From Roseitalea porphyridii (GTDB taxonomy: Bacteria > Pseudomonadota > Alphaproteobacteria > Rhizobiales > Rhizobiaceae), in assembly GCF_004331955.1 (NCBI RefSeq), contig NZ_CP036532.1:2170001-2234000 (forward strand): 64,000 nt of DNA. Reading direction: 5' to 3'. Position 1 is the first letter of the stretch. Each line of letters starts with the position of its first letter. The notes below the pieces were generated by a model. That model searched no databases. It worked only from the letters and a program-made list of their open reading frames with translations, and was not told the origin of the DNA. Shown piece after piece: positions 1 through 64,000 of the stretch. Made by a program: the position numbers and the translations under genes.

Positions 1-159
1 TCCGGAGCCCTGCGCTGCCTTGCTCATGCAGTGATTCCGTCGCTTACGTCGGTTCCCGCTGGTTTGAATCACAATCCATGCAGGCGGGGAAGCCCTGCCG
101 GAAAAAATTGTCACGCCGGGCGCAACTTGATAGCAGGTCCGCGCATTGAGGATTCCGCT

Positions 160-1011
160 ATGTCCTGGCTGACATCACTGTTCACCGACCCGGCCACGGC
201 GCCGGCGGCATGGGGGCTTCTGGCCCTGGTCGCGCTGCTGGTCGTGGTTCTCGCGGCCACGCGCATGCGGCGTGCGCGCAGCGGCATGTTCGTTGCCGGC
301 GGCCGCAAGCACCGGCTCGCCGTGCTCGATGCGACGGCGATCGACAATCGCCGCCGGCTGGTGCTGGTCAGGCGCGACGATGTCGAACATCTGATCCTGA
401 TCGGCGGCCACAACGACATGGTCGTCGAAACCGGTATCGGGGCGGCCGAGGCGAAGGCGGACAAGCAACGCGATGCCGCGCCCGGAGTGCGGCGTGAACC
501 CGCCGGGGCTGGCCCCGCCGATCGTCCGGGCGGGGGATCGGGCGCCGAAGTCGCGGCCGCCTCGGCCGTCTCGCGCCCCGCCGGCAAACCGTCCGCGCCT
601 GAAATGGCCCCTGCCGCCGAGCCGCGCCCGGCCCAGAGACCGGACCCCGCGCCGCCGCCGGCGCCTCCGGTCGCCAAGCCGCAGCCGAAACCGCCCGAGC
701 GTGTCGAGCCGACGCTTTCCGAACCGCGCAGCGCGTCACCGGTCGGCTCGGCCGCTGTTGCGCCGAACCGGGCGCCCGATGTGGCACCGCCCGCGCAGGC
801 ACGGCCACAGCAACCGGCCCCGGCGGTCGACCACCGGCCGGCCGCGCAGACAGCCGCCGCCGCCGCGCCGCCGGCTCACGTGGCACCCGACAATCGGCCG
901 CAGGCAACCGGTCCGCACGCTGCCGCCTCGGATGACACGTCGCTCGACGTCGAGATGGAGCGCCTGCTTGACGGATTGCTGGACGAACCCGCCAGGCGCG
1001 ACAACAATTGA
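160..1011 (+). CDS. FliO-like single-pass membrane protein
   Basis: The ATG at 160 is preceded by GAGG eight bases upstream, so it is preferred over upstream starts in the same frame. The 283-residue product has one hydrophobic segment (about residues 13-36). A compact stretch (about 45-95) follows, containing RRLVLVRRDDVEHLILIGG and a VVETGI motif. This is the pattern of the FliO domain of the flagellar export apparatus. The rest, about residue 100 to 265, is proline/alanine-rich and probably disordered, ending in a short acidic helix. No flagellar gene lies nearby, and the next gene is dksA on the other strand. The family match is by motif only. A FliO-related envelope protein unconnected with flagella is equally possible. 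Confidence 0.6.
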   Translation: MSWLTSLFTDPATAPAAWGLLALVALLVVVLAATRMRRARSGMFVAGGRKHRLAVLDATAIDNRRRLVLVRRDDVEHLILIGGHNDMVVETGIGAAEAKADKQRDAAPGVRREPAGAGPADRPGGGSGAEVAAASAVSRPAGKPSAPEMAPAAEPRPAQRPDPAPPPAPPVAKPQPKPPERVEPTLSEPRSASPVGSAAVAPNRAPDVAPPAQARPQQPAPAVDHRPAAQTAAAAAPPAHVAPDNRPQATGPHAAASDDTSLDVEMERLLDGLLDEPARRDNN

Positions 1012-1119
1012 TACCGTCGTCCGACGAGGCGGCTCCGGACGATCGGTGACCCGCTCGTGCGTTCGCTGCGGCGCCGTCAGCACCGTCCCGTTGCGAACCC
1101 CTGATCGAGCACCGGCCGC

Positions 1120-1539
1120 TCAGTCGTCCCGATAGACCTTTTCGCGCCGTTCGTGCCGCTCCTGCGCTTCCAGCGACAAGGTGGCGATCGGACGCGCGTC
1201 GAGCCGCTTGACCCCGATCGGATCGCCGGTCTCCTCGCAGAACCCGTAGGTGCCGTCGTCGATCCGCTTGATCGCCATGTCGATCTTGTTGATCAGTTTG
1301 CGCTGGCGGTCGCGGGCGCGCAGTTCGATGGCACGGTCGGTCTCGGAGGTTGCACGGTCGGCGATGTCGGGGTGATTGGCGCTGTCGCGCTGGAGGTTTT
1401 CAAGTGTCTCGCGCGATTCGCGCAGCAGATCGTTCTTCCAGGCGATGAGCTTGTCGCGGAAATAGGCCCGCATCCGGTCGTTCATGAACGGTTCGTCTTC
1501 GGTGGGTTCGTAACCGTTGAGGGTGATCTCGTCGGACAT
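1120..1539 (-). CDS. dksA: RNA polymerase-binding transcription factor DksA
   Basis: A 139-residue DksA/TraR-family protein that binds RNA polymerase through the secondary channel and works with ppGpp in the stringent response. The long coiled-coil hairpin spans about residues 25-100 (ARDRQRKLINKIDMAIKRI). The C-terminal finger reads YGFCEETGDPIGVKRLDARP. Only one of the four zinc-ligand cysteines remains, as in DksA proteins of rhizobia, so this fold is probably held without zinc. The end QERHERREKVYRDD is typical for the family. The gene is divergent from the SixA-like gene across a 200-bp gap that should hold both promoters. Confidence 0.93.
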   Translation of the reverse strand: MSDEITLNGYEPTEDEPFMNDRMRAYFRDKLIAWKNDLLRESRETLENLQRDSANHPDIADRATSETDRAIELRARDRQRKLINKIDMAIKRIDDGTYGFCEETGDPIGVKRLDARPIATLSLEAQERHERREKVYRDD

Positions 1540-1739
1540 TGCGTGATCCCAGAGTGAAGATTGGCCGCTGTATAGTCGCAGCCCGGCAGCGCCTCAAGTT
1601 GCAATTGCGTGAAATGGTTGTGGTTTCGAGATCGTGCTCCGGGCGGCACGCCGGGCCGGCCGCGCCATCGAACGATTGCGCCGTCGCCCGCCCCGCGATA
1701 TGCGATCTGTCGCGGCGCGGCGCCGTCCGGAGGGAAACC

Positions 1740-2246
1740 ATGAGCAGGCTGTTCTTGTTGCGCCACGCCAAGGCCGAGTGGGCCGAACCCGGCCAGCGCG
1801 ACTTCGACCGCGCGCTCGCCGCCTCCGGGATCGAGGACGCCAAGGCACTCGCCGCCAACATGGTCGCGCACGATCTCATCCCCGGAAAGGTGATCTGCTC
1901 TTCGGCCGTCCGCGCGCGCCAGACGCTGGAAGCGATCAACACGGTGCACGACCTCGCCGGCATCGCCAGCTACGACCAGAACCTCTATGCGACCGATGCG
2001 CCGGGTTATCTCGAGGTTGCCGCAAAGTCCGGTTTCGACGATGGGCTCATGCTGATCGGACACAATCCCATGCTCGAGGACGTCGCCATGGCGCTTTCGG
2101 CCGAGGGCGACGATGCGCTTGTCGGCGAATTGCAGATGGGCTTCCGCACCGCCGGCCTCGCGGTGATCGACCTCGATGCGCCGATGTCGGCCGTCGAGAC
2201 CCAGCGCGGCCGGCTCGTCGCCTATCTGACGCCCCAGGACGGCTGA
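1740..2246 (+). CDS. SixA-type histidine phosphatase family protein
   Basis: A 168-residue member of the histidine phosphatase (phosphoglycerate mutase-like) superfamily, of the short SixA branch. The N-terminal LFLLRHAKAEW contains the RHxK-type catalytic histidine and arginine. A second RARQT motif lies near residue 60, and the second catalytic histidine is in MLIGHNPML. SixA enzymes remove phosphate from histidine phosphotransfer domains in E. coli, but the substrate here cannot be told from sequence. A strong GGAGG Shine-Dalgarno sits just before the ATG at 1740. The YcjX gene follows about 90 bp downstream on the same strand. An HPt protein is encoded at 7.7-8.1 kb, but no link can be shown. 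Confidence 0.85.
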   Translation: MSRLFLLRHAKAEWAEPGQRDFDRALAASGIEDAKALAANMVAHDLIPGKVICSSAVRARQTLEAINTVHDLAGIASYDQNLYATDAPGYLEVAAKSGFDDGLMLIGHNPMLEDVAMALSAEGDDALVGELQMGFRTAGLAVIDLDAPMSAVETQRGRLVAYLTPQDG

Positions 2247-2338
2247 AGGCCCCGCAAGGCGCACTCCCTTTCAACGCAAGTGCAGGCTGCATATATCCGG
2301 AGCCTCAACAGCGCGGAAAATGCGGGGATATCGAGGCC

Positions 2339-3787
2339 TTGAACCAACTGACATCGCTCGGCGACGAGGCGAGAATCGCGCTCGACACGGCCGCGGGGCG
2401 CGCCGCCGGGTTGTTCAGCCCCAATCTGCGGCTTGGCGTGACCGGCCTTTCGCGCGCCGGCAAGACCGTCTTCATCACCGCGCTCGTCCACAATCTGATT
2501 CATGGCGGGCGGCTGCCGCTGTTCGACCCGGTGCGCTCGGGCCGGCTGGCGCGGGCCTATCTGGAACCGCAGCCCGACGATTCGGTCCCGCGCTTTGCCT
2601 ATGAGGACCATGTGCGCGCGCTGGTTGACGAGCGCATCTGGCCCGAATCGACCCGTTCGATCAGCCAGCTCCGGCTCACCGTCGAATATGAGAGCGCCTC
2701 GGGCTGGAACCGGATGTTCGGCCGAGGCCGGCTGCATATCGACATCGTCGACTATCCGGGCGAATGGCTGCTCGACCTGCCGTTGCTCGGCAAGGATTTC
2801 AGGACGTTCTCGGCCGAGGCGACCGAACAGTCCGAAAGCGCGGTCCGCAGCGAGGTCGCACGCCAATGGCGCGCGATCGCCGATGCGATCGATCCGGATG
2901 CCGATGCCGACGAGGCGCAGGCCGAAACGCTGGCGCGCGCCTTCCGCGCCTATCTGGCCGAATGCCGCGCCGCCAGCCGGTCGCTCTCGACGCTGCCGCC
3001 GGGACGTTTCCTGATGCCCGGCGACATGGAAGGCTCGCCCGCGCTGACCTTCGCGCCGCTGACGCGCATGTCCGACCGGGCCCGGTCCGGCAGCATGCAG
3101 GCGCTCATGCAGCGCCGCTACGAGGCCTACAAGTCGCTGGTCGTCAAACCCTTCTTCCGCGCCCATATCACCCGCCTCGACCGCCAGATCGTGCTCGTCG
3201 ACGCGCTTTCTGCGATCAATGCCGGACACGAGGCCGTCGCCGACCTCGAGCGTGCCCTCACCGAAATTCTCACCTGCTTCCGACCGGGCCGCAACAACCC
3301 CTTTTCGGCCCTGTTCCAGCGGCGCATCGACCGCATCCTGGTCGCGGCCACGAAGGCCGATCACCTGCATCACGAAAGCCATCGCCGCCTCGAGGCGATC
3401 ATCGACCGGCTGGTCGAGCGCGCGGTCAGGAAGGCCAGCCTTTCGGGCGCCTCGGTCAACACGGTCGCCATGGCGGCCGTCCGGGCGACCCGCGAGGCGA
3501 CGGTGACCGAGGACGGCGAAACGCTGCCCGTCGTCGTAGGCACGCCGATCGACGGCGAGAAGATCGGCGACGAAGTCTTTGACGGCAATAAGGAAACCGC
3601 CGTCTTCCCGGGCGATCTTCCGGACGATCCCGGCAAGCTTCTCGAAGCGCGCGAGGGCGCCGGGCAGCGCTTCGTCCGCATGCGGCCGCCCAGGCTCGAA
3701 CGGACCGCCGAGGGCATGACCCTCTCGCTGCCCCATATCCGCCTCGACAAGGCGCTCCAGTTCCTTCTGGGAGACCGGCTGGCATGA
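2339..3787 (+). CDS. YcjX family P-loop NTPase
   Basis: A 482-residue YcjX-like protein, a family of P-loop NTPases of unknown substrate often linked to envelope stress. The Walker A motif GLSRAGKT is near residue 40, and DIVDYPGEWLLDLPL (about 135) resembles a Walker B/switch region. No ATG or GTG lies in frame near the N-terminus. TTG at 2339 gives the usual family N-terminus (LTSLGDEARIALD), although the upstream purine run (GAGG at 2333) is very close to it. The last four bases overlap the start of the DUF697 gene. This pairing is conserved in proteobacteria and implies translational coupling. The start codon is the least certain point. Confidence 0.85.
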   Translation: MNQLTSLGDEARIALDTAAGRAAGLFSPNLRLGVTGLSRAGKTVFITALVHNLIHGGRLPLFDPVRSGRLARAYLEPQPDDSVPRFAYEDHVRALVDERIWPESTRSISQLRLTVEYESASGWNRMFGRGRLHIDIVDYPGEWLLDLPLLGKDFRTFSAEATEQSESAVRSEVARQWRAIADAIDPDADADEAQAETLARAFRAYLAECRAASRSLSTLPPGRFLMPGDMEGSPALTFAPLTRMSDRARSGSMQALMQRRYEAYKSLVVKPFFRAHITRLDRQIVLVDALSAINAGHEAVADLERALTEILTCFRPGRNNPFSALFQRRIDRILVAATKADHLHHESHRRLEAIIDRLVERAVRKASLSGASVNTVAMAAVRATREATVTEDGETLPVVVGTPIDGEKIGDEVFDGNKETAVFPGDLPDDPGKLLEAREGAGQRFVRMRPPRLERTAEGMTLSLPHIRLDKALQFLLGDRLA

Positions 3788-4893
3788 GCAGGAAGACACC
3801 CCGAGGCCCCCGCGCTTTTTCGGTCGACGAGCCTTCCCCCGAGGCCAACCCCGGAGCGAAACGGGAGGACCCGCCCGTCCGCGAGCGCGAACCGCGCGCC
3901 TTCGAGGACATGGCCCGCATCGAGATGGCCGAGGAGGACTTCTTCGAGCGCGAGGCGCGTGACGAGACCGCGCCGCCGCCCGTTCCACCAAGACGGCGCT
4001 CGAAGGGACTGCGGCTCGGCGCGATCGCCCTGTCCGCGTTCGGGCTGGTGATCACCCTGGCGCTCGGAATCTGGTTCGAACAGCTCGTCCGCGCCCTTTT
4101 CGAGCGGCACCCGGTGCTGGGCCAGGTCGGCCTGGTCGCGATCGTCATCCTTGCGCTCGCACTGCTCGCCGCCGTGACGCGCGAACTGATCGCGATCGGC
4201 CGCCAGCGCTCGGTCGACCGGCTTCGCGAGGAGATCGCCACCGCGCTCGAGGCCGGCAATGGCGGCGACATCGCCGGGGCCACGGCCAGGCTTGCGGCCC
4301 ACTATTCCCATCATCCTAAGACCGCGGCCGGACGCGCCCATCTCGCCGAGATCCGCACCGACATCATCGATCCCGAGGACCGCTACCGCATCACCGAGCG
4401 CGAGATGCTGACGGCGCTGGATGCCGAGGCCCGTACGCTGGTCATGAACGCGGCCAAGCGCGTCTCGGTCGTCACGGCCGTCTCGCCGCGCGCGCTCGTG
4501 GACATCGGGTACGTGCTCTACGAGAATATCCGCCTGATCCGCGTGATCGCCGAGCACTATGGCGGCCGCGCCGGCACCTTCGGCACGCTGACGCTCGTCC
4601 GACGCGTCGTCAGCCACCTCGCCGTGACCGGCACGATCGCCATCGGCGACGGTCTGATCCAGCAGCTTGTCGGGCACGGCGTCGCGGCGCGCCTGTCGGC
4701 CCGGCTCGGCGAGGGCGTCGTCAACGGGCTGATGACCGCGCGCATCGGCATCGCGGCGATGGCGGTGTCGCGCCCGGCTCCGTTCGTCGCCCTGCCGCCG
4801 CCGCGCATGGCGGACATGGCGCGCACGCTGACGCGCTACACGGCGGCGCAACGCGGCGACACGAATCTTGATGGGAAAAGCGGCGTCGGCTAG
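3784..4893 (+). CDS. YcjF/TIGR01620 family membrane protein (DUF697)
   Basis: A 369-residue inner-membrane protein, the usual partner of YcjX. The first 70 residues are charged and cytoplasmic-looking. Two transmembrane segments follow (about 77-103, GAIALSAFGLVITLALGIW, and about 113-136). The C-terminal part (about 230-350) is the conserved DUF697 region with hydrophobic, glycine-rich helices (NAAKRVSVVTAVSPRALVDI). Start and stop codons overlap (ATGA) with the YcjX gene, so the two are surely one transcript. The function of the family is not known. E. coli YcjX and YcjF are induced by heat and envelope stress, but nothing in this sequence shows the regulation here. Confidence 0.85.
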   Translation: MSRKTPRGPRAFSVDEPSPEANPGAKREDPPVREREPRAFEDMARIEMAEEDFFEREARDETAPPPVPPRRRSKGLRLGAIALSAFGLVITLALGIWFEQLVRALFERHPVLGQVGLVAIVILALALLAAVTRELIAIGRQRSVDRLREEIATALEAGNGGDIAGATARLAAHYSHHPKTAAGRAHLAEIRTDIIDPEDRYRITEREMLTALDAEARTLVMNAAKRVSVVTAVSPRALVDIGYVLYENIRLIRVIAEHYGGRAGTFGTLTLVRRVVSHLAVTGTIAIGDGLIQQLVGHGVAARLSARLGEGVVNGLMTARIGIAAMAVSRPAPFVALPPPRMADMARTLTRYTAAQRGDTNLDGKSGVG

Positions 4894-4965
4894 CGTGTGC
4901 ACAAGAATGCCTTAACCATTGCCGGTAATGATCGCGGCGCAATGCTGACAACAAGAGTGTGCTCC

Positions 4966-5499
4966 ATGCGCAACCGCCTGGCCCTGTCCGCCCTCGCCGT
5001 CGCCGCCACGATCGGCGCCATCGCTCCGGCGCATGCCGACCAGGCACGCGATGCCCGGTTCTTCGCGCAGATCGAAGGCAAGTGGCGCGGTCCGGGCGAG
5101 ATCGTCGCCGGCAAGTACAAGGGCACCAAGTTCGTCTGCCAGTTCGACGGTTCGGTCCCGCAATCGACCATCGGCATGTCGCTCGACGGCGATTGCCGTG
5201 TCGGCCTGTTCACCCAGCGCATGTCGGCGACGGTCGAGCGGCAGGGCCGCGGCTACAAGGGCTCGTTCCTTGACGGCGCCAGGGGCGAAGGCCTCGATGT
5301 GACCGCCGGCAATGTCAGCCGCGATCGGGTCGCGCTCACGCTCAACCGCAAGCAGCTTGACGGCGCCATGCTCGCCCGCCTTGCCGACGAGAACACGCTG
5401 AACGTGACGGTCTCCGTGCGGGTCGGCGAGGAACTGGTGCCGGTGATCGGCATGAGTCTCGACAGGCTCGATCCGGTCAAGGTCGGCTCGGTGAACTGA
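4966..5499 (+). CDS. periplasmic protein of unknown function
   Basis: A 177-residue protein not recognised as a named family. The ATG at 4966 follows AAGAG by eight bases and gives a clear Sec signal peptide (MRNRLALSALAVAATIGAI, with cleavage probably after AHA near residue 24). The mature part of about 150 residues is rich in beta-forming sequence (FFAQIEGKWRGPGEIVAGKYKG), with two cysteines (FVCQF and GDCRV) that could form a disulfide. The EGKWRGPGEI stretch recalls small lipocalin-like or heme-binding beta barrels, but this is only a resemblance. The gene stands alone between the DUF697 gene and the convergent folK. TTAACCATT lies 50 bp upstream. Confidence 0.7.
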   Translation: MRNRLALSALAVAATIGAIAPAHADQARDARFFAQIEGKWRGPGEIVAGKYKGTKFVCQFDGSVPQSTIGMSLDGDCRVGLFTQRMSATVERQGRGYKGSFLDGARGEGLDVTAGNVSRDRVALTLNRKQLDGAMLARLADENTLNVTVSVRVGEELVPVIGMSLDRLDPVKVGSVN

Positions 5500-5504
5500 G
5501 CGCG

Positions 5505-6014
5505 CTAGCGCGGCACCTGCAACACCACGTCCGATGGCTCGATGCCCGTCCGGTCCGTCCGGTCGACGGCCTCCCGCACCCGCGTGCCGGCGATCATCCG
5601 CCCGGGCGCGATGTCGGCGAGCGGCACCAGCACGAAGGCCCGTTCGAAAAGGCGCGGATGCGGCAGCGTCAGCTCGGCCGTCCCAAGGTCCAGATCGCCA
5701 TAGGCGATCATGTCGATGTCGAGCGTGCGCGGACCCCAGCGGGTCGTGCGTTCTCGCCCCGCCCCGCGCTCGGCCGCCTGCAGGCGCTGCAGCAGCGTCT
5801 CCGGCGGCAGCGCGGTCGCAAGTTCGGCGCAGGCGTTCAGGAACATCGGCTGGTCGGTCAGCCCCCAGGGCGGCGTGCGGTAGACCGGCGACACGGCGAT
5901 CACATCGGTCTCCGGCTCGGCATGCAGCCGGTCGAGCGCGCGCTGCATGGCCCCGCCCACATCGCCGACATTGCCGCCCAGCGCGATCAGGACGCTGACC
6001 GTCTCAGGCATCAT
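5505..6014 (-). CDS. folK: 2-amino-4-hydroxy-6-hydroxymethyldihydropteridine pyrophosphokinase (HPPK)
   Basis: A protein of about 169 residues that transfers pyrophosphate from ATP to 6-hydroxymethyl-dihydropterin, the step before FolP in folate synthesis. The N-terminus ALGGNVGDVGGAM, the substrate-binding SPVYRTPPWG, the RTTRWGPRTLDIDMIAYGD signature and PHPRLFERAFVLVPL are all present. The start lies inside the end of folB: two adjacent ATG codons (6014 and 6011) are both possible, with an overlap of 8-11 bp. It is the last gene of the folP-folB-folK run, so the three consecutive folate enzymes are probably made from one message. Confidence 0.92.
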   Translation of the reverse strand: MMPETVSVLIALGGNVGDVGGAMQRALDRLHAEPETDVIAVSPVYRTPPWGLTDQPMFLNACAELATALPPETLLQRLQAAERGAGRERTTRWGPRTLDIDMIAYGDLDLGTAELTLPHPRLFERAFVLVPLADIAPGRMIAGTRVREAVDRTDRTGIEPSDVVLQVPR

Positions 6015-6363
6015 GGCAGACATGCACCTCGATATGGTCGAGCACGCCCGGCACCGGCGCGTTGGGCTTTCGCAGGGTGATCTCGGCGCGCCGTATCTGG
6101 TCAAACCGCGCGCACAGCGCCTTTGCGATCTCCAGCGCCAGCGATTCGATCAGATAGCGCCGCTTGCCGGTGACGATCCGCTCGATCTCCTGGAAGGCGA
6201 CGCCATAGTCGACCGTGTTCGTGATGTCGTCATCGACCAGCGCCCGCCCCGGTTCGACGAACAGCCGCGCATCCACATAGAAGCGCTGGCCGAGGAACTC
6301 CTCCTGATCGAACACGCCGTGGCGCGCAAAGAAGGCGCAATTCTTCATACGGATTTCGTACAT
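6004..6363 (-). CDS. folB: dihydroneopterin aldolase
   Basis: A 119-residue FolB, which cleaves dihydroneopterin to hydroxymethyl-dihydropterin and glycolaldehyde. MYEIRMKNCAFFARHGVFD is the family N-terminus, with the RHG motif. The internal NTVDYG and the catalytic lysine in ITLRKPNAP near residue 100 are conserved. The ATG at 6363 has GGAG nine bases upstream and is preferred to the TTG at 6378, which directly abuts the folP stop. It sits between folP and folK, overlapping folK by a few codons. Confidence 0.93.
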   Translation of the reverse strand: MYEIRMKNCAFFARHGVFDQEEFLGQRFYVDARLFVEPGRALVDDDITNTVDYGVAFQEIERIVTGKRRYLIESLALEIAKALCARFDQIRRAEITLRKPNAPVPGVLDHIEVHVCHDA

Positions 6364-6378
6364 GCCTGCCGGCTCCAA

Positions 6379-7281
6379 TCATGCGCCATCGCGATGGCCG
6401 GCGGCGACCATAGCATCGGCCATGGCCAGCGCGTCGGCGTTCATTGCGACATCGTGCACCCGGAAAAGCGCCGCCCCCGCCGCGCGTAGGAGCGCGGTCG
6501 TCGCGGCCGTTGCGACGTCGCGACCCTCCGCCTGACGACCGGTGAAGTGCCCGAGGAACCGCTTGCGGCTGGTGCCGACGAGCAAGGGATAGCCCAGGGC
6601 GTGCAGTTCGGCGAACCGGGCCATCAGCGCCGCATTGTGCGCAGGATCCTTGGCGAAACCGAATCCCGGATCGAGCACGATCTGCGCGTCCCGCACGCCG
6701 GCGGCGAGCGCGATCTCGATCGACCGCGACAGGAACGCGCGCTGGTCCTCGATCGGGTCGGCGAGCACATCGCGCTCGCGGCCCGTATGCATGATGATCA
6801 GCCCGGCGCCCGTCTCGGCCACCAGATTCGCGATCTGAGGATCGTGCTGCAAGCCCCAGACATCATTGACGATTTGCGCGCCCGCCTCGAGCGCGGCACG
6901 GGCCGTCTCGGCGCGGTAGGTGTCCACGGAGACCGGCACCTCCGGCAGTGCGGCGCGGACCGCTTCCAGCACCGGCATCAGGCGCGCCCGTTCCTGTGTC
7001 CCGTCGATCGGCGCGGCGCCCGGACGGGTGCTTTCGGCGCCGATGTCGAGGATCGCGGCGCCCTCGGCCACCATCGCCGTGGCCGATCGGACCGCCGCCT
7101 CGGGGCTGAGGTTGTCGCCACCGTCGGAAAAACTGTCGGGCGTGACGTTCAGCACGCCGACGAGAAGCCCCTTAGGGCCGAGCGTCAGCATGTTGCCGCT
7201 GCCCAGCTGCCATTGCCGCGCCGCGAACGGGTTCGCGTTCGTCTCCCCTGGAGACCCCCGCCCTCCATCGCGCGGGGGCAT
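6379..7281 (-). CDS. folP: dihydropteroate synthase
   Basis: A 300-residue dihydropteroate synthase that joins hydroxymethyl-dihydropterin pyrophosphate with p-aminobenzoate; it is the target of sulfonamides. The two signatures are clear: GVLNVTPDSFSDGGDN near residue 42 and ILDIGAESTRPGA near 75. DPGFGFAKD and VGTSRKRFLG provide the pterin-phosphate and pABA-binding loops. The start at 7281 lies four bases after the ferredoxin stop codon. A short charged extension of about 30 residues precedes the usual N-terminus, so a later internal start (MLTLGPKG) is possible. Confidence 0.93.
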   Translation of the reverse strand: MPPRDGGRGSPGETNANPFAARQWQLGSGNMLTLGPKGLLVGVLNVTPDSFSDGGDNLSPEAAVRSATAMVAEGAAILDIGAESTRPGAAPIDGTQERARLMPVLEAVRAALPEVPVSVDTYRAETARAALEAGAQIVNDVWGLQHDPQIANLVAETGAGLIIMHTGRERDVLADPIEDQRAFLSRSIEIALAAGVRDAQIVLDPGFGFAKDPAHNAALMARFAELHALGYPLLVGTSRKRFLGHFTGRQAEGRDVATAATTALLRAAGAALFRVHDVAMNADALAMADAMVAAGHRDGA

Positions 7282-7285
7282 CGGC

Positions 7286-7606
7286 TCAGGCCTGCTGTTC
7301 GGGAACGCGGACGATCAGCCCGTCGAGCTCGTCGCTCATCTTGATCTGGCAGGACAGGCGCGAGTTCGGCTTGGTCTCGTAGGCGAAGTCGAGCATGTCC
7401 TCTTCCATCACGTCCGGTTGGCCGACCTTCTCGGACCATGCCGGGTCGACATAGACATGGCAGGTCGCGCAGGCGCATGCGCCGCCGCACTCGGCCTCGA
7501 TGCCGGGCACGGCGTTCTTGATCGCGTTTTCCATCACCGTCGAGCCGCTCTCGGCCTCGAGATCGAACTCGGTGCCGTCAAAAGCGATGACTTTCAGCTT
7601 GGGCAT
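7286..7606 (-). CDS. 2Fe-2S ferredoxin (adrenodoxin type)
   Basis: A 106-residue 2Fe-2S ferredoxin that carries single electrons in the cytoplasm. The cluster ligands are C40, C46, C49 and C86 in the vertebrate/bacterial adrenodoxin spacing C-x5-C-x2-C ... C ([15 protein letters not shown] and SRLSCQIK). The sequence starts [18 protein letters not shown], so the start codon is secure, and GGAG lies upstream. The position directly before folP is probably cotranscriptional rather than functional. Ferredoxins of this type serve iron-sulfur assembly or P450 and hydroxylase systems; none of those is in the window. Confidence 0.92.
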
Positions 7607-7725
7607 TTCGGACTCCGGCAGGCGCGCCCGGACAGGCGCGATCGACACGCGCGACTTAGCTAATCGAACCCGATTGTCAAGCAAGCGCCGACCGCGCCCC
7701 TGCCGCGACGATCCGGCCCGCCGGA

Positions 7726-8097
7726 TCAGCGCAGCAGGGAGTTGATGTAGTCGCAGGTCCGGTCGATTTCGGAGAGCAGCGCCCGCACGCAGCCGCCTTC
7801 GGCGGGCGTCTGTTCCAGCGCTCCGGCCGTCTCCGCGATCGCGCCGGCGCCGATCGCCCGCGCCGCCCCCTTCAGCGTGTGGGCGTCGCGCTTGCGCTGC
7901 TCGGCGTCGGCCTGTCCTTCCATGGCGCGGGCGATGCCCTTTGCCTGCTTCAGGAAGAGCCGCAGAACCTCTTCCTCGAGGGCCCGGTCGCCGCCGGTCT
8001 GGCGGGCCAGCTTGACCAGATCGACCGGCCGCGCCCGGTCCATGGTCATGCATTGCGTTTTCGGTGTCGCGAACACCGGATGGTTCTGTTCGGTCAT
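7726..8097 (-). CDS. stand-alone HPt (histidine phosphotransfer) domain protein
   Basis: A 123-residue protein consisting almost only of an HPt four-helix domain. The phosphoacceptor is His73 in the motif [15 protein letters not shown]. Such proteins shuttle phosphate between response-regulator receiver domains in a phosphorelay. No histidine kinase or receiver gene is in the window, so its partners are unknown. The ATG at 8097 is preceded by GAGGCAGGG. The gene is divergent from the large GPR-like gene across a 344-bp region. It probably runs independently of the ferredoxin gene, which starts 120 bp further on. Confidence 0.85.
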
Positions 8098-8441
8098 GTC
8101 CCTGCCTCGTCGCCCTTTCGTCCCTGTGCCGCAGGCTGGCACGAACTGATGGGCAAGCGGTTAATGTGCGCCGGCTGCATGAAGGACGAGGGTACCGTCC
8201 GCCATGCCGGCGGCCGGCTCGAACCGCGAAAAAATGGCGATCTCACGGCGCGTTAACTTTATCTTTAAAGTTTTTCGAGGGGCGCCGATAACGTGTTCCA
8301 TTCTGGTACCGGCACCGGTACGATGCGATGCAACCTAGCCGACGTATCGGCCGCGACCTCAACCGGGTGCTGCGAACGTCGGCGCGTATGCGTGTATAGA
8401 GACCGGGATCAACCCGGCCCCGAGTAGCAGGTGAGGCTTTC
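8098..8441. other. 344-bp divergent intergenic region (HPt / GPR-like genes)
   Basis: No convincing gene is present. The region is more A+T-rich near 8228-8280 and holds TTAA-N8-TTAA at 8253-8268, one base longer than the CtrA consensus spacing. A GGTACCGGCACCGGTAC inverted repeat lies near 8304-8322. The promoters of both flanking genes must lie here. The Shine-Dalgarno AGGTGAGG of the large gene is at 8429-8436. Confidence 0.5.
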
Positions 8442-11400
8442 ATGGCGCAAAACAGGAACGCACAGGACCTGGATGCCGATATGGAACTGGCGCTTCAGGA
8501 AGCGCTGGAAGAAGATCTGGCAAGTGACGACGCCGACGTCGATCTCGACAGCGAACTCTCGCTCGACGATTTCGAGGCCCAGGTCAGCAAGGCCGCCAAC
8601 GAGTTGAGCAGCGCGCGCGGCGGAGATCGCGCCGACGCCGGGCCGACGAGTGCGGGAACGGTCGCGGCAACCGCGGCTGCAGCGACCGCGGCCACGCCCG
8701 CTTTCCGCGCCGCCAATGACGACAATGCCGAGCGCGAATACGCCCAGCTTCTCGAACGCATCAACACCGGCCCGACCGGCCGGCCCCTCATGTGGGCCTT
8801 CCTGATCAGCCTGGTCTGGTTGGCCGGCGCCGCCGCGCTCGCGCACATCCTCTATTCGCCCGACGTCTGGCAGATCCGCACGATCGAGCAGGTCCGCGCG
8901 CTGCCCGGCGTGATCGCCATCGCGATCGGCACGATCGTGCCGATCGTCATGTTCTTCGGTTTCGGCATCATGGTCCGCCGGGCCAGCGAAATGCGCAACA
9001 CCGCCCGCTCGATGAGCGAGATCGCCTTCCGGCTGGCCGCGCCCGAGAACCTCGCCCAGGATCGCGTCGCCATGGTCGGCCAGGCGGTGCGCCGCGAAGT
9101 TGCCGCCATGGGCGAAGGCATCGAGCGCACGATCGCCCGCGCCACCGAACTCGAAGCGCTGATGCAGAACGAGGTGACCGAACTCGAACGCGCCTACTCG
9201 GACAACGAGGTGCGCGTACGGTCGCTTCTGAGCGAACTGGGCAACCAGCGCGAGGGCGTCGTCACCCACGCCGAGCGGCTGCGCGCGTCCATCTCCGGGG
9301 CCCACGAACAGCTTCGCGACGAACTGACCAACGTCACCGACACGCTCAGCGACAAGGTCACCGCTGCCTCGACGCAACTCACCGGGGCGCTGAACCAGAC
9401 CGGCGACAGCCTGCTCGACCGGATCAACGAGACCGGGAATTCGGTCAACGCGGCGATCGCCGGCCAGGTCAACGAGATCAGCGGACGCTTCACCGCCTCG
9501 GGCGACGCGCTGGCGAGCCTGATCGAGACGCGCATCGCCAATCTCAGCGAGGCGACCGACACCGCCGGCCGCGAACTCGGCCAGACCATCGAAAGCCAGA
9601 TCGAGCGCATGCGTTCGGTGCTTTCCGAACGCGGCGACCATCTGGTCGGCGAATTCGAGACGCGCATCTCGGCGGTCGACCAGAGCACCGAGCGGCTCAA
9701 CAGCGCGCTCGACGCGCGCGCCCGCCAGCTCAACGAGACGCTGCTGGAGCGCACCCGCGCCATCGCGGACACGCTGTCCGAAGGCGCCAGCTCGATCACC
9801 GAGACGGCCGAGACCGCCCGCGCCAGCGTCGCCGACCAGGTCGGCGCGCTCGAGACGTCGCTGTCGGAGACGCTGGACAGCCGCGGCGCGGCCTTCTCGC
9901 AGCGGCTCGAGGCCATTTCCGATCGGATGACAGGCGCCATCGACGCGCGCACGGCCGAATTCCTCGAAAAGACCGAGGCACGCAGCCAGGCCATGACGGA
10001 TGCGGTCGACCGCACGGCGCAATCGCTCGCCGACTCCATGGACAGCCACGCCGCGCGTCTGGACGGCAAGGCCGAAGAGCTGTCGGGCCGGTTCACCGCG
10101 ATGACCGAGGACGGCATCGGCAAGCTCGCCGCGCAGGTCGACGAAGCCGGCCAGCGCATGGATGAGAAGACGCAGGCGGCCTTCGCGGCGGCAAGCCACA
10201 ACAGCCAGCGCATCACCGGCGCTCTGGAAGAACAGGCAGCAGCCATGGAGCGCCGCGCCGCCGAGATGGCCCAGCGCGTCGAAGCGGCCATCGCCGATGC
10301 GTCGGGCCGGTTCAATGCCAGCGGCGACGCCGTCGCCGACGCCATCTCCATGTCGACGAAGACCGCGCTCCAGGGTCTGCAGGACTCCGAGCAGCGCCTG
10401 ACGAGCGGTCTTTCCAGCCTGAACGAGACGGTCACCGCCAAGCTCAACAGCGCCGGCGAAGCGCTTCTCGACCGCCTGCTGACGACCTCGATGGAGACGA
10501 GCGCGCAGATCAGCCACACGGCGGACGGTTCGGTTTCCGAGATCGAGGCGGCCAACCAGCGCCTCGTCGCGTCGATCGCATCGCTGCGCGAGGAGACCGA
10601 AGGCGCGCTGAGCACAATGAGCGACGACGCGCTCGGACGGCTTTCGGGGGCCGGCGAACAGGCCGCGCAGCGGATCGAGGACGTCAACCGCCGCACCTCG
10701 CAGAGCATCGAGGCGCTGCGCGACTCCACCGTCGAACGCCTGAAGACGACGAGCGACGAGACGATCGGCCTCTTGAACGCGACGACCGAGACGTCGGTCT
10801 CGATGATCGCCGACACGACGAGCGGATTTCTCGAAAAGCTCGACGAACGCACCGGCGCCATGTTCGAGGCTACCCAGCGCGCCGCCGAGCGCCTGTCCGA
10901 GGCGCTGGAGGCCCCCGGCGCCGACATCGACGCCAAGACGCGCGAACTCACCGGCCGGCTGGCCGCGATGGCCGAGCAGATCGCCTCGTCGGTGGAAGTG
11001 CGCTCGAACGCCGCGATCGCTTCGCTTGCCGATGCGACACAGTCGCTCGAAGCGGCCTTCCAGTCGCAGTCGGGCGTCGTCGACGAACGCACGCAGACCA
11101 TGCAGCGCGCACTCGAAGCGGGCATCGACAATGTCCGGCGCGTGCTCGAGGACAGCGCCGGCCGGCTTGCCGGCTCGCTGCGCGAGCGGGTGATGGAAAC
11201 CCGCGCCGCGATCGACCAGGAAGCCGAGCGCGTGGCGCAGCTCGGCAGCGACCAGAGCGAGCATGCCTCCGAACGGCTCAACGCCGTCCTCAAGGCGCAC
11301 CAGGAAGCGATCAGCCACGACATCGCCAACTACGACCGCCAGATCGGCGAACGCACGACCGCGCTCGCGCAGACGCTGGAGACGACCGCCGTCCCGCTCA

Positions 11401-13022
11401 TCGAGCGGCTCGGCAAGGACGGCGCCGACGTTGCCGCGCAGCTCGAAACGGCCACGCGCGCGGCAACCGAGCGCCTGCGGTCCGAGAACGAGGCGCTGGT
11501 CACCGCGCTCGCCAGCGGCACCGCCGACACGCTCCAGGCGGTCGAAGCGATGCAGAACAACCTGTCCGGCTCGGTCGAATCCCTGCTCGACCGCACCCGC
11601 TCCACCGTCGACACCATGCACGACACGCTGGGCGGTTCGGTGGGCGGCCTGCTCGACAGGCTTTCGGCCTCCAATGCCAAGCTCGGCGAACTGATCGAGA
11701 TGGCGGCCGGCAATCTGGGTTCGCTCGAGGACCGGCTGGCCAAGAGCACCGACGGGTTCAGCGACCGGCTGGGCACGATCCAGAACGAGTTGCGCGAGAC
11801 CACCGACGGCTTCACCAACCGGGCCGACAGCGTCGCGCAGAACCTGCAGAGCTCCGTCCTGCTTCTGGGCAACAACACCGAAAAGCTCGACCAGGTCTCG
11901 CAGAACACGCTGTCCCAGGTCGCCTCGATCGCCTCGCGATTCGACGAGCACGGCCGCGTTCTGTCCTCGGCTTCAGAACTTCTGGGTCAGGCGCAGTCCA
12001 ACCTCGAAGCGACGCTCACCGAGCGCCGCGACGCGCTCGAGACCCTGTCGTCGGGCCTGGTCTCCAAGTCCGAGGAGATCCAGCAGATCATGCGTTCTTT
12101 CGAAAGCGTGATCGCCGGCACCCTGTCGAAGATCGAGGAACGGGCGACTTCGTCGACCGACGCGCTGGCGGCCAACATCCGCCAGACCGCCGACGAAGCG
12201 ATGAGCCGGTTCGACGACGCGACCGCGCAGATGCGCCGCGTCTCGGCGGAGATCCGCAACGAACTCGAAAGCGCCCGCGACGAGGTTCGCCGCGGCGTGC
12301 TCGAACTGCCCGAGGAGACACGCGAAAGCGCCAACGCGATGCGCCGGGCCGTTTCCGAGCAGATCAACGCGCTCAAGGATCTCTCGCGCATCGTCGAGGA
12401 ATCGGGACGCGCGTTCGACGTGGGAGGCTCGACCGGCGGAAAAAAGCCGCAAGCCCGGTCGGATAGCGCCGAAACGCGCTATTCTGCCGGGCCTTCGGTC
12501 GACACCGCGCCCGATCTGCGCGGCGGTCTCGATCTTGCTCCGCCGCCGATCGCCCCGCGCGCCAGCGAGGCCCCGCGCCAGTACGAGACCGCCTCGAGCG
12601 ACGGCGGTGGCTGGGTCAGCGATCTTCTCAAGCGCGCTTCCAGCGACGAGCCGGCCCAGCCGCAGCGGGCGCCGGCCCAGACGGTGGATTCGCTCAATTC
12701 GCTGTCGGTCGACATCGCCCGCGCGATCGACCACGAGGCGGCGAGCCAGCTCTGGGAACGCTATCGGCGCGGCGAGCGGGACATCTTCACCCGTCGCCTG
12801 TACACGCTCGCCGGTCAGCGCACCTTCGACGAGATCAAGGCCCGCTACACGCGCGATGGTGCGTTCCGCACCTCGGTCGACCGCTACATCCGTGACTTCG
12901 AGCGCCTGCTCGGCGATGTCGCGCGCAACGACCGCGACGGTCTGATGACGCAGACCTACCTGACCTCGGACACCGGCAAGGTCTACACCATGCTGGCCCA
13001 CGCCAGCGGCCGGCTCGCCTGA
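8442..13022 (+). CDS. giant membrane-anchored coiled-coil protein, GPR/RgsE (growth pole ring)-like
   Basis: A 1,526-residue protein. The first 110 residues are acidic and Ala-rich. Two transmembrane helices follow (about 116-138 and 155-178), then about 1,200 residues of almost unbroken amphipathic helix made of apolipoprotein-like repeats (ARQLNETLLERTRAIADTL and similar). A Pro/Ser-rich linker (about 1315-1410) leads to a compact, conserved-looking C-terminal domain of 110 residues (FTRRLYTLAGQRTFDEIKAR). This architecture matches the Agrobacterium growth-pole-ring protein and Sinorhizobium RgsE, which organise polar growth, although this copy is shorter than the Agrobacterium protein of roughly 2,100 residues. 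Such genes are often mislabelled kinesin-like. The start is fixed by AGGTGAGG six bases upstream. Assignment is by architecture, not alignment. Confidence 0.75.
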   Translation: MAQNRNAQDLDADMELALQEALEEDLASDDADVDLDSELSLDDFEAQVSKAANELSSARGGDRADAGPTSAGTVAATAAAATAATPAFRAANDDNAEREYAQLLERINTGPTGRPLMWAFLISLVWLAGAAALAHILYSPDVWQIRTIEQVRALPGVIAIAIGTIVPIVMFFGFGIMVRRASEMRNTARSMSEIAFRLAAPENLAQDRVAMVGQAVRREVAAMGEGIERTIARATELEALMQNEVTELERAYSDNEVRVRSLLSELGNQREGVVTHAERLRASISGAHEQLRDELTNVTDTLSDKVTAASTQLTGALNQTGDSLLDRINETGNSVNAAIAGQVNEISGRFTASGDALASLIETRIANLSEATDTAGRELGQTIESQIERMRSVLSERGDHLVGEFETRISAVDQSTERLNSALDARARQLNETLLERTRAIADTLSEGASSITETAETARASVADQVGALETSLSETLDSRGAAFSQRLEAISDRMTGAIDARTAEFLEKTEARSQAMTDAVDRTAQSLADSMDSHAARLDGKAEELSGRFTAMTEDGIGKLAAQVDEAGQRMDEKTQAAFAAASHNSQRITGALEEQAAAMERRAAEMAQRVEAAIADASGRFNASGDAVADAISMSTKTALQGLQDSEQRLTSGLSSLNETVTAKLNSAGEALLDRLLTTSMETSAQISHTADGSVSEIEAANQRLVASIASLREETEGALSTMSDDALGRLSGAGEQAAQRIEDVNRRTSQSIEALRDSTVERLKTTSDETIGLLNATTETSVSMIADTTSGFLEKLDERTGAMFEATQRAAERLSEALEAPGADIDAKTRELTGRLAAMAEQIASSVEVRSNAAIASLADATQSLEAAFQSQSGVVDERTQTMQRALEAGIDNVRRVLEDSAGRLAGSLRERVMETRAAIDQEAERVAQLGSDQSEHASERLNAVLKAHQEAISHDIANYDRQIGERTTALAQTLETTAVPLIERLGKDGADVAAQLETATRAATERLRSENEALVTALASGTADTLQAVEAMQNNLSGSVESLLDRTRSTVDTMHDTLGGSVGGLLDRLSASNAKLGELIEMAAGNLGSLEDRLAKSTDGFSDRLGTIQNELRETTDGFTNRADSVAQNLQSSVLLLGNNTEKLDQVSQNTLSQVASIASRFDEHGRVLSSASELLGQAQSNLEATLTERRDALETLSSGLVSKSEEIQQIMRSFESVIAGTLSKIEERATSSTDALAANIRQTADEAMSRFDDATAQMRRVSAEIRNELESARDEVRRGVLELPEETRESANAMRRAVSEQINALKDLSRIVEESGRAFDVGGSTGGKKPQARSDSAETRYSAGPSVDTAPDLRGGLDLAPPPIAPRASEAPRQYETASSDGGGWVSDLLKRASSDEPAQPQRAPAQTVDSLNSLSVDIARAIDHEAASQLWERYRRGERDIFTRRLYTLAGQRTFDEIKARYTRDGAFRTSVDRYIRDFERLLGDVARNDRDGLMTQTYLTSDTGKVYTMLAHASGRLA

Positions 13023-13054
13023 TCGGGCACGCCCAACAAGGACAAACGCATCAG

Positions 13055-13090
13055 AACCCCGCGCCCTCGCCGGCGCGGGGTTCTTCGTTT
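13055..13090. terminator. Rho-independent terminator, probably bidirectional
   Basis: An 11-bp perfect stem (AACCCCGCGCC / GGCGCGGGGTT at 13055-13065 and 13072-13082) with a 6-base loop is followed by the T-rich tail TTCTTCGTTT. It lies 33 bp after the stop of the GPR-like gene and 14 bp past the stop of the convergent lipoprotein gene, so it can serve both strands. The tail is better on the plus strand. Confidence 0.85.
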
Positions 13091-13103
13091 CCGCATTGTC
13101 GGT

Positions 13104-13757
13104 TCAGATCAGTTCGGCAACCCAGCCGACGATGTCGGCGGCGACGCGCGTGAATGCGGCGTTGAGCGCCCGCACATAGACGTCCGGCGCGGCGCTGCGC
13201 GACACCGGCACGGCGACCTCGAAGCGCCGGTCGGCACGCACCACGCCGTTCCGGTCGTCGAGCAGCTTGACCTCGATCTCCACCTCGGCGACGCCCGCCG
13301 GCACGTCGATACCGAAAGCGCGGATGTTGGTGACGATCTGGTAGTCGATCGCAAGGCCCTGTCCGGGCAGGCCGACGCCCGAAAAGCGATCGGCGCGGTC
13401 GAAGCTTTCGGCGAGCCGGCGCTGGACGAGCCGGGGCAGCCGGTCGCCCCAGCGGGAATCGCCAAGATACTGGATCGTGAACGGCGCCGTCTCGACGACG
13501 ATGTTGTCGGAATCGAGCGCCTGCACCGCGACGGGTTCGGCGATCAGGATCTGCGTGCCGCGCCGGACCGGTCCTGCCGGTACCTGGGAGGGCGCAACCA
13601 GATTGAACGTGTCGGGCGGGTCCTCGGTGGCCCCGAGCGCGGCACAGCCATGCAGCAGTGCGGCCGCGGCCGAGACCGCGATCAGCCGATGCGCCCGGCG
13701 CCGCCATGGCCGCTCCGCGACGCGCGCGGCACACTCCAACTCGTTGTCATGGCGCAT
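13104..13757 (-). CDS. ABC-type transport auxiliary lipoprotein (Mla/Pqi type)
   Basis: A 217-residue protein with a lipoprotein signal peptide: an arginine-rich start, then LIAVSAAAALLHGC with the lipobox cysteine near residue 38. The mature part resembles the ABC-type transport auxiliary lipoprotein family (PqiC/DUF330), for example QILIAEPVAVQALDSDNIVV and RWGDRLPRLVQRRLAESFDR. These proteins sit in the outer membrane and work with MCE-domain lipid shuttles. It is the last gene of the mlaE-mlaF-mlaD run, 70 bp after mlaD, and its stop meets the shared terminator. The ATG at 13757 was chosen because it gives a proper signal sequence. Confidence 0.85.
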   Translation of the reverse strand: MRHDNELECAARVAERPWRRRAHRLIAVSAAAALLHGCAALGATEDPPDTFNLVAPSQVPAGPVRRGTQILIAEPVAVQALDSDNIVVETAPFTIQYLGDSRWGDRLPRLVQRRLAESFDRADRFSGVGLPGQGLAIDYQIVTNIRAFGIDVPAGVAEVEIEVKLLDDRNGVVRADRRFEVAVPVSRSAAPDVYVRALNAAFTRVAADIVGWVAELI

Positions 13758-13827
13758 GAACGCAGAACCACCGTGACCCGCTGACGGGCGCGATGAACCG
13801 TGCGCCCCTTTAACCGCCAACGGCTTA

Positions 13828-15510
13828 TCAGCGGCGCTGGCGTCCGTCAAAGCGCTTGACGTCGCCTTCGCCGCCGAACAGCAACCGCTGTGGATCGCGC
13901 TCGATGCTGGTGATCGCCTGCTCGATGCGCGTGATCGACCGGCGCGTGTCGGAAACGAGCGCCTCAACATCGCGCAGACCCCGATCCGAGAACCGTTCGA
14001 GCCCCCCGCCGATGGCATCGAGCCGCGCATCGAGATTGACGGCGACATCGCGGAACGCGCGCAGCGTCTCGCCGGCGTCGGCGATCAGCGTTTCGGCGCC
14101 CTCGCCGCCCTCACCGAGGAAGGATTCAAGCCGCGCCAGCACGCCGTCCACCCTGGTCGAGGCCGCGTTCAGCCGCTCGCTCAGTTCGGTGACGTTTGCG
14201 AAGATCGTGTCGATATCGTCCTCGCGCCCCTCGAGCGCCGCGGTGACCGCCTCGAGGTCGGAGGTGATCTCGCGCGCCGAGCGGCCGGCCTGGGCAAAGT
14301 CCTCCACGGCCGTGCCGACCGATTCGGGATCGACGGCGGCAAACAGTTCGTCGACCCGGTCGAACGAGCCTTCCACACGCGAGCCGACATTTTCCAGTCC
14401 CTCGAAGGTGCGCGTGGCCGAGGCAAGCAGCGCGTCGACATTGTCGGTCGTCTGGTCGAGATCGCCGGTAAACCCGCGCACGTCGGCGATGATCGCGCGC
14501 ACCTCCTCCGGGTCGATCGAGGCCAGCAGGGTTTCGGCGCGGCCGACCGTCTCATCGACCGACCGGACAACCTGCTGCGCGGCCTCGCCGGCCTGCGCGA
14601 AACCGTCGACCGCCGCGTTGACCGCCTCCGGATCGACCGCCGCGATCAGCGCGTCGACCTGATCGAAGGAACTGTCGACGCGCGTGCCGATCGTTTCAAG
14701 CCCCTCGAGCGTGGTACGGGCCGAGGCGACGAGCGTATCGAGATCGTCCGACGCGGTGGAAAGGTCTTCGGCGAAGTTTCGCACCTCTGCGACGATCGCG
14801 CTGACATCGTCGGGGTCGACGGCCGCGATCAGCTCGTCGGCGCCGGCGAGCGTCTGCTCGAGCGATCCGGCCAGCGTCTCGAGCGATCCGCCCAGCTCTC
14901 CCATCCCGGTCAGGAATTCGTCGATACGGCCCGAATTGGCGGCCAGTGCGTCACTGATCTCGGTGACGTTCTCGACCGCGGCGGTCAGCGGGCCACGTGC
15001 ATCGGCGACGAAACCCTCGACCTCCGACAGGATGTTGTCGGCGCGGTCGGCGATGTCCTGGGCCGTGGCCAGCAGATCGTTGAGCGGCGTCGGATCGGCG
15101 GTGATCGTCGCGATCTCGTTGCGCTCCTCGGCGACCGCGAACACGTTCGGCTGATCGACGGCGCCGCCCTCCAGTTCGATATGGGCAATGCCGGTCAGCC
15201 CGGTGAAGGAAAGAACCGCTTTCGTGGCCTCGGTGATCGGCAGGTCGCGGCGCACCTGCGCCTCGGCGATCACCACGCGTGGATTGTCGGCGGCGAATCC
15301 GAGCCGGTCGACCTTGCCCACGTCGATCCCGTTGAACTTGACCAGGCTGCCGTTCGAAAGACCCGTCACCGATCCCTCGATGATGATCCTCAACGGGGCG
15401 GTCTCGCCGCCGGTGTTGGTTCGCGCAATCCAGTAGACGAACGCGAACGCCGCCGCGAAGATCAGGACGGTGAAGGCGCCGACGGCCACGTAATTGGCTT
15501 TGGTTTCCAT
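13828..15510 (-). CDS. mlaD: MCE-domain lipid-binding protein, MlaD family
   Basis: A 560-residue periplasmic-facing subunit of an Mla-type lipid transporter. One N-terminal transmembrane helix (about residues 8-28, VAVGAFTVLIFAAAFAFVYW) is followed by an MCE domain (about 40-120, with VKFNGIDVGKV and SFTGLTGIAHIEL). The remaining 430 residues are a long helical, Ala/Asp/Glu-rich tail. This is far longer than E. coli MlaD (about 180 residues) but normal for rhizobial MCE proteins. The tail contains a tandem duplication of about 101 residues, listed separately. The ATG at 15510 was chosen because it starts just before the transmembrane helix. It lies 20 bp after mlaF. Confidence 0.9.
   Translation of the reverse strand: METKANYVAVGAFTVLIFAAAFAFVYWIARTNTGGETAPLRIIIEGSVTGLSNGSLVKFNGIDVGKVDRLGFAADNPRVVIAEAQVRRDLPITEATKAVLSFTGLTGIAHIELEGGAVDQPNVFAVAEERNEIATITADPTPLNDLLATAQDIADRADNILSEVEGFVADARGPLTAAVENVTEISDALAANSGRIDEFLTGMGELGGSLETLAGSLEQTLAGADELIAAVDPDDVSAIVAEVRNFAEDLSTASDDLDTLVASARTTLEGLETIGTRVDSSFDQVDALIAAVDPEAVNAAVDGFAQAGEAAQQVVRSVDETVGRAETLLASIDPEEVRAIIADVRGFTGDLDQTTDNVDALLASATRTFEGLENVGSRVEGSFDRVDELFAAVDPESVGTAVEDFAQAGRSAREITSDLEAVTAALEGREDDIDTIFANVTELSERLNAASTRVDGVLARLESFLGEGGEGAETLIADAGETLRAFRDVAVNLDARLDAIGGGLERFSDRGLRDVEALVSDTRRSITRIEQAITSIERDPQRLLFGGEGDVKRFDGRQRR
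14236..14841 (-). repeat. 101-residue tandem duplication inside mlaD
   Basis: Two adjacent units of 303 bp encode similar protein: unit A (14539-14841) runs from ADELIAAVDPDDVSAIVAEV and unit B (14236-14538) from AETLLASIDPEEVRAIIADV. The middle parts also align (LEGLETIGTRVDSSFDQVDA against FEGLENVGSRVEGSFDRVDE), as do the ends (DGFAQAGEAA against EDFAQAGRSA). The period is exactly 101 codons. It lies in the helical tail of the MCE protein, so it lengthens the periplasmic shaft. Confidence 0.8.
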
Positions 15511-15529
15511 AAATGACTGACCTAACGTC

Positions 15530-16306
15530 TCAACTCGGTGTGGCCTGGATGTGCCGCGCCCGTTTGCCCCGGAAATAGGACTTAATCCAGGCATCGTCGT
15601 TCTTCAGCATCTCCGACAGCGGACCGCAGGCGATCACGCGCCCCTCCCCCAGCACCGCGATCCGGTCGGCGACCGTGAACAGGCTGTCGAGGTCGTGGGT
15701 CACCATGTAGACGGTCAGACCCATCGTATCGCGCAGCTTGGCGATCAGTTCGTCGAACTCGGCCGCGCCGATCGGATCGAGGCCCGAGGTCGGCTCATCG
15801 AGGAAGACGATGTCGGGATCGAGCGACAGCGCCCGCGCGAGCGCGGCCCGCTTGATCATGCCGCCCGACAGTTCGGAGGGATATTTGTCGGCATCGCGCG
15901 GCCTGAGGCCGACCATCTCCAGCTTCACGATCGCCAGTTCGCGCATCAGCTTGCTGGGAAGCCGCACATATTCGCGCATCGGCACCTCGATGTTCTCGGC
16001 CACCGTGAGCGCCGAGAACAGCGCCCCGTGCTGAAACAGGACGCCCATGCGCATGTCGATGCCGATCCGCTCGTCCTCGCCGGCCTTTTCGATGTCCCGG
16101 CCGAAGATCGAGATGCTGCCCTCCTGCTTCGGCGTCAGCCCCAGGATCGCGCGCATCAGCACCGACTTGCCGGTGCCCGAAGCGCCGACGAAACCGAGAA
16201 TCTCGCCGCGCCGCACGTCGAGATCGAGATCGTGCAGCACGACGTGGTCGCCGAACTGCACGTGGATGTCGCGTACGCTCAGCACGATGTTGTCATTGCC
16301 CGCCAT
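15530..16306 (-). CDS. mlaF: lipid ABC transporter ATP-binding protein MlaF
   Basis: A 258-residue ABC ATPase. Walker A is GASGTGKS (about residue 42), the signature is SELSGGMIKRAALARALSL, Walker B is IVFLDEPTSGLDP, and the switch histidine is in VTHDLDS. The sequence FQHGALFSALTVAENIEVPM and the signature with GGMIKR are typical of the MlaF/Ttg2A branch that serves MCE systems. The ATG overlaps the mlaE stop (TGATG). It provides energy for lipid movement between the inner and outer membranes; the direction cannot be read from sequence. Confidence 0.93.
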   Translation of the reverse strand: MAGNDNIVLSVRDIHVQFGDHVVLHDLDLDVRRGEILGFVGASGTGKSVLMRAILGLTPKQEGSISIFGRDIEKAGEDERIGIDMRMGVLFQHGALFSALTVAENIEVPMREYVRLPSKLMRELAIVKLEMVGLRPRDADKYPSELSGGMIKRAALARALSLDPDIVFLDEPTSGLDPIGAAEFDELIAKLRDTMGLTVYMVTHDLDSLFTVADRIAVLGEGRVIACGPLSEMLKNDDAWIKSYFRGKRARHIQATPS

Positions 16307-17493
16307 CAGAAATCCACCGCCGCGAAGAACATCGCGAACAGGCCGTCGACGACGATGACCACGAAGATCGCCTTGACCACCGACGCTGTCACGCGCTCAC
16401 CCAGCGACTCCGCGCTGCCGCCGACCTTGATGCCCTCGACCGAGGCGATGATGCCGATGATGATCGCCATGAACGGCGCCTTGATGAGGCCGGCGAGAAA
16501 CGTCGTCATGTCGATCGCATCGCGCATCCGCGTGATGAACGCATCGGGCGAGATGCCCGAATAGGTCTGGGCGACGAACATGGCGCCAGCGAGAGCGGCG
16601 ATGTTGGCGATGAAGGCCAGCAGCGGCAGAGCGATGACCAGCGCCACCAGCCTCGGAAAGACGAGCACGCCGATCGGGTTGAGCCCGATCACCTGCAGCG
16701 CGTCGACCTCCTCGCGCATCTTCATCGAGCCGATCTCGGCGGTGATGGCGCTGCCGGACCGGCCAGCGATCATGATCGCGGTCAGCAGCACGCCGATCTC
16801 GCGCAGCACGAGGATGCCGACGAGATCGACCACGAAGATCTCGGCGCCGAAATAGCGAAGCTGGAAGGCGCCCTGCTGGGCGATGATCGCGCCGATGATC
16901 GTCGACATCAGCACGATGATCGGGATCGCGCGCACGCCCATCCGGTCGATCTGGTTGACGACGGGCGCCATCGCCAGCGTGTTGCGGTGGCCCGTCTTCA
17001 TCTGGCTGCCGCGCACCGCCGCGCCAAGGATGTGCAGACCCATTACCGCGTCGCCGCGCAGCTCGTACATGTAGCGGCCGAGCCCGCCGAGCGTCGCTGC
17101 AAGGCGATCGGTATGCGTCCGATCCTGTTGCGCCGACGGTGGACTGACGCTCTCCGAGACGGCGGCGACGAGCTGTTCCGCCGACGCCGAGAAACCCGAA
17201 AGCCGCGCCGGCTGGTTTCGGGCCTGCGCCGCACGCATGGTGCGCACGATCAGCCAGGCCCCGGCCGTGTCGACGGCCTCCACCCCTTCCGCGTCCAGAT
17301 GCAGCGTGCCGGCATCGCCGGCATCCTTGAGCGCCTGACGCAGCGGCGCGTCGGCGGCGCCGACGGTCGCAGTCAGCCATGCGCCCGAAAGGCGGATGAC
17401 CGGATCGGCGCCGGACTGGTCGAGTGCGACGCGTGGCGCGGATCTGGCCCTGAGCGCCTGGCGGTCCATGTCCTGATCGGTGACGAGGCTCAT
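16306..17493 (-). CDS. mlaE: lipid ABC transporter permease MlaE with N-terminal STAS-like domain
   Basis: A 395-residue permease. The first 125 residues look like a STAS domain (VIRLSGAWLTATVGAADA and LHLDAEGVEAVDTAGAWLIV), corresponding to the separate MlaB protein of E. coli. The MlaE permease region follows (about 140-395), with five or six hydrophobic segments. It includes the conserved motif GSMKMREEVDALQVIGLNP and the end IKVGGSAESLGERVTASVVK. Fusion of MlaB and MlaE functions is common in alphaproteobacteria. It is the first gene of the operon and is divergent from the DgcA gene across 129 bp. Confidence 0.92.
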   Translation of the reverse strand: MSLVTDQDMDRQALRARSAPRVALDQSGADPVIRLSGAWLTATVGAADAPLRQALKDAGDAGTLHLDAEGVEAVDTAGAWLIVRTMRAAQARNQPARLSGFSASAEQLVAAVSESVSPPSAQQDRTHTDRLAATLGGLGRYMYELRGDAVMGLHILGAAVRGSQMKTGHRNTLAMAPVVNQIDRMGVRAIPIIVLMSTIIGAIIAQQGAFQLRYFGAEIFVVDLVGILVLREIGVLLTAIMIAGRSGSAITAEIGSMKMREEVDALQVIGLNPIGVLVFPRLVALVIALPLLAFIANIAALAGAMFVAQTYSGISPDAFITRMRDAIDMTTFLAGLIKAPFMAIIIGIIASVEGIKVGGSAESLGERVTASVVKAIFVVIVVDGLFAMFFAAVDF

Positions 17494-17622
17494 CGTGCCT
17501 ATGTAGCGTGCCAAGGCCTCGCCGTCAGCAGGCAAGCCGAACCGAATGCCGCCGGGCGCCGCATTGCGCGGTGACCGGCCGAAGCGTAAGGCTCGGTTTC
17601 GATCCGCCGACAGGAGCAGCCC

Positions 17623-18621
17623 GTGACAGCGCTCACCATGACCGCGAACGCCCAGAGCTTTCCGATCAACGGCCGCTTCCGCATCGCGCGGGGCGCCAGC
17701 ACCGAAGCCCATGTGATCGAATGCGTCATCGGCGACGGTGCGTCGACCGGCCATGCGGAATGCGTTCCCTATGCTCATTATGGCGAGACGGTCGACAGCG
17801 TTATCGAGCAGATTGCCGGCCTGCCCGCGCTCGACGCGCAGCTCACCTGCGACGAGTTGCGCGCCATCGTTGGCCAATCCCTGCCCGCCGGTGCGGCGCG
17901 CAACGCCGTCGACTGCGCCCTGTGGGATCTCGCCGCCAAGCGATCGGGCACCCCGGTCCACGCGCTCGTCTGCCGGCATCCGCCGCGTCCGGTCGAGACG
18001 GCGGTGACGCTGTCGCTCGATTCGCCCGACAACATGGCCGACGCGGCGCGCGGAGCCAAGAACAGGAAGCTTCTGAAGATGAAGCTGTGCGGCGACGATC
18101 TGGACATCGCCCGCATGCATGCGGTGGCCGCGAACGCCCCGGACGCCCGTCTGATCGTCGATGCCAACGAATCCTGGCGCGAGGACAATCTCGTCGCGAT
18201 GATGGAGGAAGCCGCCCAACTCCACGTCGCCCTGGTCGAACAGCCACTGCCCGCCGGCGCCGACGCGAAACTGGCGGAAATCCCCCACCCCGTGCCGGTG
18301 TGCGCCGACGAGGCCGCCCACGTGACCGCCGATCTCGAACGGCTTGGCCGGCTCTACGACGTCGTCAACATCAAGCTCGACAAGACCGGCGGACTGACCG
18401 AGGCGCTGCGGATGCGCGATCGCGCCCGCCAGATGGGCTTCGGCATCATGGTCGGCTGCATGGTCGGCACCTCGCTGGCGATGGCGCCCGCCGTCCTTCT
18501 CGCCCAGGATGCCGATTTCGTCGATCTGGACGGGCCGCTGCTGCTGGCCCGCGACCGCAAGCCGGCGCTGCACTATTACGGGGCGACCGTTTCGCCGCCC
18601 GCGCCCGCCCTTTGGGGCTGA
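17623..18621 (+). CDS. dgcA: enolase-superfamily epimerase/racemase, DgcA type
   Basis: A 332-residue enzyme of the mandelate racemase/muconate lactonizing group. Catalytic pieces are in place: the KxK lysine in LLKMKLCGDD (about residue 147), metal ligands in IVDANESW, VEQPLP and CADEAAH, and the second lysine in NIKLDKTGG (about 250). The family includes L-Ala-D/L-Glu epimerases of murein peptide recycling and N-acetyl-D-glutamate racemase DgcA; this sequence fits the alphaproteobacterial DgcA type. The usual dgcN partner is not adjacent. The GTG at 17623 has AGGAG six bases upstream and is preferred to the ATG at 17638. The substrate is inferred, not shown. Confidence 0.75.
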   Translation: MTALTMTANAQSFPINGRFRIARGASTEAHVIECVIGDGASTGHAECVPYAHYGETVDSVIEQIAGLPALDAQLTCDELRAIVGQSLPAGAARNAVDCALWDLAAKRSGTPVHALVCRHPPRPVETAVTLSLDSPDNMADAARGAKNRKLLKMKLCGDDLDIARMHAVAANAPDARLIVDANESWREDNLVAMMEEAAQLHVALVEQPLPAGADAKLAEIPHPVPVCADEAAHVTADLERLGRLYDVVNIKLDKTGGLTEALRMRDRARQMGFGIMVGCMVGTSLAMAPAVLLAQDADFVDLDGPLLLARDRKPALHYYGATVSPPAPALWG

Positions 18622-18683
18622 GCGCCGTTGACCCCGGTCGCCAATCAGCTACACCGGCCCGAGCAGGAACCGGGAGGATATCG

Positions 18684-19460
18684 ATGGATCTGGGACTGAA
18701 GGGCAAGAAGGCGATCGTGTGCGCGTCGAGCCGCGGGCTCGGGCGCGGCTGCGCCGAGGCGCTGGCGCGCGAGGGCGTCGATCTGTTCATCAACGGGCGC
18801 AACGCAGAAACCAGCGAGAAGACCGCCGAGGCGCTGCGCGCCCACGGCGTTTCCGTTGAACTCGTGCTCGGCTCGATGTCCGATCCGGCGACGCAGGAGG
18901 CGCTTCTGGCCGCCTGTCCCGAGCCCGACATTCTCGTCAACAACAATGGCGGCCCGCCGCTCAAGGACTTCCGCGACCTCGACCGCGACGCCATGCTCGA
19001 AGGCGTGACGCAGAACATGGTCACCCCGATCGAGATGATCCAGCGGGTGATCGACGGGATGGCCGAGCGCGGTTTCGGCCGCATCGTCAACATCACATCC
19101 CTGTCGGTCTACCAGCCCATTCTGGGCCTCGACCTGTCGTCGGGCGCGCGCGCCGGGCTGACCGCGTTTCTCGCCGGCATCGCCCGCTCGGTCGCCGGCA
19201 AGAACGTGACGATCAACAACATCCTGCCCGGCAAGATCGACACCGACCGCATCCGCCAGACGATGGTCTACGCGGCCGAAAAGCGCGGCGTAGAGCTCGA
19301 CGACGAGCGCCAGCGGCAGATCGACCAGATCCCGGCCCGGCGCCTCGGAACCCCCGAGGAGTTCGGCGCGACATGCGCGTTCCTGTGCTCTGTCCATGCG
19401 GGCTATATCACAGGCCAGAACGTCAAGCTCGACGGCGGCGTCTATCAGGGGGCGTTCTGA
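18684..19460 (+). CDS. SDR-family oxidoreductase with non-canonical active site
   Basis: A 258-residue Rossmann-fold protein of the short-chain dehydrogenase/reductase family. The nucleotide-binding glycines are present (VCASSRGLGRGCAEAL), as are NNNGGP and a C-terminal YITGQNVKLDGGVYQG. At the usual YxxxK active site the sequence reads LGLDLSSGARAGLTAF, with Tyr and Lys replaced (Leu/Ser and Arg). The preceding NITSLSVYQP keeps the serine. Subgroups of FabG-like proteins lacking the tetrad are known, so this may be a reductase with altered chemistry or a non-catalytic binder. The gene follows dgcA by 62 bp with GGGAGG before the ATG, so cotranscription is likely. Confidence 0.85.
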   Translation: MDLGLKGKKAIVCASSRGLGRGCAEALAREGVDLFINGRNAETSEKTAEALRAHGVSVELVLGSMSDPATQEALLAACPEPDILVNNNGGPPLKDFRDLDRDAMLEGVTQNMVTPIEMIQRVIDGMAERGFGRIVNITSLSVYQPILGLDLSSGARAGLTAFLAGIARSVAGKNVTINNILPGKIDTDRIRQTMVYAAEKRGVELDDERQRQIDQIPARRLGTPEEFGATCAFLCSVHAGYITGQNVKLDGGVYQGAF

Positions 19461-19542
19461 GGCCCGCTGCGACGATCGGATTGAAGTGCGCGCGCGGCCG
19501 GGCTACCGCTCGCCCATAACACACGACCGGAAAGGATCGGGC

Positions 19543-21867
19543 ATGAGCGCGGATACGGACGAGGCGACACGGCCGGCAGGCCATTCGGATCTGGACGAGA
19601 ACGCGCTGTTCTTTCACCAGAACCCGGTCCCCGGAAAGCTCGAAATCCGCGCCACAAAACCACTCGGAAACCAGCGCGACCTGGCGCTCGCCTATTCGCC
19701 CGGCGTTGCCGCGCCCTGCCTTGCCATCGCCGCCGAGCCGGACCGCGCCGCCGACTACACCGCGCGCGGCAATCTCGTCGCGGTCGTCTCGAACGGGTCG
19801 GCCGTGCTGGGGCTCGGCAACATCGGCCCGCTCGCCTCAAAGCCCGTCATGGAGGGCAAGGCGGTCCTGTTCAAGAAGTTCGCCGGCATCGACGTCTTCG
19901 ATATCGAGATCGACGCGCCCGAAGTGGACCGCATGGTCGATGTCGTCTCGGCGCTCGAGCCGACCTTCGGCGGCATCAATCTCGAGGACATCAAGTCGCC
20001 CGAATGCTTCGAGGTCGAGGAACAGCTTCGCGAACGGATGGGCATCCCCGTCTTTCACGACGACCAGCACGGCACGGCGATCATCGTTGCGGCCTGCATC
20101 CTCAATGGGCTCGAACTGGCCGGAAAGTCGCTCGATCAGGTCAAGATCGTCACCTCGGGCGCCGGCGCGGCCGCGCTCGCATGCCTCAATCTCCTGGTCT
20201 CACTCGGCGCGAGGAAGGACAACATCATCGTCACCGACATCGACGGCGTGGTCTATAAGGGCCGCCCCGGCGACATCGACCGCTGGAAGGCCGTCTTCGC
20301 GCGTGACACGGACCTGCGCACCCTCGAACAGGCCATCGACGGCGCGGACGTGTTCCTGGGCCTGAGCGCGGCGGGCGTTCTCAAGCAGAGCTATCTGGCG
20401 AAGATGGCCGACAATCCGCTGATCATGGCGCTTGCCAACCCGGTCCCGGAGATCATGCCCGACGAGGCGCGCGCCGCCCGCCCCGACGCGATGATCTGCA
20501 CCGGCCGCTCCGACTTCCCCAACCAGGTCAACAACGTCCTTTGCTTTCCCTACATCTTCCGGGGCGCGCTCGACTGCGGCGCCCGGACGATCAACGAGGA
20601 GATGAAGGCCGCTGCCGTCAAGGCGATCGCCCAGCTTGCGCGCGAGGAGCCTTCCGACATCGCCGCCCGCGCCTATTCGGGCGAGACGCCGATCTTCGGG
20701 CCGGACTATCTGATCCCCTCGCCGTTCGACCAGCGGCTCATCCTGCGGATCGCCCCGGCCGTCGCGAAGGCGGCAATGGACAGCGGCGTCGCCAGCCGGC
20801 CGATCCAGGACATGGATGCCTATCGCGACCGGCTGAACCGGTTCGTGTTCCGCTCGGGCCTGGTGATGAAGCCGATCATCTCGGCCGCCCAGACCGGCGA
20901 GACGCAGCGCGTCATCTACGCCGACGGCGAGGACGAGCGGGTGCTGCGCGCCGCCCAGATCGTGCTGGAGGACCGCATCGCCCAGCCGATCCTCGTCGGC
21001 CGGCCCGACGTGGTCGAGGCCCGCCTCAAGCGCTACGGGCTGCGCATCCGGCCCGGCACCGACTTCGAGCTGATCAATCCCGAGAACGATCCGCGCTACC
21101 GCACCTATGTCGACCATCTCATCGAGATCGGCGGGCGGCAGGGCTTCACGCCCGACTATGCCCGCACGCTGGTGCGCACCAACGCCACCGTGATCTCGGC
21201 GATCGCGCTGATGCGCGACGAGGCGGACGCGATGATCTGCGGTCTCGACGGTCGCTACGAACGCCATCTGCGCTCGGTGCGCGCCATCGTCGGCGTGCGG
21301 GAGACCGCGCGCGACCTTTCCGCCCTGTCGCTGCTGATCTCGGGCAGCGGCATGACCTTTTTCACCGACACCTATGTCACGATCGAGCCCAAGGCCGAGG
21401 AACTGGCCGAGATGACGATGCTGGCCGCCGAGGAAATCCGGCGGTTCGGCGTCGAGCCCAAAGCCGCGCTTCTGTCCCACTCCAACTTCGGCTCGCGCGA
21501 CAGCGCCTCCGCCGCCAAGATGCGGCGCGCGGTGGAAATCCTGCACAAGACGGCGCCCGACCTTTGCGTCGATGGCGAGATGCACGCCGACAGCGCGCTG
21601 AACCCGGAACTGCGGGCGCGCGTGCTGCCCCACTCGATCCTGCACGGCGAAGCCAATCTTCTGGTCTTCCCGGACCTCGATGCGGCCAACATCACGCTCA
21701 ACGCGGTCAAGTCGATGACCGACGCGCTCCATGTCGGCCCGATCCTTCTGGGCACGGCCCGCCCCGCCCACGTGCTGACGACGTCGGTGACGTCGCGCGG
21801 CGTCGTCAACATGACCGCGATCGCGGCCGTCGAGGCGGTGCAGCGGACGTCCGAGGCGACCGCGTGA
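19543..21867 (+). CDS. maeB: NADP-dependent malic enzyme with phosphotransacetylase-like domain
   Basis: A 774-residue MaeB-type protein. Residues about 20-430 form the malic enzyme domain that oxidatively decarboxylates malate to pyruvate: [32 protein letters not shown], the catalytic lysine region [23 protein letters not shown], and [16 protein letters not shown] for the cofactor. Residues about 440-774 are the phosphotransacetylase-like domain ([20 protein letters not shown]). In this family that domain lacks acetyl transfer activity and is thought to regulate the enzyme. The length is typical. The ATG at 19543 has AAAGGA upstream. It supplies NADPH and pyruvate during growth on C4 acids. 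Confidence 0.94.
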
Positions 21868-21988
21868 TCTTCACGTCCCGTTAACGTTCATCGTAAATTC
21901 AGGTCGCCCGCGACATGCTCGCCCTGACAGCTTAATGTTCTGGCCGTGCGTATCGGCAACCATGCGCACGGGGCGAGGTTTTGCGTTC

Positions 21989-23095
21989 ATGGTTTCGCGC
22001 GTACACAGCGGCTGCTTGGCATGCCTTTGGCTGATTGCCATTGCAATCGGCGCGGCGGCACTGGTCGGCGCTTCGACCGGGCCCGCCCAGGCGCAGTCCT
22101 GCCGCGCGCTGCAGTCGCAGCTGGCCAGCGCCCGCAGCGGCGGTGGCAGCCGCGCCCAGTACCGCCGCTACGCCGAGGCGGCCCAGCGCCAGGCCCGCGA
22201 GCTGACCCGCGCCCAGCGCATCTATCACAGCCAGCGTTGCGCGCAGTCGGGCTCGCGCCAGTGCTACACGCTCGCAGACACCATCCGCCGAATGCAGTCG
22301 AACCTCGCCGAACTCGAACGCGTCCGCGACCGCAATCGCGGCGGCGCTTCCCAGCGCGAGATCCGGCGGCTCGAACGGGCCGTCCAGAGCGCGTGCCGCC
22401 CGCGCGAGACCCGTACGGCGGCCGTGCGGCGCGAGCCCGGAACGCGCGTCAAGGTGGAGCCCCGCGCGCCGGCCGCCACGATTCGACCGACCCCGCAACC
22501 CAGCTTTTCGGGCAACAACCGGACGCTGTGCGTGCGCACCTGCGATGGCTATTTCTTCCCGATCTCGTTTGCCACCAGCGCTTCGAACCTCGAGCGCGAC
22601 GCGGCGATCTGTTCGGCCCTGTGCCCGGCCGCGCCGACCAAACTGTTCGTCCACCGCAGCGGCGACGACGAGGGCCCGCAGAACATGACGGCGCTCGACG
22701 GGACGCCCTACACCGACCTCGAGACGGCCTTTTCCTTCCGCGAGCGCAAGCGGAGCGCCGATTGCACCTGCGGACAAGCCAACATCGCGCTGATCGGGGT
22801 CGAAGGCGCCGAGCCCGCCGAAACCGAGGCCACGCAGACCCGGGACGAGGAGACCGTCCCGACGCTGCGGCCGGCACCCCGGCCCGATGCGGCGGCGGAC
22901 CCCGAGACGGCGATGAATGAAAGTCAGGGGCTGACCGTGCGACGCATGGTCGACATCGCCCGCTCGGTAAGCGTCGGCGAAATCTACGATGTCGCCGAGG
23001 GACGCGACAAGATCAGGGTCGTCGGCGGAGAATTTCTTCCCGACCCAGAAGAGGCAATAGATCTGACAGCTCCGGCCCCCACGCCCTTCCCGTAA
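21989..23095 (+). CDS. DUF2865 family secreted protein
   Basis: A 368-residue exported protein of the rhizobial DUF2865 family, function unknown. The signal peptide is at 21989 onwards (hydrophobic [13 protein letters not shown], cleavage likely after AQA). GAGG lies ten bases before this ATG; in-frame ATGs at 21935 and 21962 are alternatives. The middle is arginine- and glutamine-rich helix ([20 protein letters not shown]). It is followed by the conserved cysteine block [20 protein letters not shown] ... [13 protein letters not shown] and DCTCG. The end [15 protein letters not shown] is also conserved. The last 83 bp overlap the 3' end of gltX on the other strand. Confidence 0.85.
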
Positions 23096-24392
23096 GCGCG
23101 ATCCTGAGCGGCATGAACAGCGCCCGCCCCTTGCGGCCCGACTGCGCCTTGGCCGCGTCCGTCCAGGCCTTCCATGTCGTGCCGTCGACCTCGCCCTCGG
23201 GCAACACGTCGAATGCGTTCCGCGCATAGTCGAGATCGTCGCCGTCGAGCGCCGCCTCGTCCGTCGGCCCCGCCACGATGATCGGCCACCAGTCAGCCGC
23301 TTCGGGCACCTTCTTCACATTGGCGCGGATCATGGCCCAGAACGTTTCGGCGCGGCGATCGTCCACGTCGATCCCCGCATCGGCGAGCCGGTCGCGGACG
23401 GCGTCGAAGGCGAGCCCGTGCACGAGCGTCTCGTTGAGACCATCAAGATCGGCGGAATCGAACTTCGCCGCCGACCGGCTGGCCGCCCCGATGTCGAACG
23501 CCTCGGTCAGCGCATCCATGTCCGCCATCGCCGAAATCGCCGTGGACGAACCCGTCAGCACGGCAAGGCTCGCCACGGTCATCGGCTCGAAGCCGGCCCC
23601 CGCAAGGCTCTTGATCGACAGCGCGCCGCTGCGTTTGGAAAGCCCCTCGCCGCTCGCCGCCGTCAGCAGGTTGTGGTGACCGAAGGCCGGCGCTTCGCCG
23701 CCAAGCGCCTCGAACAGCGCGATCTGGGCACCGGTGTTGGTGACATGGTCGTCGCCGCGAATAACGTGGGTGACCTCCATCTGCATGTCGTCGACGACCG
23801 ACGGCAGCGTGTAGAGGTAGGATCCGTCGCCCCTGATCAGCACCGGATCGGACATCGACGCCAGATCGACACCCTGCGGGCCGCGAACAATGTCGGCCCA
23901 GTGCACGTCGGTGCGTTCGGGTGCAAACGGATCGTCGTCGAAATTGGGCAGCAGGAACCGCCAGTGCGGCGTGCGCCCCTCGGCCTCGTAGGCGGCCTTT
24001 TCGTCTTCGGTCAGCTTGAGCGCCTCGCGGCCATAGACCGGCGGCAGCTTCCGAGACAGACGGATCCTGCGCCGGCGTTCGAGCTCGTCGGGCGTCTCGT
24101 AGCAGGGATAGAGCAGGCCCGCCCGCTTCAGCTTTTCGGCGGCGCCCTGATAGGCATCCATCCGTCGCGACTGATAGGCCGTGCGGTCGGGCTCGATGCC
24201 GAGCCAGCGCAGGTCGGCGGCGATCTGGTGGGCGAACTCGGCCTTCGAGCGCTCGGCGTCCGTGTCGTCGAACCTGAGGATGAACCGGCCGTCGTTCTGC
24301 CGCGCGAACAGCCAGTTGAACAGCGCCGTGCGGGCGTTGCCGATATGGATGTGGCCCGTCGGCGACGGGGCGAAGCGGACGGTGACACTCAT
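23013..24392 (-). CDS. gltX: glutamate--tRNA ligase
   Basis: A 459-residue class I glutamyl-tRNA synthetase. The HIGH motif appears as [19 protein letters not shown] and the KMSKS-type loop as [12 protein letters not shown] near residue 245. The catalytic domain contains [14 protein letters not shown] and the conserved [20 protein letters not shown]. The C-terminal anticodon-binding part ends in [14 protein letters not shown], as in other alphaproteobacterial enzymes. Many of these bacteria carry two gltX genes, one of which also charges tRNA-Gln; which one this is cannot be told. The start follows the MFS stop by 9 bp, and the end overlaps the DUF2865 gene on the other strand. Confidence 0.93.
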
Positions 24393-24401
24393 GGCGCCCG
24401 C

Positions 24402-25646
24402 TTACGGAACCGTCGGCTGGTTGGCAAGCACATGCGCCCGGCGCCGCGCCAGAAGGCGTCGCGACGCGCCGGTCATGACGATCGCAACACCGGCGCAATA
24501 GACGCCCATCGCGACGATCTGCAGCGGATAGCTCACCCCGAGATCGATCAGCGCGCCGGTCAGGCCCGGCCCGACCGCGGTGGCGAACACCATCATGGCG
24601 ACGATCACCGCGCGGATCGCGCCAAGCTGCCGCGTGCCGTAGATCTCCGGCCAGATGGCGCCGAACAGCGTCGACGAGAAGCCATAGGAGACGCCCAGAA
24701 GCGCCATGAAGACGAACGCGCTCCATTGCGCGTCGAGCAGGCCAAGCGCCAGGCACGCAAGCGACAAAGGGACCAGGAAGACCGGCAGCAGGGCCGTCGC
24801 CGAGAACCGGTCGATCAGCGCCCCCGCAATCAGCACGAAGACGATCGTCGTCACGCTCATCACGGCGAAGGAGGATGCGAAGACCGGCAGCGACCAGTCG
24901 CGCAGTTCGACCAGATAGACCTGGTGGAAGAAGATCGTCGTGCCGATGAACGGCGGCGCCAAAACGCCCGTCAGCAGCACCCAGAACAGCGGATCGCGCA
25001 TCACCTCGCTGCGCGTCCAGTCGCGTGGCGCGATCGCCGTGGCGTCGGGCGCGTCCGATTGCGGCGAGCGTTCGCGTGCGGTCAGCGCGGCGATCGCCGG
25101 CAGCGCGACGATGACGAGCACGGCGGCCGCGACGAGCCACGCATTGCGCCAACCGAGCGCGGCGGCGACGGCGACGAAGGCGAACGGGAAAACCGCTTCG
25201 CCGGCATTGTGGCCCAGCGTGACCAGCGAGACCGCCCTGCCCCGGTTGGCCGCGAACCAGCGGCCCGTCGCCGTCAGCGCGTTCTGGGTCATCATGCCCT
25301 GGCCGAACAGGCGCAGCATGTAGATGACGACGACCAGCACGACCAGATGCGCCGAAAAGGCCATGCCGACCGCACCCGTCGCCAGAAGCGGCACGATGAT
25401 CAGCGTCACCGTCGCCGCGCCGTAGCGGTCGGTGATCCGTCCCAGCCAGGGCAGCGTCAGCGCGCTGGCAAGCGTGGCGAGCATGTAGAGCCCGCCGAAC
25501 TGGCCGTGCGTCAGCCCGTATTCGGCCCTGATGTCGCCGGCCGAAAGGGAGATGAAGAAGGTCTGGCCGAAGGACGAGAAGAAGGTCAGCAAAAAACCGC
25601 CGACGATCCACCGGGCATTGTTGGCCACGAAGCGGATAAATGGCAT
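24402..25646 (-). CDS. major facilitator superfamily (MFS) transporter
   Basis: A 414-residue carrier with about twelve hydrophobic segments. The first-loop MFS motif appears as [14 protein letters not shown] near residue 65, and an equivalent [16 protein letters not shown] follows the seventh segment. The 414 residues fit the family. Nothing identifies the substrate. The gene lies directly before gltX (9 bp gap) and is divergent from the VIT-family gene across 94 bp. The ATG at 25646 gives the usual N-terminus [20 protein letters not shown] just before the first helix. Upstream sequence in the same frame is arginine-rich and lacks the character of protein. Confidence 0.88.
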
Positions 25647-25740
25647 GAAAAGGCCTGCATTGAAAACGCCTTCCGCCCTAGCGTGCCGCCCGCAAAGAGG
25701 CAAGCCGCGCGGACGCGCGAAACCGACAGGGGACAAGACC

Positions 25741-26469
25741 ATGGAACTGGAACACCGCCACGATCCGGCGGCCATCGCCGCGCGCCTCGCCCGTGGTGCC
25801 CGTCCCAACTATCTGCGCGACTGGGTCTACGGCGGCATCGATGGCGCCGTGACGACCTTCGCCATCGTTGCCGGCGTGGTCGGCGCGGCGCTTTCGGCCA
25901 ACATCGTCATCATTCTGGGGCTCGCCAACCTGATCGCCGATGGCGTGTCGATGGCGGCGGGCAACTATTCGGCGACCAAGACCGAGCATGACGAGCTCGA
26001 ACGCACCCGCGAGATGGAGCATCGCCACATCGCCATGGATCCCGACGGCGAGCGGGAGGAGGTGCGCCAGATCTTCCGCGCCAAGGGGTTCGAGGGCGAG
26101 ACGCTGGACCGGGCCGTCGAAGCCATCACCGCCGACCGCGAACGCTGGATATCGACCATGGTCACCGAGGAGTTCGGCCTGAGCGAGAACGTGCGCGACC
26201 CGCTGACGGCGGCCGGGGCGACCTTCGCGGCCTTCGTGGCCTGCGGCGCGGTGCCGCTCGTGCCCTATTTCCTGTTTGACGCGGACGTCGCCAGCCCCGT
26301 CGCGCTCGTCATGACCGCGTCGGTCTTCTTCATGATCGGCTCGATGAAGAGCCGCTGGTCGCTTCAGCGCTGGTGGGTCTCGGGGCTCGAAACGCTGACC
26401 ATCGGCTGCGGCGCGGCGGCGTTGGCCTTCGGCATCGGTTATGCGCTAAGAGGGTTCGGGGCAGGCTGA
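25741..26469 (+). CDS. VIT1/CCC1 family transporter
   Basis: A 242-residue membrane protein of the vacuolar iron transporter family, which exports Fe2+ or Mn2+ in eukaryotes and some bacteria. [20 protein letters not shown] and [20 protein letters not shown] are the conserved first and second helices. A charged stretch (about 80-140, rich in Glu and Arg) is the cytoplasmic metal-binding region. Three hydrophobic helices close the protein, with [20 protein letters not shown] between them. The ATG at 25741 follows a purine-rich stretch (ACAGGGGACAAGACC). The substrate ion cannot be decided from sequence. Confidence 0.9.
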
Positions 26470-26490
26470 ACGATTGGGGGAGTGAACCGC

Positions 26491-27111
26491 ATGATCCGCA
26501 GATCAATGGCAGCGCTGGCGTTGGCGGTTCTTGCCGGCATGGGCACAACCAGGGCGCACGCGTCGCCGGGCTTCGATTTCGTGTGCTATGACCGCGACAT
26601 CGTCGCCTCGGTCGGGCTCGATCTGGAATGGGCGAACGCCTATCTGGAGATCGGCGGCGAGGAGATCGTCCTGCCCGCAGCCGGCCAGGGCAACGCGAAC
26701 AGGGACGCTTTCGCATTCTCCGGTGACGGGCTGTCGTTCCAGGGCTTTGCGCCCGAGGGTCAGTTGACGCTGGCCGACGGGCGCACGTCGCGCTGTTACC
26801 AGACCCGCAACTCGATCAAGACGATGGCGCTCTACGGCTCCGACAACAACTTCAGATGGTCGGTCTATGACGCGCGCGGCACTGGCAGCGGCAACGTTCG
26901 CGCCGCACCCTCGATCTTCGCGGAGAAGGTCGCTAGCCTCGGCGACGGCGAACCGGTGATCATCAGGCAGAACACCGACGAGTTCATGGACGGCTTCTTC
27001 TGGTTCCAGATCGAATTCGGCGAAGGCGAAACCGGCTACATCTGGGGCGCGCTGTTGTGCACCGATGCGGACATGCCTGAGCTGAACACGACCGTGCGGT
27101 CGTGCGATTAG
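26491..27111 (+). CDS. secreted SH3-domain protein
   Basis: A 206-residue exported protein. GGGGGAG lies eight bases before the ATG at 26491; a GTG at 26482 is less likely. The signal peptide ends near AHA (residue 24). The first mature half (FVCYDRDIVASVGLDLEWAN, with cysteines and beta-like sequence) resembles a small lysozyme-inhibitor-like barrel, but this is uncertain. The C-terminal half is a bacterial SH3-type domain (NVRAAPSIFAEKVASLGDGE and GFFWFQIEFGEGETGYIWGA), a fold often used to bind peptidoglycan or other wall parts. The gene is convergent with nadE, 18 bp apart. Its function is unknown. Confidence 0.75.
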   Translation: MIRRSMAALALAVLAGMGTTRAHASPGFDFVCYDRDIVASVGLDLEWANAYLEIGGEEIVLPAAGQGNANRDAFAFSGDGLSFQGFAPEGQLTLADGRTSRCYQTRNSIKTMALYGSDNNFRWSVYDARGTGSGNVRAAPSIFAEKVASLGDGEPVIIRQNTDEFMDGFFWFQIEFGEGETGYIWGALLCTDADMPELNTTVRSCD

Positions 27112-27129
27112 CACCCGTCTGTCAGGGAC

Positions 27130-28803
27130 TTATGATCGATCCCTGAATCGGTTCGTGATCGGATAGCGGCGGTCGCGGCCGAAATTCTTGCGCGTGATCT
27201 TCACGCCCGGCGCCGATTGCCGGCGCTTGTATTCGGCCACATAGAGCAGGTGCTCGATCCGGTGCACCAGTTCGCGGTCATGGCCGCGCGCGACGATCGC
27301 ATCGACCGCCATCTCGTGTTCGACCAGACACTCCAGAATGTCGTCGAGCACGGGATAAGGCGGCAGTGAGTCCTGATCGGTCTGGTCCGGCCTCAGTTCG
27401 GCCGAGGGCGCCTTTTCGATGATGTTGACGGGGATCACCTCGCCCGTCGGCCCCAGCCCGCCCGGCGGCATGTGCGCGTTGCGCCAGCGCGCCATCGCGT
27501 AGACCTGCATCTTGTAGACGTCCTTGATCGGGTTGAACCCGCCATTCATGTCGCCATAGAGCGTGGCGTAGCCGACGCTCATCTCGCTCTTGTTGCCGGT
27601 GGTGACGACCATCGACCCGAACTTGTTGGAGATCGCCATCAGGATCGTCCCGCGCGTGCGGCTTTGCAGGTTCTCCTCGGTCACCCCCTCATTGGTGCCG
27701 GCGAACAGGTCCGACAGCGCCTCGAAGAAGCCTTCGACGGGCGCGTGGATCGGCACGACGTCGTAGCGGCAGCCGAGCGCCCTGGCGCACGCTTCCGCGT
27801 CGGCGATCGAATCGGGCGCGGTGTAGTCGTACGGCATCATCACGCAGCGCACCCGCTCCTCGCCGAGCGCATCGACGGCGAGCGCGGCGCAGATCGCCGA
27901 GTCGATGCCGCCGGACAGACCCAGCACAACGTTCGCGAAACCGTTCTTGTTCACATAGTCGCGCAGGCCTGTCATGCAGGCGCGGTAGTCCGCTTCAAGC
28001 GTGTCGGGAATGACCGACTTCGGCCCATCGGTGCAGACCCAGCCATCATCCGAGCGGCGGAACGTGACCACCGCGACCTGCTCCTCGAACTGGCTCATCT
28101 GGAAGGCGAGCGTGCGGTCGGCGTTGAACGCGAACGAGGCGCCGTCGAAGATCAGATCGTCCTGACCGCCAACCTGGTTGGCGTATATCATCGGCGCGTC
28201 GCTCTCGATCACCTGGCGCAGCACGACCTGGTGGCGCACATCCATCTTGTCGCGATAGTAGGGGGAGCCGTTCGGCACCAGCAGGATCTCCGCCCCGCTC
28301 TCGGCGAGCGTCTCGCACACGCCCATGTCGCCCCAGATGTCCTCGCAGATCGGAATGCCGATCCGCACGCCGCGGAAGTCGACCGGCCCGCGTATCGGCC
28401 CGGGCTCGAACACGCGCTTTTCGTCGAACTCGCCATAGTTGGGCAGATCGACCTTGAACCATTCCGAGGTCACCTTGCCGCCGTCGAGCACCAGGGCAGC
28501 GTTATGCCGCTTGCCGTCGCGCAGGAGCGGAAGACCCATGATCACGCCCGGACCGCCATCGGCGGTGTCCTCGGCCAGCGCGCGCACGGCCTTCTCGCAG
28601 GCCGCAAGGAAGGCCGGCTTCAGAACGAGATCCTCGGGCGGGTAGCCGGCGATGAAAAGCTCGGTGAAGACGACCAGATCGGCACCGTGGCGTGCCGCGT
28701 CGGCGCGTGCCTTGCGCGCCTTGTCGAGGTTGCCGGCGATGTCGCCCACCGTCGGGTTGAGCTGCGCGATCGCGATGCGGAACGTGTCGGAAATAGCCGT
28801 CAT
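27130..28803 (-). CDS. nadE: glutamine-dependent NAD+ synthetase
   Basis: A 557-residue two-domain enzyme that makes NAD+ from nicotinic acid adenine dinucleotide using glutamine nitrogen. The N-terminal nitrilase-type glutaminase (about 1-265) has the catalytic Glu in VFTELFIAGYPPEDL, the Lys in WFKVDLPNYGEFDE and the Cys in GIPICEDIWGD. The synthetase domain (about 285-557) has the ATP-binding loop LGLSGGIDSAICA and VVTTGNKSEMSVGYATLYGD. The length fits the family. The ATG at 28803 gives the usual N-terminus; the frame continues upstream but looks non-coding. Expression appears independent of its neighbours. Confidence 0.95.
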   Translation of the reverse strand: MTAISDTFRIAIAQLNPTVGDIAGNLDKARKARADAARHGADLVVFTELFIAGYPPEDLVLKPAFLAACEKAVRALAEDTADGGPGVIMGLPLLRDGKRHNAALVLDGGKVTSEWFKVDLPNYGEFDEKRVFEPGPIRGPVDFRGVRIGIPICEDIWGDMGVCETLAESGAEILLVPNGSPYYRDKMDVRHQVVLRQVIESDAPMIYANQVGGQDDLIFDGASFAFNADRTLAFQMSQFEEQVAVVTFRRSDDGWVCTDGPKSVIPDTLEADYRACMTGLRDYVNKNGFANVVLGLSGGIDSAICAALAVDALGEERVRCVMMPYDYTAPDSIADAEACARALGCRYDVVPIHAPVEGFFEALSDLFAGTNEGVTEENLQSRTRGTILMAISNKFGSMVVTTGNKSEMSVGYATLYGDMNGGFNPIKDVYKMQVYAMARWRNAHMPPGGLGPTGEVIPVNIIEKAPSAELRPDQTDQDSLPPYPVLDDILECLVEHEMAVDAIVARGHDRELVHRIEHLLYVAEYKRRQSAPGVKITRKNFGRDRRYPITNRFRDRS

Positions 28804-29026
28804 GGCGTTTGCCCTAGCCCGCCGCGAACCGCCGCGCAACATGGCCCCGCGCCGCAGCTAGAACGCCTCCAAGGCCCGCTGACGCCCGTTCAACTTGGGT
28901 CGATGGCGTTTTCCACTGTGTGGAACGATACCAAAGCTGTGTTTGACAGGGCCATGGTGAAGAACATAAGCGTATTTCGAGCCGGCTTTGCCATGAATTG
29001 CCGGCTTTTCGGGGGCGAAACTTCTT

Positions 29027-29740
29027 ATGACAATGCATGTCGCTGACGGCCCGTTCGGCGGGCTGGAGCGGCGCTTGAGGGAGCGCGTCGAATACGCGCT
29101 CCTGCGCCGCACGTTCGACAAGGGCGAGCATCTTTATGCTGCCGGGAACGAGTATGCCGGCCTGTTCTGGCTGCGTTCGGGCGTGGCGCTGGCCTACAAC
29201 CGGCGCGGCGACCGCTACGAATTCGCCGTGCCGCTGCACTGGGGCTTGTGGGGTGCGCCGAGCATCATCTCCCGCAAGCACAACAGCACGCTGGAAGCGC
29301 GAACCCGCTGCGTCGTCGACTGGCTTCCGCCCGAAGCGACGCGCGCGCTGATGGAAGAGGCCGAGTTCGTGCGCCTGGTCGCCAAGTGGACCGCCGACGA
29401 CTATGCGATGCTGCTCGATATGCTCGCCGTCATGAGCATCGGCCGGTCCGAGGATCGCCTTTTGGGTTACCTGACGCGCATCCACGCCTTCGCCGTCGCA
29501 AATCCCGATGCCATGGCTGGCGCACAGTCCGCCTCGGGCATCGCGTGGCCCTTCACGACGGTCCAGCTTGCGGCCTTCCTCGGCCTGTCGCGGCCGCATC
29601 TGAGCGCCATCCTCGGCCGCCTGAACGGCGATGGCCGGGTCCGTATCGCCGACCGGCTGCTCTATATGCCCGAGCCGCAGCGCCGGGAGGGCAGCGCGGT
29701 GGACGGCGAAGCCGGAGCGGGCGATCAGTCCCGGCCCTGA
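29027..29740 (+). CDS. Crp/Fnr family transcriptional regulator
   Basis: A 237-residue regulator. The N-terminal half (about 15-130) is a cyclic-nucleotide-binding-type jelly roll (FDKGEHLYAAGNEYAGLFWL). It lacks the PRER-like cAMP contacts and the Fnr cysteine cluster, so the signal is unknown. The C-terminal winged helix (about 160-225) contains the recognition helix in TTVQLAAFLGLSRPHLSAIL. The protein begins at the ATG at 29027 after the purine run GGGGGCGAAA. Its stop overlaps that of the convergent GFA-type gene by 16 bp. Targets are not known. Confidence 0.88.
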   Translation: MTMHVADGPFGGLERRLRERVEYALLRRTFDKGEHLYAAGNEYAGLFWLRSGVALAYNRRGDRYEFAVPLHWGLWGAPSIISRKHNSTLEARTRCVVDWLPPEATRALMEEAEFVRLVAKWTADDYAMLLDMLAVMSIGRSEDRLLGYLTRIHAFAVANPDAMAGAQSASGIAWPFTTVQLAAFLGLSRPHLSAILGRLNGDGRVRIADRLLYMPEPQRREGSAVDGEAGAGDQSRP

Positions 29741-30111
29741 TAGACCGGCAGACCGTCGCAGATCTCGTAGTAATCGCCCTTGTCGGCGGCGAAGATGTGG
29801 TGGCTTGCGGCGAGGCCGCTCGGCAGGTCGAAACCGCCTGCCATGATCGACATGCCCTGCCCGCCCTCGCGCCGCCAGAACAGGAGCGATCCGCAATGGC
29901 GGCAAAAGCCGCGTCGCGCGTCGGGCGAGGCCGCATACCATGTCAGGTTATCGCCGCCCGTCACGGTCAGCGCCGCCGCGTCGCAGCGGGTCGCCGCCAC
30001 GAAATGACCGGACTGTTTGCGGCACTGCGTGCAGTGGCAGTAGATGACCTCGCGCAGCGGTCCATCGACCGCAAAGCGCACCGCGCCGCAATGACAGCCG
30101 CCGGTTTTCAT
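29725..30111 (-). CDS. GFA (glutathione-dependent formaldehyde-activating) family protein
   Basis: A 128-residue zinc protein of the GFA/CENP-V fold. The metal-binding cysteines are arranged as GGCHCGAVRF, IYCHCTQCRKQSG and GFCRHCGSLLFWR, as in the family. Members act on S-hydroxymethylglutathione or are of unknown activity; no formaldehyde genes lie nearby. It is probably the last gene of the run that includes gor and the DAHP synthase, although a GC-rich hairpin lies between it and the synthase gene. Its 3' end overlaps the Crp/Fnr-type gene. Confidence 0.9.
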   Translation of the reverse strand: MKTGGCHCGAVRFAVDGPLREVIYCHCTQCRKQSGHFVAATRCDAAALTVTGGDNLTWYAASPDARRGFCRHCGSLLFWRREGGQGMSIMAGGFDLPSGLAASHHIFAADKGDYYEICDGLPVYQGRD

Positions 30112-30127
30112 GTGCGTGGCTCCGCTG

Positions 30128-30152
30128 GCCGTGCGCGCCGGGCGCGCACGGC
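30128..30152. other. GC-rich perfect hairpin between DAHP synthase and GFA genes
   Basis: GCCGTGCGCGCC and its exact complement GGCGCGCACGGC are separated by one base (an 11-bp stem with a 3-base loop in practice). It fills the 49-bp gap between the two minus-strand genes. No T run follows on either strand, so it is more likely a partial terminator or mRNA-processing hairpin than a full terminator. Confidence 0.5.
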
Positions 30153-30160
30153 GGCCGGTC

Positions 30161-31540
30161 TCAGGCCGTTGCAGCGACACGCGGCGCCGCGCCCTTCCGC
30201 CCGTCCTTGAGCCGTTCGGCCACAAGGAACGCCAGTTCGAGCGACTGGTCGGCATTCAGACGCGGATCGCAATGGGTGTGATAGCGGTCCGAAAGCTGCT
30301 CCTCGGTCACCGCGCGCGCCCCGCCCATGCATTCGGTCACATCCTTGCCGGTCATCTCGATGTGGATGCCGCCCGGATAGGTGCCTTCGGCCTGATGAAC
30401 GTCGAAGAAGCCGCTCACCTCGCCCAGCACGCGATCGAACGGCCGCGTCTTGTAGCCGTTGGCCGTGATCGTGTTGCCGTGCATCGGATCGCACGACCAC
30501 ACCACCTTCTTGCCCTCGCGCTCGACCGCGCGGATCAGCGCCGGAAGGTGCTTTTCCACCTTGTCGTGGCCGAACCGGGCGATCAGGGTCAGGCGGCCGG
30601 CCTCGTTGTTCGGATTGAGCGCGTCGATCAGGTTCAGAAGATCGTCCGGCTCGAGCGACGGGCCGCACTTCAGGCCGATCGGGTTCTTGATCCCGCGCGC
30701 GAATTCGACATGGGCGTGGTCGGCCTGCCGCGTGCGGTCGCCGATCCAGATCATGTGACCCGAGGTCGTGTAGTAGTCGCCAGAGGTGGAGTCGACCCGC
30801 GTCATCGCCTCCTCGTAGCCCAGAAGCAACGCCTCGTGGCTGGTGTAGAAATCGGTCTCGCGCAGCCGGGCGTAATTCTCTGCCGTCAGGCCGATCGAAG
30901 CCATGAAGTCGAGCGTCTCGGTGATGCGGTCCGCGAGTTGCTCGTACCGTTCGCCTTGCGGGCTGTTGGCGACGAAGCCCATGGTCCATTCATGGACGTT
31001 GTCGAGCCGGGCATAGCCGCCCTGCGCGAAGGCGCGAAGAAGGTTCAGCGTCGCTGCCGACTGCCGGTAGGCCATGATCTGGCGTTCCGGATCGGGAATG
31101 CGCGAGGCCTCGTTGAACTCGATGCCGTTGATGATGTCGCCCCGGTAGGACGGAAGCTCCGTGTCGTCGCGCTTTTCGATGTCCGACGAGCGCGGCTTGG
31201 CGAACTGACCGGCGATGCGGCCCACCTTGACCACCGGCTTGGACGCGCCGAACGTCAGAACGACCGCCATCTGCAGGAAGACGCGGAAGAAGTCGCGGAT
31301 GTTGTCGGCGCCATGCTCGGCGAAGCTCTCGGCGCAGTCCCCGCCCTGCAGCAGGAACGCCTTGCCTTCGGCCACCTCGGCCAGCCCTGCCTTCAGCGAG
31401 CGCGCCTCGCCGGCGAAGACAAGCGGCGGAAAGCTGCGGAGACGGTCCTCGACGGCCGTCAGCCTGTCCTGGTCGGGATAGGCGGGCACCTGCAAGATCG
31501 GTTTGCCGCGCCAGCTCTGGGGTGTCCAATTGTCTGCCAT
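30161..31540 (-). CDS. class II 3-deoxy-7-phosphoheptulonate (DAHP) synthase
   Basis: A 459-residue class II (plant/Mycobacterium type) DAHP synthase, the first enzyme of the shikimate pathway, joining PEP and erythrose 4-phosphate. It starts [20 protein letters not shown]. Substrate and metal sites can be seen in [11 protein letters not shown], the [11 protein letters not shown] motif, [28 protein letters not shown] and [15 protein letters not shown]. Length and order of motifs match the family. The gene lies in a minus-strand run after gor and the cyclotransferase-like gene, 100 bp downstream of the latter, so it may have its own promoter. Confidence 0.95.
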
Positions 31541-31640
31541 GATCGTTACGCCTGCTCGTCCAAGGTCACGCGCATCGCGCGCGATGGGCTCTATAGAGCA
31601 CGCATGACGGCCATGTCACCCCGCAAAGGCGGGCAAAGGT

Positions 31641-32282
31641 TCAGCCCTGTCGCTGCAGGAAGCCGTCGACATGGTTCAGATCGGCCGTCACCTCGTCGAT
31701 CAGCGCCAGTTCGTCGGGCGCCAGCTTGACCGATCGCGGATAGAGCGGAGACGCGCGGTCGCGCACGATCGGCGTATCGAAGGCCGCCGTGCTCTTGACG
31801 AACCCGCGCGCGCCAGGTTCGCCGAACTGATGCAGATAGCCCTGCAGAACGGCGTCCAGATAGCTTTGCAGGATATGGTGCTGCGTGCCGCCCCGCGCCG
31901 GCGGCCGCGCCACATAGACGTAATAGGGAAGATCGGGCAGGTCCGCGCCCTCGCGCGCGAGGCGCAGTTGCGACCGGTCGAGCCGCACCCGGTCATAGCC
32001 GTGCTCGCGCTCGTCGACCGAGGGCAGGCTTTCGACGTGGTCGAAGACGAGAAGCCCGCTCAGCTCGGCCGCGCCGTGGTCGGCGTGATAGGCGCTCAGG
32101 AAGGAGACCGGATAGCGCGACCGGTCCGATCGTTCCTGCCAGCGGCGCCCGAAGCCGGACAGATGCGCCCGCTCGCAATGGATGACGTGCGTGCGATGGG
32201 TATGCGCGTTCACGAGCGAGCCGTAGCCGAAATAGGCCACGACGTCCTTCCTCGCTGCCAGTGTCGTCAGATCGTAGGCCAT
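31641..32282 (-). CDS. gamma-glutamylcyclotransferase-like protein
   Basis: A 213-residue protein with the cyclotransferase fold. The signature YFGYGSLVNAHTH near residue 17 is the substrate-binding loop of the gamma-glutamylcyclotransferase family. A candidate catalytic glutamate lies in DEREHGYDRVRL near residue 93. Members open gamma-glutamyl peptides to 5-oxoproline or degrade glutathione. It starts three bases after the glutathione reductase stop, so a role in glutathione turnover is reasonable but unproved. The length is a little greater than that of the small bacterial forms. Confidence 0.82.
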   Translation of the reverse strand: MAYDLTTLAARKDVVAYFGYGSLVNAHTHRTHVIHCERAHLSGFGRRWQERSDRSRYPVSFLSAYHADHGAAELSGLLVFDHVESLPSVDEREHGYDRVRLDRSQLRLAREGADLPDLPYYVYVARPPARGGTQHHILQSYLDAVLQGYLHQFGEPGARGFVKSTAAFDTPIVRDRASPLYPRSVKLAPDELALIDEVTADLNHVDGFLQRQG

Positions 32283-32285
32283 GGA

Positions 32286-33680
32286 TCAGGCTGCGATGCG
32301 CTCTCCCTGCCGCACCAGATAGGTCGGCTTGTAGAGCGTGACCAGTTCCTCCGACGCGGTCGGATGAACGGCCATGGTCGCGTCGAAATGATCCTTGGTA
32401 CAGCGCGCCTTCAATGGAATGGCCAGAAGCTGCGCCATTTCGCCGGCGCCCGGCCCGATCACGTGCGCGCCCACGACGATCCGGCTGGCCGCGTCAACGA
32501 TGAGCTTCATCATCATCTTCTCGCGGCGGTCAGGCAGCACGTTGTGCATCGGCCTGAACTCGGTCTTGTAGATTTCCAGTTCGCCGTACCGTTCGATCGC
32601 CTGCGCCTCGGTCAGCCCGACCGTGCCGATCTCGGGCTGCGAGAAGACCGCCGTCGCGACGGTCTCGTAGTCCGGCCTCGTCGGATTGTCCTTGAACGCG
32701 GTTTCGAGAAAGCACATCGCCTCGTGGATCGCGACCGGTGTCAGCTGCATCCGGTTGGTCACGTCGCCGACCGCCCAGATGTTCGGCACGCTCGTGCGCG
32801 AATAGTCGTCGACCACGATCGCGCCGCGCAGGTCGGTTTCAACGCCGACCGCCTTCAGCCCCAGATTGTTGGTGTTGGGCCAGCGGCCGATCGCCATCAT
32901 GACCTGGTCGACGACCATCTGCTCGCCCTTGGACAGGTGCACGTTCAGCCGGCCGTCCTCGCGCCGCGCGACGTCATGCAGGATCTGGTGGCAGATCACG
33001 CGGATGCCCTTGGCGACCATCGTGTCCTGCAGATGATCGCGCAGATCCTCGTCGAACCCGCCCAGGATCTTCGTGCCGCGATAGATCAGCGTCGTCTCGA
33101 CGCCGAGCCCGTGGAAGATGTTGGCGAACTCGACCGCGATGTAGCCGCCGCCGGCGACGATGACCGAGCGCGGCAGTTCGTCCATCCGGAACGCCCCGTT
33201 CGACGTGATGCACAGCTCGTGGCCGGGAAGATCGATCGGCAGGTTGGGATGGCCGCCCGTGGCGATCAGGATCTGGTCCGCCGTCACGGTTTCGTCCGTG
33301 GCCTCGAGCCTGATCGTATGCGCATCGACCAGATGGGCGCGCGTGTCGTGGATCGTCACGCCGTTGCCGGTCAGCCCCTTGCGGTAAAGGCCCTCGAGAC
33401 GTTCGATCTCGCGATCCTTGTTGGCGAGCAGCGTCGGCCAGTCGAACGTGACCGGTCCGACCTGCCAGCCATAGCCCGGCGCATCCTCGAAATGCTCGGA
33501 GAACTGGGAGGCGTAGACGAACAGCTTCTTGGGCACGCAGCCGCGAATGACGCAGGTGCCGCCCATCCGGTATTCCTCGGCCAGACCGACGCGCTTGCCC
33601 ATGGCGCCGGCAAGGCGCGCGGCCCTGACGCCGCCCGACCCGCCGCCGATCACGAACAGATCATAGTCATGGTCGGCCAT
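32286..33680 (-). CDS. gor: glutathione-disulfide reductase
   Basis: A 464-residue flavoprotein disulfide reductase that reduces oxidised glutathione with NADPH. The FAD-binding GGGSGGVRAAR is at the N-terminus. The redox-active disulfide is in GGTCVIRGCVPKKL (about residues 42-55). The NADPH Rossmann motif is AGGGYIAVEFANIFHGLG, with downstream arginines. The C-terminal active-site histidine is in MAVHPTASEELVTL. The ATG at 33680 begins MADHDYDLFVIGGGSGG; the upstream extension of the frame is non-coding. It lies between the DUF2059 and cyclotransferase-like genes in a probable operon. Confidence 0.95.
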   Translation of the reverse strand: MADHDYDLFVIGGGSGGVRAARLAGAMGKRVGLAEEYRMGGTCVIRGCVPKKLFVYASQFSEHFEDAPGYGWQVGPVTFDWPTLLANKDREIERLEGLYRKGLTGNGVTIHDTRAHLVDAHTIRLEATDETVTADQILIATGGHPNLPIDLPGHELCITSNGAFRMDELPRSVIVAGGGYIAVEFANIFHGLGVETTLIYRGTKILGGFDEDLRDHLQDTMVAKGIRVICHQILHDVARREDGRLNVHLSKGEQMVVDQVMMAIGRWPNTNNLGLKAVGVETDLRGAIVVDDYSRTSVPNIWAVGDVTNRMQLTPVAIHEAMCFLETAFKDNPTRPDYETVATAVFSQPEIGTVGLTEAQAIERYGELEIYKTEFRPMHNVLPDRREKMMMKLIVDAASRIVVGAHVIGPGAGEMAQLLAIPLKARCTKDHFDATMAVHPTASEELVTLYKPTYLVRQGERIAA

Positions 33681-33705
33681 GGCCGGTCTTCCTTTCGACG
33701 TCGGT

Positions 33706-34254
33706 CTATTCGGTCGCGTTCTCGGTTTCCGTCTCGCCTTCGGCCTGCGGGGCCTGACGCAGGCCCGATTCCCGCAGGCGGTTCGAGACCGCCTCGAGAA
33801 GGTCGCGCTCGATGCCGCGCTGCCAGACGGCGGCCGCCTGCGTGACCTCGCGCGCGGCGATCGGCCCGTTGCGCAGCAGCGACTGGCCCGCCTCGGTCTG
33901 ATAGAACGCGGCGATGGCCCGAAGATCATCTTCGGTCATCGCGCGGGCATAGATTTCGGCCGCCTCCCGCTCGAGATCGGCACGCCGCGCCGCAAGGGCG
34001 AGCGTCTCTTCGTCGACGAAGGTCAGGATCTCGTTTTCGAGATCGGGGTTGTTGGCGATCAGCTGCGCCTTGAGCGCCTCGGCCACCTGCGGCAGGATGT
34101 CGTCGTAGCGATCGGTGGCGTCGATCGCGCCGATCGCCGCGCGGGCCGCCTGAAGGTGGCTGTCGCTGACCTCCTGCGCGCTTGCCGGCGCGATGGCGAC
34201 GAGCGCGCACGTAGCTGCTGTCAGAACTGCTTTGTGAAACGATTTCAATGGCAT
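33706..34254 (-). CDS. DUF2059 domain periplasmic protein
   Basis: A 182-residue exported protein. It has a signal peptide (MPLKSFHKAVLTAATCALVA, cleavage likely after ASA near residue 27) and a helical DUF2059 domain (about 60-155). The domain contains the typical MTEDDLRAIAAFYQTEAGQS motif. The function of the family is unknown. In alphaproteobacteria it is often found between rpiA and gor, as here. The stop lies 25 bp before the gor start and the gene starts 66 bp after rpiA, so it belongs to the same run. The C-terminus is acidic (EGETETENATE). Confidence 0.88.
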   Translation of the reverse strand: MPLKSFHKAVLTAATCALVAIAPASAQEVSDSHLQAARAAIGAIDATDRYDDILPQVAEALKAQLIANNPDLENEILTFVDEETLALAARRADLEREAAEIYARAMTEDDLRAIAAFYQTEAGQSLLRNGPIAAREVTQAAAVWQRGIERDLLEAVSNRLRESGLRQAPQAEGETETENATE

Positions 34255-34320
34255 CTGTCTATCCCGTGATGAATGGCCGGCCAACCGCTCAACCGCATCG
34301 GCCTGCCCGATTTGTTCCGC

Positions 34321-35019
34321 TCATGGCACAGTCAGTTCGCGCACGCCAGCCTCGCCGGCGAAGATGGCGCGTGAGGCCATGGACAGGAAAAGCCCGTGCT
34401 CGACAACGCCCGGTATGGCGTTCAGAGCGCACGCCACCGCCTGTGGGTCGGAAATATGGCCGAAAGATGCGTCCGCGATCAGGTGTCCGCCATCGGTGAT
34501 CAGCGGTTCGCCACGGCTGGCCGTCCGCAGCGCCACCTCTCCGCTGGCGCCATGGTCGCGGGCCACCGCCTCGATCGCCCGCCTTGTCGCCTCCGCCCCG
34601 AACGCATTGATCTCCACGGGCAGCGGAAACCGGCCGAGCGCCTCCACGCACTTGCTGTCGTCGGCGATCACAATCATCCGCGCGGCCGCGTGGGCGACGA
34701 TCTTCTCGCGCAGCAGCGCGCCGCCACCGCCCTTGATCAGGTTGAGGGCGGGATCGATCTCGTCGGCGCCGTCGATGACGAGGTCGAGCTCGGGAACGTC
34801 GTCGAGCGATTCGAGCCGTATGCCGCCTTCCAGACACAGCCTAGCGGTGCGCTCGGAGGTCGGCACGCCGATGATCTCAAGCCCCTGACCGACCGCTTCG
34901 GCCAGAAACGCGACGAACTTCTCCGCGGTCGAACCCGTGCCGATGCCCAGCCGCATGCCGTTTTCGACATGGTCCATCGCCGCCCGCGCGGCGGCGGCCT
35001 TCATGTCGTCCGAACCCAT
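34321..35019 (-). CDS. rpiA: ribose-5-phosphate isomerase A
   Basis: A 232-residue RpiA that interconverts ribose 5-phosphate and ribulose 5-phosphate. The phosphate-binding loop is [18 protein letters not shown]. The catalytic aspartates are in [20 protein letters not shown], with [12 protein letters not shown] and the lysine/aspartate in [22 protein letters not shown] closes the fold. The ATG at 35019 is used here; an in-frame ATG five codons later is possible. The gene is divergent from gph across 106 bp and heads the rpiA-DUF2059-gor run. Confidence 0.95.
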
Positions 35020-35125
35020 TGGCGCGCTTTTCCCCTTGCCTGACCCGGCGGCTGCGTTAACACGGCCTGACCGCAACGCCAACCGCCGACCATGCGCGCC
35101 GGACGCCGCGACCGCACGAGGATCA

Positions 35126-35839
35126 ATGCCCCCGCCCATCATCGTCTTCGATCTTGACGGCACGCTGATCGACACGGCGCCGGACCTGCTCGACAGCCTC
35201 AACCACGTCATCACGGCCGAGGGGCTGGCGCCCGTGCCGCCCCACGAATTGCGCGCCCATGTCGGCCATGGCGGCCGCGCGATGCTGCAGCACGTCCACG
35301 CGGCGCAGGGACGATCGCTCGACGAGCGGACGCAGGAACGCCTGTTCGACGCATTCATCGACCATTACGTCGCCGGCATGCCCGGCGCCTCCCGGCCCTT
35401 CGACGGAGCCCTCGCCTGCATGGACCGCTTCGCCCGGCAGGGCTGGCTGATGGCCGTATGCACCAACAAGCTCGACGGGCTCTCGCGAACGCTGCTGACC
35501 GCGCTCGGGATCGCCGACCGGTTCGCGGCGATCTGCGGCGCCGATACCTTTGCGATGCGCAAACCCGATCCGGGTCACCTGTTCGGCACGATCGACCGCG
35601 CAGGCGGCGAGGCGGAGAACGCCGTGATGGTCGGCGACAGCCGGACCGATATCGACACGGCGAGAGCCGCCGGCATTCCGGTCGTCGCGGTCGATTTCGG
35701 TTATTCGACCGAGCCGGTGAAGACGCTCGGACCGGATCGCGTGATCAGCCATTTCGACGCGCTGACCGTGCAGATGGCGCGGGCGCTCATCGACGCGCGT
35801 CCCGTTCAGACGGCGCGGCCCGCCGCGAGCCGTCGCTGA
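35126..35839 (+). CDS. gph: phosphoglycolate phosphatase (HAD family)
   Basis: A 237-residue HAD-superfamily hydrolase of the Gph type. Motif I is [17 protein letters not shown] with the nucleophile aspartate near residue 9. Motif II is AVCTNK, motif III the lysine in [10 protein letters not shown], and motif [18 protein letters not shown]. These fit phosphoglycolate phosphatase, which removes the product of DNA repair or of RuBisCO oxygenation. Related HAD enzymes cannot be excluded. GAGG lies a few bases before the ATG at 35126. The downstream neighbour is a tRNA gene. Confidence 0.85.
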
Positions 35840-35962
35840 GCGCCGAAGGCGCGGCACACAGGGTCCCTGCGTGCCTTCCCTCGCCCCCGTTTGATGCTTG
35901 ACTTGGCCACGGACCGCCGCCTATATCCCGCGCCGGTGCGGGCCCTTGGTCAAGCGCCTTTC

Positions 35963-36037
35963 GGGCGATTAGCTCAGCGGGAGAGCACTGCCTTCACACG
36001 GCAGGGGTCGCTGGTTCAATCCCAGCATCGCCCACCA
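35963..36037 (+). tRNA. tRNA-Val(CAC)
   Basis: A 75-nt cloverleaf including an encoded CCA. The acceptor stem is GGGCGAT/ATCGCCC and the D arm starts AGCTCAGCGGGAGAGC. The anticodon arm is CTGCC-TTCACAC-GGCAG, giving anticodon CAC for GTG codons, and the T arm contains GGTTCAATCC. No copy of its 3' end was seen elsewhere in the window, so there is no sign that an element is integrated here. Confidence 0.97.
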
Positions 36038-36093
36038 TTCGTTTCAACAGGTTGAGCGATCGATCGACGGTGCCTTGCGGCGGGCCCGACGCC

Positions 36094-37164
36094 TCAGATC
36101 CGCTCGAAACCGGTGCTCGTGGCATCGGGCGCCGGCACGCCCAGTCCGAGCACATAGACCGGCGCGTCGAGCACCGGATCGTCGAGCTGGCACAGTTCGG
36201 CGATCGCCCTGTGCGCGAGCGCAGCGGTCGGGCACGCGGTGAGCCCGTGATGGGTCGCCGCGAGCATGATGTTCTGGCCGATGTGGCCCGCTTCGATCAG
36301 CACGACCCGATAGGCATTCGGATCGGAATATTTCCACATGGTCCGGCCGAACGAGGCGCACAGAAAGATCAGGCAGGCCATGTCGTCCATCCAGGGCTGG
36401 TCGCCGACGAGCGCGCTCGGGCGGACCCCCGCGCCGGAGGACAGGGGCAGCAGGGACCGGTCTGCGGCGCTGTAGTGATAAAGGCCGGGCGCCAGCCCCT
36501 CGACACGCCGCGCCAGCACGTAGGCCTCGTAGGGATTGCGAGCGCCACCGGACGGCGTCATCGTCAGCGGCAGGACGCCGGCCTCGTTGCGCGTGTGACC
36601 GACCACGCCAAGCCCTGCATAAAGGCAGTCCGCCACGGCGCCAGCGGCGATCGGCGCCGTGGTGACCTCACGGTGGGTTCGTCGCCGCGCCATCAGCGCA
36701 AATAGTTCCGACTCCTCCGACTGCGGAGCGAACGCGATCGCGTCATCGCGCCCTTCGTGCCGGCGAACCAGTTCCGGCTGAGGCACGGTCCGCGCCTTTT
36801 CGACCTGCAGCCGCTCGAGTTCGGCGACGGACACGGGCGGATTGTCCTGCACCGAGAAATGCAGAAGCGCCGCCGGCAGCGCCCACTCCCAGTCGCGCAC
36901 ATAGGCCGTCTCGCGGGCCTCCTCGGGCGAGCCCTGTCGCAGCAGCACGCCGCAGGCGACGAGCTGTTCGACCAGCGCATCGGAGGCATCGTCGTCATCG
37001 ATCGCCGACTTGACCGCCTCGGCGTCGGCCCATTCGGAAAGGCGCGACAGAACGTCGATCAGGTGCGGCGCGCAGCTGAATGTGGTCTTCTGAAGATAGT
37101 TGAATCCGATCAGATCGGCGCCGTCGTTGGTGAACACGAGCGTGCGGGCAGCGCGGAAGGCCAT
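36094..37164 (-). CDS. SagB/ThcOx-type FMN-dependent peptide dehydrogenase
   Basis: A 356-residue protein of the SagB/ThcOx branch of the nitroreductase fold, flavoenzymes that oxidise backbone heterocycles or residues in ribosomally made peptides. The N-terminal 110 residues form a helical, winged-helix-like domain (CAPHLIDVLSRLSEWADAEA), which in this family can contact the substrate. The flavin domain has RRRTHREVTTAPI, TMTPSGGARNPYEAYVLARR, GLYHYSAADRSLLPL and IEAGHIGQNIMLAATHHGL. The ATG at 37164 was chosen (a GTG precedes it) after GGGG. Directly upstream are a GC hairpin and a 25-codon peptide gene. No cyclodehydratase (YcaO) is nearby, so the chemistry is probably not azole formation of the classical type. 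Confidence 0.85.
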   Translation of the reverse strand: MAFRAARTLVFTNDGADLIGFNYLQKTTFSCAPHLIDVLSRLSEWADAEAVKSAIDDDDASDALVEQLVACGVLLRQGSPEEARETAYVRDWEWALPAALLHFSVQDNPPVSVAELERLQVEKARTVPQPELVRRHEGRDDAIAFAPQSEESELFALMARRRTHREVTTAPIAAGAVADCLYAGLGVVGHTRNEAGVLPLTMTPSGGARNPYEAYVLARRVEGLAPGLYHYSAADRSLLPLSSGAGVRPSALVGDQPWMDDMACLIFLCASFGRTMWKYSDPNAYRVVLIEAGHIGQNIMLAATHHGLTACPTAALAHRAIAELCQLDDPVLDAPVYVLGLGVPAPDATSTGFERI

Positions 37165-37184
37165 CACCGATCCCCAAGGAGACC

Positions 37185-37207
37185 GCGGCCGCCTCGCCGG
37201 CGGCCGC
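37185..37207 (-). terminator. GC hairpin between peptide gene and dehydrogenase gene
   Basis: GCGGCCGCC and GGCGGCCGC form a perfect 9-bp stem with a 5-base loop in the 48-bp gap between the two genes. There is no T run. In peptide-modification operons such hairpins often lower read-through, so that the peptide is made in excess over the enzyme. Attenuation here is inferred from position. Confidence 0.5.
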
Positions 37208-37215
37208 GCTCGATG

Positions 37216-37293
37216 TCAGCGCTTGTCGAAAAGGTTGGCCGGCTTGACGAACGGCGACTTCTTCTGCGGCTGGATCAGGGGCTGCTTGGTCAT
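37216..37293 (-). CDS. 25-residue peptide, possible precursor for the adjacent dehydrogenase
   Basis: A 26-codon frame with a good Shine-Dalgarno (GGAG and GGAAG before the ATG at 37293), ending 52 bp before the dehydrogenase gene. The peptide begins MTKQPLIQPQKKSPF and ends NLFDKR. It is basic and rich in Lys, Pro, Gln and Phe, with one Ser, one Thr, no Cys and no Gly-Gly leader site. This resembles no peptide family known to me. Being first behind a promoter with a CtrA box and sharing a transcript with a SagB-type enzyme, it may be the substrate of that enzyme. A regulatory leader peptide is the alternative. Existence as a gene is likely; function is inferred. Confidence 0.6.
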   Translation of the reverse strand: MTKQPLIQPQKKSPFVKPANLFDKR

Positions 37294-37356
37294 ATCTTCC
37301 ACTCCATGCTGGATTCGCCACGGGTCGTGACGCTGCGGAAGATTTTGCCGGAATGG

Positions 37357-37372
37357 TTAACAAAATCTTAAC
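37357..37372 (-). promoter_or_regulatory. CtrA-type binding site upstream of the peptide gene
   Basis: TTAACAAAATCTTAAC is an exact match to the TTAA-N7-TTAAC consensus of the alphaproteobacterial cell-cycle regulator CtrA, readable in both orientations. It lies 64-79 bp before the peptide start codon, a normal position for activation. The match is seen in the sequence; binding is inferred. Confidence 0.65.
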
Positions 37373-37387
37373 TTACAAAGTAATTCC

Positions 37388-37407
37388 AAGTTTACATCTG
37401 TAAACTT
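37388..37407. promoter_or_regulatory. 20-bp perfect palindrome, possible operator
   Basis: AAGTTTACA and TGTAAACTT are perfect 9-base arms separated by TC. It sits 16 bp upstream of the CtrA box with respect to the peptide gene. The symmetry suggests a site for a dimeric regulator. The neighbouring XRE-type regulator is the obvious candidate, but no second copy was found near its own start. Confidence 0.5.
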
Positions 37408-37473
37408 CCAAACTGACAAAAGTTATCACATTTTATTGTTTACGGCAGCCGGGCGGCGTGCTATCGAATTCGT

Positions 37474-37489
37474 GGCCTAGCGGGTGAGG
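37474..37489 (+). repeat. 16-bp direct repeat, copy 1
   Basis: GGCCTAGCGGGTGAGG, identical to copy 2 at 38598-38613. The two copies flank the XRE-type regulator gene and are 1,124 bp apart. TTTACG-N17-TATCGA just upstream could be a weak promoter pointing towards this copy. Confidence 0.7.
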
Positions 37490-37725
37490 GCCATCCAGCA
37501 ACATCGAAGTATGTCGGAATTTCGACATGAATTGTGCTTGATTGCGTGATTGGCCGCAAGCGCAACATGGCGAATCCAGAAAACCGCCCAGTCTTTCCAG
37601 GCCTTCAAGGCCCCTTCATCACGTAATGTCGCGCCGCCCCTCGGTTTGCGTTGTGCCGCGGCGACAGGCGTACTGTGTAGGCATGCTTGCAGTCACTGGC
37701 GACAACGAGGTCGCGTCCGCTCCGG

Positions 37726-38481
37726 CTATTGGCCGAGCAGCGCACGCATGCGCGTCATCTCCTGGCGAACGATCGGCGGCACGTCCCTGTCGGTGATCGA
37801 CATCGTGCGCGGTCGTTGCAGTGCCTCGCGCAGCGTGGAGACGGGGCACAGCGTCATCACGGCGGCCGCCACGGTACCGCCATCGACGTTCATCACCATC
37901 GATTGTCCCCGATAGAGCGGCACCGATGTGGCCTGCTTCTTGAGCGCGACGATCGACGGCTCATATGTCGGCAAGCGGTTGATCCCGCAGAGATAAATCG
38001 CATCGGCGGCCTGCACCGCGATGCCCCGGTGGTCGCCGCGGAAGAACCGCCAGTCGACCTGGTCACGCTGGTAGAAACTGGTGATCCGCCGGAATTCGAC
38101 GGTCCCTTCCACATGCCGGGTCAGGACAAGCGAGCGCAGCACGGCATCGCGTTCGTTCGGATAGGAAAAGTACAGATCGAACCAGCCCTCGGGCAGGTCG
38201 GGGGGATCGGTGTGGGAAAGCGCCGCGATGATCTCCTGCGCGTAGCGGTACTCCCGCGACGACGTATCGGCGCGAAAGTCCGGATCGACGAGATCGGTCT
38301 CCTCCACCTTGAAGTACCGGCTCATGCGGGCGAGCGTCCGTTCGGTCGGAAGGCTCTCGGCCTGCAGATGCTTTGCCAGTTGCTGCCGCGTGATACCCAG
38401 TTGCCGGGCGACCTCGGAATTGTTGCCCTTTTCCGCGCAAAGCATGTTGAGGTTACGGGAAAAAACCTCGCGCACCTTCAT
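37726..38481 (-). CDS. XRE-type helix-turn-helix regulator with unknown C-terminal domain
   Basis: A 251-residue protein. The first 65 residues form an XRE/Cro-type helix-turn-helix (NNSEVARQLGITRQQLAKHL). The rest, about 75-240, is a mixed domain I do not recognise (EGWFDLYFSYPNERDAVLRS, DWRFFRGDHRGIAVQAADAI), probably a sensor or dimerisation part. It points away from the peptide gene's promoter, with its stop 433 bp from the peptide start. Its own upstream region carries a perfect hairpin and copy 2 of the direct repeat. Base composition there is poorer in G+C than the surrounding core genes. It may regulate the peptide/dehydrogenase pair; this is inference from position only. Confidence 0.8.
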   Translation of the reverse strand: MKVREVFSRNLNMLCAEKGNNSEVARQLGITRQQLAKHLQAESLPTERTLARMSRYFKVEETDLVDPDFRADTSSREYRYAQEIIAALSHTDPPDLPEGWFDLYFSYPNERDAVLRSLVLTRHVEGTVEFRRITSFYQRDQVDWRFFRGDHRGIAVQAADAIYLCGINRLPTYEPSIVALKKQATSVPLYRGQSMVMNVDGGTVAAAVMTLCPVSTLREALQRPRTMSITDRDVPPIVRQEMTRMRALLGQ

Positions 38482-38559
38482 CGTCCCACCCCCGATCGTC
38501 TTCAGGCACGACGCCCTGATCAGGGCTCATATGAAGCCTGGCAGTTACCATAGAAGCAA

Positions 38560-38590
38560 GGGACCCTACAGGCGAAACCTGTAGGGTCCC
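38560..38590. other. perfect 13-bp-stem hairpin upstream of the XRE regulator
   Basis: GGGACCCTACAGG and CCTGTAGGGTCCC are exact complements around the loop CGAAA. No T run follows on either strand. It lies 79 bp before the regulator start, in the presumed promoter or leader, next to copy 2 of the direct repeat. It could be an operator, an RNA structure, or the terminator of a small RNA. Confidence 0.65.
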
Positions 38591-38597
38591 AAGGCAC

Positions 38598-38613
38598 GGC
38601 CTAGCGGGTGAGG
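38598..38613 (+). repeat. 16-bp direct repeat, copy 2
   Basis: GGCCTAGCGGGTGAGG, identical to copy 1 at 37474-37489 and in the same orientation. It starts 8 bp after the hairpin. Bases outside the 16 differ between copies. Confidence 0.7.
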
Positions 38614-38803
38614 TCTAAAACCGCGCGCCGTGAATTTAATGCATTGTCGCGCGGCGTCTACAGCCAATGCAGCATTATTTGTCACAAACCAGATGTTTTT
38701 CTTTCATCGGCATTCGAAAATCTGGCGGTAAGCCATACCCTTGCGTGTACCGGGCGGGACAAAGAAGTGCCGATTTGTGCTATTCCGGCACAGCGCGCGG
38801 CGG

Positions 38804-40381
38804 TCATGCCGCCGTCGACAGCCGCTTGGGGTCCTCGTAGAGCATCGTGATGTCGGCCAGCGCCACCGGCGGCTGGTAGTAATAGCCTTGGAAAAGGCGG
38901 CAGCCGGCCACCGACGCCCGTACATTGTCGTCGCGCGTCTCGATCCCCTCGGCCACGACGATCCTGTCCATCTGCCCGGCGATCTGCGTGACCGCGCTGA
39001 CGAACGTGTCCGTCACGATATCGGTGCCGATGTTCTGGATGTAGGATTTGTCGATCTTGATGATGTCGAAGGGCAGCCGCCGAAGCTGGTTGAACTCGCT
39101 GTAGCCCATGCCGAAATCGTCGAGCGCGATCTTGAAGCCGGCGCGCTTGATCTCGGCCATGCGGGCGACGAAATCGTCCGACGTGTTCAGCATCGCGCTC
39201 TCGGTGATCTCCAAGATCACCCGGTCGGGCGCCACGCCATTGCGTTCGAGCACCTCGATATAGTCGCGCAGGAACGCATCGTGCTTGAGCTGCCAGGCCG
39301 AGATGTTCACATTGACCGGCACGCCCGGCAGTTGCGGCATGTCCTCGCAGACCCGCTGCATCACATAAAGGCCCAGATCGTGGATCAACCGCGACTTCTC
39401 GGCGACCGGAATGAATTCGGCCGGCGAGATGACGCCGCGCACCGGATTGTGCCAGCGCACCAGCGCTTCGAGCGAATTGAGCTGACCGTCCGCGTCGACG
39501 ATCGGCTGGTAGTGAACCGTCAGTTGCTTGAGCAGCAGCGCAGCGCGCAGTTCGCGTTCGATGAAGCGTTCCTGACGCATGTCCGCCAGGATCTCGGTCG
39601 AGAAGACCGACCAGGCGCCGCGCCCGTTGCGCTTGACCTCATACAGCGCAAGGTCGGCGTACGAGAGAAGTTCGTTCAGATTGCAGGTGTGTGAAGGCGC
39701 CATGGCGATGCCGAGCGAAGCGGACACCGACTGGCGGCGATTGTTGATGAACAGCCCCTCGCGCAGCGCGGCCAGATAGGCATCGCAGGCCTCGCCGACA
39801 TAGCTTTCGGGGATCTGTTCGTCATGGGACATGAAGACGGCGAGCTCGTCGCCGCCGAGCCGGCCGACCGTGGCGTCCGGAAAGGTCTCGCGCGCAAGGC
39901 GCGTGCAGAAGCCCAGCACTTCGTCGCCGGCCGGATGGCCGAACACGTCGTTGACCTGTTTGAAGTGGTCGATGTCGATGATGACGAAAGCGACCGAACC
40001 GGAGGTGCGTCGACGCTCGAGTTCGCTTTGCAGCTTGCGCAGGAACTGGCCGCGCGCCAGCGCGCCGGAGACCGGATCCTTGGCATGTTGCCGGGTGAAT
40101 TCCCGATGGACCGCCTGATAGTCGCGCAGCCGGCGCGCCATGACGAAGTAGATGAGCACGGCGAGCACGAGCGTCACCGCGTTGCCGACCGTCTCGATCC
40201 GCGCCAGCGAATAGCCGGGCATGGCGGCCAGCAGCGCCGAGTCGGGCACCAGGTGATGGACGGAATGCAGCACGGCGACGAAGGCCAGCGCGGCGATCAG
40301 CAGTCTTTCGAAGGTCGTGGATGCCGGACTTGTGGCGGGCACTCGCGTTCTCGACACGGGACGAAACCTGGTCGCGGACAT
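38804..40381 (-). CDS. membrane GGDEF/EAL protein, probable c-di-GMP phosphodiesterase
   Basis: A 525-residue protein with two transmembrane helices (about 24-44 and 65-85). A diguanylate cyclase-type domain (about 105-265) and an EAL domain (about 275-515) follow. The cyclase signature is GGDEL at residues 176-180 instead of GGDEF, so synthesis may be weak or lost. The EAL domain keeps its catalytic residues: SLEALVRWHNP, VNVNISAW, EITESAM, LDDFGMGYSEF, IDKSYIQ and VVAEGIETRDD. The likely net activity is c-di-GMP breakdown, with the GGDEL domain perhaps binding GTP. The ATG at 40381 precedes the first helix. It stands alone between the XRE-type gene and the dihydroxyacetone kinase-like gene. 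Confidence 0.9.
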   Translation of the reverse strand: MSATRFRPVSRTRVPATSPASTTFERLLIAALAFVAVLHSVHHLVPDSALLAAMPGYSLARIETVGNAVTLVLAVLIYFVMARRLRDYQAVHREFTRQHAKDPVSGALARGQFLRKLQSELERRRTSGSVAFVIIDIDHFKQVNDVFGHPAGDEVLGFCTRLARETFPDATVGRLGGDELAVFMSHDEQIPESYVGEACDAYLAALREGLFINNRRQSVSASLGIAMAPSHTCNLNELLSYADLALYEVKRNGRGAWSVFSTEILADMRQERFIERELRAALLLKQLTVHYQPIVDADGQLNSLEALVRWHNPVRGVISPAEFIPVAEKSRLIHDLGLYVMQRVCEDMPQLPGVPVNVNISAWQLKHDAFLRDYIEVLERNGVAPDRVILEITESAMLNTSDDFVARMAEIKRAGFKIALDDFGMGYSEFNQLRRLPFDIIKIDKSYIQNIGTDIVTDTFVSAVTQIAGQMDRIVVAEGIETRDDNVRASVAGCRLFQGYYYQPPVALADITMLYEDPKRLSTAA

Positions 40382-40610
40382 GACGGCGCAAACCTTTCGC
40401 ACGTTGCACCCGTCTGTCGGACCGGTGCAATGGTTACTCGAAAAACATGCCGTCTGACGGCTGCCCCATCCCACGCATCATGCGTGCCCCATGATGATCG
40501 GTGATAAAGCAGCGACGTCTATGCTTCCTTAACAGCCACCCCGCGAATTGTCCGGGGTTTGCTATACTGGGAGCGCCCGGAGACACCGCGCGATCGGCTG
40601 CGGCGGCGGG

Positions 40611-42236
40611 TCAGTTCTTCTTGGCAAGCCCTTCGAAAAGCAGCGCAACCGCCTCCGCCCCCGGATCATTGTGGCCGGCAAGGCTGTCCGATGACAGGTA
40701 GCTCGCCCGGCCTGCCTTGGCCCGGGTGATCGCGGCGGTGGCATCGGCGCCTTCGCGCGCCGCCCGGGCGGCCGGTTCGAGCCCCTTGTCGAGCGCGGCC
40801 AGCGCCGGCGCAAGCGCATCGATCATCGTCCGGTCGCCAGGCGCGGCGCCACCGACCTGCATGATCCGGTCGAGCCCTGCCGACAATGCTCCCACCGCGT
40901 CCTTGCCGTTCGCCGAAGCGTCGCCGGCTGCGGCAAAGAAGATCGCCAGAAGAACACCGGACGAGCCGCCCATCGTCTGGCTGAGTTCGCTGCCGAGCGC
41001 GCGATAGAGCTGGGTCAGGTCGGCCAGCGGCATCCGGTCGAGCGCCGAGGTCAGCGCCCGGCAGGCCGTTGCCAGCGTCGAACCCGTGTCGCCGTCGCCG
41101 GACTTGGCATCGAGTTCGTTGAGCCGGGCTTCCGCCCCGAGCAGGATCGTGCAGCACTGCTCGATCAGCGCGCGATGACCGGCATGGTCGGACGCCATCG
41201 GCTGGATCGGGGACAACCCGTCGGGAAGCGGGACGATCTGCGGTTCGCTCACTTCGGCCATCCCCGGCCACGCGACCGGCGCGACCGGCGCCTTGAGCGC
41301 GTTCAGTTCGTCCACGCCCACCGGAAGCAGCGAGACCGAAAAGCCGCGCATGTCGAGCGATGTCATCAGCGGCGCCGGCCCGATCATGTGGCTGACCTTG
41401 CCGGCGATCGACGACCGGCACAGTTCCTCGGCCAGGACCGACATTTCGAGCGGCGTGGTCGAGCCCAGATTGTTCAGCAGCGCGACATGGTGCGCATCGC
41501 GCAGATGCGGCTTGAGCTTTTCGGCCACCATGTCCATCGCATGGCGCGCGCCCTCGAAATCGACCTGCTCGACGCCGGCTTCGCCATGGATGCCGAGCCC
41601 CAGTTCGGCCTTGCCGGCGGCGATCCGGTCCTCCTTGGGCGAACCGGGCACCGTGCAGGTGTCGAGCGACATGCCGATCGAGAAGACCCCGTCGATGGTC
41701 TTCTGCGCGAGTGCGGCGATCGCGTCGAGCGAGGCGCCCGCCTCGGCCGCCGCGCCGGCGATCTTGTGCACGAACAGCGTGCCGGCGACGCCGCGCGGCT
41801 GCGGCAGGTCGGGCAGCGCCACGTCGTCGTCGACGACGACCATCGCGACCTTCAGGCCGAACGCGCGCGCCCGTTCGGCGGCAAGGCCGAAGTTCAGCCG
41901 GTCGCCGGTGTAGTTCTTGACGATCAGCAGGCACCCCGCCTCCCCGGTCACGGCGAGGATGCCGGCAAGCACGGCATCGACCGAGGGCGAGGCGAACACG
42001 TCCCCGCACACCGCCGCGGTCAGCATGCCCTGTCCGACGAAGCCGGCATGGGAGGGTTCGTGACCGGATCCGCCGCCGGAGACCAGCGCCACCTTCGACC
42101 GGTCCCAGTCGGTGCGCACGACCACCTTGATGTGCGGGAAGCCGTCGAGCCGCGCGAGGCGCCCGCCGGCATTGCGCAGAAGCCCGTCGATCGCCTCGGT
42201 GACGACGTCTTCCCTGGCGTTGATGAACTGCTTCAT
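40611..42236 (-). CDS. fused DhaK-DhaL ketose kinase (dihydroxyacetone kinase family)
   Basis: A 541-residue ATP-dependent kinase. The DhaK domain (about 1-325) has VSGGGSGHEPSHAGFVGQGM and the hemiaminal-forming His217 in GLGIHGEAGVEQV, which binds the substrate carbonyl covalently. The DhaL domain (about 345-541) has the Mg-binding DAKSGDGDTGSTLA and TMGGSSGVLLAIFF. It is the last gene of the minus-strand ABC-transporter run, 15 bp after an ATPase gene. Relatives phosphorylate dihydroxyacetone, erythrulose or other short ketoses, so the true substrate should be the product of the dehydrogenase and isomerases encoded upstream. The exact sugar cannot be read from sequence. Confidence 0.88.
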   Translation of the reverse strand: MKQFINAREDVVTEAIDGLLRNAGGRLARLDGFPHIKVVVRTDWDRSKVALVSGGGSGHEPSHAGFVGQGMLTAAVCGDVFASPSVDAVLAGILAVTGEAGCLLIVKNYTGDRLNFGLAAERARAFGLKVAMVVVDDDVALPDLPQPRGVAGTLFVHKIAGAAAEAGASLDAIAALAQKTIDGVFSIGMSLDTCTVPGSPKEDRIAAGKAELGLGIHGEAGVEQVDFEGARHAMDMVAEKLKPHLRDAHHVALLNNLGSTTPLEMSVLAEELCRSSIAGKVSHMIGPAPLMTSLDMRGFSVSLLPVGVDELNALKAPVAPVAWPGMAEVSEPQIVPLPDGLSPIQPMASDHAGHRALIEQCCTILLGAEARLNELDAKSGDGDTGSTLATACRALTSALDRMPLADLTQLYRALGSELSQTMGGSSGVLLAIFFAAAGDASANGKDAVGALSAGLDRIMQVGGAAPGDRTMIDALAPALAALDKGLEPAARAAREGADATAAITRAKAGRASYLSSDSLAGHNDPGAEAVALLFEGLAKKN

Positions 42237-42251
42237 GGCCCCGTACTCCGC

Positions 42252-43253
42252 TTAATGTACCCGATTGCCGGCCGCGTCGAAGAACAGCGCGTCGCGCGGC
42301 GTCACGTGGACGCTGTCGCCATGGTCGAGCGTCGAATGGGCATCGGCGAGCGTCGTCAGCACCTGGCCCTCGACCTCCACATGGACCCGCGTCTGGTCGC
42401 CCAGATGCTCGACCCGGATCACCGTGCCCGCCTTGCCCCCCTCGCCGTTCATGACGATGTGCTCGGGCCTGAGCCCGATCCGCGCGGCGCCGGCCGGCGC
42501 GCCGCCGAACAGCACCGCCGGCACCAGATTGATGCGCGGCAGGCCGAGCCGCGTGGCGACATATTCGCTGACGGGGTTCTCGTAGATCTCGCGCGGCGAG
42601 CCGAACTGGACCAGCCGCCCCTCGTCGAGCACGCCCACATGGGTCGCCATCGTCATCGCCTCGATCTGATCGTGCGTGACGTAGAGCAGCGTCGCGCCCA
42701 GATCGGACTGGATCCGCTTGAGTTCGACGCGCAGATCGGCGCGCAGCTTGGCATCGAGCGAGGACAGCGGCTCGTCCATCAGATAGATGGCCGGATCGCG
42801 CACCAGCGCCCGGCCGATCGAGACGCGCTGCATCTCGCCGCCCGAAAGCTGGGTTGCCTTGTTGTCGAGCTTGTGCGGAATGCGCAGCACTTCCGCGACG
42901 GCATTGACCTTGCGCTCGACCTCGTCGGCCGGCGTTCTCAGGATCGGCGATTTCAGCGGAAAGGCGAGGTTCTCGCGCACCGTCATGTGCGGGTAGAGCG
43001 AATATTGCTGGAAGACCATCGCCACGTCCCGCTGGGCGGGCGTTTCGCCGACGACCGGGCGTCCTCCGATCATGATCTCGCCCCGGTCGGGCCGCTCAAG
43101 GCCGGCGATCAGCCGCAAAGTTGTGGTCTTGCCCGCGCCCGTCGGGCCAAGCAGCACGACGAACGCACCGTCCGGCACGTCGAGATCGATCCCGTCCACG
43201 CCGACCGTGTGGCCGAAGATCTTGGTGACGTCGCGCAGGATCACCTCAGCCAT
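42252..43253 (-). CDS. carbohydrate ABC transporter ATP-binding protein (second copy)
   Basis: A 333-residue ATPase of the UgpC/MalK type. Walker A is GPTGAGKTTTLRLI, the signature QLSGGEMQRVSIGRAL, Walker B IYLMDEPLSSLDA and the switch YVTHDQIEAM. The C-terminal 100 residues form the TOBE-type regulatory domain (IGLRPEHIVMNGEGG). The ATG at 43253 overlaps the end of the other ATPase gene by 8 bp; an earlier start at 43271 is possible. Two unequal ATPases in one operon suggest a heterodimeric engine, as in the rhizobial glycerol transporter. Confidence 0.93.
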   Translation of the reverse strand: MAEVILRDVTKIFGHTVGVDGIDLDVPDGAFVVLLGPTGAGKTTTLRLIAGLERPDRGEIMIGGRPVVGETPAQRDVAMVFQQYSLYPHMTVRENLAFPLKSPILRTPADEVERKVNAVAEVLRIPHKLDNKATQLSGGEMQRVSIGRALVRDPAIYLMDEPLSSLDAKLRADLRVELKRIQSDLGATLLYVTHDQIEAMTMATHVGVLDEGRLVQFGSPREIYENPVSEYVATRLGLPRINLVPAVLFGGAPAGAARIGLRPEHIVMNGEGGKAGTVIRVEHLGDQTRVHVEVEGQVLTTLADAHSTLDHGDSVHVTPRDALFFDAAGNRVH

Positions 43254-44343
43254 GACCGAGCACCTCCGCATTCAGGTTCGACCGGAGCGCCCGCCCCGTC
43301 TGATCATCGAAGACGGTCAGCGTGCGCGGCAGCAGATCGAGCCCCACCGTTTCGCCCGGCCGGACGGACTGGGCGGCGCCGGTGCGCGCCTTGACCTCGC
43401 CATGCGCGGTCTCGATCGTCACGATCTGCGTCGTGCCCAGATACTCGGCCGCCAGAACCTCGCCGCGCAGCCCCGCCGTGTCCGAAAGGATCACATGTTC
43501 GGGCCGGACGCCGAGCACGAGCTTGCCGGCCGCCGCCTCGTGCTGCACCGGCACGGCGATGTCGGCGCCGTTCAGCGTGACCTTCGAAGCGCCTTCGGTG
43601 ACCGTGCCATCAAAACGCAGGAAGTTCATCGGCGGCGATCCGATGAAGTCGGCAACGAACATGGTGGCGGGCTTGTCGTAGATCTCCTGCGGCGTGCCGA
43701 ACTGCTCGACGACGCCATGGTTCATCACCACGATCTTGTCGCCCATCTGCATCGCCTCAAGCTGGTCGTGCGTGACATAGACGGTGGTCGCGCCCATCCG
43801 GTCGTGCAGCGCGCGCAGTTCCTCTGCCATCCGCTCGCGGAACTCGGCATCGAGCGCACCGAGCGGCTCGTCCATCATGAAGGCCTTGGGATCGCGCACG
43901 ATCGCCCGCCCGAGCGCCACCCTCTGGCGGTCGCCGCCCGAGAGCCCGCCCACCGGCCGGTCGAGGATGTTCTCGATGCCCAGGATCCGCGCCACCTCGG
44001 CAAGCTTGTCCTTGATCTGGGCGCGCGGCATGCCCTGGCTGACCAGCGGATAGGTGATGTTGCGGCGCACGTTCATGTGCGGATAGAGCGCGAACATCTG
44101 GAAGACGAAGGCGATGTCGCGCTGGCTCGCCGGCTTCTGGCCGACCTCCTCGCCGTCGATGTAGATCTCGCCCGACGTCGGCAGTTCGAGCCCGGCGATC
44201 ATGCGCAGCGTCGTCGTCTTGCCGCAACCGGACGGGCCCAGCAGCATGAAGAACTCGCCGTCGGCGATCGTGAACGACGAGGACTGCACGGCGGTGAAAT
44301 CGCCGAAATCCTTGCGCAGGTTCTTGATCACTATTTCTGCCAA
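43246..44343 (-). CDS. carbohydrate ABC transporter ATP-binding protein (first copy)
   Basis: A 365-residue MalK/UgpC-type ATPase. Walker A is GPSGCGKTTTLRMIAG, the signature GGLSGGDRQRVALGRAI, Walker B AFMMDEPLGALDA and the switch YVTHDQLEAM. The C-terminal regulatory domain contains LVLGVRPEHVILSD. It differs clearly from the neighbouring ATPase (for example FQMFALYPHMNVRRNI against FQQYSLYPHMTVRENL), so the two are old paralogues rather than a recent duplication. It starts 5 bp after the small membrane protein. Confidence 0.93.
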   Translation of the reverse strand: MAEIVIKNLRKDFGDFTAVQSSSFTIADGEFFMLLGPSGCGKTTTLRMIAGLELPTSGEIYIDGEEVGQKPASQRDIAFVFQMFALYPHMNVRRNITYPLVSQGMPRAQIKDKLAEVARILGIENILDRPVGGLSGGDRQRVALGRAIVRDPKAFMMDEPLGALDAEFRERMAEELRALHDRMGATTVYVTHDQLEAMQMGDKIVVMNHGVVEQFGTPQEIYDKPATMFVADFIGSPPMNFLRFDGTVTEGASKVTLNGADIAVPVQHEAAAGKLVLGVRPEHVILSDTAGLRGEVLAAEYLGTTQIVTIETAHGEVKARTGAAQSVRPGETVGLDLLPRTLTVFDDQTGRALRSNLNAEVLGHG

Positions 44344-44348
44344 CCGCC

Positions 44349-44636
44349 CTACTCCGGAAAATGGCTGACGATCAGGAACATGACCGTGCCCGTGAGCGTG
44401 ACGATGAACGAATAGGTGAACGCCCAGATCACGAAGGGCTGCATCAGCATGAACACGCCCAGCGCGATCAGCACGGTCGCCACCATCTCCCAGGGACCGC
44501 GCCGCAGCGCCAGCAGACCGCCGACGAACGTCCGCCGCGTCGGCGTGCCCCGATCGCCACCGGGCCGCGCGGCCGGCGGTTCGAAGATGCCCTGGTCATC
44601 CTCGGGCGGGACGTTGCCGTAACCGGGACCGCTCAT
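44349..44636 (-). CDS. small two-helix membrane protein in the ABC transporter operon
   Basis: A 95-residue protein. The first 40 residues are Pro/Gly-rich and hydrophilic. Two hydrophobic segments follow (about 52-70, MVATVLIALGVFMLMQPFVI, and 73-90, SFIVTLTGTVMFLIV). The start overlaps the permease stop (ATGA) and the stop lies 5 bp before the ATPase gene, so it is certainly part of the operon. Rhizobial glycerol-type transporters also carry a small membrane protein at this point, but the sequence does not obviously match that family. It may be an accessory subunit; this is inferred from position. Confidence 0.8.
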   Translation of the reverse strand: MSGPGYGNVPPEDDQGIFEPPAARPGGDRGTPTRRTFVGGLLALRRGPWEMVATVLIALGVFMLMQPFVIWAFTYSFIVTLTGTVMFLIVSHFPE

Positions 44637-45571
44637 TTGCGCACCGCTCCGAACGTGATGCCGCGCAGCAGGTGCTTGCGCAGGGCGACCGTGAAGATCA
44701 TCACCGGCAGCAGGAACAGCGTCGCCCCGGCCGCGACCGCCGGCCAGTCCTGACCGCCGACACCGATGATCGTCGGGATGAAGGGCGGTGCGGTCTGCGC
44801 CGTGCCCGAGGTCAGCAGCACCGCGAAGGCATATTCGTTCCACGAGAAGATCAGGCAGAAGATCGCCGTCGCAACGATGCCCGTCATGGCCTGCGGCAGC
44901 ACGACCTTGTAGAAGGCCTGAAAGCGCGTGTACCCGTCGATCAGCGCCGCTTCCTCGTACTCGCGCGGGATCTCGTCGATGAACCCCTTGAGCAGCCACA
45001 CCGCCAGCGAGATGTTGACCGCCGTGTAGAGCAGGATCATGCCCAGATGCGTGTCCGAGAGGCCGAGGTTCCGGTACATCAGGAAGATCGGGATGGCGAC
45101 CGCGATCGGCGGCATCATGCGCGTCGACAGGATGAAGAACAGAAGATCGTCCGACAGCGGTATTCGGAACCGCGAGAACGCGTAGGCGGCGAGCACGCCC
45201 AGAAACACGCTCAGAAAGGTCGAGCCGAACCCGATGATGATCGAGTTGAGGAACCGTTCGCCGTAACGCGACGGGCCGACGATCACCATGTCGTACTGGC
45301 GCACGATCTCCTCGTACCAGGTCTCGGGCGGGTTGGCCGCCAGGAACTCATCGGTCTGTCGCGTGCGGGTTGTGAACAGGTTCACATAGCCCTCGAGCGT
45401 GGGCTCGAACATGACCTTGGGCGGATAAGAGATGGCGTCCGCCGGGCTCTTGAAGCCCGTCGCGATGATCCACACGAGCGGGATCATGGTGATCAGCGCG
45501 TAGGCGATGACCAGCGTGCCGGCGACCCATTTCTGCCGCTTTGACGGCTCGGTGACCGAATAGGCGCTCAT
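44633..45571 (-). CDS. carbohydrate ABC transporter permease, MalG type
   Basis: A 312-residue permease with six hydrophobic segments. The EAA loop that contacts the ATPase reads EEAALIDGYTRFQAFYKVVL near residue 215, after LLKGFIDEIPREY. An unusually long periplasmic loop follows the first helix (about 45-110, with a stretch around FKSPADAISYPPKVMFEPTL), as in other MalG-type proteins. Start and stop overlap both neighbours by four bases, showing tight coupling. Substrate specificity lies with the binding protein and cannot be read here. Confidence 0.93.
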   Translation of the reverse strand: MSAYSVTEPSKRQKWVAGTLVIAYALITMIPLVWIIATGFKSPADAISYPPKVMFEPTLEGYVNLFTTRTRQTDEFLAANPPETWYEEIVRQYDMVIVGPSRYGERFLNSIIIGFGSTFLSVFLGVLAAYAFSRFRIPLSDDLLFFILSTRMMPPIAVAIPIFLMYRNLGLSDTHLGMILLYTAVNISLAVWLLKGFIDEIPREYEEAALIDGYTRFQAFYKVVLPQAMTGIVATAIFCLIFSWNEYAFAVLLTSGTAQTAPPFIPTIIGVGGQDWPAVAAGATLFLLPVMIFTVALRKHLLRGITFGAVRK

Positions 45572-46515
45572 CGCTCCTTCACCTTGTTAAGGGCCTTAAC
45601 GTAGATCGAGGCGAGGCCGAACACGGTCACGAACAGGATCACCGCATAGGCGGACGAGTAGCCCGTGCGCCACTTCTCGAAGGCCTCGCGCTTGAGGTTG
45701 ATCGAGGCCAGTTCGGTGATGCTGCCCGGCCCGCCGCCGGTAAGCTGGACGACAAGATCGAACATCTTGAAGTTCTCGATGCCCCGGAACAGCACGGCCA
45801 GCATCAGGAACGGCAGCACCATCGGCACGGTCAGCGTCCAGAACTGCCGCCACTTCGACGCGCGGTCGATCTCGGCCGCCTCGTAGATGTATTCGGGAAT
45901 GGATCGCAGCCCGGCAAGACAGATCAGCATGATGAACGGCGTCCACATCCATGTGTCGACGATCACAATGGCCCACGGCGCCAGCGTCACCGAGCCGATC
46001 ATCTCGAACGAGGACGGATCGGCGCCGATGAAGAAGGCGACGATGTAATTGAACAGGCCGATCTGCGGCTGGTAGAGGAACGTCCAGAAATTGCCGACCA
46101 CGGCCGGCGACAGCATCATCGGCAGCACGATGATCGTCGTCCACAGATCGTTGCCGCGGAACTTCTTGTTGATCAGGTAGGCCAGGGCAAAGCCGATCAG
46201 CACCTGGAAGAACAGCGTCCAGAACAGGAAGTGCGCCGTCGCCTGCATGTTCAGCCAGATGTCGCTGTCGGTCAGGATGCGCTCGTAATTGCGCAGACCA
46301 ACCCACTCGACTTCGCGGTTCAGCCGGTTGGCGCGATAGTTCGTGAACGACAGGTAGATCGTCCAGATCAGCGGGAAGATGTTGATCGCCAGCAGAAGGA
46401 AGATCGTCGGCCCAACGAACAGCCACGCGATCGCCCGGTCCGACAGGCCACGCACCTTGCGGGCGACGCGGGGCGGCGTGCGCTGGGCGAGCTTGTCCAT
46501 CGCGGTATCGGTCAT
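45568..46515 (-). CDS. carbohydrate ABC transporter permease, MalF type
   Basis: A 315-residue permease with six hydrophobic segments (first at about 30-52, AWLFVGPTIFLLLAINIFPL). The EAA loop is YIYEAAEIDRASKWRQFWTL near residue 220. It pairs with the MalG-type permease, whose start overlaps its stop by four bases. A second in-frame ATG lies five codons in (MTDTAMDKL), so the exact start is open. The gene follows the binding-protein gene after a 112-bp gap containing a GC hairpin. Confidence 0.93.
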   Translation of the reverse strand: MTDTAMDKLAQRTPPRVARKVRGLSDRAIAWLFVGPTIFLLLAINIFPLIWTIYLSFTNYRANRLNREVEWVGLRNYERILTDSDIWLNMQATAHFLFWTLFFQVLIGFALAYLINKKFRGNDLWTTIIVLPMMLSPAVVGNFWTFLYQPQIGLFNYIVAFFIGADPSSFEMIGSVTLAPWAIVIVDTWMWTPFIMLICLAGLRSIPEYIYEAAEIDRASKWRQFWTLTVPMVLPFLMLAVLFRGIENFKMFDLVVQLTGGGPGSITELASINLKREAFEKWRTGYSSAYAVILFVTVFGLASIYVKALNKVKER

Positions 46516-46583
46516 CGAGACGCAAAGCCTCCGCCCGTGCCGGGGGCACGATCATGAAAGGAATGAAGCAACAAGGCAACGTC

Positions 46584-46613
46584 CCGGCCGCACCAGATCG
46601 GCGGCGCGGCCGG
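46584..46613 (-). other. hairpin between binding-protein and permease genes
   Basis: CCGGCCGC and GCGGCCGG are perfect 8-base arms around a 14-base loop. Hairpins at this place in sugar ABC operons commonly protect or terminate part of the message, so that the binding protein is made in excess. No T run is present. The role is inferred. Confidence 0.5.
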
Positions 46614-46627
46614 GAGGCCGGGAGTGA

Positions 46628-47947
46628 TCAGAGCTTGCCTTCGTCCTCGAAGACCTCGGTCCAGTCCTCGATAAGCTTGTCGAGCGCCTCCTGCGCCGTG
46701 CCCTGGTCGGCAACGACGTAGTCATGCAGGCGCTTCTGCATGGCCAGCAGCAGTTCCGCGTAGGCCGGCTCCTGCCAGAAGTCCTTGACGTTCTCCATCG
46801 CCAGCAGGAAGTCGCCGGCGAACGGCGCGCTGTCTTCGAAGCCCGGATCGGTCAGCACCGAATTGTGCGCCGAGTAGCCGCCGAGCTCCCACCACTTGGC
46901 CTGCACGTCGGGCTGTGCGAACCACTTGATGTATTCGAGCGCCGCATCCTGCTTGTCCGAATAGGACACGACCGAGATGCCCTGCCCGCCCAGCGTCGAG
47001 GCCGGCACGTTCTGCGGCGGGTTGACGAAGAAGTCGATCTTGTCACCGCCCACGTCCGGATCGGCGTAGAGGCCGGGGAAGAAGGCGAACCAGTTCATGG
47101 CCATCGCCACCTGGCCCGATTTGAAGGCGTCGAGCGACTGTTCCATGTAGGAGTCGGTGTAGCCGGGTGGGGTGCAGCACTCGTAGAGCTCCTTGTAGAA
47201 CTCGAGCGCCTCGACCGCCTCGGGCGAATTCACCGCCCCTTCCATCTGGTAGGTGCCGGGCTCGGTCTCGTATTCGAAGCCCCAGGTGTACAGCGCGCCG
47301 GTGGCGCCCATGGTGATGCCTTCCGAACCGCGCTCGGTGAAGATCGACACGCCATAGCGGGTCTGTCCGTCGATCTCGCGCTCCTGGAAGAACTTGGCGA
47401 TCTGCATCAGCTCCATCTGCGTTTCGGGCTCGCGGAGCTCCTGGCCGGTTTCCTCCATGTAGGCGGCGCGGATGTCCTCGTTCTCGAACCAGTCCTTGCG
47501 GTAGAACCAGCCATTGGCGTCACCCATCGCCGGCAGCGCGTAATAGTTCGGCGTGCCTTTGGGCCAGGTCGAATATGCGTAGACGGTCGCCGGTGCGAAG
47601 TCGTCCATCGAGATGCCTTCGGCCTCGAAGAAGTCGTTCAGCTTGACGTAGTGGCCGTTTTCGGCGCCCCCGCCGATCCACTGGCTGTCGCCGATCAGAA
47701 GATCGCAGAGCTTGCCGCCCGAATTGAGCTCGTTGAGCATGCGGTCGGCGAAGTTCGGCCATGGCACGAACTCGAAGTTCATCGTGTGGCCGGACTGGGC
47801 CTCGAAATCCTTGGACAATTCGACCAGCGCGTTGGCCGGGTCCCAGGCGGCCCAGCAAAGAGTCAATTCCTCGGCCTGCGCGGCGTTCGCGCCCATGAGG
47901 CCGGCCGTCGACATGGCGGTTGCCATCAACAATGCACGTTTGATCAT
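46628..47947 (-). CDS. extracellular solute-binding protein (carbohydrate ABC transporter)
   Basis: A 439-residue periplasmic binding protein of the sugar/polyol family (MalE/UgpB-like, cluster B). The signal peptide starts MIKRALLMATAMSTAGLMGA and ends near AQA. The mature protein begins EELTLCWAAWDPANALVELS and keeps DLLIGDSQWIGG, VAMAMNWFAFFPGLYAD and ISVVSYSDKQDAALEYIKWF. AGGGAGGAAACCG just before the ATG is one of the strongest ribosome sites in the window. It is the first gene of the transporter part and has its own promoter, with the probable LacI operator at 48029. The substrate is unknown; the locus suggests a sugar or polyol. Confidence 0.92.
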   Translation of the reverse strand: MIKRALLMATAMSTAGLMGANAAQAEELTLCWAAWDPANALVELSKDFEAQSGHTMNFEFVPWPNFADRMLNELNSGGKLCDLLIGDSQWIGGGAENGHYVKLNDFFEAEGISMDDFAPATVYAYSTWPKGTPNYYALPAMGDANGWFYRKDWFENEDIRAAYMEETGQELREPETQMELMQIAKFFQEREIDGQTRYGVSIFTERGSEGITMGATGALYTWGFEYETEPGTYQMEGAVNSPEAVEALEFYKELYECCTPPGYTDSYMEQSLDAFKSGQVAMAMNWFAFFPGLYADPDVGGDKIDFFVNPPQNVPASTLGGQGISVVSYSDKQDAALEYIKWFAQPDVQAKWWELGGYSAHNSVLTDPGFEDSAPFAGDFLLAMENVKDFWQEPAYAELLLAMQKRLHDYVVADQGTAQEALDKLIEDWTEVFEDEGKL

Positions 47948-48028
47948 CGGTTTCCTCCCTGACGAAGCGATATCGGGCGCAAACCCGGATCGGGCCTCCC
48001 ATGCGCCTGGCTTCAGTCGAAGCCTAAT

Positions 48029-48044
48029 TGAAGTACGTACCTCA
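48029..48044. promoter_or_regulatory. probable LacI-family operator, binding-protein promoter
   Basis: TGAAGTACGTACCTCA is a near-perfect 16-bp palindrome with the central CG usual for LacI-family sites. It lies 82 bp before the binding-protein start. Its reverse complement shares ATGAGGTACGT with the site upstream of the lacI-type gene at 52329. Two copies at the two promoters of one locus make an operator likely. Confidence 0.65.
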
Positions 48045-48106
48045 TGTCGAGTCCGAATTTTTGCCGCCCGGTAGAAAAATCCGGGCGGCATTGTCGTACG
48101 GACCCT

Positions 48107-49282
48107 TCAGATGGCCAGTTTCGTCCAGGCGGCGTTGCGCCTGGATGACCGAACGCAGGCATCGACGAAGGCGACGCCGACCAGCCCGTCCCGGACCGTC
48201 GGGTGGATCACCGCCGGATCGGGCGTCTCGCCTGCCGCCCGGGCGCGGATCGCATGCGCGGCCTCGGTGTAGATGTTGGCGAAACCCTCCAGATAGCCCT
48301 CCGGATGGCCCGGCGGCACGCGACTGACGCGACCGGCCGCCTCGCCCGCGCCGGCACCGTTGCGGGTGATCAGCCGCTTGGGCTCGCCGAGCGGCGTGAA
48401 CCACAGATAGTTCGGGTCTTCCTGGCTCCACTCGAGCCCGCCCTTGTCGCCATAGATACGAAGACGCAGCGCGTTCTCGTTGCCGGGCGCGACCTGGCTC
48501 GACCAGAGCGTGCCCTTCGCTCCGCCGGCAAAGCGCAGCATCACGTGGGCGTTGTCGTCGACCCGGCGGCCCGGCACGAAGCTGTCGAGATCGGCCGCCA
48601 GTTCGCTCAGTTCGAGCCCGGAGACGAACAGGGCGAGATTGAGCGCATGGGTCCCGATGTCGCCGGTCGACCCGCCCGCGCCGGACTTGTCCGGATCGGT
48701 GCGCCAGGCGGCCTGCTTCATCCCGGTCGCTTCCAGCGGTTCGGCAAGCCAGTCCTGCGGGTACTCGGCCTGAACGAGCCGGATCGTGCCCACATCGCCG
48801 TCGGCCACCATCTGCCGCGCCTGCCGCACCATCGGATAGCCGGTGTAATTGTGCGTCAGCACGAACAGGGCATCGGATTTCTCGGCCAGATTGACGAGCT
48901 TTCGGGCATCAGCGAGCGTCGCGGTCAGCGGCTTGTCGCAGATCACATGGATGCCGCGCTTGAGGAATTCGCGCGCCACCGGATAGTGCATGTGGTTGGG
49001 CGTGACGATGGCGACCGCTTCGATCCCCTGCTTGAAGCGCGCCTCGCGTTTGGCCATCTCCGTGAAATCGCCATAGACGCGATCGTCCGGCAGACCGAGA
49101 TCGCGGCCCGAGGCCTTCGATTTCTCCGCGGTCGAACTGAACGCCCCGGCAACGAGCTGAAAGTGCCCGTCGATCCGGCTCGCGATGCGGTGCACCGCGC
49201 CGATGAACGCGTCGCGCCCGCCGCCGACCATGCCCAGCCGGATCGGCCGTCCGGCGATGTCGTCCCTGCCTTCGATTGCCAT
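48107..49282 (-). CDS. Gfo/Idh/MocA family oxidoreductase
   Basis: A 391-residue NAD(P)-dependent sugar dehydrogenase. The Rossmann glycines are in RLGMVGGGRDAFIGAVHRIA. The usual EKP motif appears as HVICDKPLT. The catalytic histidine is in STGDIGTHALNLALF near residue 210. The C-terminal substrate part includes YLEGFANIYTEAAHAI. Family members oxidise sugar alcohols, inositols or the C3 position of glycosides. Together with the two TIM-barrel isomerases it forms a set often seen in 3-keto-sugar or rare sugar pathways. It lies 12 bp before the end of the epimerase-like gene, clearly in one message. Confidence 0.9.
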   Translation of the reverse strand: MAIEGRDDIAGRPIRLGMVGGGRDAFIGAVHRIASRIDGHFQLVAGAFSSTAEKSKASGRDLGLPDDRVYGDFTEMAKREARFKQGIEAVAIVTPNHMHYPVAREFLKRGIHVICDKPLTATLADARKLVNLAEKSDALFVLTHNYTGYPMVRQARQMVADGDVGTIRLVQAEYPQDWLAEPLEATGMKQAAWRTDPDKSGAGGSTGDIGTHALNLALFVSGLELSELAADLDSFVPGRRVDDNAHVMLRFAGGAKGTLWSSQVAPGNENALRLRIYGDKGGLEWSQEDPNYLWFTPLGEPKRLITRNGAGAGEAAGRVSRVPPGHPEGYLEGFANIYTEAAHAIRARAAGETPDPAVIHPTVRDGLVGVAFVDACVRSSRRNAAWTKLAI

Positions 49283-49293
49283 GATGTCCTCCC

Positions 49294-50154
49294 TTACGCG
49301 TTGTGTTCGGCGGCCGCCCAGCCGCGCCGGATCAGGTCGATCGCCTCGCTGAAGACCTGTTCTTCGCTGCCGAACAGCGGACGCCAGACCTTCGTGGCGG
49401 CGGCGATGTCGGGCAGTGCATGGCCGAACGCCTCGACCGTCAGCCAGCCGTCATAACCGGCCCGGCGAAGCGCATCGAACGTCGCCTGAAAGTCGATGTG
49501 TCCCCTGCCCGGCGTACCGCGGTCGTTCTCGGAGATGTGGACGTGTGCGATCCTGCCCGCCGTCTCCGCGATGACACCGACCGGGTCTTTCTCCTCGATG
49601 TTCGCGTGGAACGTGTCGTAGAGATAGCCGTATTGGTCCGCGCCGACCGCGTCGGCCAGCGCCGCCGCCCGCTCCGCCGTGTTCAGCGCGTAACATTCGA
49701 ACCGGTTGAGCGGCTCGACCGCGATGGTCAGGCCCGCGCCGGCGGCGTGGGACGCCATGGCGCGATGCGCCTCCACCATGCGCTGCCACTCGTCCGGCGT
49801 CGGTCCCGTTCCGCTGAAGACGCCGAGCGGCTGATAGAACGGCCCGCACAGCACCTCGGCGCCGAGCGCGGCCGAACAGTCGACCAGCCATTTCAGATAG
49901 TCGATCCCGGCCTGGCGGCTCGCCGGATCGTCGCTCATTGGATTGCGCGCCTCGTCCTGCACGATGGCGACCACGGTGCTGTCGAGCCCGAGCCCGTCGA
50001 GCCGGGCCTTCAGGGCCGCATAGTGCGCCTCGTCGCCCTCGAACACGGGCACCTCCACCCCGTCATAGCCGGCCGCCTTGAGTTGCTCGAGGACGCCGGC
50101 GTCGGCATCGGTGACGTGCGTCGTCCACAGCAGCAGGTTGAAGCCGATCTTCAC
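49294..50154 (-). CDS. TIM-barrel ketose 3-epimerase-like protein (D-tagatose/D-psicose 3-epimerase family)
   Basis: A 286-residue sugar isomerase/epimerase of the xylose isomerase-like TIM-barrel fold. The metal ligands of the D-tagatose/D-psicose 3-epimerase group can be seen: Glu in AVEPLNRFECYALN, Asp in YLYDTFHANIEE, His in HVHISENDRGTPGRGHID and Glu in WLTVEAFG. The N-terminus MKIGFNLLLWTTHVTDADAG also fits that group. It probably epimerises a keto-sugar made by the adjacent dehydrogenase. The ATG overlaps the stop of the second isomerase gene by four bases. Confidence 0.82.
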   Translation of the reverse strand: MKIGFNLLLWTTHVTDADAGVLEQLKAAGYDGVEVPVFEGDEAHYAALKARLDGLGLDSTVVAIVQDEARNPMSDDPASRQAGIDYLKWLVDCSAALGAEVLCGPFYQPLGVFSGTGPTPDEWQRMVEAHRAMASHAAGAGLTIAVEPLNRFECYALNTAERAAALADAVGADQYGYLYDTFHANIEEKDPVGVIAETAGRIAHVHISENDRGTPGRGHIDFQATFDALRRAGYDGWLTVEAFGHALPDIAAATKVWRPLFGSEEQVFSEAIDLIRRGWAAAEHNA

Positions 50155-51209
50155 CGGTCCAGTCCGAGCATCTTGCGGTTGGCGGCATCGTCCGTACCCG
50201 CCCCGGCGAAGTCGTCGAACGCATGCTCGGTGATGCGGATCATGTGCGCCCTGACGAACTCTGCGCCCTCACGCGCGCCGTCCTCGGGATGCTTCATCGC
50301 GCACTCCCACTCGACCACGGCCCAGCCGTCGAAATCGTACTGCGTGAGCTTGGAGAACACGGCGCCGAAATCGACCTGCCCGTCGCCGAGCGAGCGGAAC
50401 CGGCCCGCCCGGTTCACCCAGGACTGATAGCCGCCATAGACCCCCTGCCGGCCGGTCGAATTGAGCTCGGCATCCTTGACGTGAAACATCCGGATGCGCT
50501 CGTGATAGATGTCGATATTGTCGAGATAATCGAGCGCCTGCAGCACGTAGTGGCTTGGATCGTAGAGCATGTTGCAGCGCGCATGCCCGTCGAGCCGCTC
50601 CAGGAACATCTCGAACGTGATCCCGTCATGCAGGTCCTCGCCCGGATGGATCTCGTAGCAGACGTCGACGCCGTTTTCCTCGGCATGATCGAGGATCGGC
50701 CGCCAGCGCGCCGCCAGTTCGTCGAACGCCGCCTCGATGAGACCCGCCGGACGCTGCGGCCACGGATAGACATAGGGCCAGGCCAGCGCGCCGGAGAAGG
50801 TCGCATGGGCCCCGATGCCCATGTTGCGCGAGGCGCTGATCGCCTTCTTGACCTGGTCGACCGCCCATTCCTGGCGCGCCTTGGGATTGCCGTGCACGGA
50901 CGGGTCGGCGAACCCGTCGAAGGCGGCGTCGTAGGCCGGATGCACGGCGACGAGCTGGCCCTGCAGGTGCGTCGACAGTTCGGTCACCTCGACGCCATTG
51001 TCCGCCGCCTTGCCCTTGATCTCGTCGCAATAGTCTTTGCTCTCGGCCGCCTTCGCCAGGTCGAACAGTCGCCCGTCCCAGCTCGGAACCTGGACGCCCG
51101 CATAGCCGCAGTCGGCCGCCCATTTGGTGATCGCGTCCCACGAATTGAACGGCGCCTCGTCGCCGGCGAACTGCGCCAGAAAGAGCGCCGGTCCCTTGAT
51201 TGCCTTCAT
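50151..51209 (-). CDS. sugar phosphate isomerase/epimerase family protein (TIM barrel)
   Basis: A 352-residue TIM-barrel protein of the same superfamily but a different branch from its neighbour. Likely metal ligands are Glu in DVCYEIHPGEDLHDG, Asp/His in MLYDPSHYVLQ, His/Asp in RMFHVKDAELN and Glu in WAVVEWECAMKH. The N-terminus KGPALFLAQFAGDEAPFNSW recurs in proteins that sit next to Gfo/Idh/MocA dehydrogenases. Activity is unknown; isomerisation, epimerisation or dehydration of a sugar are all possible. It is 53 bp downstream of the LacI-type gene and probably on the same message. Confidence 0.85.
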   Translation of the reverse strand: MKAIKGPALFLAQFAGDEAPFNSWDAITKWAADCGYAGVQVPSWDGRLFDLAKAAESKDYCDEIKGKAADNGVEVTELSTHLQGQLVAVHPAYDAAFDGFADPSVHGNPKARQEWAVDQVKKAISASRNMGIGAHATFSGALAWPYVYPWPQRPAGLIEAAFDELAARWRPILDHAEENGVDVCYEIHPGEDLHDGITFEMFLERLDGHARCNMLYDPSHYVLQALDYLDNIDIYHERIRMFHVKDAELNSTGRQGVYGGYQSWVNRAGRFRSLGDGQVDFGAVFSKLTQYDFDGWAVVEWECAMKHPEDGAREGAEFVRAHMIRITEHAFDDFAGAGTDDAANRKMLGLDR

Positions 51210-51262
51210 GATTTCTCCTCCCCTCGTTCGCGAGCTGGTTCAGCGCCATGGGCGCGGTTGTC

Positions 51263-52291
51263 TCAAGGCAGGTTCTCCTTGAGGAAGATTTCGGTGCGGA
51301 TGCGTTCCTGCGACGGGATCGTCTCCATGCCGTCGACCTCGGCGCGCAGGACACGCAGCGCCGAGCGAACGATATGGCCCGGATTCTGCGCGATCACCGC
51401 GTCGAACGTTCCCTCGGTCAGCGCGGCGCGCGTGCACTCGGTCAGCTCGTGCGCGATCACGGTGAGCCGGGCCCCGGCGTCCGCCGAAGCGAGCGCCCGC
51501 ACCAGCCCCTGATTGCCCGCGCCCGCCGAATAGATCGCGGCGATATCCTGGTGCCGGGCGAGCATTTCCGACACGCGGGCGGCGACGAGTTCGGCGCGGT
51601 CGTAACATTCAAGCGTCGGCAGCACCGACAGGTGCGCGAACCGCTCGGCCATCACCTGGTCGAAGCCGAGCCGCCGTTCGGCGTGGTCGCGCGCGGTCAT
51701 CGTACCGGCGACCACCATCACCCGCGCCGGCCGTTCGGGCAGGAACCGGCCGAGCAGCGTTCCCGCGGTCCGTCCCGCCGCGACATTGTCGATGCCGACG
51801 AAATGGCCGCAATCGACCGTCGGCAGGTCGGCGACCATCGGAACGATCGAGGCGCCCGCCTGCATCACCCGGCGCACCGCATCGCGCACGCGCGGCGTTT
51901 CGGGGGCCATCAGCGCCAGCCCGTCCGGCGGCGCCTTGGCGAGCCCGCCGATCATCTCGGCGAGCGCATGGGTGTCGTCGGCGGGATAGGTGCGCATATC
52001 CACGCGGACGCGGTCCATCGCGCCCTGCGCCGCGATCTCGGCGACCGCATCGCGCAGCTCGCCCAGAAACTCGGTCGGCGCGTCCGGCATAACGCAAACG
52101 AAATCGTAGGTGCGCTGCCGGGCGAGATTGGCGGCCGCAACGTCGCGTACATAGCCGAGCTTTTCGATCGCCTCGTTGACGCGAAGGATCGTCTTCGCCC
52201 GCACGCCGGGCCGCTTGTTGAGAACCCGGTCGACCGTCGCCAGGCTCACGCCGGCGGTCTGCGCGATATCGTGCACTGTCGGTCGCGACAT
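51263..52291 (-). CDS. LacI family transcriptional regulator
   Basis: A 342-residue LacI-type regulator. The N-terminal helix-turn-helix is VHDIAQTAGVSLATVDRVLN with the hinge ANLARQRTYDFVCVM. A periplasmic-binding-like sugar sensor domain (about 65-342) follows, with VGIDNVAAGRTAGTLLGRFL and AIYSAGAGNQGL. It heads the isomerase and dehydrogenase genes and should control the whole catabolic and uptake locus. A site resembling its operator lies 38 bp before its own start, implying autoregulation. The inducer is probably the transported sugar or a product of it. Confidence 0.92.
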   Translation of the reverse strand: MSRPTVHDIAQTAGVSLATVDRVLNKRPGVRAKTILRVNEAIEKLGYVRDVAAANLARQRTYDFVCVMPDAPTEFLGELRDAVAEIAAQGAMDRVRVDMRTYPADDTHALAEMIGGLAKAPPDGLALMAPETPRVRDAVRRVMQAGASIVPMVADLPTVDCGHFVGIDNVAAGRTAGTLLGRFLPERPARVMVVAGTMTARDHAERRLGFDQVMAERFAHLSVLPTLECYDRAELVAARVSEMLARHQDIAAIYSAGAGNQGLVRALASADAGARLTVIAHELTECTRAALTEGTFDAVIAQNPGHIVRSALRVLRAEVDGMETIPSQERIRTEIFLKENLP

Positions 52292-52328
52292 CGGTCGCAG
52301 GCTCCCTCACCGATCGATCGCGCCTTTA

Positions 52329-52344
52329 TGAGGTACGTTCATCG
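52329..52344. promoter_or_regulatory. probable LacI-family operator, regulator promoter
   Basis: TGAGGTACGTTCATCG lies 38 bp before the lacI-type start and shares ATGAGGTACGT with the reverse complement of the site at 48029. The right half is less symmetrical, so binding here may be weaker. Confidence 0.55.
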
Positions 52345-52457
52345 GCAAGGTCAATGCGCGCCGCAACATCGACCTTGCGCGGCCGCCCTCCTGCCAAAGC
52401 CGCGATTGCGATCGGCCCACACTTCGCTAAAACGGCCACCGAAATCCGGAGGTTGTG

Positions 52458-54062
52458 ATGAGCGCGCTGTTTCCCATGTCGAAGACCGACACCACCTTTC
52501 GCCGGCTGACGACCGATCATGTCGGCACCGACAGCTTTCGTGGCGAGCAGATGCTGGTGGTCGAGCCCGAGGCGCTGCGGCTCCTGTCCGAAGCGGCCTT
52601 CGCCGATATCAACCATCTGCTGCGCCCGGGCCACCTGAAACAGCTCGCCGCGATCCTGGAAGACCCCGAAGCGACCGACAATGACCGGTTCGTCGCCTAC
52701 GATCTTCTCAAGAACGCCAACATCGCCGCCGGCGGCGTGCTGCCCATGTGTCAGGACACCGGTACCGCGATCGTCATGGCAAAGAAGGGCCGTCGCGTCT
52801 GGACCGAAGGCGGCGACGAGGACGCGCTCGGCCGGGGCGTCCGCGACGCCTACGAGAAGAAGAACCTGCGCTATTCGCAGCTCGCCCCGCTGTCGATGTT
52901 CGAGGAGAAGAACACGCGCAACAACCTGCCCGCCCAGATCGACATCTACGAGGAAGGCGAGGACGCCTACGAGTTCCTGTTCATCGCCAAGGGCGGCGGG
53001 TCGGCCAACAAGACGTTCCTCTATCAGGGCACGCCGTCCCTTCTGACCCACGACCGCCTGATCGACTTTCTGCGCGAGAAGATCCTGACGCTCGGCACGG
53101 CCGCCTGCCCGCCCTATCACCTCGCCATCGTGATCGGCGGCACCAGCGCCGAGATGAACCTGAAGACCGTCAAGCTGGCCTCGACGCGCTATCTCGACGG
53201 CCTGCCGACCGAGGGCTCGGAGGACGCGCATGCCTTCCGCGATCTGCAGATGGAGGCCGAGGTCCACAAGCTGACCCAGCAGATGGGCGTCGGCGCGCAG
53301 TTCGGCGGCAAGTATTTCTGCCACGACGTCCGCGTCATCCGCCTGCCCCGGCACGGCGCCTCACTGCCGATCGGGCTGGGCGTGTCGTGCTCGGCCGACC
53401 GCCAGGCGCTCGGTCGCATCACCCGCGACGGCGTGTTCCTCGAGCGGCTCGAGACCAATCCGGCCCAGTACATGCCCGATGTCGACGTGGCCGCGCTCGG
53501 CGGCGAGGTCGTCCGCATCGACCTCAACCAGCCGATGACTCGGATTCTGAACGAACTGAGCCAATACCCCGTCAAGACTCGTCTTTCGCTGACCGGATCG
53601 ATCATCGTGGCGCGCGACATCGCGCACGCCAAGATCCGCGAGCGACTGGAGAACGGCGAGCCGATGCCCGACTATTTCAAGGATCATCCGATCTATTACG
53701 CCGGCCCGGCCAAGACCCCCGAAGGGTTCGCCTCAGGCTCGTTCGGCCCGACCACGGCCGGCCGCATGGATTCCTATGTCGACCAGTTCCAGTCCTTCGG
53801 CGGGTCGATGGTGATGCTCGCCAAGGGCAATCGCTCAAGGCAGGTGCGCGAAGCGTGCGCGCGCCATGGCGGCTTCTACCTGGGCTCGATCGGCGGCCCG
53901 GCGGCGCGGCTGGCGCAGGACTGCATCAAGAAGGTCGAGGTCGTCGAATATCCCGAACTGGGCATGGAGGCGATCTGGAGGATCGAGGTCGAGGACTTCC
54001 CCGCCTTCATCGTCATCGACGACAAGGGCAACGACTTCTTCAAGGAATTGAATCTGGGCTGA
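52458..54062 (+). CDS. fumA: class I fumarate hydratase (4Fe-4S)
   Basis: A 534-residue iron-sulfur fumarase that interconverts fumarate and malate in the citric acid cycle. The three cluster cysteines are in [33 protein letters not shown] and [35 protein letters not shown] and [16 protein letters not shown] are family-specific. The ATG at 52458 has GGAGG five bases upstream. The cluster makes the enzyme oxygen-sensitive. Class I enzymes with other hydroxy acids (tartrate, mesaconate) are related, but length and motifs fit fumarase. It is divergent from the lacI-type gene. Confidence 0.92.
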
Positions 54063-54092
54063 CCGAGGCCGTGCAGGGCCTGCCCATCCCGC

Positions 54093-54169
54093 CGTCATCC
54101 CGGAACTTGATTCCGGGATCCATGGAAAGACGGGCACCGTGGATTTCGGGGACAAGCTCCGGAATGACA
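54093..54169. repeat. REP-like imperfect palindromic intergenic repeat
   Basis: CGTCATCCCGGAACTTGATT opens the element and the inverted GGACAAGCTCCGGAATGACA closes it, with a smaller inner symmetry (CCCGGAACTTGATTCCGGG). This style of ATCCCGG/GGGATGAC palindrome is common between genes in alphaproteobacteria. It fills the gap between convergent fumarase and flavoprotein genes and may act as a terminator or mRNA stabiliser. Confidence 0.7.
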
Positions 54170-54183
54170 GCCCGTTGGCTGGC

Positions 54184-54801
54184 TCACCACATCGTCTTGG
54201 CCGCCCGTTCGGGCCACTCGGCGTCGTAGGCCGCGCCGTCGATGCGGCCCGCGGTCTGTGCGGCGAGCACATCGCCCGGCGTCGGGATTGCGCCCGGATC
54301 GACATGGTGCGCGGGGTCCCACAGCCCGGCGCGCAGCACCGCCCGGCCGCATTGCGTGTAGATCTCGCCGACCGTGACGACGATCGCCGAACGCGGCAGC
54401 TGGCTGTCGCGTTCGAGCGAGGAAAGCAGCTCCGCATCGGCGGTGACGATCGCCGTGCCGTTCAGCCGCACGGTCGTCTTCGATCCGGGAATGAGGAAGC
54501 AGAACGCCACACGCGGATCGCGCACGATGTTGCGCAGCGTGTCGATCCGGTTGTTGCCGCGCCGGTCGGGGATGATCAGGGTCTTTTCGTCGGCGATCAC
54601 GAAGGCGCCGCCGCGTTCACCGCGCGGGGAGCAGTCGAGCCCTTCGGGCCCGACGCTCGCCAGCGTGAAGAAGGGCGAGGCCTCCAGAAGCCGGCGATAT
54701 TCCGGTGTGATCCGGCCTGCCACCTTGGCGATGGAGGCCTCGCCCGGCGCACCGTAGAGCGCCTCGAGCGTCGCGATATCGGTGATTGGCTCGAAGCTCA
54801 T
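54184..54801 (-). CDS. FMN-binding pyridoxamine 5'-phosphate oxidase-like protein (MSMEG_1061 type)
   Basis: A 205-residue split-barrel flavoprotein. FFTLASVGPEGLDCSPRGER, TLIIPDRRGNNRIDTLRNI and RVAFCFLIPGSKTTVRLNGT are the usual FMN-binding strands of the PPOX family branch described as MSMEG_1061-like. The C-terminal CGRAVLRAGLWDP is also typical of that branch. Substrates are unknown for these proteins. The start overlaps the stop of the DUF971 gene (four bases), so the two are coupled. It does not look like the vitamin B6 enzyme PdxH itself. Confidence 0.85.
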   Translation of the reverse strand: MSFEPITDIATLEALYGAPGEASIAKVAGRITPEYRRLLEASPFFTLASVGPEGLDCSPRGERGGAFVIADEKTLIIPDRRGNNRIDTLRNIVRDPRVAFCFLIPGSKTTVRLNGTAIVTADAELLSSLERDSQLPRSAIVVTVGEIYTQCGRAVLRAGLWDPAHHVDPGAIPTPGDVLAAQTAGRIDGAAYDAEWPERAAKTMW

Positions 54802-55151
54802 CGGCTCAGCCCCTTTTCCTCGAGCTCGGCCAGATAGGCGGCCCATCTGGCCTCCTTTTCGCGACCGAGTTCGTCCAGATAGGTCCAGGTGAAGATGCCG
54901 GTCGAATGCATGTCGTCGAAGACGATGCGCACCGCATAGTTGCCGACCGGCTCGACCTGCATGATCCGCACGTTCTTCTTGCCGCCGATCGTCTTGCGCT
55001 GCTCGGGGCTGTGGCCCTGCACCTCGGCCGACGGCGACATGACGCGCAGCATCTCGGCCGGCAGTTCGTGCCGCGTTCCGTCGTCGAACGCGACCGTCAG
55101 CATCATGCGGTCCTGCGAGACCCGCAGTTCGGTCGGCCAGATGTCGCTCAT
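54798..55151 (-). CDS. DUF971 (gamma-butyrobetaine hydroxylase N-terminal-like) protein
   Basis: A 117-residue single-domain protein of the DUF971/GBBH-like N-terminal family. The pattern [57 protein letters not shown] and the end [10 protein letters not shown] is characteristic. Such proteins often lie near molybdenum cofactor or iron-sulfur genes, as here beside moaA (61 bp, divergent). The role is unknown; a part in metal cofactor assembly has been suggested for relatives. The ATG at 55151 is the natural start. Confidence 0.88.
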
Positions 55152-55212
55152 GGGTTCGCATGTGCCGCCTGTCACCTTGACGCGTCAAGCGAAACCGGAG
55201 AACTGTGCCGTC

Positions 55213-56202
55213 ATGATCGACCCCTTTGGCCGCTCCATCACCTATCTGCGCGTATCGGTTACCGACCGGTGCGATTTCCGCTGCGTCTACTGCATGGCCG
55301 AGCAGATGACGTTCCTGCCCAAGAAGGACCTGCTCACGCTCGAGGAACTGGACCGGCTGTGCACGGTGTTCATCGAAAAGGGGGTCCGAAAACTGCGGCT
55401 GACCGGCGGCGAGCCGCTGGTGCGCAAGAACATCATGCATCTGGTCCGCCAATTGTCGCGGCATCTGGCTTCCGGGGCGCTGGAAGAACTGACCCTGACG
55501 ACCAACGGCTCGCAGCTTGCCCGGTTCGCCGATGAACTGGCCGATTGCGGCGTGCGGCGGGTCAACGTGTCGCTCGACACGCTGGACCCGGATCGGTTCA
55601 GGGCGATCACGCGCTGGGGCGATCTTTCCCGGGTGCTGGGCGGCATCGAGGCGGCCAGGCGCGCCGGCCTTCAGGTCAAGATCAACGCGGTCGCGCTCAG
55701 GGGCGTCAACGAGGCCGAGATCGAACCCATGATGCAGTGGGCGCACGGCGAGGGACACGATTTCACCCTGATCGAGACCATGCCGATGGGCGAGATCGAC
55801 GAGGACCGCACCGACCGGTACCTGCCGCTGACGGAGGTCCGCGCCAGCCTTGCCGAGCGCTACACGCTCGAGGACATCCCCTATCGTACTGGCGGGCCGG
55901 CGCGCTACGTCCGCGTCGCCGAGACTGGCGGCCGCCTCGGCTTCATCACGCCGATGACCCACAATTTCTGCGAAAGCTGCAACCGCGTCCGGCTGACCTG
56001 CACCGGCACGCTTTACATGTGCCTTGGCCAGGAGGACGCCGCCGACCTGCGCGCGCCCCTGCGCGAATCCGAAGGCAACGACCGCGTCGCGGCGGCCATC
56101 GACGAGGCGATCGGGCGCAAGCCGAAGGGCCACGACTTCGTCATCGACAGGACGACGAGGGCGCCCGCCGTCGGCCGGCACATGAGCGTGACGGGCGGCT
56201 GA
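55213..56202 (+). CDS. moaA: GTP 3',8-cyclase MoaA (molybdenum cofactor biosynthesis)
   Basis: A 329-residue radical-SAM enzyme that starts molybdopterin synthesis by converting GTP to 3',8-cyclo-GTP. The radical-SAM cysteines are in [16 protein letters not shown] near the N-terminus. The second cluster is in [20 protein letters not shown] near residue 260. [14 protein letters not shown] is the SAM-binding motif. The protein ends in GG, the C-terminal pair needed for catalysis in this family. The other cofactor genes in the window are fdhD-mobA-mobB-moeA, 5.6 kb further on. Confidence 0.95.
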
Positions 56203-56203
56203 C

Positions 56204-57295
56204 ATGAAGATCGCCATCGTCGGCGGCGGCATCGCCGGCCTTTCGTCCGCATGGGCGCTGACCAAGGCCGGCCACCAGGTCACGCTCTACGAGCAGGGCC
56301 CGATCCCCAATCCCCTTTCGGCCTCCGGTGACGAGCACCGCATCATCCGCCGCGCCTATGGCGGCCTGTCCGGCTACGCGCGGCGTATCGACGAGGCCTA
56401 CGGCGCATGGGACGAACTGTGGGACGATCTGGGCGAGAAGCATCTTGTCGAGAACGGCTTCCTGATCGTCAGCCGGCAGCCCGGCGACGAGGCCGAGCAA
56501 TATCGCGACGGGCTGATCGCCGGCGGCTATCCGCTCGATCTGCTCGACTCGGGCGAGGCGGCAGAGCGCTTTGCGTTCCTTGAGGCCGGCACTTTCCGAT
56601 ATGCCGGCTTCAGCCCGGAGGGCGGCGCCCTGCTGTGCCAGAAGATCGCCGGCGGCCTTGAGGGTTGGCTCCGGAACCACGGCGCCGCCGTGCACGACAA
56701 CACCACGGTGACCGCCGTCGATCCTGCCGGCACGGTCATAACGGCCGAAGGCGCAACCGATTTCGACATCGTCATCGTGACCGCTGGCGCCTGGGTGCTC
56801 GGCCTGGTGCCGGATCTGGCGGGGCGGCTGACCGCCTATCGCACGGCCGTCGCCTATTTCACGCCGCCGCCGGACCTCGCAGACGCCTGGGCCGACGCGC
56901 CCGTCATGCTGGATGCCGGCGCCGATTCGGACGGTTATGCGATCCCGCCGATCGGCGGGTCGGGCCTGAAGCTCGGCACCGGCAACCACAAGCGGCAATC
57001 GCCGCCGGACGCCGATCGCACGCCCGCCCCGGACGAGGCCGACGCGATCCGCAGATGGTTCTCGCCGCCGCTCGCAAGGCTGGACGAATACCGGCACGAA
57101 AAGACGGTCACCTGCGCCTACACCTTCACCGCCGACGAGCGCTTTGCACTGCACCGGCGCGACCGGCTGTGGGTGGTTTCCGCCTGTTCGGGACATGGCT
57201 ACAAGTTCGGCGCGGCGGTCGGCCGGCGCGTCGCGCGCCATGTTCCCGGTGGCGAAGCGGACGCGCTGCAAGCCTGGCTCGAAGCGCGCGATTGA
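56204..57295 (+). CDS. FAD-dependent oxidoreductase (DAO/sarcosine oxidase-like)
   Basis: A 363-residue flavoenzyme of the D-amino acid/sarcosine oxidase family. The FAD-binding motif is MKIAIVGGGIAGLSSAWALT, and a second dinucleotide motif lies near the C-terminus (SACSGHGYKFGAAVGRRVA). This resembles monomeric sarcosine oxidase and N-methyltryptophan oxidase, where such a GHGFK-type motif lies by the flavin. IVTAGAWV near residue 190 is also conserved. The substrate is probably a secondary amine or N-methyl amino acid, but this is not decided. The start is one base after the moaA stop, so the genes are cotranscribed although functionally unrelated. Confidence 0.85.
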   Translation: MKIAIVGGGIAGLSSAWALTKAGHQVTLYEQGPIPNPLSASGDEHRIIRRAYGGLSGYARRIDEAYGAWDELWDDLGEKHLVENGFLIVSRQPGDEAEQYRDGLIAGGYPLDLLDSGEAAERFAFLEAGTFRYAGFSPEGGALLCQKIAGGLEGWLRNHGAAVHDNTTVTAVDPAGTVITAEGATDFDIVIVTAGAWVLGLVPDLAGRLTAYRTAVAYFTPPPDLADAWADAPVMLDAGADSDGYAIPPIGGSGLKLGTGNHKRQSPPDADRTPAPDEADAIRRWFSPPLARLDEYRHEKTVTCAYTFTADERFALHRRDRLWVVSACSGHGYKFGAAVGRRVARHVPGGEADALQAWLEARD

Positions 57296-57451
57296 TCCCG
57301 TCACAAGATTGCGCCTGTTCACGCAAGGGGCCGCGTGATAGGGGCGGACGGCCGGTCGGTCCGACCGTTTCCAGTACAGCCTCTCGCAATCCGTGACGAG
57401 ATGGGGCCGCAACGAGCCCGTCACGGGGCGCAACAGAAGTCGTCCGTCCTG

Positions 57452-58375
57452 ATGCCGTTGTCGGCGAACATCCGCGCCTGCCTGTTCATGTCCCTGTCGA
57501 TGGCCGGGTTCACCATCAACGACACGCTCGTCAAGTCGGTCATGGACACGCTGAACACCGGCCAGATCATGTTCGTACGCGGCACGATGATCGTCGCCGG
57601 ACTGCTCGTCTATCTGCGGCTGCGCCGACAACCGCTGTTCGTTCCTGGCCTGATCTCCGCTCCGGTCGTGCTGCGCACCGGCGGCGAGTTGACCACAACC
57701 ATCCTGTTCCTGAGCGCGCTCGCCCACCTGCCGCTGGCCAACGCGACCGCCGTGCTGGCCGCGCTGCCGCTCGCCGTCACGATCGGCGCGGCGATGTTCC
57801 TCGGCGAACAGGTCGGCTGGCGACGCTGGTCGGCGATCCTGATCGGCTTTTGCGGCGTGCTGCTGATCGTGCGTCCCGGCATGGCCGGCTTCAACGCCGC
57901 GACCCTGCTCGTGGTCGGCGCGGTGGTCTTCGCGGCCGTTCGCGACATCGCGACCCGGAAGATCGCCGGTTCGGTCCCGTCACTGACCGTATCGGCGCTG
58001 ACGGCGCTCTGCGTTACCCTGGCCGGGCTGGCGCTGGTCGGCCCGCTCGGCGGCTGGCGGCCGATGGATCTGCCGACGCTCGCGACGCTCGCGGCAGCGG
58101 CCGGATTTCTCTTCATCGGCTACCAGTTCGTGGTCATGGCGATGCGGGAGGGCGACATCGGGTTCGTGGCGCCGTTCCGCTACACATCGCTGCTGTGGGC
58201 GCTCGTGCTGGGATTTGTCGTCTTCGGCGATTTTCCCGACGTCGCCACGCTCGCCGGCGCGGGGATCGTCGTCGGAACCGGCATCTACACGCTCTATCGC
58301 GAACGCGTTCGGCGTTCGCAGACCCGCGCCGCGACGCGCTCGGCCGCTTCGCCACCGCCCGCGCGGGGAACCTGA
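57452..58375 (+). CDS. DMT family (EamA) transporter, copy 1
   Basis: A 307-residue membrane protein with ten hydrophobic segments in two EamA halves. Motifs are MAGFTINDTLVKSVMDTLNT, LGEQVGWRRWSAILIGFCGV near residue 130 and VGTGIYTLYRERVR at the end. DMT carriers export amino acids, nucleosides or other metabolites. The ATG at 57452 begins MPLSANIRACLFMSLSMAGF and is used because the first helix follows; an earlier ATG at 57401 is possible. It is followed one base later by a close paralogue. Confidence 0.87.
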   Translation: MPLSANIRACLFMSLSMAGFTINDTLVKSVMDTLNTGQIMFVRGTMIVAGLLVYLRLRRQPLFVPGLISAPVVLRTGGELTTTILFLSALAHLPLANATAVLAALPLAVTIGAAMFLGEQVGWRRWSAILIGFCGVLLIVRPGMAGFNAATLLVVGAVVFAAVRDIATRKIAGSVPSLTVSALTALCVTLAGLALVGPLGGWRPMDLPTLATLAAAAGFLFIGYQFVVMAMREGDIGFVAPFRYTSLLWALVLGFVVFGDFPDVATLAGAGIVVGTGIYTLYRERVRRSQTRAATRSAASPPPARGT

Positions 58376-58376
58376 C

Positions 58377-59306
58377 ATGTCCGGCACCCCGCTTCCCCTG
58401 CCCGAGCCCGTCACCCGCAATCTTCCGGCGATCCTGTTGATGGTCGTTTCGATGGCGCTGTTTGCGCTCGATGACAGCTTCATCAAGCTGGCGGCGACGC
58501 AGATCAATGTCGGCCAGGTCATCCTGTTGCAGTCGATCATCGCAGCGCTCGTCTTCGGCACGCTGACGAAGCTGTCCGGCAAGCCGCTGTGGACGCGGGC
58601 CTTTCTCGCCACTCCGATCGTGGCGCGCAACGCGGGCGAAGTGCTGGGCGTGGTGTGCTTCGTCACCGCGCTCGCGCTGATGCCGCTGTCGACCGCCTCG
58701 GCGATCCTGCAGGTCCAGCCGCTGGCGGTGACGCTGGGCGCCGCGCTGTTCCTGCGCGAATCCGTCGGCTGGCGGCGCTGGACGGCCGTGCTGATCGGCT
58801 TCATCGGCGTCCTGATCATCATCCGCCCCGGCATGGCCGGGTTCTCGCCCGCCGCCCTTCTGGCCGTCGCCGCCGTCGTCGGCCTTGCCATTCGCGATCT
58901 CGGCACCCGCCGCGTCGCCGTCGACGTGAGCAGTCTGCAACTGTCGACGATCGCCAGCGTCATCATCGTCCCGCCCTCGCTGGTGATGATGATCGTTTAC
59001 GGCGGCTGGCAGCCGATGAATGTGACGACGATCCTCTACGTGCTCGGCGCGGCGACGTCCGGCATCCTGGCCTACTACACCATCACCGTCGCGTTGCGGA
59101 TCGGCGAACTGTCGGTCATCGCGCCGTTCAGATACGCGCGGCTGCTGTTCGCATTGATTCTCGGCGCCGTCTTGTTCGGCGAGCGGCCCGACCTGCCCAT
59201 GCTGATCGGATCGGCGCTGATCATCGGCACCGGCATCTACGCCTTCTACCGCGAGCGGCTGCACGCGCGTCAGGCGGCCGCCGCACTGAACGCCGAGGCG
59301 GGCTAG
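58377..59306 (+). CDS. DMT family (EamA) transporter, copy 2
   Basis: A 309-residue paralogue of the preceding transporter, with the same ten-helix layout. Equivalent motifs are DDSFIKLAATQINVGQVILL, LRESVGWRRWTAVLIGFIGV, LIIIRPGMAGFSPAALLAVA and IGTGIYAFYRERLHAR. The start lies one base after the first gene's stop, so both come from one message and may act as a pair. Its TAG stop and the TAG of the convergent LysR gene share the palindrome CTAG. The LysR-type regulator could control the pair, although the genes converge rather than diverge. Confidence 0.88.
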   Translation: MSGTPLPLPEPVTRNLPAILLMVVSMALFALDDSFIKLAATQINVGQVILLQSIIAALVFGTLTKLSGKPLWTRAFLATPIVARNAGEVLGVVCFVTALALMPLSTASAILQVQPLAVTLGAALFLRESVGWRRWTAVLIGFIGVLIIIRPGMAGFSPAALLAVAAVVGLAIRDLGTRRVAVDVSSLQLSTIASVIIVPPSLVMMIVYGGWQPMNVTTILYVLGAATSGILAYYTITVALRIGELSVIAPFRYARLLFALILGAVLFGERPDLPMLIGSALIIGTGIYAFYRERLHARQAAAALNAEAG

Positions 59307-60244
59307 CCGCTCTTCCACATCCGGTCGAGTTCGGCCCTTTCGCCTTCGATTTCCTCCCGGACGAAGCCGCGGAACGCCTCGATCTTCGGCGAGGTCGAGA
59401 CCTGCGGCAGGCAGCAGAAATAGAAGCTGGCATTGGCCGGCATGACCAGATCGAACGGCGCCACCAGCCGCCCGGCGCGAATGTCCCGCGCCGCCAGCGT
59501 CAGCCGTCCGAGTGCGATCCCGGCCTGGTCGACGGCGGCTTCCAGGGCATGGTCGGCATGGTTGAACCGCGCCCCGCGCGAGGCGTCGATGCCGTCCGCA
59601 CCGGCCTGCTTGAGCCAGGTTGCCCACGTCACCGCATTGGGAAGGAACGCCGCCGAATCATCGTGCAGAAGCGTCAGCGCGGCAAGGTCGCCATAGGTCA
59701 GCGCGCCGCCGAACCGTTCGGCGAGCAGCACCGGGCTGATCAGCGGCAGCACCGCATCCTCGGCCAGCGGCTCGACCCGCAGGCCCGGATAGTGTCCCGC
59801 CCCGAACCGGATCGCCACGTCGATCGCATCCTTGCGCAGGTCCGACAGGCTCAGGTTCGCCGCGATCCGCAGCTCGATGTCCGGATACTGCTCCAGAAAC
59901 CGGTGAATGCGCGGCGACAGCCACTTGGCGGCAAAAGAGGGTCCGGTGGTGACGGTCAGCACATCGTCAGGCGTCGACGGCCTGAGCTGGTTCATCGCCG
60001 CATGCAGGCGCTCGAACCCGTCCTGCACCGAAGGCGCGAACCGCGCGCCGGCCTCGGTCAGCGCGACCCCCCGGTTGAGGCGCTCGAACAGCGGCAGTTG
60101 CAGGAACTCCTCGAGCTGGCGGATCTGGAACGACAGCGCCGACGGCGTGACGTTGAGCTCCTCGGCCGCGCGCTGGAAGCTCAGATGCCGGGCCGCCGCA
60201 TCGAACGCGCGCAGCGAATTGAGCGGAGGCAGACGGTCTTTCAC
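59303..60244 (-). CDS. LysR family regulator, GcvA-like
   Basis: A 313-residue LysR-type regulator of the GcvA group. The N-terminal winged helix is LNSLRAFDAAARHLSFQRAA ... LNVTPSALSFQIRQLEEFL with LFERLNRGVALTEAG. The co-inducer domain contains WLSPRIHRFLEQYPDIELRI. GcvA controls glycine cleavage in E. coli, but in alphaproteobacteria the many relatives regulate other pathways, so the symbol is not used. It is divergent from a 48-residue protein gene across 105 bp and convergent with the DMT pair. Confidence 0.88.
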   Translation of the reverse strand: MKDRLPPLNSLRAFDAAARHLSFQRAAEELNVTPSALSFQIRQLEEFLQLPLFERLNRGVALTEAGARFAPSVQDGFERLHAAMNQLRPSTPDDVLTVTTGPSFAAKWLSPRIHRFLEQYPDIELRIAANLSLSDLRKDAIDVAIRFGAGHYPGLRVEPLAEDAVLPLISPVLLAERFGGALTYGDLAALTLLHDDSAAFLPNAVTWATWLKQAGADGIDASRGARFNHADHALEAAVDQAGIALGRLTLAARDIRAGRLVAPFDLVMPANASFYFCCLPQVSTSPKIEAFRGFVREEIEGERAELDRMWKSG

Positions 60245-60349
60245 ATCAATTTTCCTTAACCGAAGGGTTGGAATTTCGCGTTTGTTCCGTGGTTTGGCAA
60301 CAGATATTTTGCAGTCAACGAACGATATGCATCGCGAAAGGAACGCGCC

Positions 60350-60496
60350 ATGACACGCAAGCCGCAGAACATCGATCGCCAGTGCGTCGACTATGAACGG
60401 GTTCGCCGCCGGGCGGCCGCCGAGCGCCGGCAGGTTATGAGCGAGGTCATCCGCACGGTCTTTTCCTGGCGCGCGCGGACAGGATCAAAACGCTGA
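60350..60496 (+). CDS. 48-residue basic protein, resembling RSP_7527-type small proteins
   Basis: A short frame with a good Shine-Dalgarno (GAAAGGAA) before the ATG at 60350. The product starts MTKK-like (MTRKPQNIDRQCVDYERVRR), is rich in Arg and Ala, and ends in an amphipathic helix with VIRTVFSWRAR. This pattern recalls the small RSP_7527-type proteins of alphaproteobacteria, which also lie next to LysR genes; the resemblance is by eye. It is divergent from the LysR-type gene, which may control it. Function unknown. Confidence 0.6.
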   Translation: MTRKPQNIDRQCVDYERVRRRAAAERRQVMSEVIRTVFSWRARTGSKR

Positions 60497-60596
60497 CGCA
60501 TCGGCGTTTCGGAAGACGCAAGGGCTTGATCTGGCGGGTTTTCAGCGCAACGCCGCCGCTATAGACAGGAGCGACAATTCCTTTCCGGATCGCTCC

Positions 60597-61802
60597 ATGT
60601 CGCAGGCCCTCTTCCAGGGGCGGGCAGCGTCCCGCCCGCTTCTTGTCACGCTGGTCATCCTGGCGGCCGTCAGCCCGCTTGCGATCAACATGTTCATGCC
60701 GTCGATGCCGTCGATCGCGGCCGATTTCGGCGTGCCCTACCCGACCGTCCAGCTCGGCCTGTCGCTCTATCTGGGCTTCATGGTGGTGCTGCAGCTCGTC
60801 GCCGGCCCGGTCTCGGACCGGGTCGGCCGTCGACCCGTGCTGATCGTCGGCATGGCGACCTTCGTCGCCGGTTCGCTCCTGTGCGCGGTCGCGCCCACGA
60901 TCGAGACATTTCTCGCCGGCCGGATCATCCAGACCGCGAGCGCAACCGGGCTCGTCCTGTCGCGCACCATCATCCGCGACCTCTATCCGCGCGAGAAGGC
61001 CGCCTCGATGATCGGCTACGTCGTCATGGGCATGGCCGTGGCGCCGATGGTCGCCCCGGCGCTTGGCGGCCTTGCCGACGAGGTGGCGGGCTGGCGCGCC
61101 TCGTTCGTCCTGCAGGCCGGCTTCGGCGCGTTCGCGCTGGTCGCGATCCTGTTCCTGCTGCCGGAAACCAACGCCAGCATGGGCCAGTCCGCCCGCAACC
61201 AGTTCACGGCATGGGGCGCGCTCGGGCGGATGCGGCCCTTCTGGCTGTACGCGCTGACCACCAGCCTGTCCTCGGCCGTCTTCTTCGGCTTCCTCGGCGG
61301 CGGACCGGCCGTATCGAGCGCCTTTCTGGGTCAGTCCCCGTTTGATTACGGCCTCTGGTTTTCGCTGTGCGCGCTCGGCTACCTGATCGGCAACTTCCTG
61401 TCGGGCCGTTTCTCGCAGGTGCGCGGCGTCGAGCGCATGGTCCGCGACGGCGCGCTGATCGCGCTCGTCGGGACAGGCGTTTCGCTGGCGCTGTTCGCCA
61501 TCGGCGCCGACCACCCGGCTTCGCTGTTCGTGCCGCTGAGCCTCATCGGCGTGGGCAACGGTCTGGTCCTGCCGAACGCCACCGCGGCCGTGATCGGCCT
61601 GAAGCCGGAAGCCTCCGGTGCCGCTTCCGGCCTGCTCGGCGCGCTGCAGATCGGCGTCGGCGCGCTCGCCTCGATCATCGGCGCGCTTGCGGCCGGCGTC
61701 GGCGGCTCGCCAATCGGCCTGACGGCGCTTCTGTTCGGGTTCGCCGGCGCGGCCACCTGCGTCGCGCTGATCGCGATCCGCTCGCCGAGCGAGGCTTTCT
61801 GA
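60597..61802 (+). CDS. Bcr/CflA family multidrug efflux MFS transporter
   Basis: A 401-residue carrier of the 12-helix drug:H+ antiporter group. The N-terminal helix AAVSPLAINMFMPSMPSIAA is typical of the Bcr/CflA branch. Motif A is GPVSDRVGRRPVLIVGMATF, and the motif C-like GMAVAPMVAPALGG is in the fifth helix. The family exports bicyclomycin, chloramphenicol, cysteine peptides and other compounds. The true substrate is unknown. It begins at the ATG at 60597 with only a weak Shine-Dalgarno (CGGATCGC). fdhD follows 46 bp downstream on the same strand. Confidence 0.88.
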   Translation: MSQALFQGRAASRPLLVTLVILAAVSPLAINMFMPSMPSIAADFGVPYPTVQLGLSLYLGFMVVLQLVAGPVSDRVGRRPVLIVGMATFVAGSLLCAVAPTIETFLAGRIIQTASATGLVLSRTIIRDLYPREKAASMIGYVVMGMAVAPMVAPALGGLADEVAGWRASFVLQAGFGAFALVAILFLLPETNASMGQSARNQFTAWGALGRMRPFWLYALTTSLSSAVFFGFLGGGPAVSSAFLGQSPFDYGLWFSLCALGYLIGNFLSGRFSQVRGVERMVRDGALIALVGTGVSLALFAIGADHPASLFVPLSLIGVGNGLVLPNATAAVIGLKPEASGAASGLLGALQIGVGALASIIGALAAGVGGSPIGLTALLFGFAGAATCVALIAIRSPSEAF

Positions 61803-61848
61803 CCGTTTTCGCGTTGAGCCGGCTCCTGCGCTCGGGCATGATCGGACG

Positions 61849-62748
61849 ATGAGTGCGCTGACCAAACCAGACGCGGGGACCGGCTATCTGATCGCGCCCG
61901 ATCCGGATGCGCCGGGCCTGTCGACCACGGTGACCGGCCACGACCAGGACGGCAATCCGGTCGAAACGCGCGTGGTCACCGAACGGCCGCTGACGCTCTA
62001 TCTGAACCGCCAGGAGATCGTCACCATGATGACGATCGGCGATCATCCGGACCTTCTGGCCGTGGGCTATCTGGTCAACCAGAACATGCTGCGGGCCGAC
62101 GACGAGATCACCGCGATCGACCATGACGAGGAACTGGACGTGGTCGTCGTGCGCACCGCGCGCGAAACCGACTACGAAACGGTTCTGCAGAAGAAGGTGC
62201 GTACGTCCGGCTGCGCGCAGGGGACCGTCTTCGGCGACGTCATGGACGGGTTCGACCGGATTGCCCTTCCGCAGGACGCGGTGCTGCGCACCTCGTGGCT
62301 GCACGCCCTCACAAGGGCGATCAACCTGACGCCCAGTCTTTACCTGGCGGCCGGCGCCATCCATGGCTGCGTCCTGTGCGAGCGCGACCGGCCGCTCGTC
62401 TATTTCGAGGACGTCGGCCGCCACAACGCCGTCGACAAGGTCGCCGGCTGGATGCGCATGAACGGCGTCGATGGCGGCGACAAGATCTTCTATACGACCG
62501 GCCGGCTGACTTCGGAGATGGTGATCAAGACGGTGATGATGGGCATTCCCGTGCTGGTTTCGCGGTCCGGGTTCACCGCCTGGGGCGTGGACCTCGCGCG
62601 TCAGGCCGGCCTGACCCTGATCGGACGCGCCCGCGGCAAGCGGTTCACCGTGCTTTCGGGCAACGACCGGATCGTCCGGGACATGGACTGGTCGAAGGTC
62701 GCCGACGATGCCCCCGAGCACAGGCGCAAGGGCGCGCGCGATGACTGA
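61849..62748 (+). CDS. fdhD: formate dehydrogenase accessory sulfurtransferase FdhD
   Basis: A 299-residue FdhD, which passes sulfur from IscS/NifS-type desulfurases to the molybdenum cofactor of formate dehydrogenase. Conserved parts are ERPLTLYLNRQEIVTMMTIG, the sulfur loop VRTSGCAQGTVFGD near residue 122, AGAIHGCVLCE and FEDVGRHNAVDKVAGWM. E. coli FdhD uses two loop cysteines (CxxC); here the loop keeps only one. The gene overlaps mobA by 8 bp and starts a cofactor cluster with mobA, mobB and moeA. No formate dehydrogenase gene is in the window. Confidence 0.93.
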   Translation: MSALTKPDAGTGYLIAPDPDAPGLSTTVTGHDQDGNPVETRVVTERPLTLYLNRQEIVTMMTIGDHPDLLAVGYLVNQNMLRADDEITAIDHDEELDVVVVRTARETDYETVLQKKVRTSGCAQGTVFGDVMDGFDRIALPQDAVLRTSWLHALTRAINLTPSLYLAAGAIHGCVLCERDRPLVYFEDVGRHNAVDKVAGWMRMNGVDGGDKIFYTTGRLTSEMVIKTVMMGIPVLVSRSGFTAWGVDLARQAGLTLIGRARGKRFTVLSGNDRIVRDMDWSKVADDAPEHRRKGARDD

Positions 62749-63382
62749 CCTGACCGCTGGCAAGAAGACGATCCTCGGCGTGGTTCTGGCGGGCGGCCAG
62801 TCTCGCCGCATGGGCGGCACCGACAAGGCGCTCGTCCCGCTGGCCGGCCGGCCGCTGATCGCCCATGTCGCCGGGCGCCTGGCGCCACAGGTCGATGCGG
62901 TCGCCATCAACGCCAATGGCGATCCGGCGCGGTTCGAGGAAACCGCCCTGCCCGTCTTCGCCGATACGGTCGCGGGCCATGCCGGCCCGCTCGCCGGCGT
63001 GCTTGCGGCCATGGACCATGCCGCGCGGCATCATCCGTCCGTGACCCACGTCGCCACGGCCGCAACCGACACGCCGTTCTTTCCCGAAGACCTCGTTGCG
63101 CGGCTTTCGGCGGCGGCAACGACCGCCAACACGATCGCCATGGCCACCTCGGACGGCCACCGCCACCCCGTCTTCGCGCTCTGGCCCGTCGCCCTTGCCG
63201 ACGATCTTGGCGACTGGCTTGAGACGTCCGATACGCTCAAGGTGATGGCCTTCGTGCAACGCCATCACCTCGCCGAGGTCGACTTCCCCGTCGGCCGCGA
63301 CGGCACCGATCCGTTCTTCAACATCAACACGCCCGACGATCTGGCCCGCGCCGAAACGTTCATGCGGCAGGGGGCGGCCTGA
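62741..63382 (+). CDS. mobA: molybdenum cofactor guanylyltransferase MobA
   Basis: A 213-residue MobA that joins GMP to molybdopterin to form the guanine dinucleotide cofactor used by formate dehydrogenase and nitrate reductase families. The nucleotide loop is VVLAGGQSRRMGGTDKALVP near residue 14. VATAATDTPFFPEDLVARL contains the Asp that binds magnesium. FFNINTPDDLARAE ends the protein. The ATG overlaps the fdhD stop by 8 bp, and the TGATG junction joins it to mobB. Confidence 0.94.
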   Translation: MTDLTAGKKTILGVVLAGGQSRRMGGTDKALVPLAGRPLIAHVAGRLAPQVDAVAINANGDPARFEETALPVFADTVAGHAGPLAGVLAAMDHAARHHPSVTHVATAATDTPFFPEDLVARLSAAATTANTIAMATSDGHRHPVFALWPVALADDLGDWLETSDTLKVMAFVQRHHLAEVDFPVGRDGTDPFFNINTPDDLARAETFMRQGAA

Positions 63383-63933
63383 TGCGTGCCCTTCCGCCCC
63401 GTTTCGGCATCGTTGGCTGGAAGGACACCGGCAAGACGACGATGACCGCACGGCTCGTTCAGGAACTGGTCCGGCGCGGCTACCGGGTCGCGACGGTCAA
63501 GCGCGCCCACGCCGCCTTCGACATCGACCGGGCCGGCACCGACAGCCATACGCACCGGATGGCGGGCGCCGCCGAGGTGGCGATCGTCTCCCGCAACCGC
63601 TGGGCGCTCATGCACGAGAACGAGAGCGGCGAGGACGAGGCGACCCTGGACGAGATTATCGAGCGCCTGTCGCCCTGCGATGTCGTGCTGGTCGAAGGCT
63701 TCAAGGCCGAACGCCATCCGAAGGTCGAGATGCGCCACGCCGCCAACGCCGCCGCGCCGATGCTGGCCGATGACGATCCGGCGATCGTCGCACTCGTCTT
63801 CGATGAGGTGCCGCCCGAGGCGACCCGCTTCGGTCGCCCCGTGTTCCAGCGCGATCAGGTCGGTGCGATCGCGCAACTGGTCGAGGAAGCGTGCGAACTT
63901 GCCGGACACGCCAGGCGGACAGCGACGCGATGA
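63382..63933 (+). CDS. mobB: molybdopterin-guanine dinucleotide biosynthesis protein MobB
   Basis: A 183-residue GTP-binding adaptor for MobA. The Walker A motif is GIVGWKDTGKTTMTARL at the N-terminus. RVATVKRAHAAFDIDRAGTD and DVVLVEGFKAERHPKVEM are typical of MobB. It is not essential for cofactor formation in E. coli but improves it. Start and stop codons overlap with mobA (TGATG) and moeA (ATGA). The C-terminus is slightly longer than the E. coli protein and positively charged. Confidence 0.93.
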   Translation: MRALPPRFGIVGWKDTGKTTMTARLVQELVRRGYRVATVKRAHAAFDIDRAGTDSHTHRMAGAAEVAIVSRNRWALMHENESGEDEATLDEIIERLSPCDVVLVEGFKAERHPKVEMRHAANAAAPMLADDDPAIVALVFDEVPPEATRFGRPVFQRDQVGAIAQLVEEACELAGHARRTATR

Positions 63934-64000
63934 GCACGGCACGCAAGCTGATCGACGATTGCTTCGTCCATGACAGCGGGCGCATGCGCCATGACGACGT
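63930..64000 (+). CDS. moeA: molybdopterin molybdenumtransferase MoeA (5' end, cut by window)
   Basis: Only 23 complete codons are in the window. The product begins MSTARKLIDDCFVHDSGRMR, which matches the N-terminus of rhizobial MoeA proteins (a LIDDCF...D...RH pattern). MoeA inserts molybdenum into molybdopterin. The ATG overlaps the mobB stop (ATGA), in keeping with the cluster. The rest lies beyond position 64000, so domains cannot be checked. Confidence 0.7.
   Translation, partial: MSTARKLIDDCFVHDSGRMRHDD

Follow-up and report, generated by a model that had tools for sequence, protein, structure and literature searches.

The window, which is the whole stretch of 64,000 nucleotides of the Roseitalea porphyridii contig NZ_CP036532.1 that was analysed, carries on its minus strand a precursor peptide gene of 25 codons (37219-37293, stop codon 37216-37218) that encodes MTKQPLIQPQKKSPFVKPANLFDKR and is preceded by a GGAG ribosome site, followed after a 48-nt spacer by the gene of a 357-aa SagB-type FMN dehydrogenase of the nitroreductase fold (36094-37167, minus strand, starting at ATG 37164 or GTG 37167). 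A short, well-initiated peptide gene directly before a SagB-type dehydrogenase had been described in the sequence-only reading, together with a peptide devoid of Cys and holding a single Ser and a single Thr, and these statements agree with the residues counted here (Cys 0, Ser 1, Thr 1). The C-terminal core of the peptide is ...FVKPANLFDKR, in which Phe22 is the predicted modified residue. Downstream of the dehydrogenase lie a tRNA-Val and a HAD phosphatase gene on the opposite strand, whereas an HTH regulator and a GGDEF/EAL gene are situated upstream of the peptide gene. The earlier statement that neither protease nor exporter adjoins the pair also holds, as the products of four neighbouring genes (HAD phosphatase, HTH regulator, GGDEF/EAL protein and DAK kinase) were scanned and showed no protease, exporter or YcaO domain. 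A defence system and a phage origin were considered and dropped, since PADLOC gave no match and the phage collection no DNA match.

The Nitroreductase domain PF00881 (E 7e-20) is the only Pfam match of the window enzyme, and the SagB domain model TIGR03605 scores 98 bits, above its cut-off of 78.4. The residues W278-K279-Y280 are invariant across 38 enzyme sequences, so that the Lys-Tyr pair of SagB-type enzymes, which is catalytic in SagB enzymes, is present, and TPSGG.RNP is likewise invariant. Against the PDB, the enzyme-family profile matched best to 3eo7, a putative nitroreductase (125 bits), and it also matched CyaGox (76 bits) and McbC (44.6 bits). The enzyme's N-terminal region, roughly residues 2-92 (36892-37164, minus strand), is a candidate RiPP recognition element (RRE), a feature that many but not all RiPP enzymes have: hhalign comparison of residues 1-90 with PqqD-type sequences gave a local E of 0.0025 at a probability of only 12%, with four controls at E 0.09-0.94, and a second hhalign mode gave 0.0072 and 2%, while no significant RRE match of this domain was obtained in Pfam, NCBIfam or PDB sequence searches. 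The winged-helix-like N-terminal domain proposed earlier therefore keeps a weak PqqD-type resemblance but gains no significant PDB match. The enzyme shows a patchy distribution, being detected in 12 of 201 related genomes (E <= 1e-20), with the window and one divergent partial match included.

Homologous loci were fetched by the enzyme alone, not by the peptide. Six short enzyme patterns run against a genome collection yielded 58 loci and the search of the 201 related genomes yielded 12, window included; seven of these 12, all with G handles, repeat named collection loci and were dropped, this being the one kind of repeat screened, which gives a total of 63. A short peptide gene was observed upstream of the enzyme at 55 of the 63 loci (54 through a loose pattern and L019 by eye), and all 54 short frames of the loose pattern have a purine-rich stretch no more than 16 nt from the start. 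Long or multi-copy precursors occur at five further loci, so that a gene-encoded precursor stands beside the enzyme at 60 of 63; the remaining three comprise L012, whose enzyme is divergent, and L063 and L068, which are broken or cut. These three were omitted from the peptide counts, and L065 was omitted from the short-peptide count and the core profile. A lack of conservation of the small frame upstream of homologous dehydrogenases, named earlier as an outcome that would refute the pair, was thus not observed. In the enzyme-bearing genomes searched with a peptide profile, one good match (E <= 1.5e-3) was found per genome and always adjoined the enzyme (11/11, most of these peptides being themselves rows of the profile), and all other matches had E > 0.3. 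An additional complete cassette was located on a plasmid of 'Roseateles sp. XES5'.

The long precursors are of two kinds. Two Bacteroidota loci encode precursors of 105 and 117 residues containing G-A-x-x-Y-N-K-A, and the precursors of L062 (5656-5958), L064 (3066-3341) and L067 (1442-1687) contain 3-5 tandem 13-residue repeats, e.g., RIVFSTGSASAAQ, with one Phe or Trp per unit. The repeat-bearing loci are labelled as Caulobacteraceae in two cases and as Proteobacteria only in the third, and their cores are unlike the Rhizobiales type; by eye, L062 and L067 adjoin gyrB/recF/dnaN-like genes, and a P450-like gene lies upstream at L062 and L064. Other arrangements were also recorded. On plasmid pTi6.2 of Rhizobium rhododendri, L105 (3543-3884 and 3971-7402) holds a 113-aa precursor, Bacteroidota-like by eye, and an enzyme homologue, as well as an MFS transporter and a protein that matches amidases weakly, and may be a variant with its own exporter. 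On a Sinorhizobium medicae plasmid, L103 (5980-7098) holds an enzyme homologue of 35% identity among AMP-binding, phosphopantetheinyl transferase and hydroxylase genes, with no annotated small peptide adjoining. L087, L088 and L092, in genomes of the phylum, represent a separate clade of SagB-like enzymes, 360 aa long, near which MFS-transporter-like genes lie (by eye), and one of these genomes (G685) also carries a pfl-type cluster.

Selection on the peptide was assessed in the MAKKV-type group only, where 28 distinct sequences, mostly from Mesorhizobium, gave a pN/pS of 0.235 in frame, compared with 1.36 and 2.63 when read out of frame. The C-terminal motif [G/A]-x-x-[F/Y/L]-[D/N/R/S/T] is present in 53 of the 54 short peptides found with the looser pattern, and the search pattern MTKxP...PxxLFDK suggested earlier proved too narrow, as this C-terminal motif is the conserved part. 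Among 19 representative cores, Gly/Ala occupies position -3 in 17, Phe/Tyr position 0 in 17 (Leu in two), Asp/Asn position +1 in 13 and Lys position +2 in 14; Cys/Ser/Thr are not conserved in them and the core is not Cys/Ser/Thr-rich, with the exception that Ser/Thr are present in the 13-residue repeats of L062, L064 and L067, which also do not have the [F/Y][D/N]K motif. The low in-frame pN/pS and the conserved core show that the peptide matters as a protein.

The spacer between the two genes contains a GC hairpin with a 10-bp stem (37184-37208, minus strand), probably an expression-ratio element, and the window spacer folds at -30.5 kcal/mol (z -2.7 vs 50 mononucleotide shuffles). With identical upstream or spacer sequences collapsed, 53 upstream regions and 52 spacers were retained; among these distinct spacers the folding energy is below -12 kcal/mol in 51 of 52 and z is < -2 in 48, with sequences that differ between clades; the hairpin noted before between the peptide and dehydrogenase genes is therefore a recurrent feature. 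It probably keeps enzyme output below peptide output. The order of short frame, strong hairpin and enzyme gene, seen with 51 of 52 spacers, and the T run after some hairpins (e.g., L004, L005 and L061) would also be expected if the frame were an attenuator leader peptide of irrelevant sequence and the hairpin its attenuator, an explanation that we regard as very unlikely in view of the amino-acid-level selection, the conserved C-terminal motif, the 105-117-aa and repeat-bearing versions at the same position and the lack, by eye, of an obvious single-amino-acid run.

The region upstream of the peptide gene is AT-rich, at 51-56% GC compared with 65-70% towards the enzyme and 57-65% towards the regulator. 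A predicted CtrA-type site lies there at 37357-37371 (minus strand), 78 nt before the peptide start, and has the sequence expected of the CtrA regulon, the full site TTAA-N7-TTAA, which is given as the full CtrA site of Caulobacter in the consulted part of PMC4287350. Of the 53 distinct upstream regions, 30, mostly of Mesorhizobium, have TTAA-N7-TTAA no more than 250 nt from the start of the peptide gene, vs a mean of 1.1 and a maximum of 4 in 200 shuffles of these regions; 24 of the 30 belong to the MAKKV group, and the fairer figures are the 6 of 23 found outside it or, with each clade counted once, 5 of 18. The site is positioned 78-102 nt before the start in 29 of the 30 regions (205 nt in L004), and other spacings of the TTAA halves were rare: none for 3-6 and 9, two for 8 and one each for 10 and 11. 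Among 18 clade representatives, five have the site (300 shuffles: mean 0.44, max 3), and in a wider set of 25 the exact site was detected between -135 and -50 in six (shuffled mean 0.2, max 4) and a site with at most one mismatch in 13 (shuffled mean 2.9, max 10); several clades are without it. A perfect inverted repeat, AAGTTTACA-TC-TGTAAACTT (37388-37407), is a possible operator for which no shared counterpart was seen in relatives. Strong inverted repeats occur in 11 of 61 upstream regions, counted without deduplication, vs 2, 0 and 0 in three shuffles, and those displayed differ in sequence; a shared operator palindrome for the regulator was looked for and not found.

The third gene of the cassette encodes a 251-aa Xre/Cro-C1-type regulator (37726-38481, minus strand), for whose C-terminal domain no convincing Pfam model match was obtained. 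At 55 of the 63 loci a homologue precedes the peptide gene, the exceptions being the five long-precursor loci (at two of which the contig extends < 3.5 kb upstream), L012, and L046 and L068, whose contigs are cut, and the regulator adjoins all 11 close enzyme loci in the 201 relatives. The minimal two-gene system of the sequence-only reading is consequently retained as a conserved peptide/enzyme pair, but the unit is a three-gene cassette with a regulator, and the earlier description was incomplete in that both the regulator and the CtrA-type site had been overlooked. That the window pair is a chance arrangement is contradicted because homologous loci repeatedly show the small frame, the hairpin and the upstream regulator. 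The regulator family extends beyond the cassette and was detected in 42 of the 201 relatives, some of its places having other neighbours, by which a regulator dedicated only to the cassette is rejected. Its top-scoring group (>= 275 bits, 11 places) stands beside the enzyme in 11 of 11 enzyme-bearing genomes, these 11 being the profile rows, while six weaker places have other neighbours (by eye). A second close homologue (268 bits) was observed at G077:C22:12380-13099 (L148), with no enzyme or recognisable peptide nearby.

SagB-type flavin dehydrogenases usually need a YcaO partner, and the SagB/McbC/ThcOx azoline dehydrogenases belong to the linear azol(in)e peptide and cyanobactin systems. 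The window enzyme resembles them by sequence in its TIGR03605 domain, Lys-Tyr pair and nitroreductase fold, but the window system differs in having neither a YcaO partner in its genome nor a Cys/Ser/Thr-rich core, and in a tree from which McbC and ThcOx are absent the window clade is separate from the three YcaO-associated enzymes included. The lack of a YcaO partner reported previously extends from the locus to the whole genome of the window (one contig, 99.99% complete), in which no YcaO match was found. An ordinary azoline oxidase acting after a YcaO encoded elsewhere would suit the SagB domain score above cut-off and the presence of YcaO somewhere in 4 of 11 enzyme-bearing genomes searched, yet YcaO was missing from the window's genome and from six further genomes of the 11 (two of these < 90% complete), and the core has no conserved Cys/Ser/Thr. 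Azoline oxidation with a distant YcaO is therefore rejected for the window's genome, where the enzyme is not an azoline oxidase, and for the family it is scarcely credible.

Other known systems were compared as well. The best NCBIfam match over most of the window enzyme is TIGR04511, 'putative peptide maturation dehydrogenase' (161 bits), and membership was rejected because the scores fall below the curated cut-off of 240 (window 161; L062 153.5; L065 143.5; L066 124.2). PqqA and mycofactocin precursors are short, belong to systems of few genes without an exporter, have the core at or near the C terminus and are converted from peptide to small internal molecule by systems that use radical SAM enzymes; the window system likewise has a short precursor, few genes, a C-terminal core and no known exporter, but differs in its enzyme, a flavin rather than a radical SAM enzyme. 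For the chemistry, the nearest precedent by analogy is the nitroreductase domain of PflD, which belongs to another enzyme clade. As described in the consulted part of the preprint PMC12636437, PflD is an MNIO-nitroreductase fusion of Pseudomonas pfl/pos clusters whose nitroreductase domain produces Z-dehydroPhe from Phe within the core LGTAAIFDQQQQIQARMD (...AAIFD...); the same part calls YcaO-free RiPP nitroreductases rare and functionally uncharacterised, and its authors suggest that others could form other dehydroamino acids. PflD and the window enzyme are alike as YcaO-free RiPP enzymes of the nitroreductase fold, and, judged by eye, the Phe modified by PflD and Phe22 of the window peptide share an Ala at -3 and an Asp at +1. 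They differ in that PflD, according to the same part of PMC12636437, is fused to an MNIO, has a HEXXH partner enzyme and acts on a precursor with a large NHLP-type leader, whereas the window system pairs a single enzyme with a precursor of 25 aa, and neither an MNIO fusion nor a HEXXH partner was found in the 357-aa window enzyme or the four scanned neighbours.

At L106 a pfl-type cluster was detected whose core is identical and whose enzyme has 650 residues; this enzyme shares 30% identity with the window enzyme over 293 aligned positions (E 5e-25; 99.7% in profile comparison). In a tree of 47 nitroreductase domains, with only three YcaO-associated rows and with McbC and ThcOx left out, the window family including L103 and L105 is supported at 99/96 and the PflD homologue falls in another clade that is not its sister; membership with PflD was rejected on this ground and PflD is kept as an analogue. 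The family profile scores PflD at 138 bits, uncharacterised groups at up to 160 and the three YcaO-associated enzymes at 109-116. The pattern [G/A]xx[F/Y/L][D/N/R/S] had been set before the comparison with PflA, and the PflA site fits it. When the core profile was run on the PflA-type precursor, the PflD site was not singled out but came 3rd among 78 windows, its own p being 0.015; the corresponding rank was 1st in L065 and 3rd in L066 and L105.

That the peptide is the substrate of the enzyme is very probable, and the RiPP reading draws support, among other points, from the tandem 13-residue repeats of L062, L064 and L067, which resemble multi-core RiPP precursors. The dehydrogenation of Phe22 is a prediction led by the PflD precedent and not a deduction, and Calpha-Cbeta desaturation of the conserved aromatic residue is put forward tentatively, as a plausible guess by analogy. 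Counting against it are the position of PflD in another clade, a PflD profile score not far above those of the YcaO-associated enzymes, the rank of the PflD site as only 3rd of 78 and the repeats without [F/Y][D/N]K. The substrate peptide might instead undergo another oxidation, at the N-Calpha backbone of Gly/Ala (leading to cleavage or amidation), by cross-linking or at Lys; Gly/Ala at -3 and Phe/Tyr at 0 are equally conserved (17 of 19 each), Lys at +2 is frequent (14/19), the aromatic residue is replaceable by Leu, and no characterised enzyme of the window clade was found in the literature among the matches listed. We consider these reactions rather unlikely, given that the sole YcaO-free RiPP nitroreductase with known chemistry found among the matches listed makes dehydroPhe, as stated in the consulted part of PMC12636437.

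Cyclodipeptide oxidases, whose small subunit and fold relation to enzymes of the window type invite comparison, suggest a different role, in which the peptide would serve the enzyme as a small subunit, either structural or activating. The precedent lies in AlbAB, a two-part flavin enzyme of this group that makes alpha,beta-dehydro bonds according to the consulted part of PMC11055893; tandem cores (L062, L064 and L067) and the long leader with C-terminal core of the Bacteroidota precursors fit a substrate better, and the subunit role is judged highly unlikely.

In the best explanation, to which we give about an even chance, the locus is a minimal RiPP cassette in which a conserved aromatic residue of the C-terminal core (Phe22, predicted -2 Da) is desaturated by the enzyme. 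The regulator gene is situated upstream, and the promoter, with a CtrA-type site in many members, would give a transcript with the peptide gene first, on which the stable spacer hairpin would lower enzyme output relative to peptide. The basic N-terminal half of the peptide may dock on the possibly RRE-like N-terminal part of the enzyme, after which the FMN site of the nitroreductase fold would oxidise the C-terminal core with no prior cyclodehydration, most likely by removing two H from Calpha-Cbeta of the conserved aromatic residue or Leu (Phe22 in the window) to leave a dehydro-residue, -2 Da. YcaO in 4 of 11 enzyme-bearing genomes, the weak RRE match and the lack of a known exporter or protease count against this explanation. 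Judged by sequence, the window holds a real and conserved minimal RiPP-like cassette of putative chemistry, with a conserved coding peptide, a dedicated enzyme, a regulator and a hairpin in a genome with no YcaO. The cassette was previously undescribed within the open-licence literature searched, where no description was found among the best-ranked matches listed.

The DNA conserved with congeners stops at about 36046 and restarts at about 38557, which brackets the cassette (36047-38557). The same interval from tRNA-Val to GGDEF/EAL holds a LuxI-type gene in three of four congeners (G001, G002 and G004; L145, L146 and L147), preceded by a LuxR-type gene in G002 (by Pfam) and G001 (by eye); searches of the fourth congener, G003, found no HAD gene (at E 1e-40) and no LuxI, and LuxI had no match in the window's genome. 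Mutual exclusion of LuxI and cassette was rejected, as G002, G062, G072 and G077 carry both. Over 600 bp, the cassette locus of G002 matches Oceaniradius stylonematis without a difference, with LuxI at a different place in G002, and the swap may be only an exchange at a tRNA hot spot because G002 has both systems at different places. LuxI at the same locus in three congeners is a hint of a signalling role for the cassette. A cell-cycle-timed peptide signal can be envisaged, in which CtrA would induce the peptide, the lone flavin enzyme would desaturate its C-terminal aromatic residue, the adjacent regulator would read the product through its C-terminal domain, and the cassette would have replaced LuxR/LuxI at the tRNA-Val locus in the genus; this scenario is speculative and improbable.

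The family represents a minimal substrate/enzyme pair, in most members a peptide of 25-42 residues and one enzyme, so that the reaction is directly testable, and 24 distinct natural cores are usable for mapping the modification site. A dehydroamino acid made by one enzyme on a short peptide would, if true, have use as a biocatalyst. Through the CtrA-type site and the LuxR/LuxI swap the biological role becomes testable as well, and the signal reading, if true, would represent a modified-peptide signalling module in Gram-negative bacteria without its own exporter.
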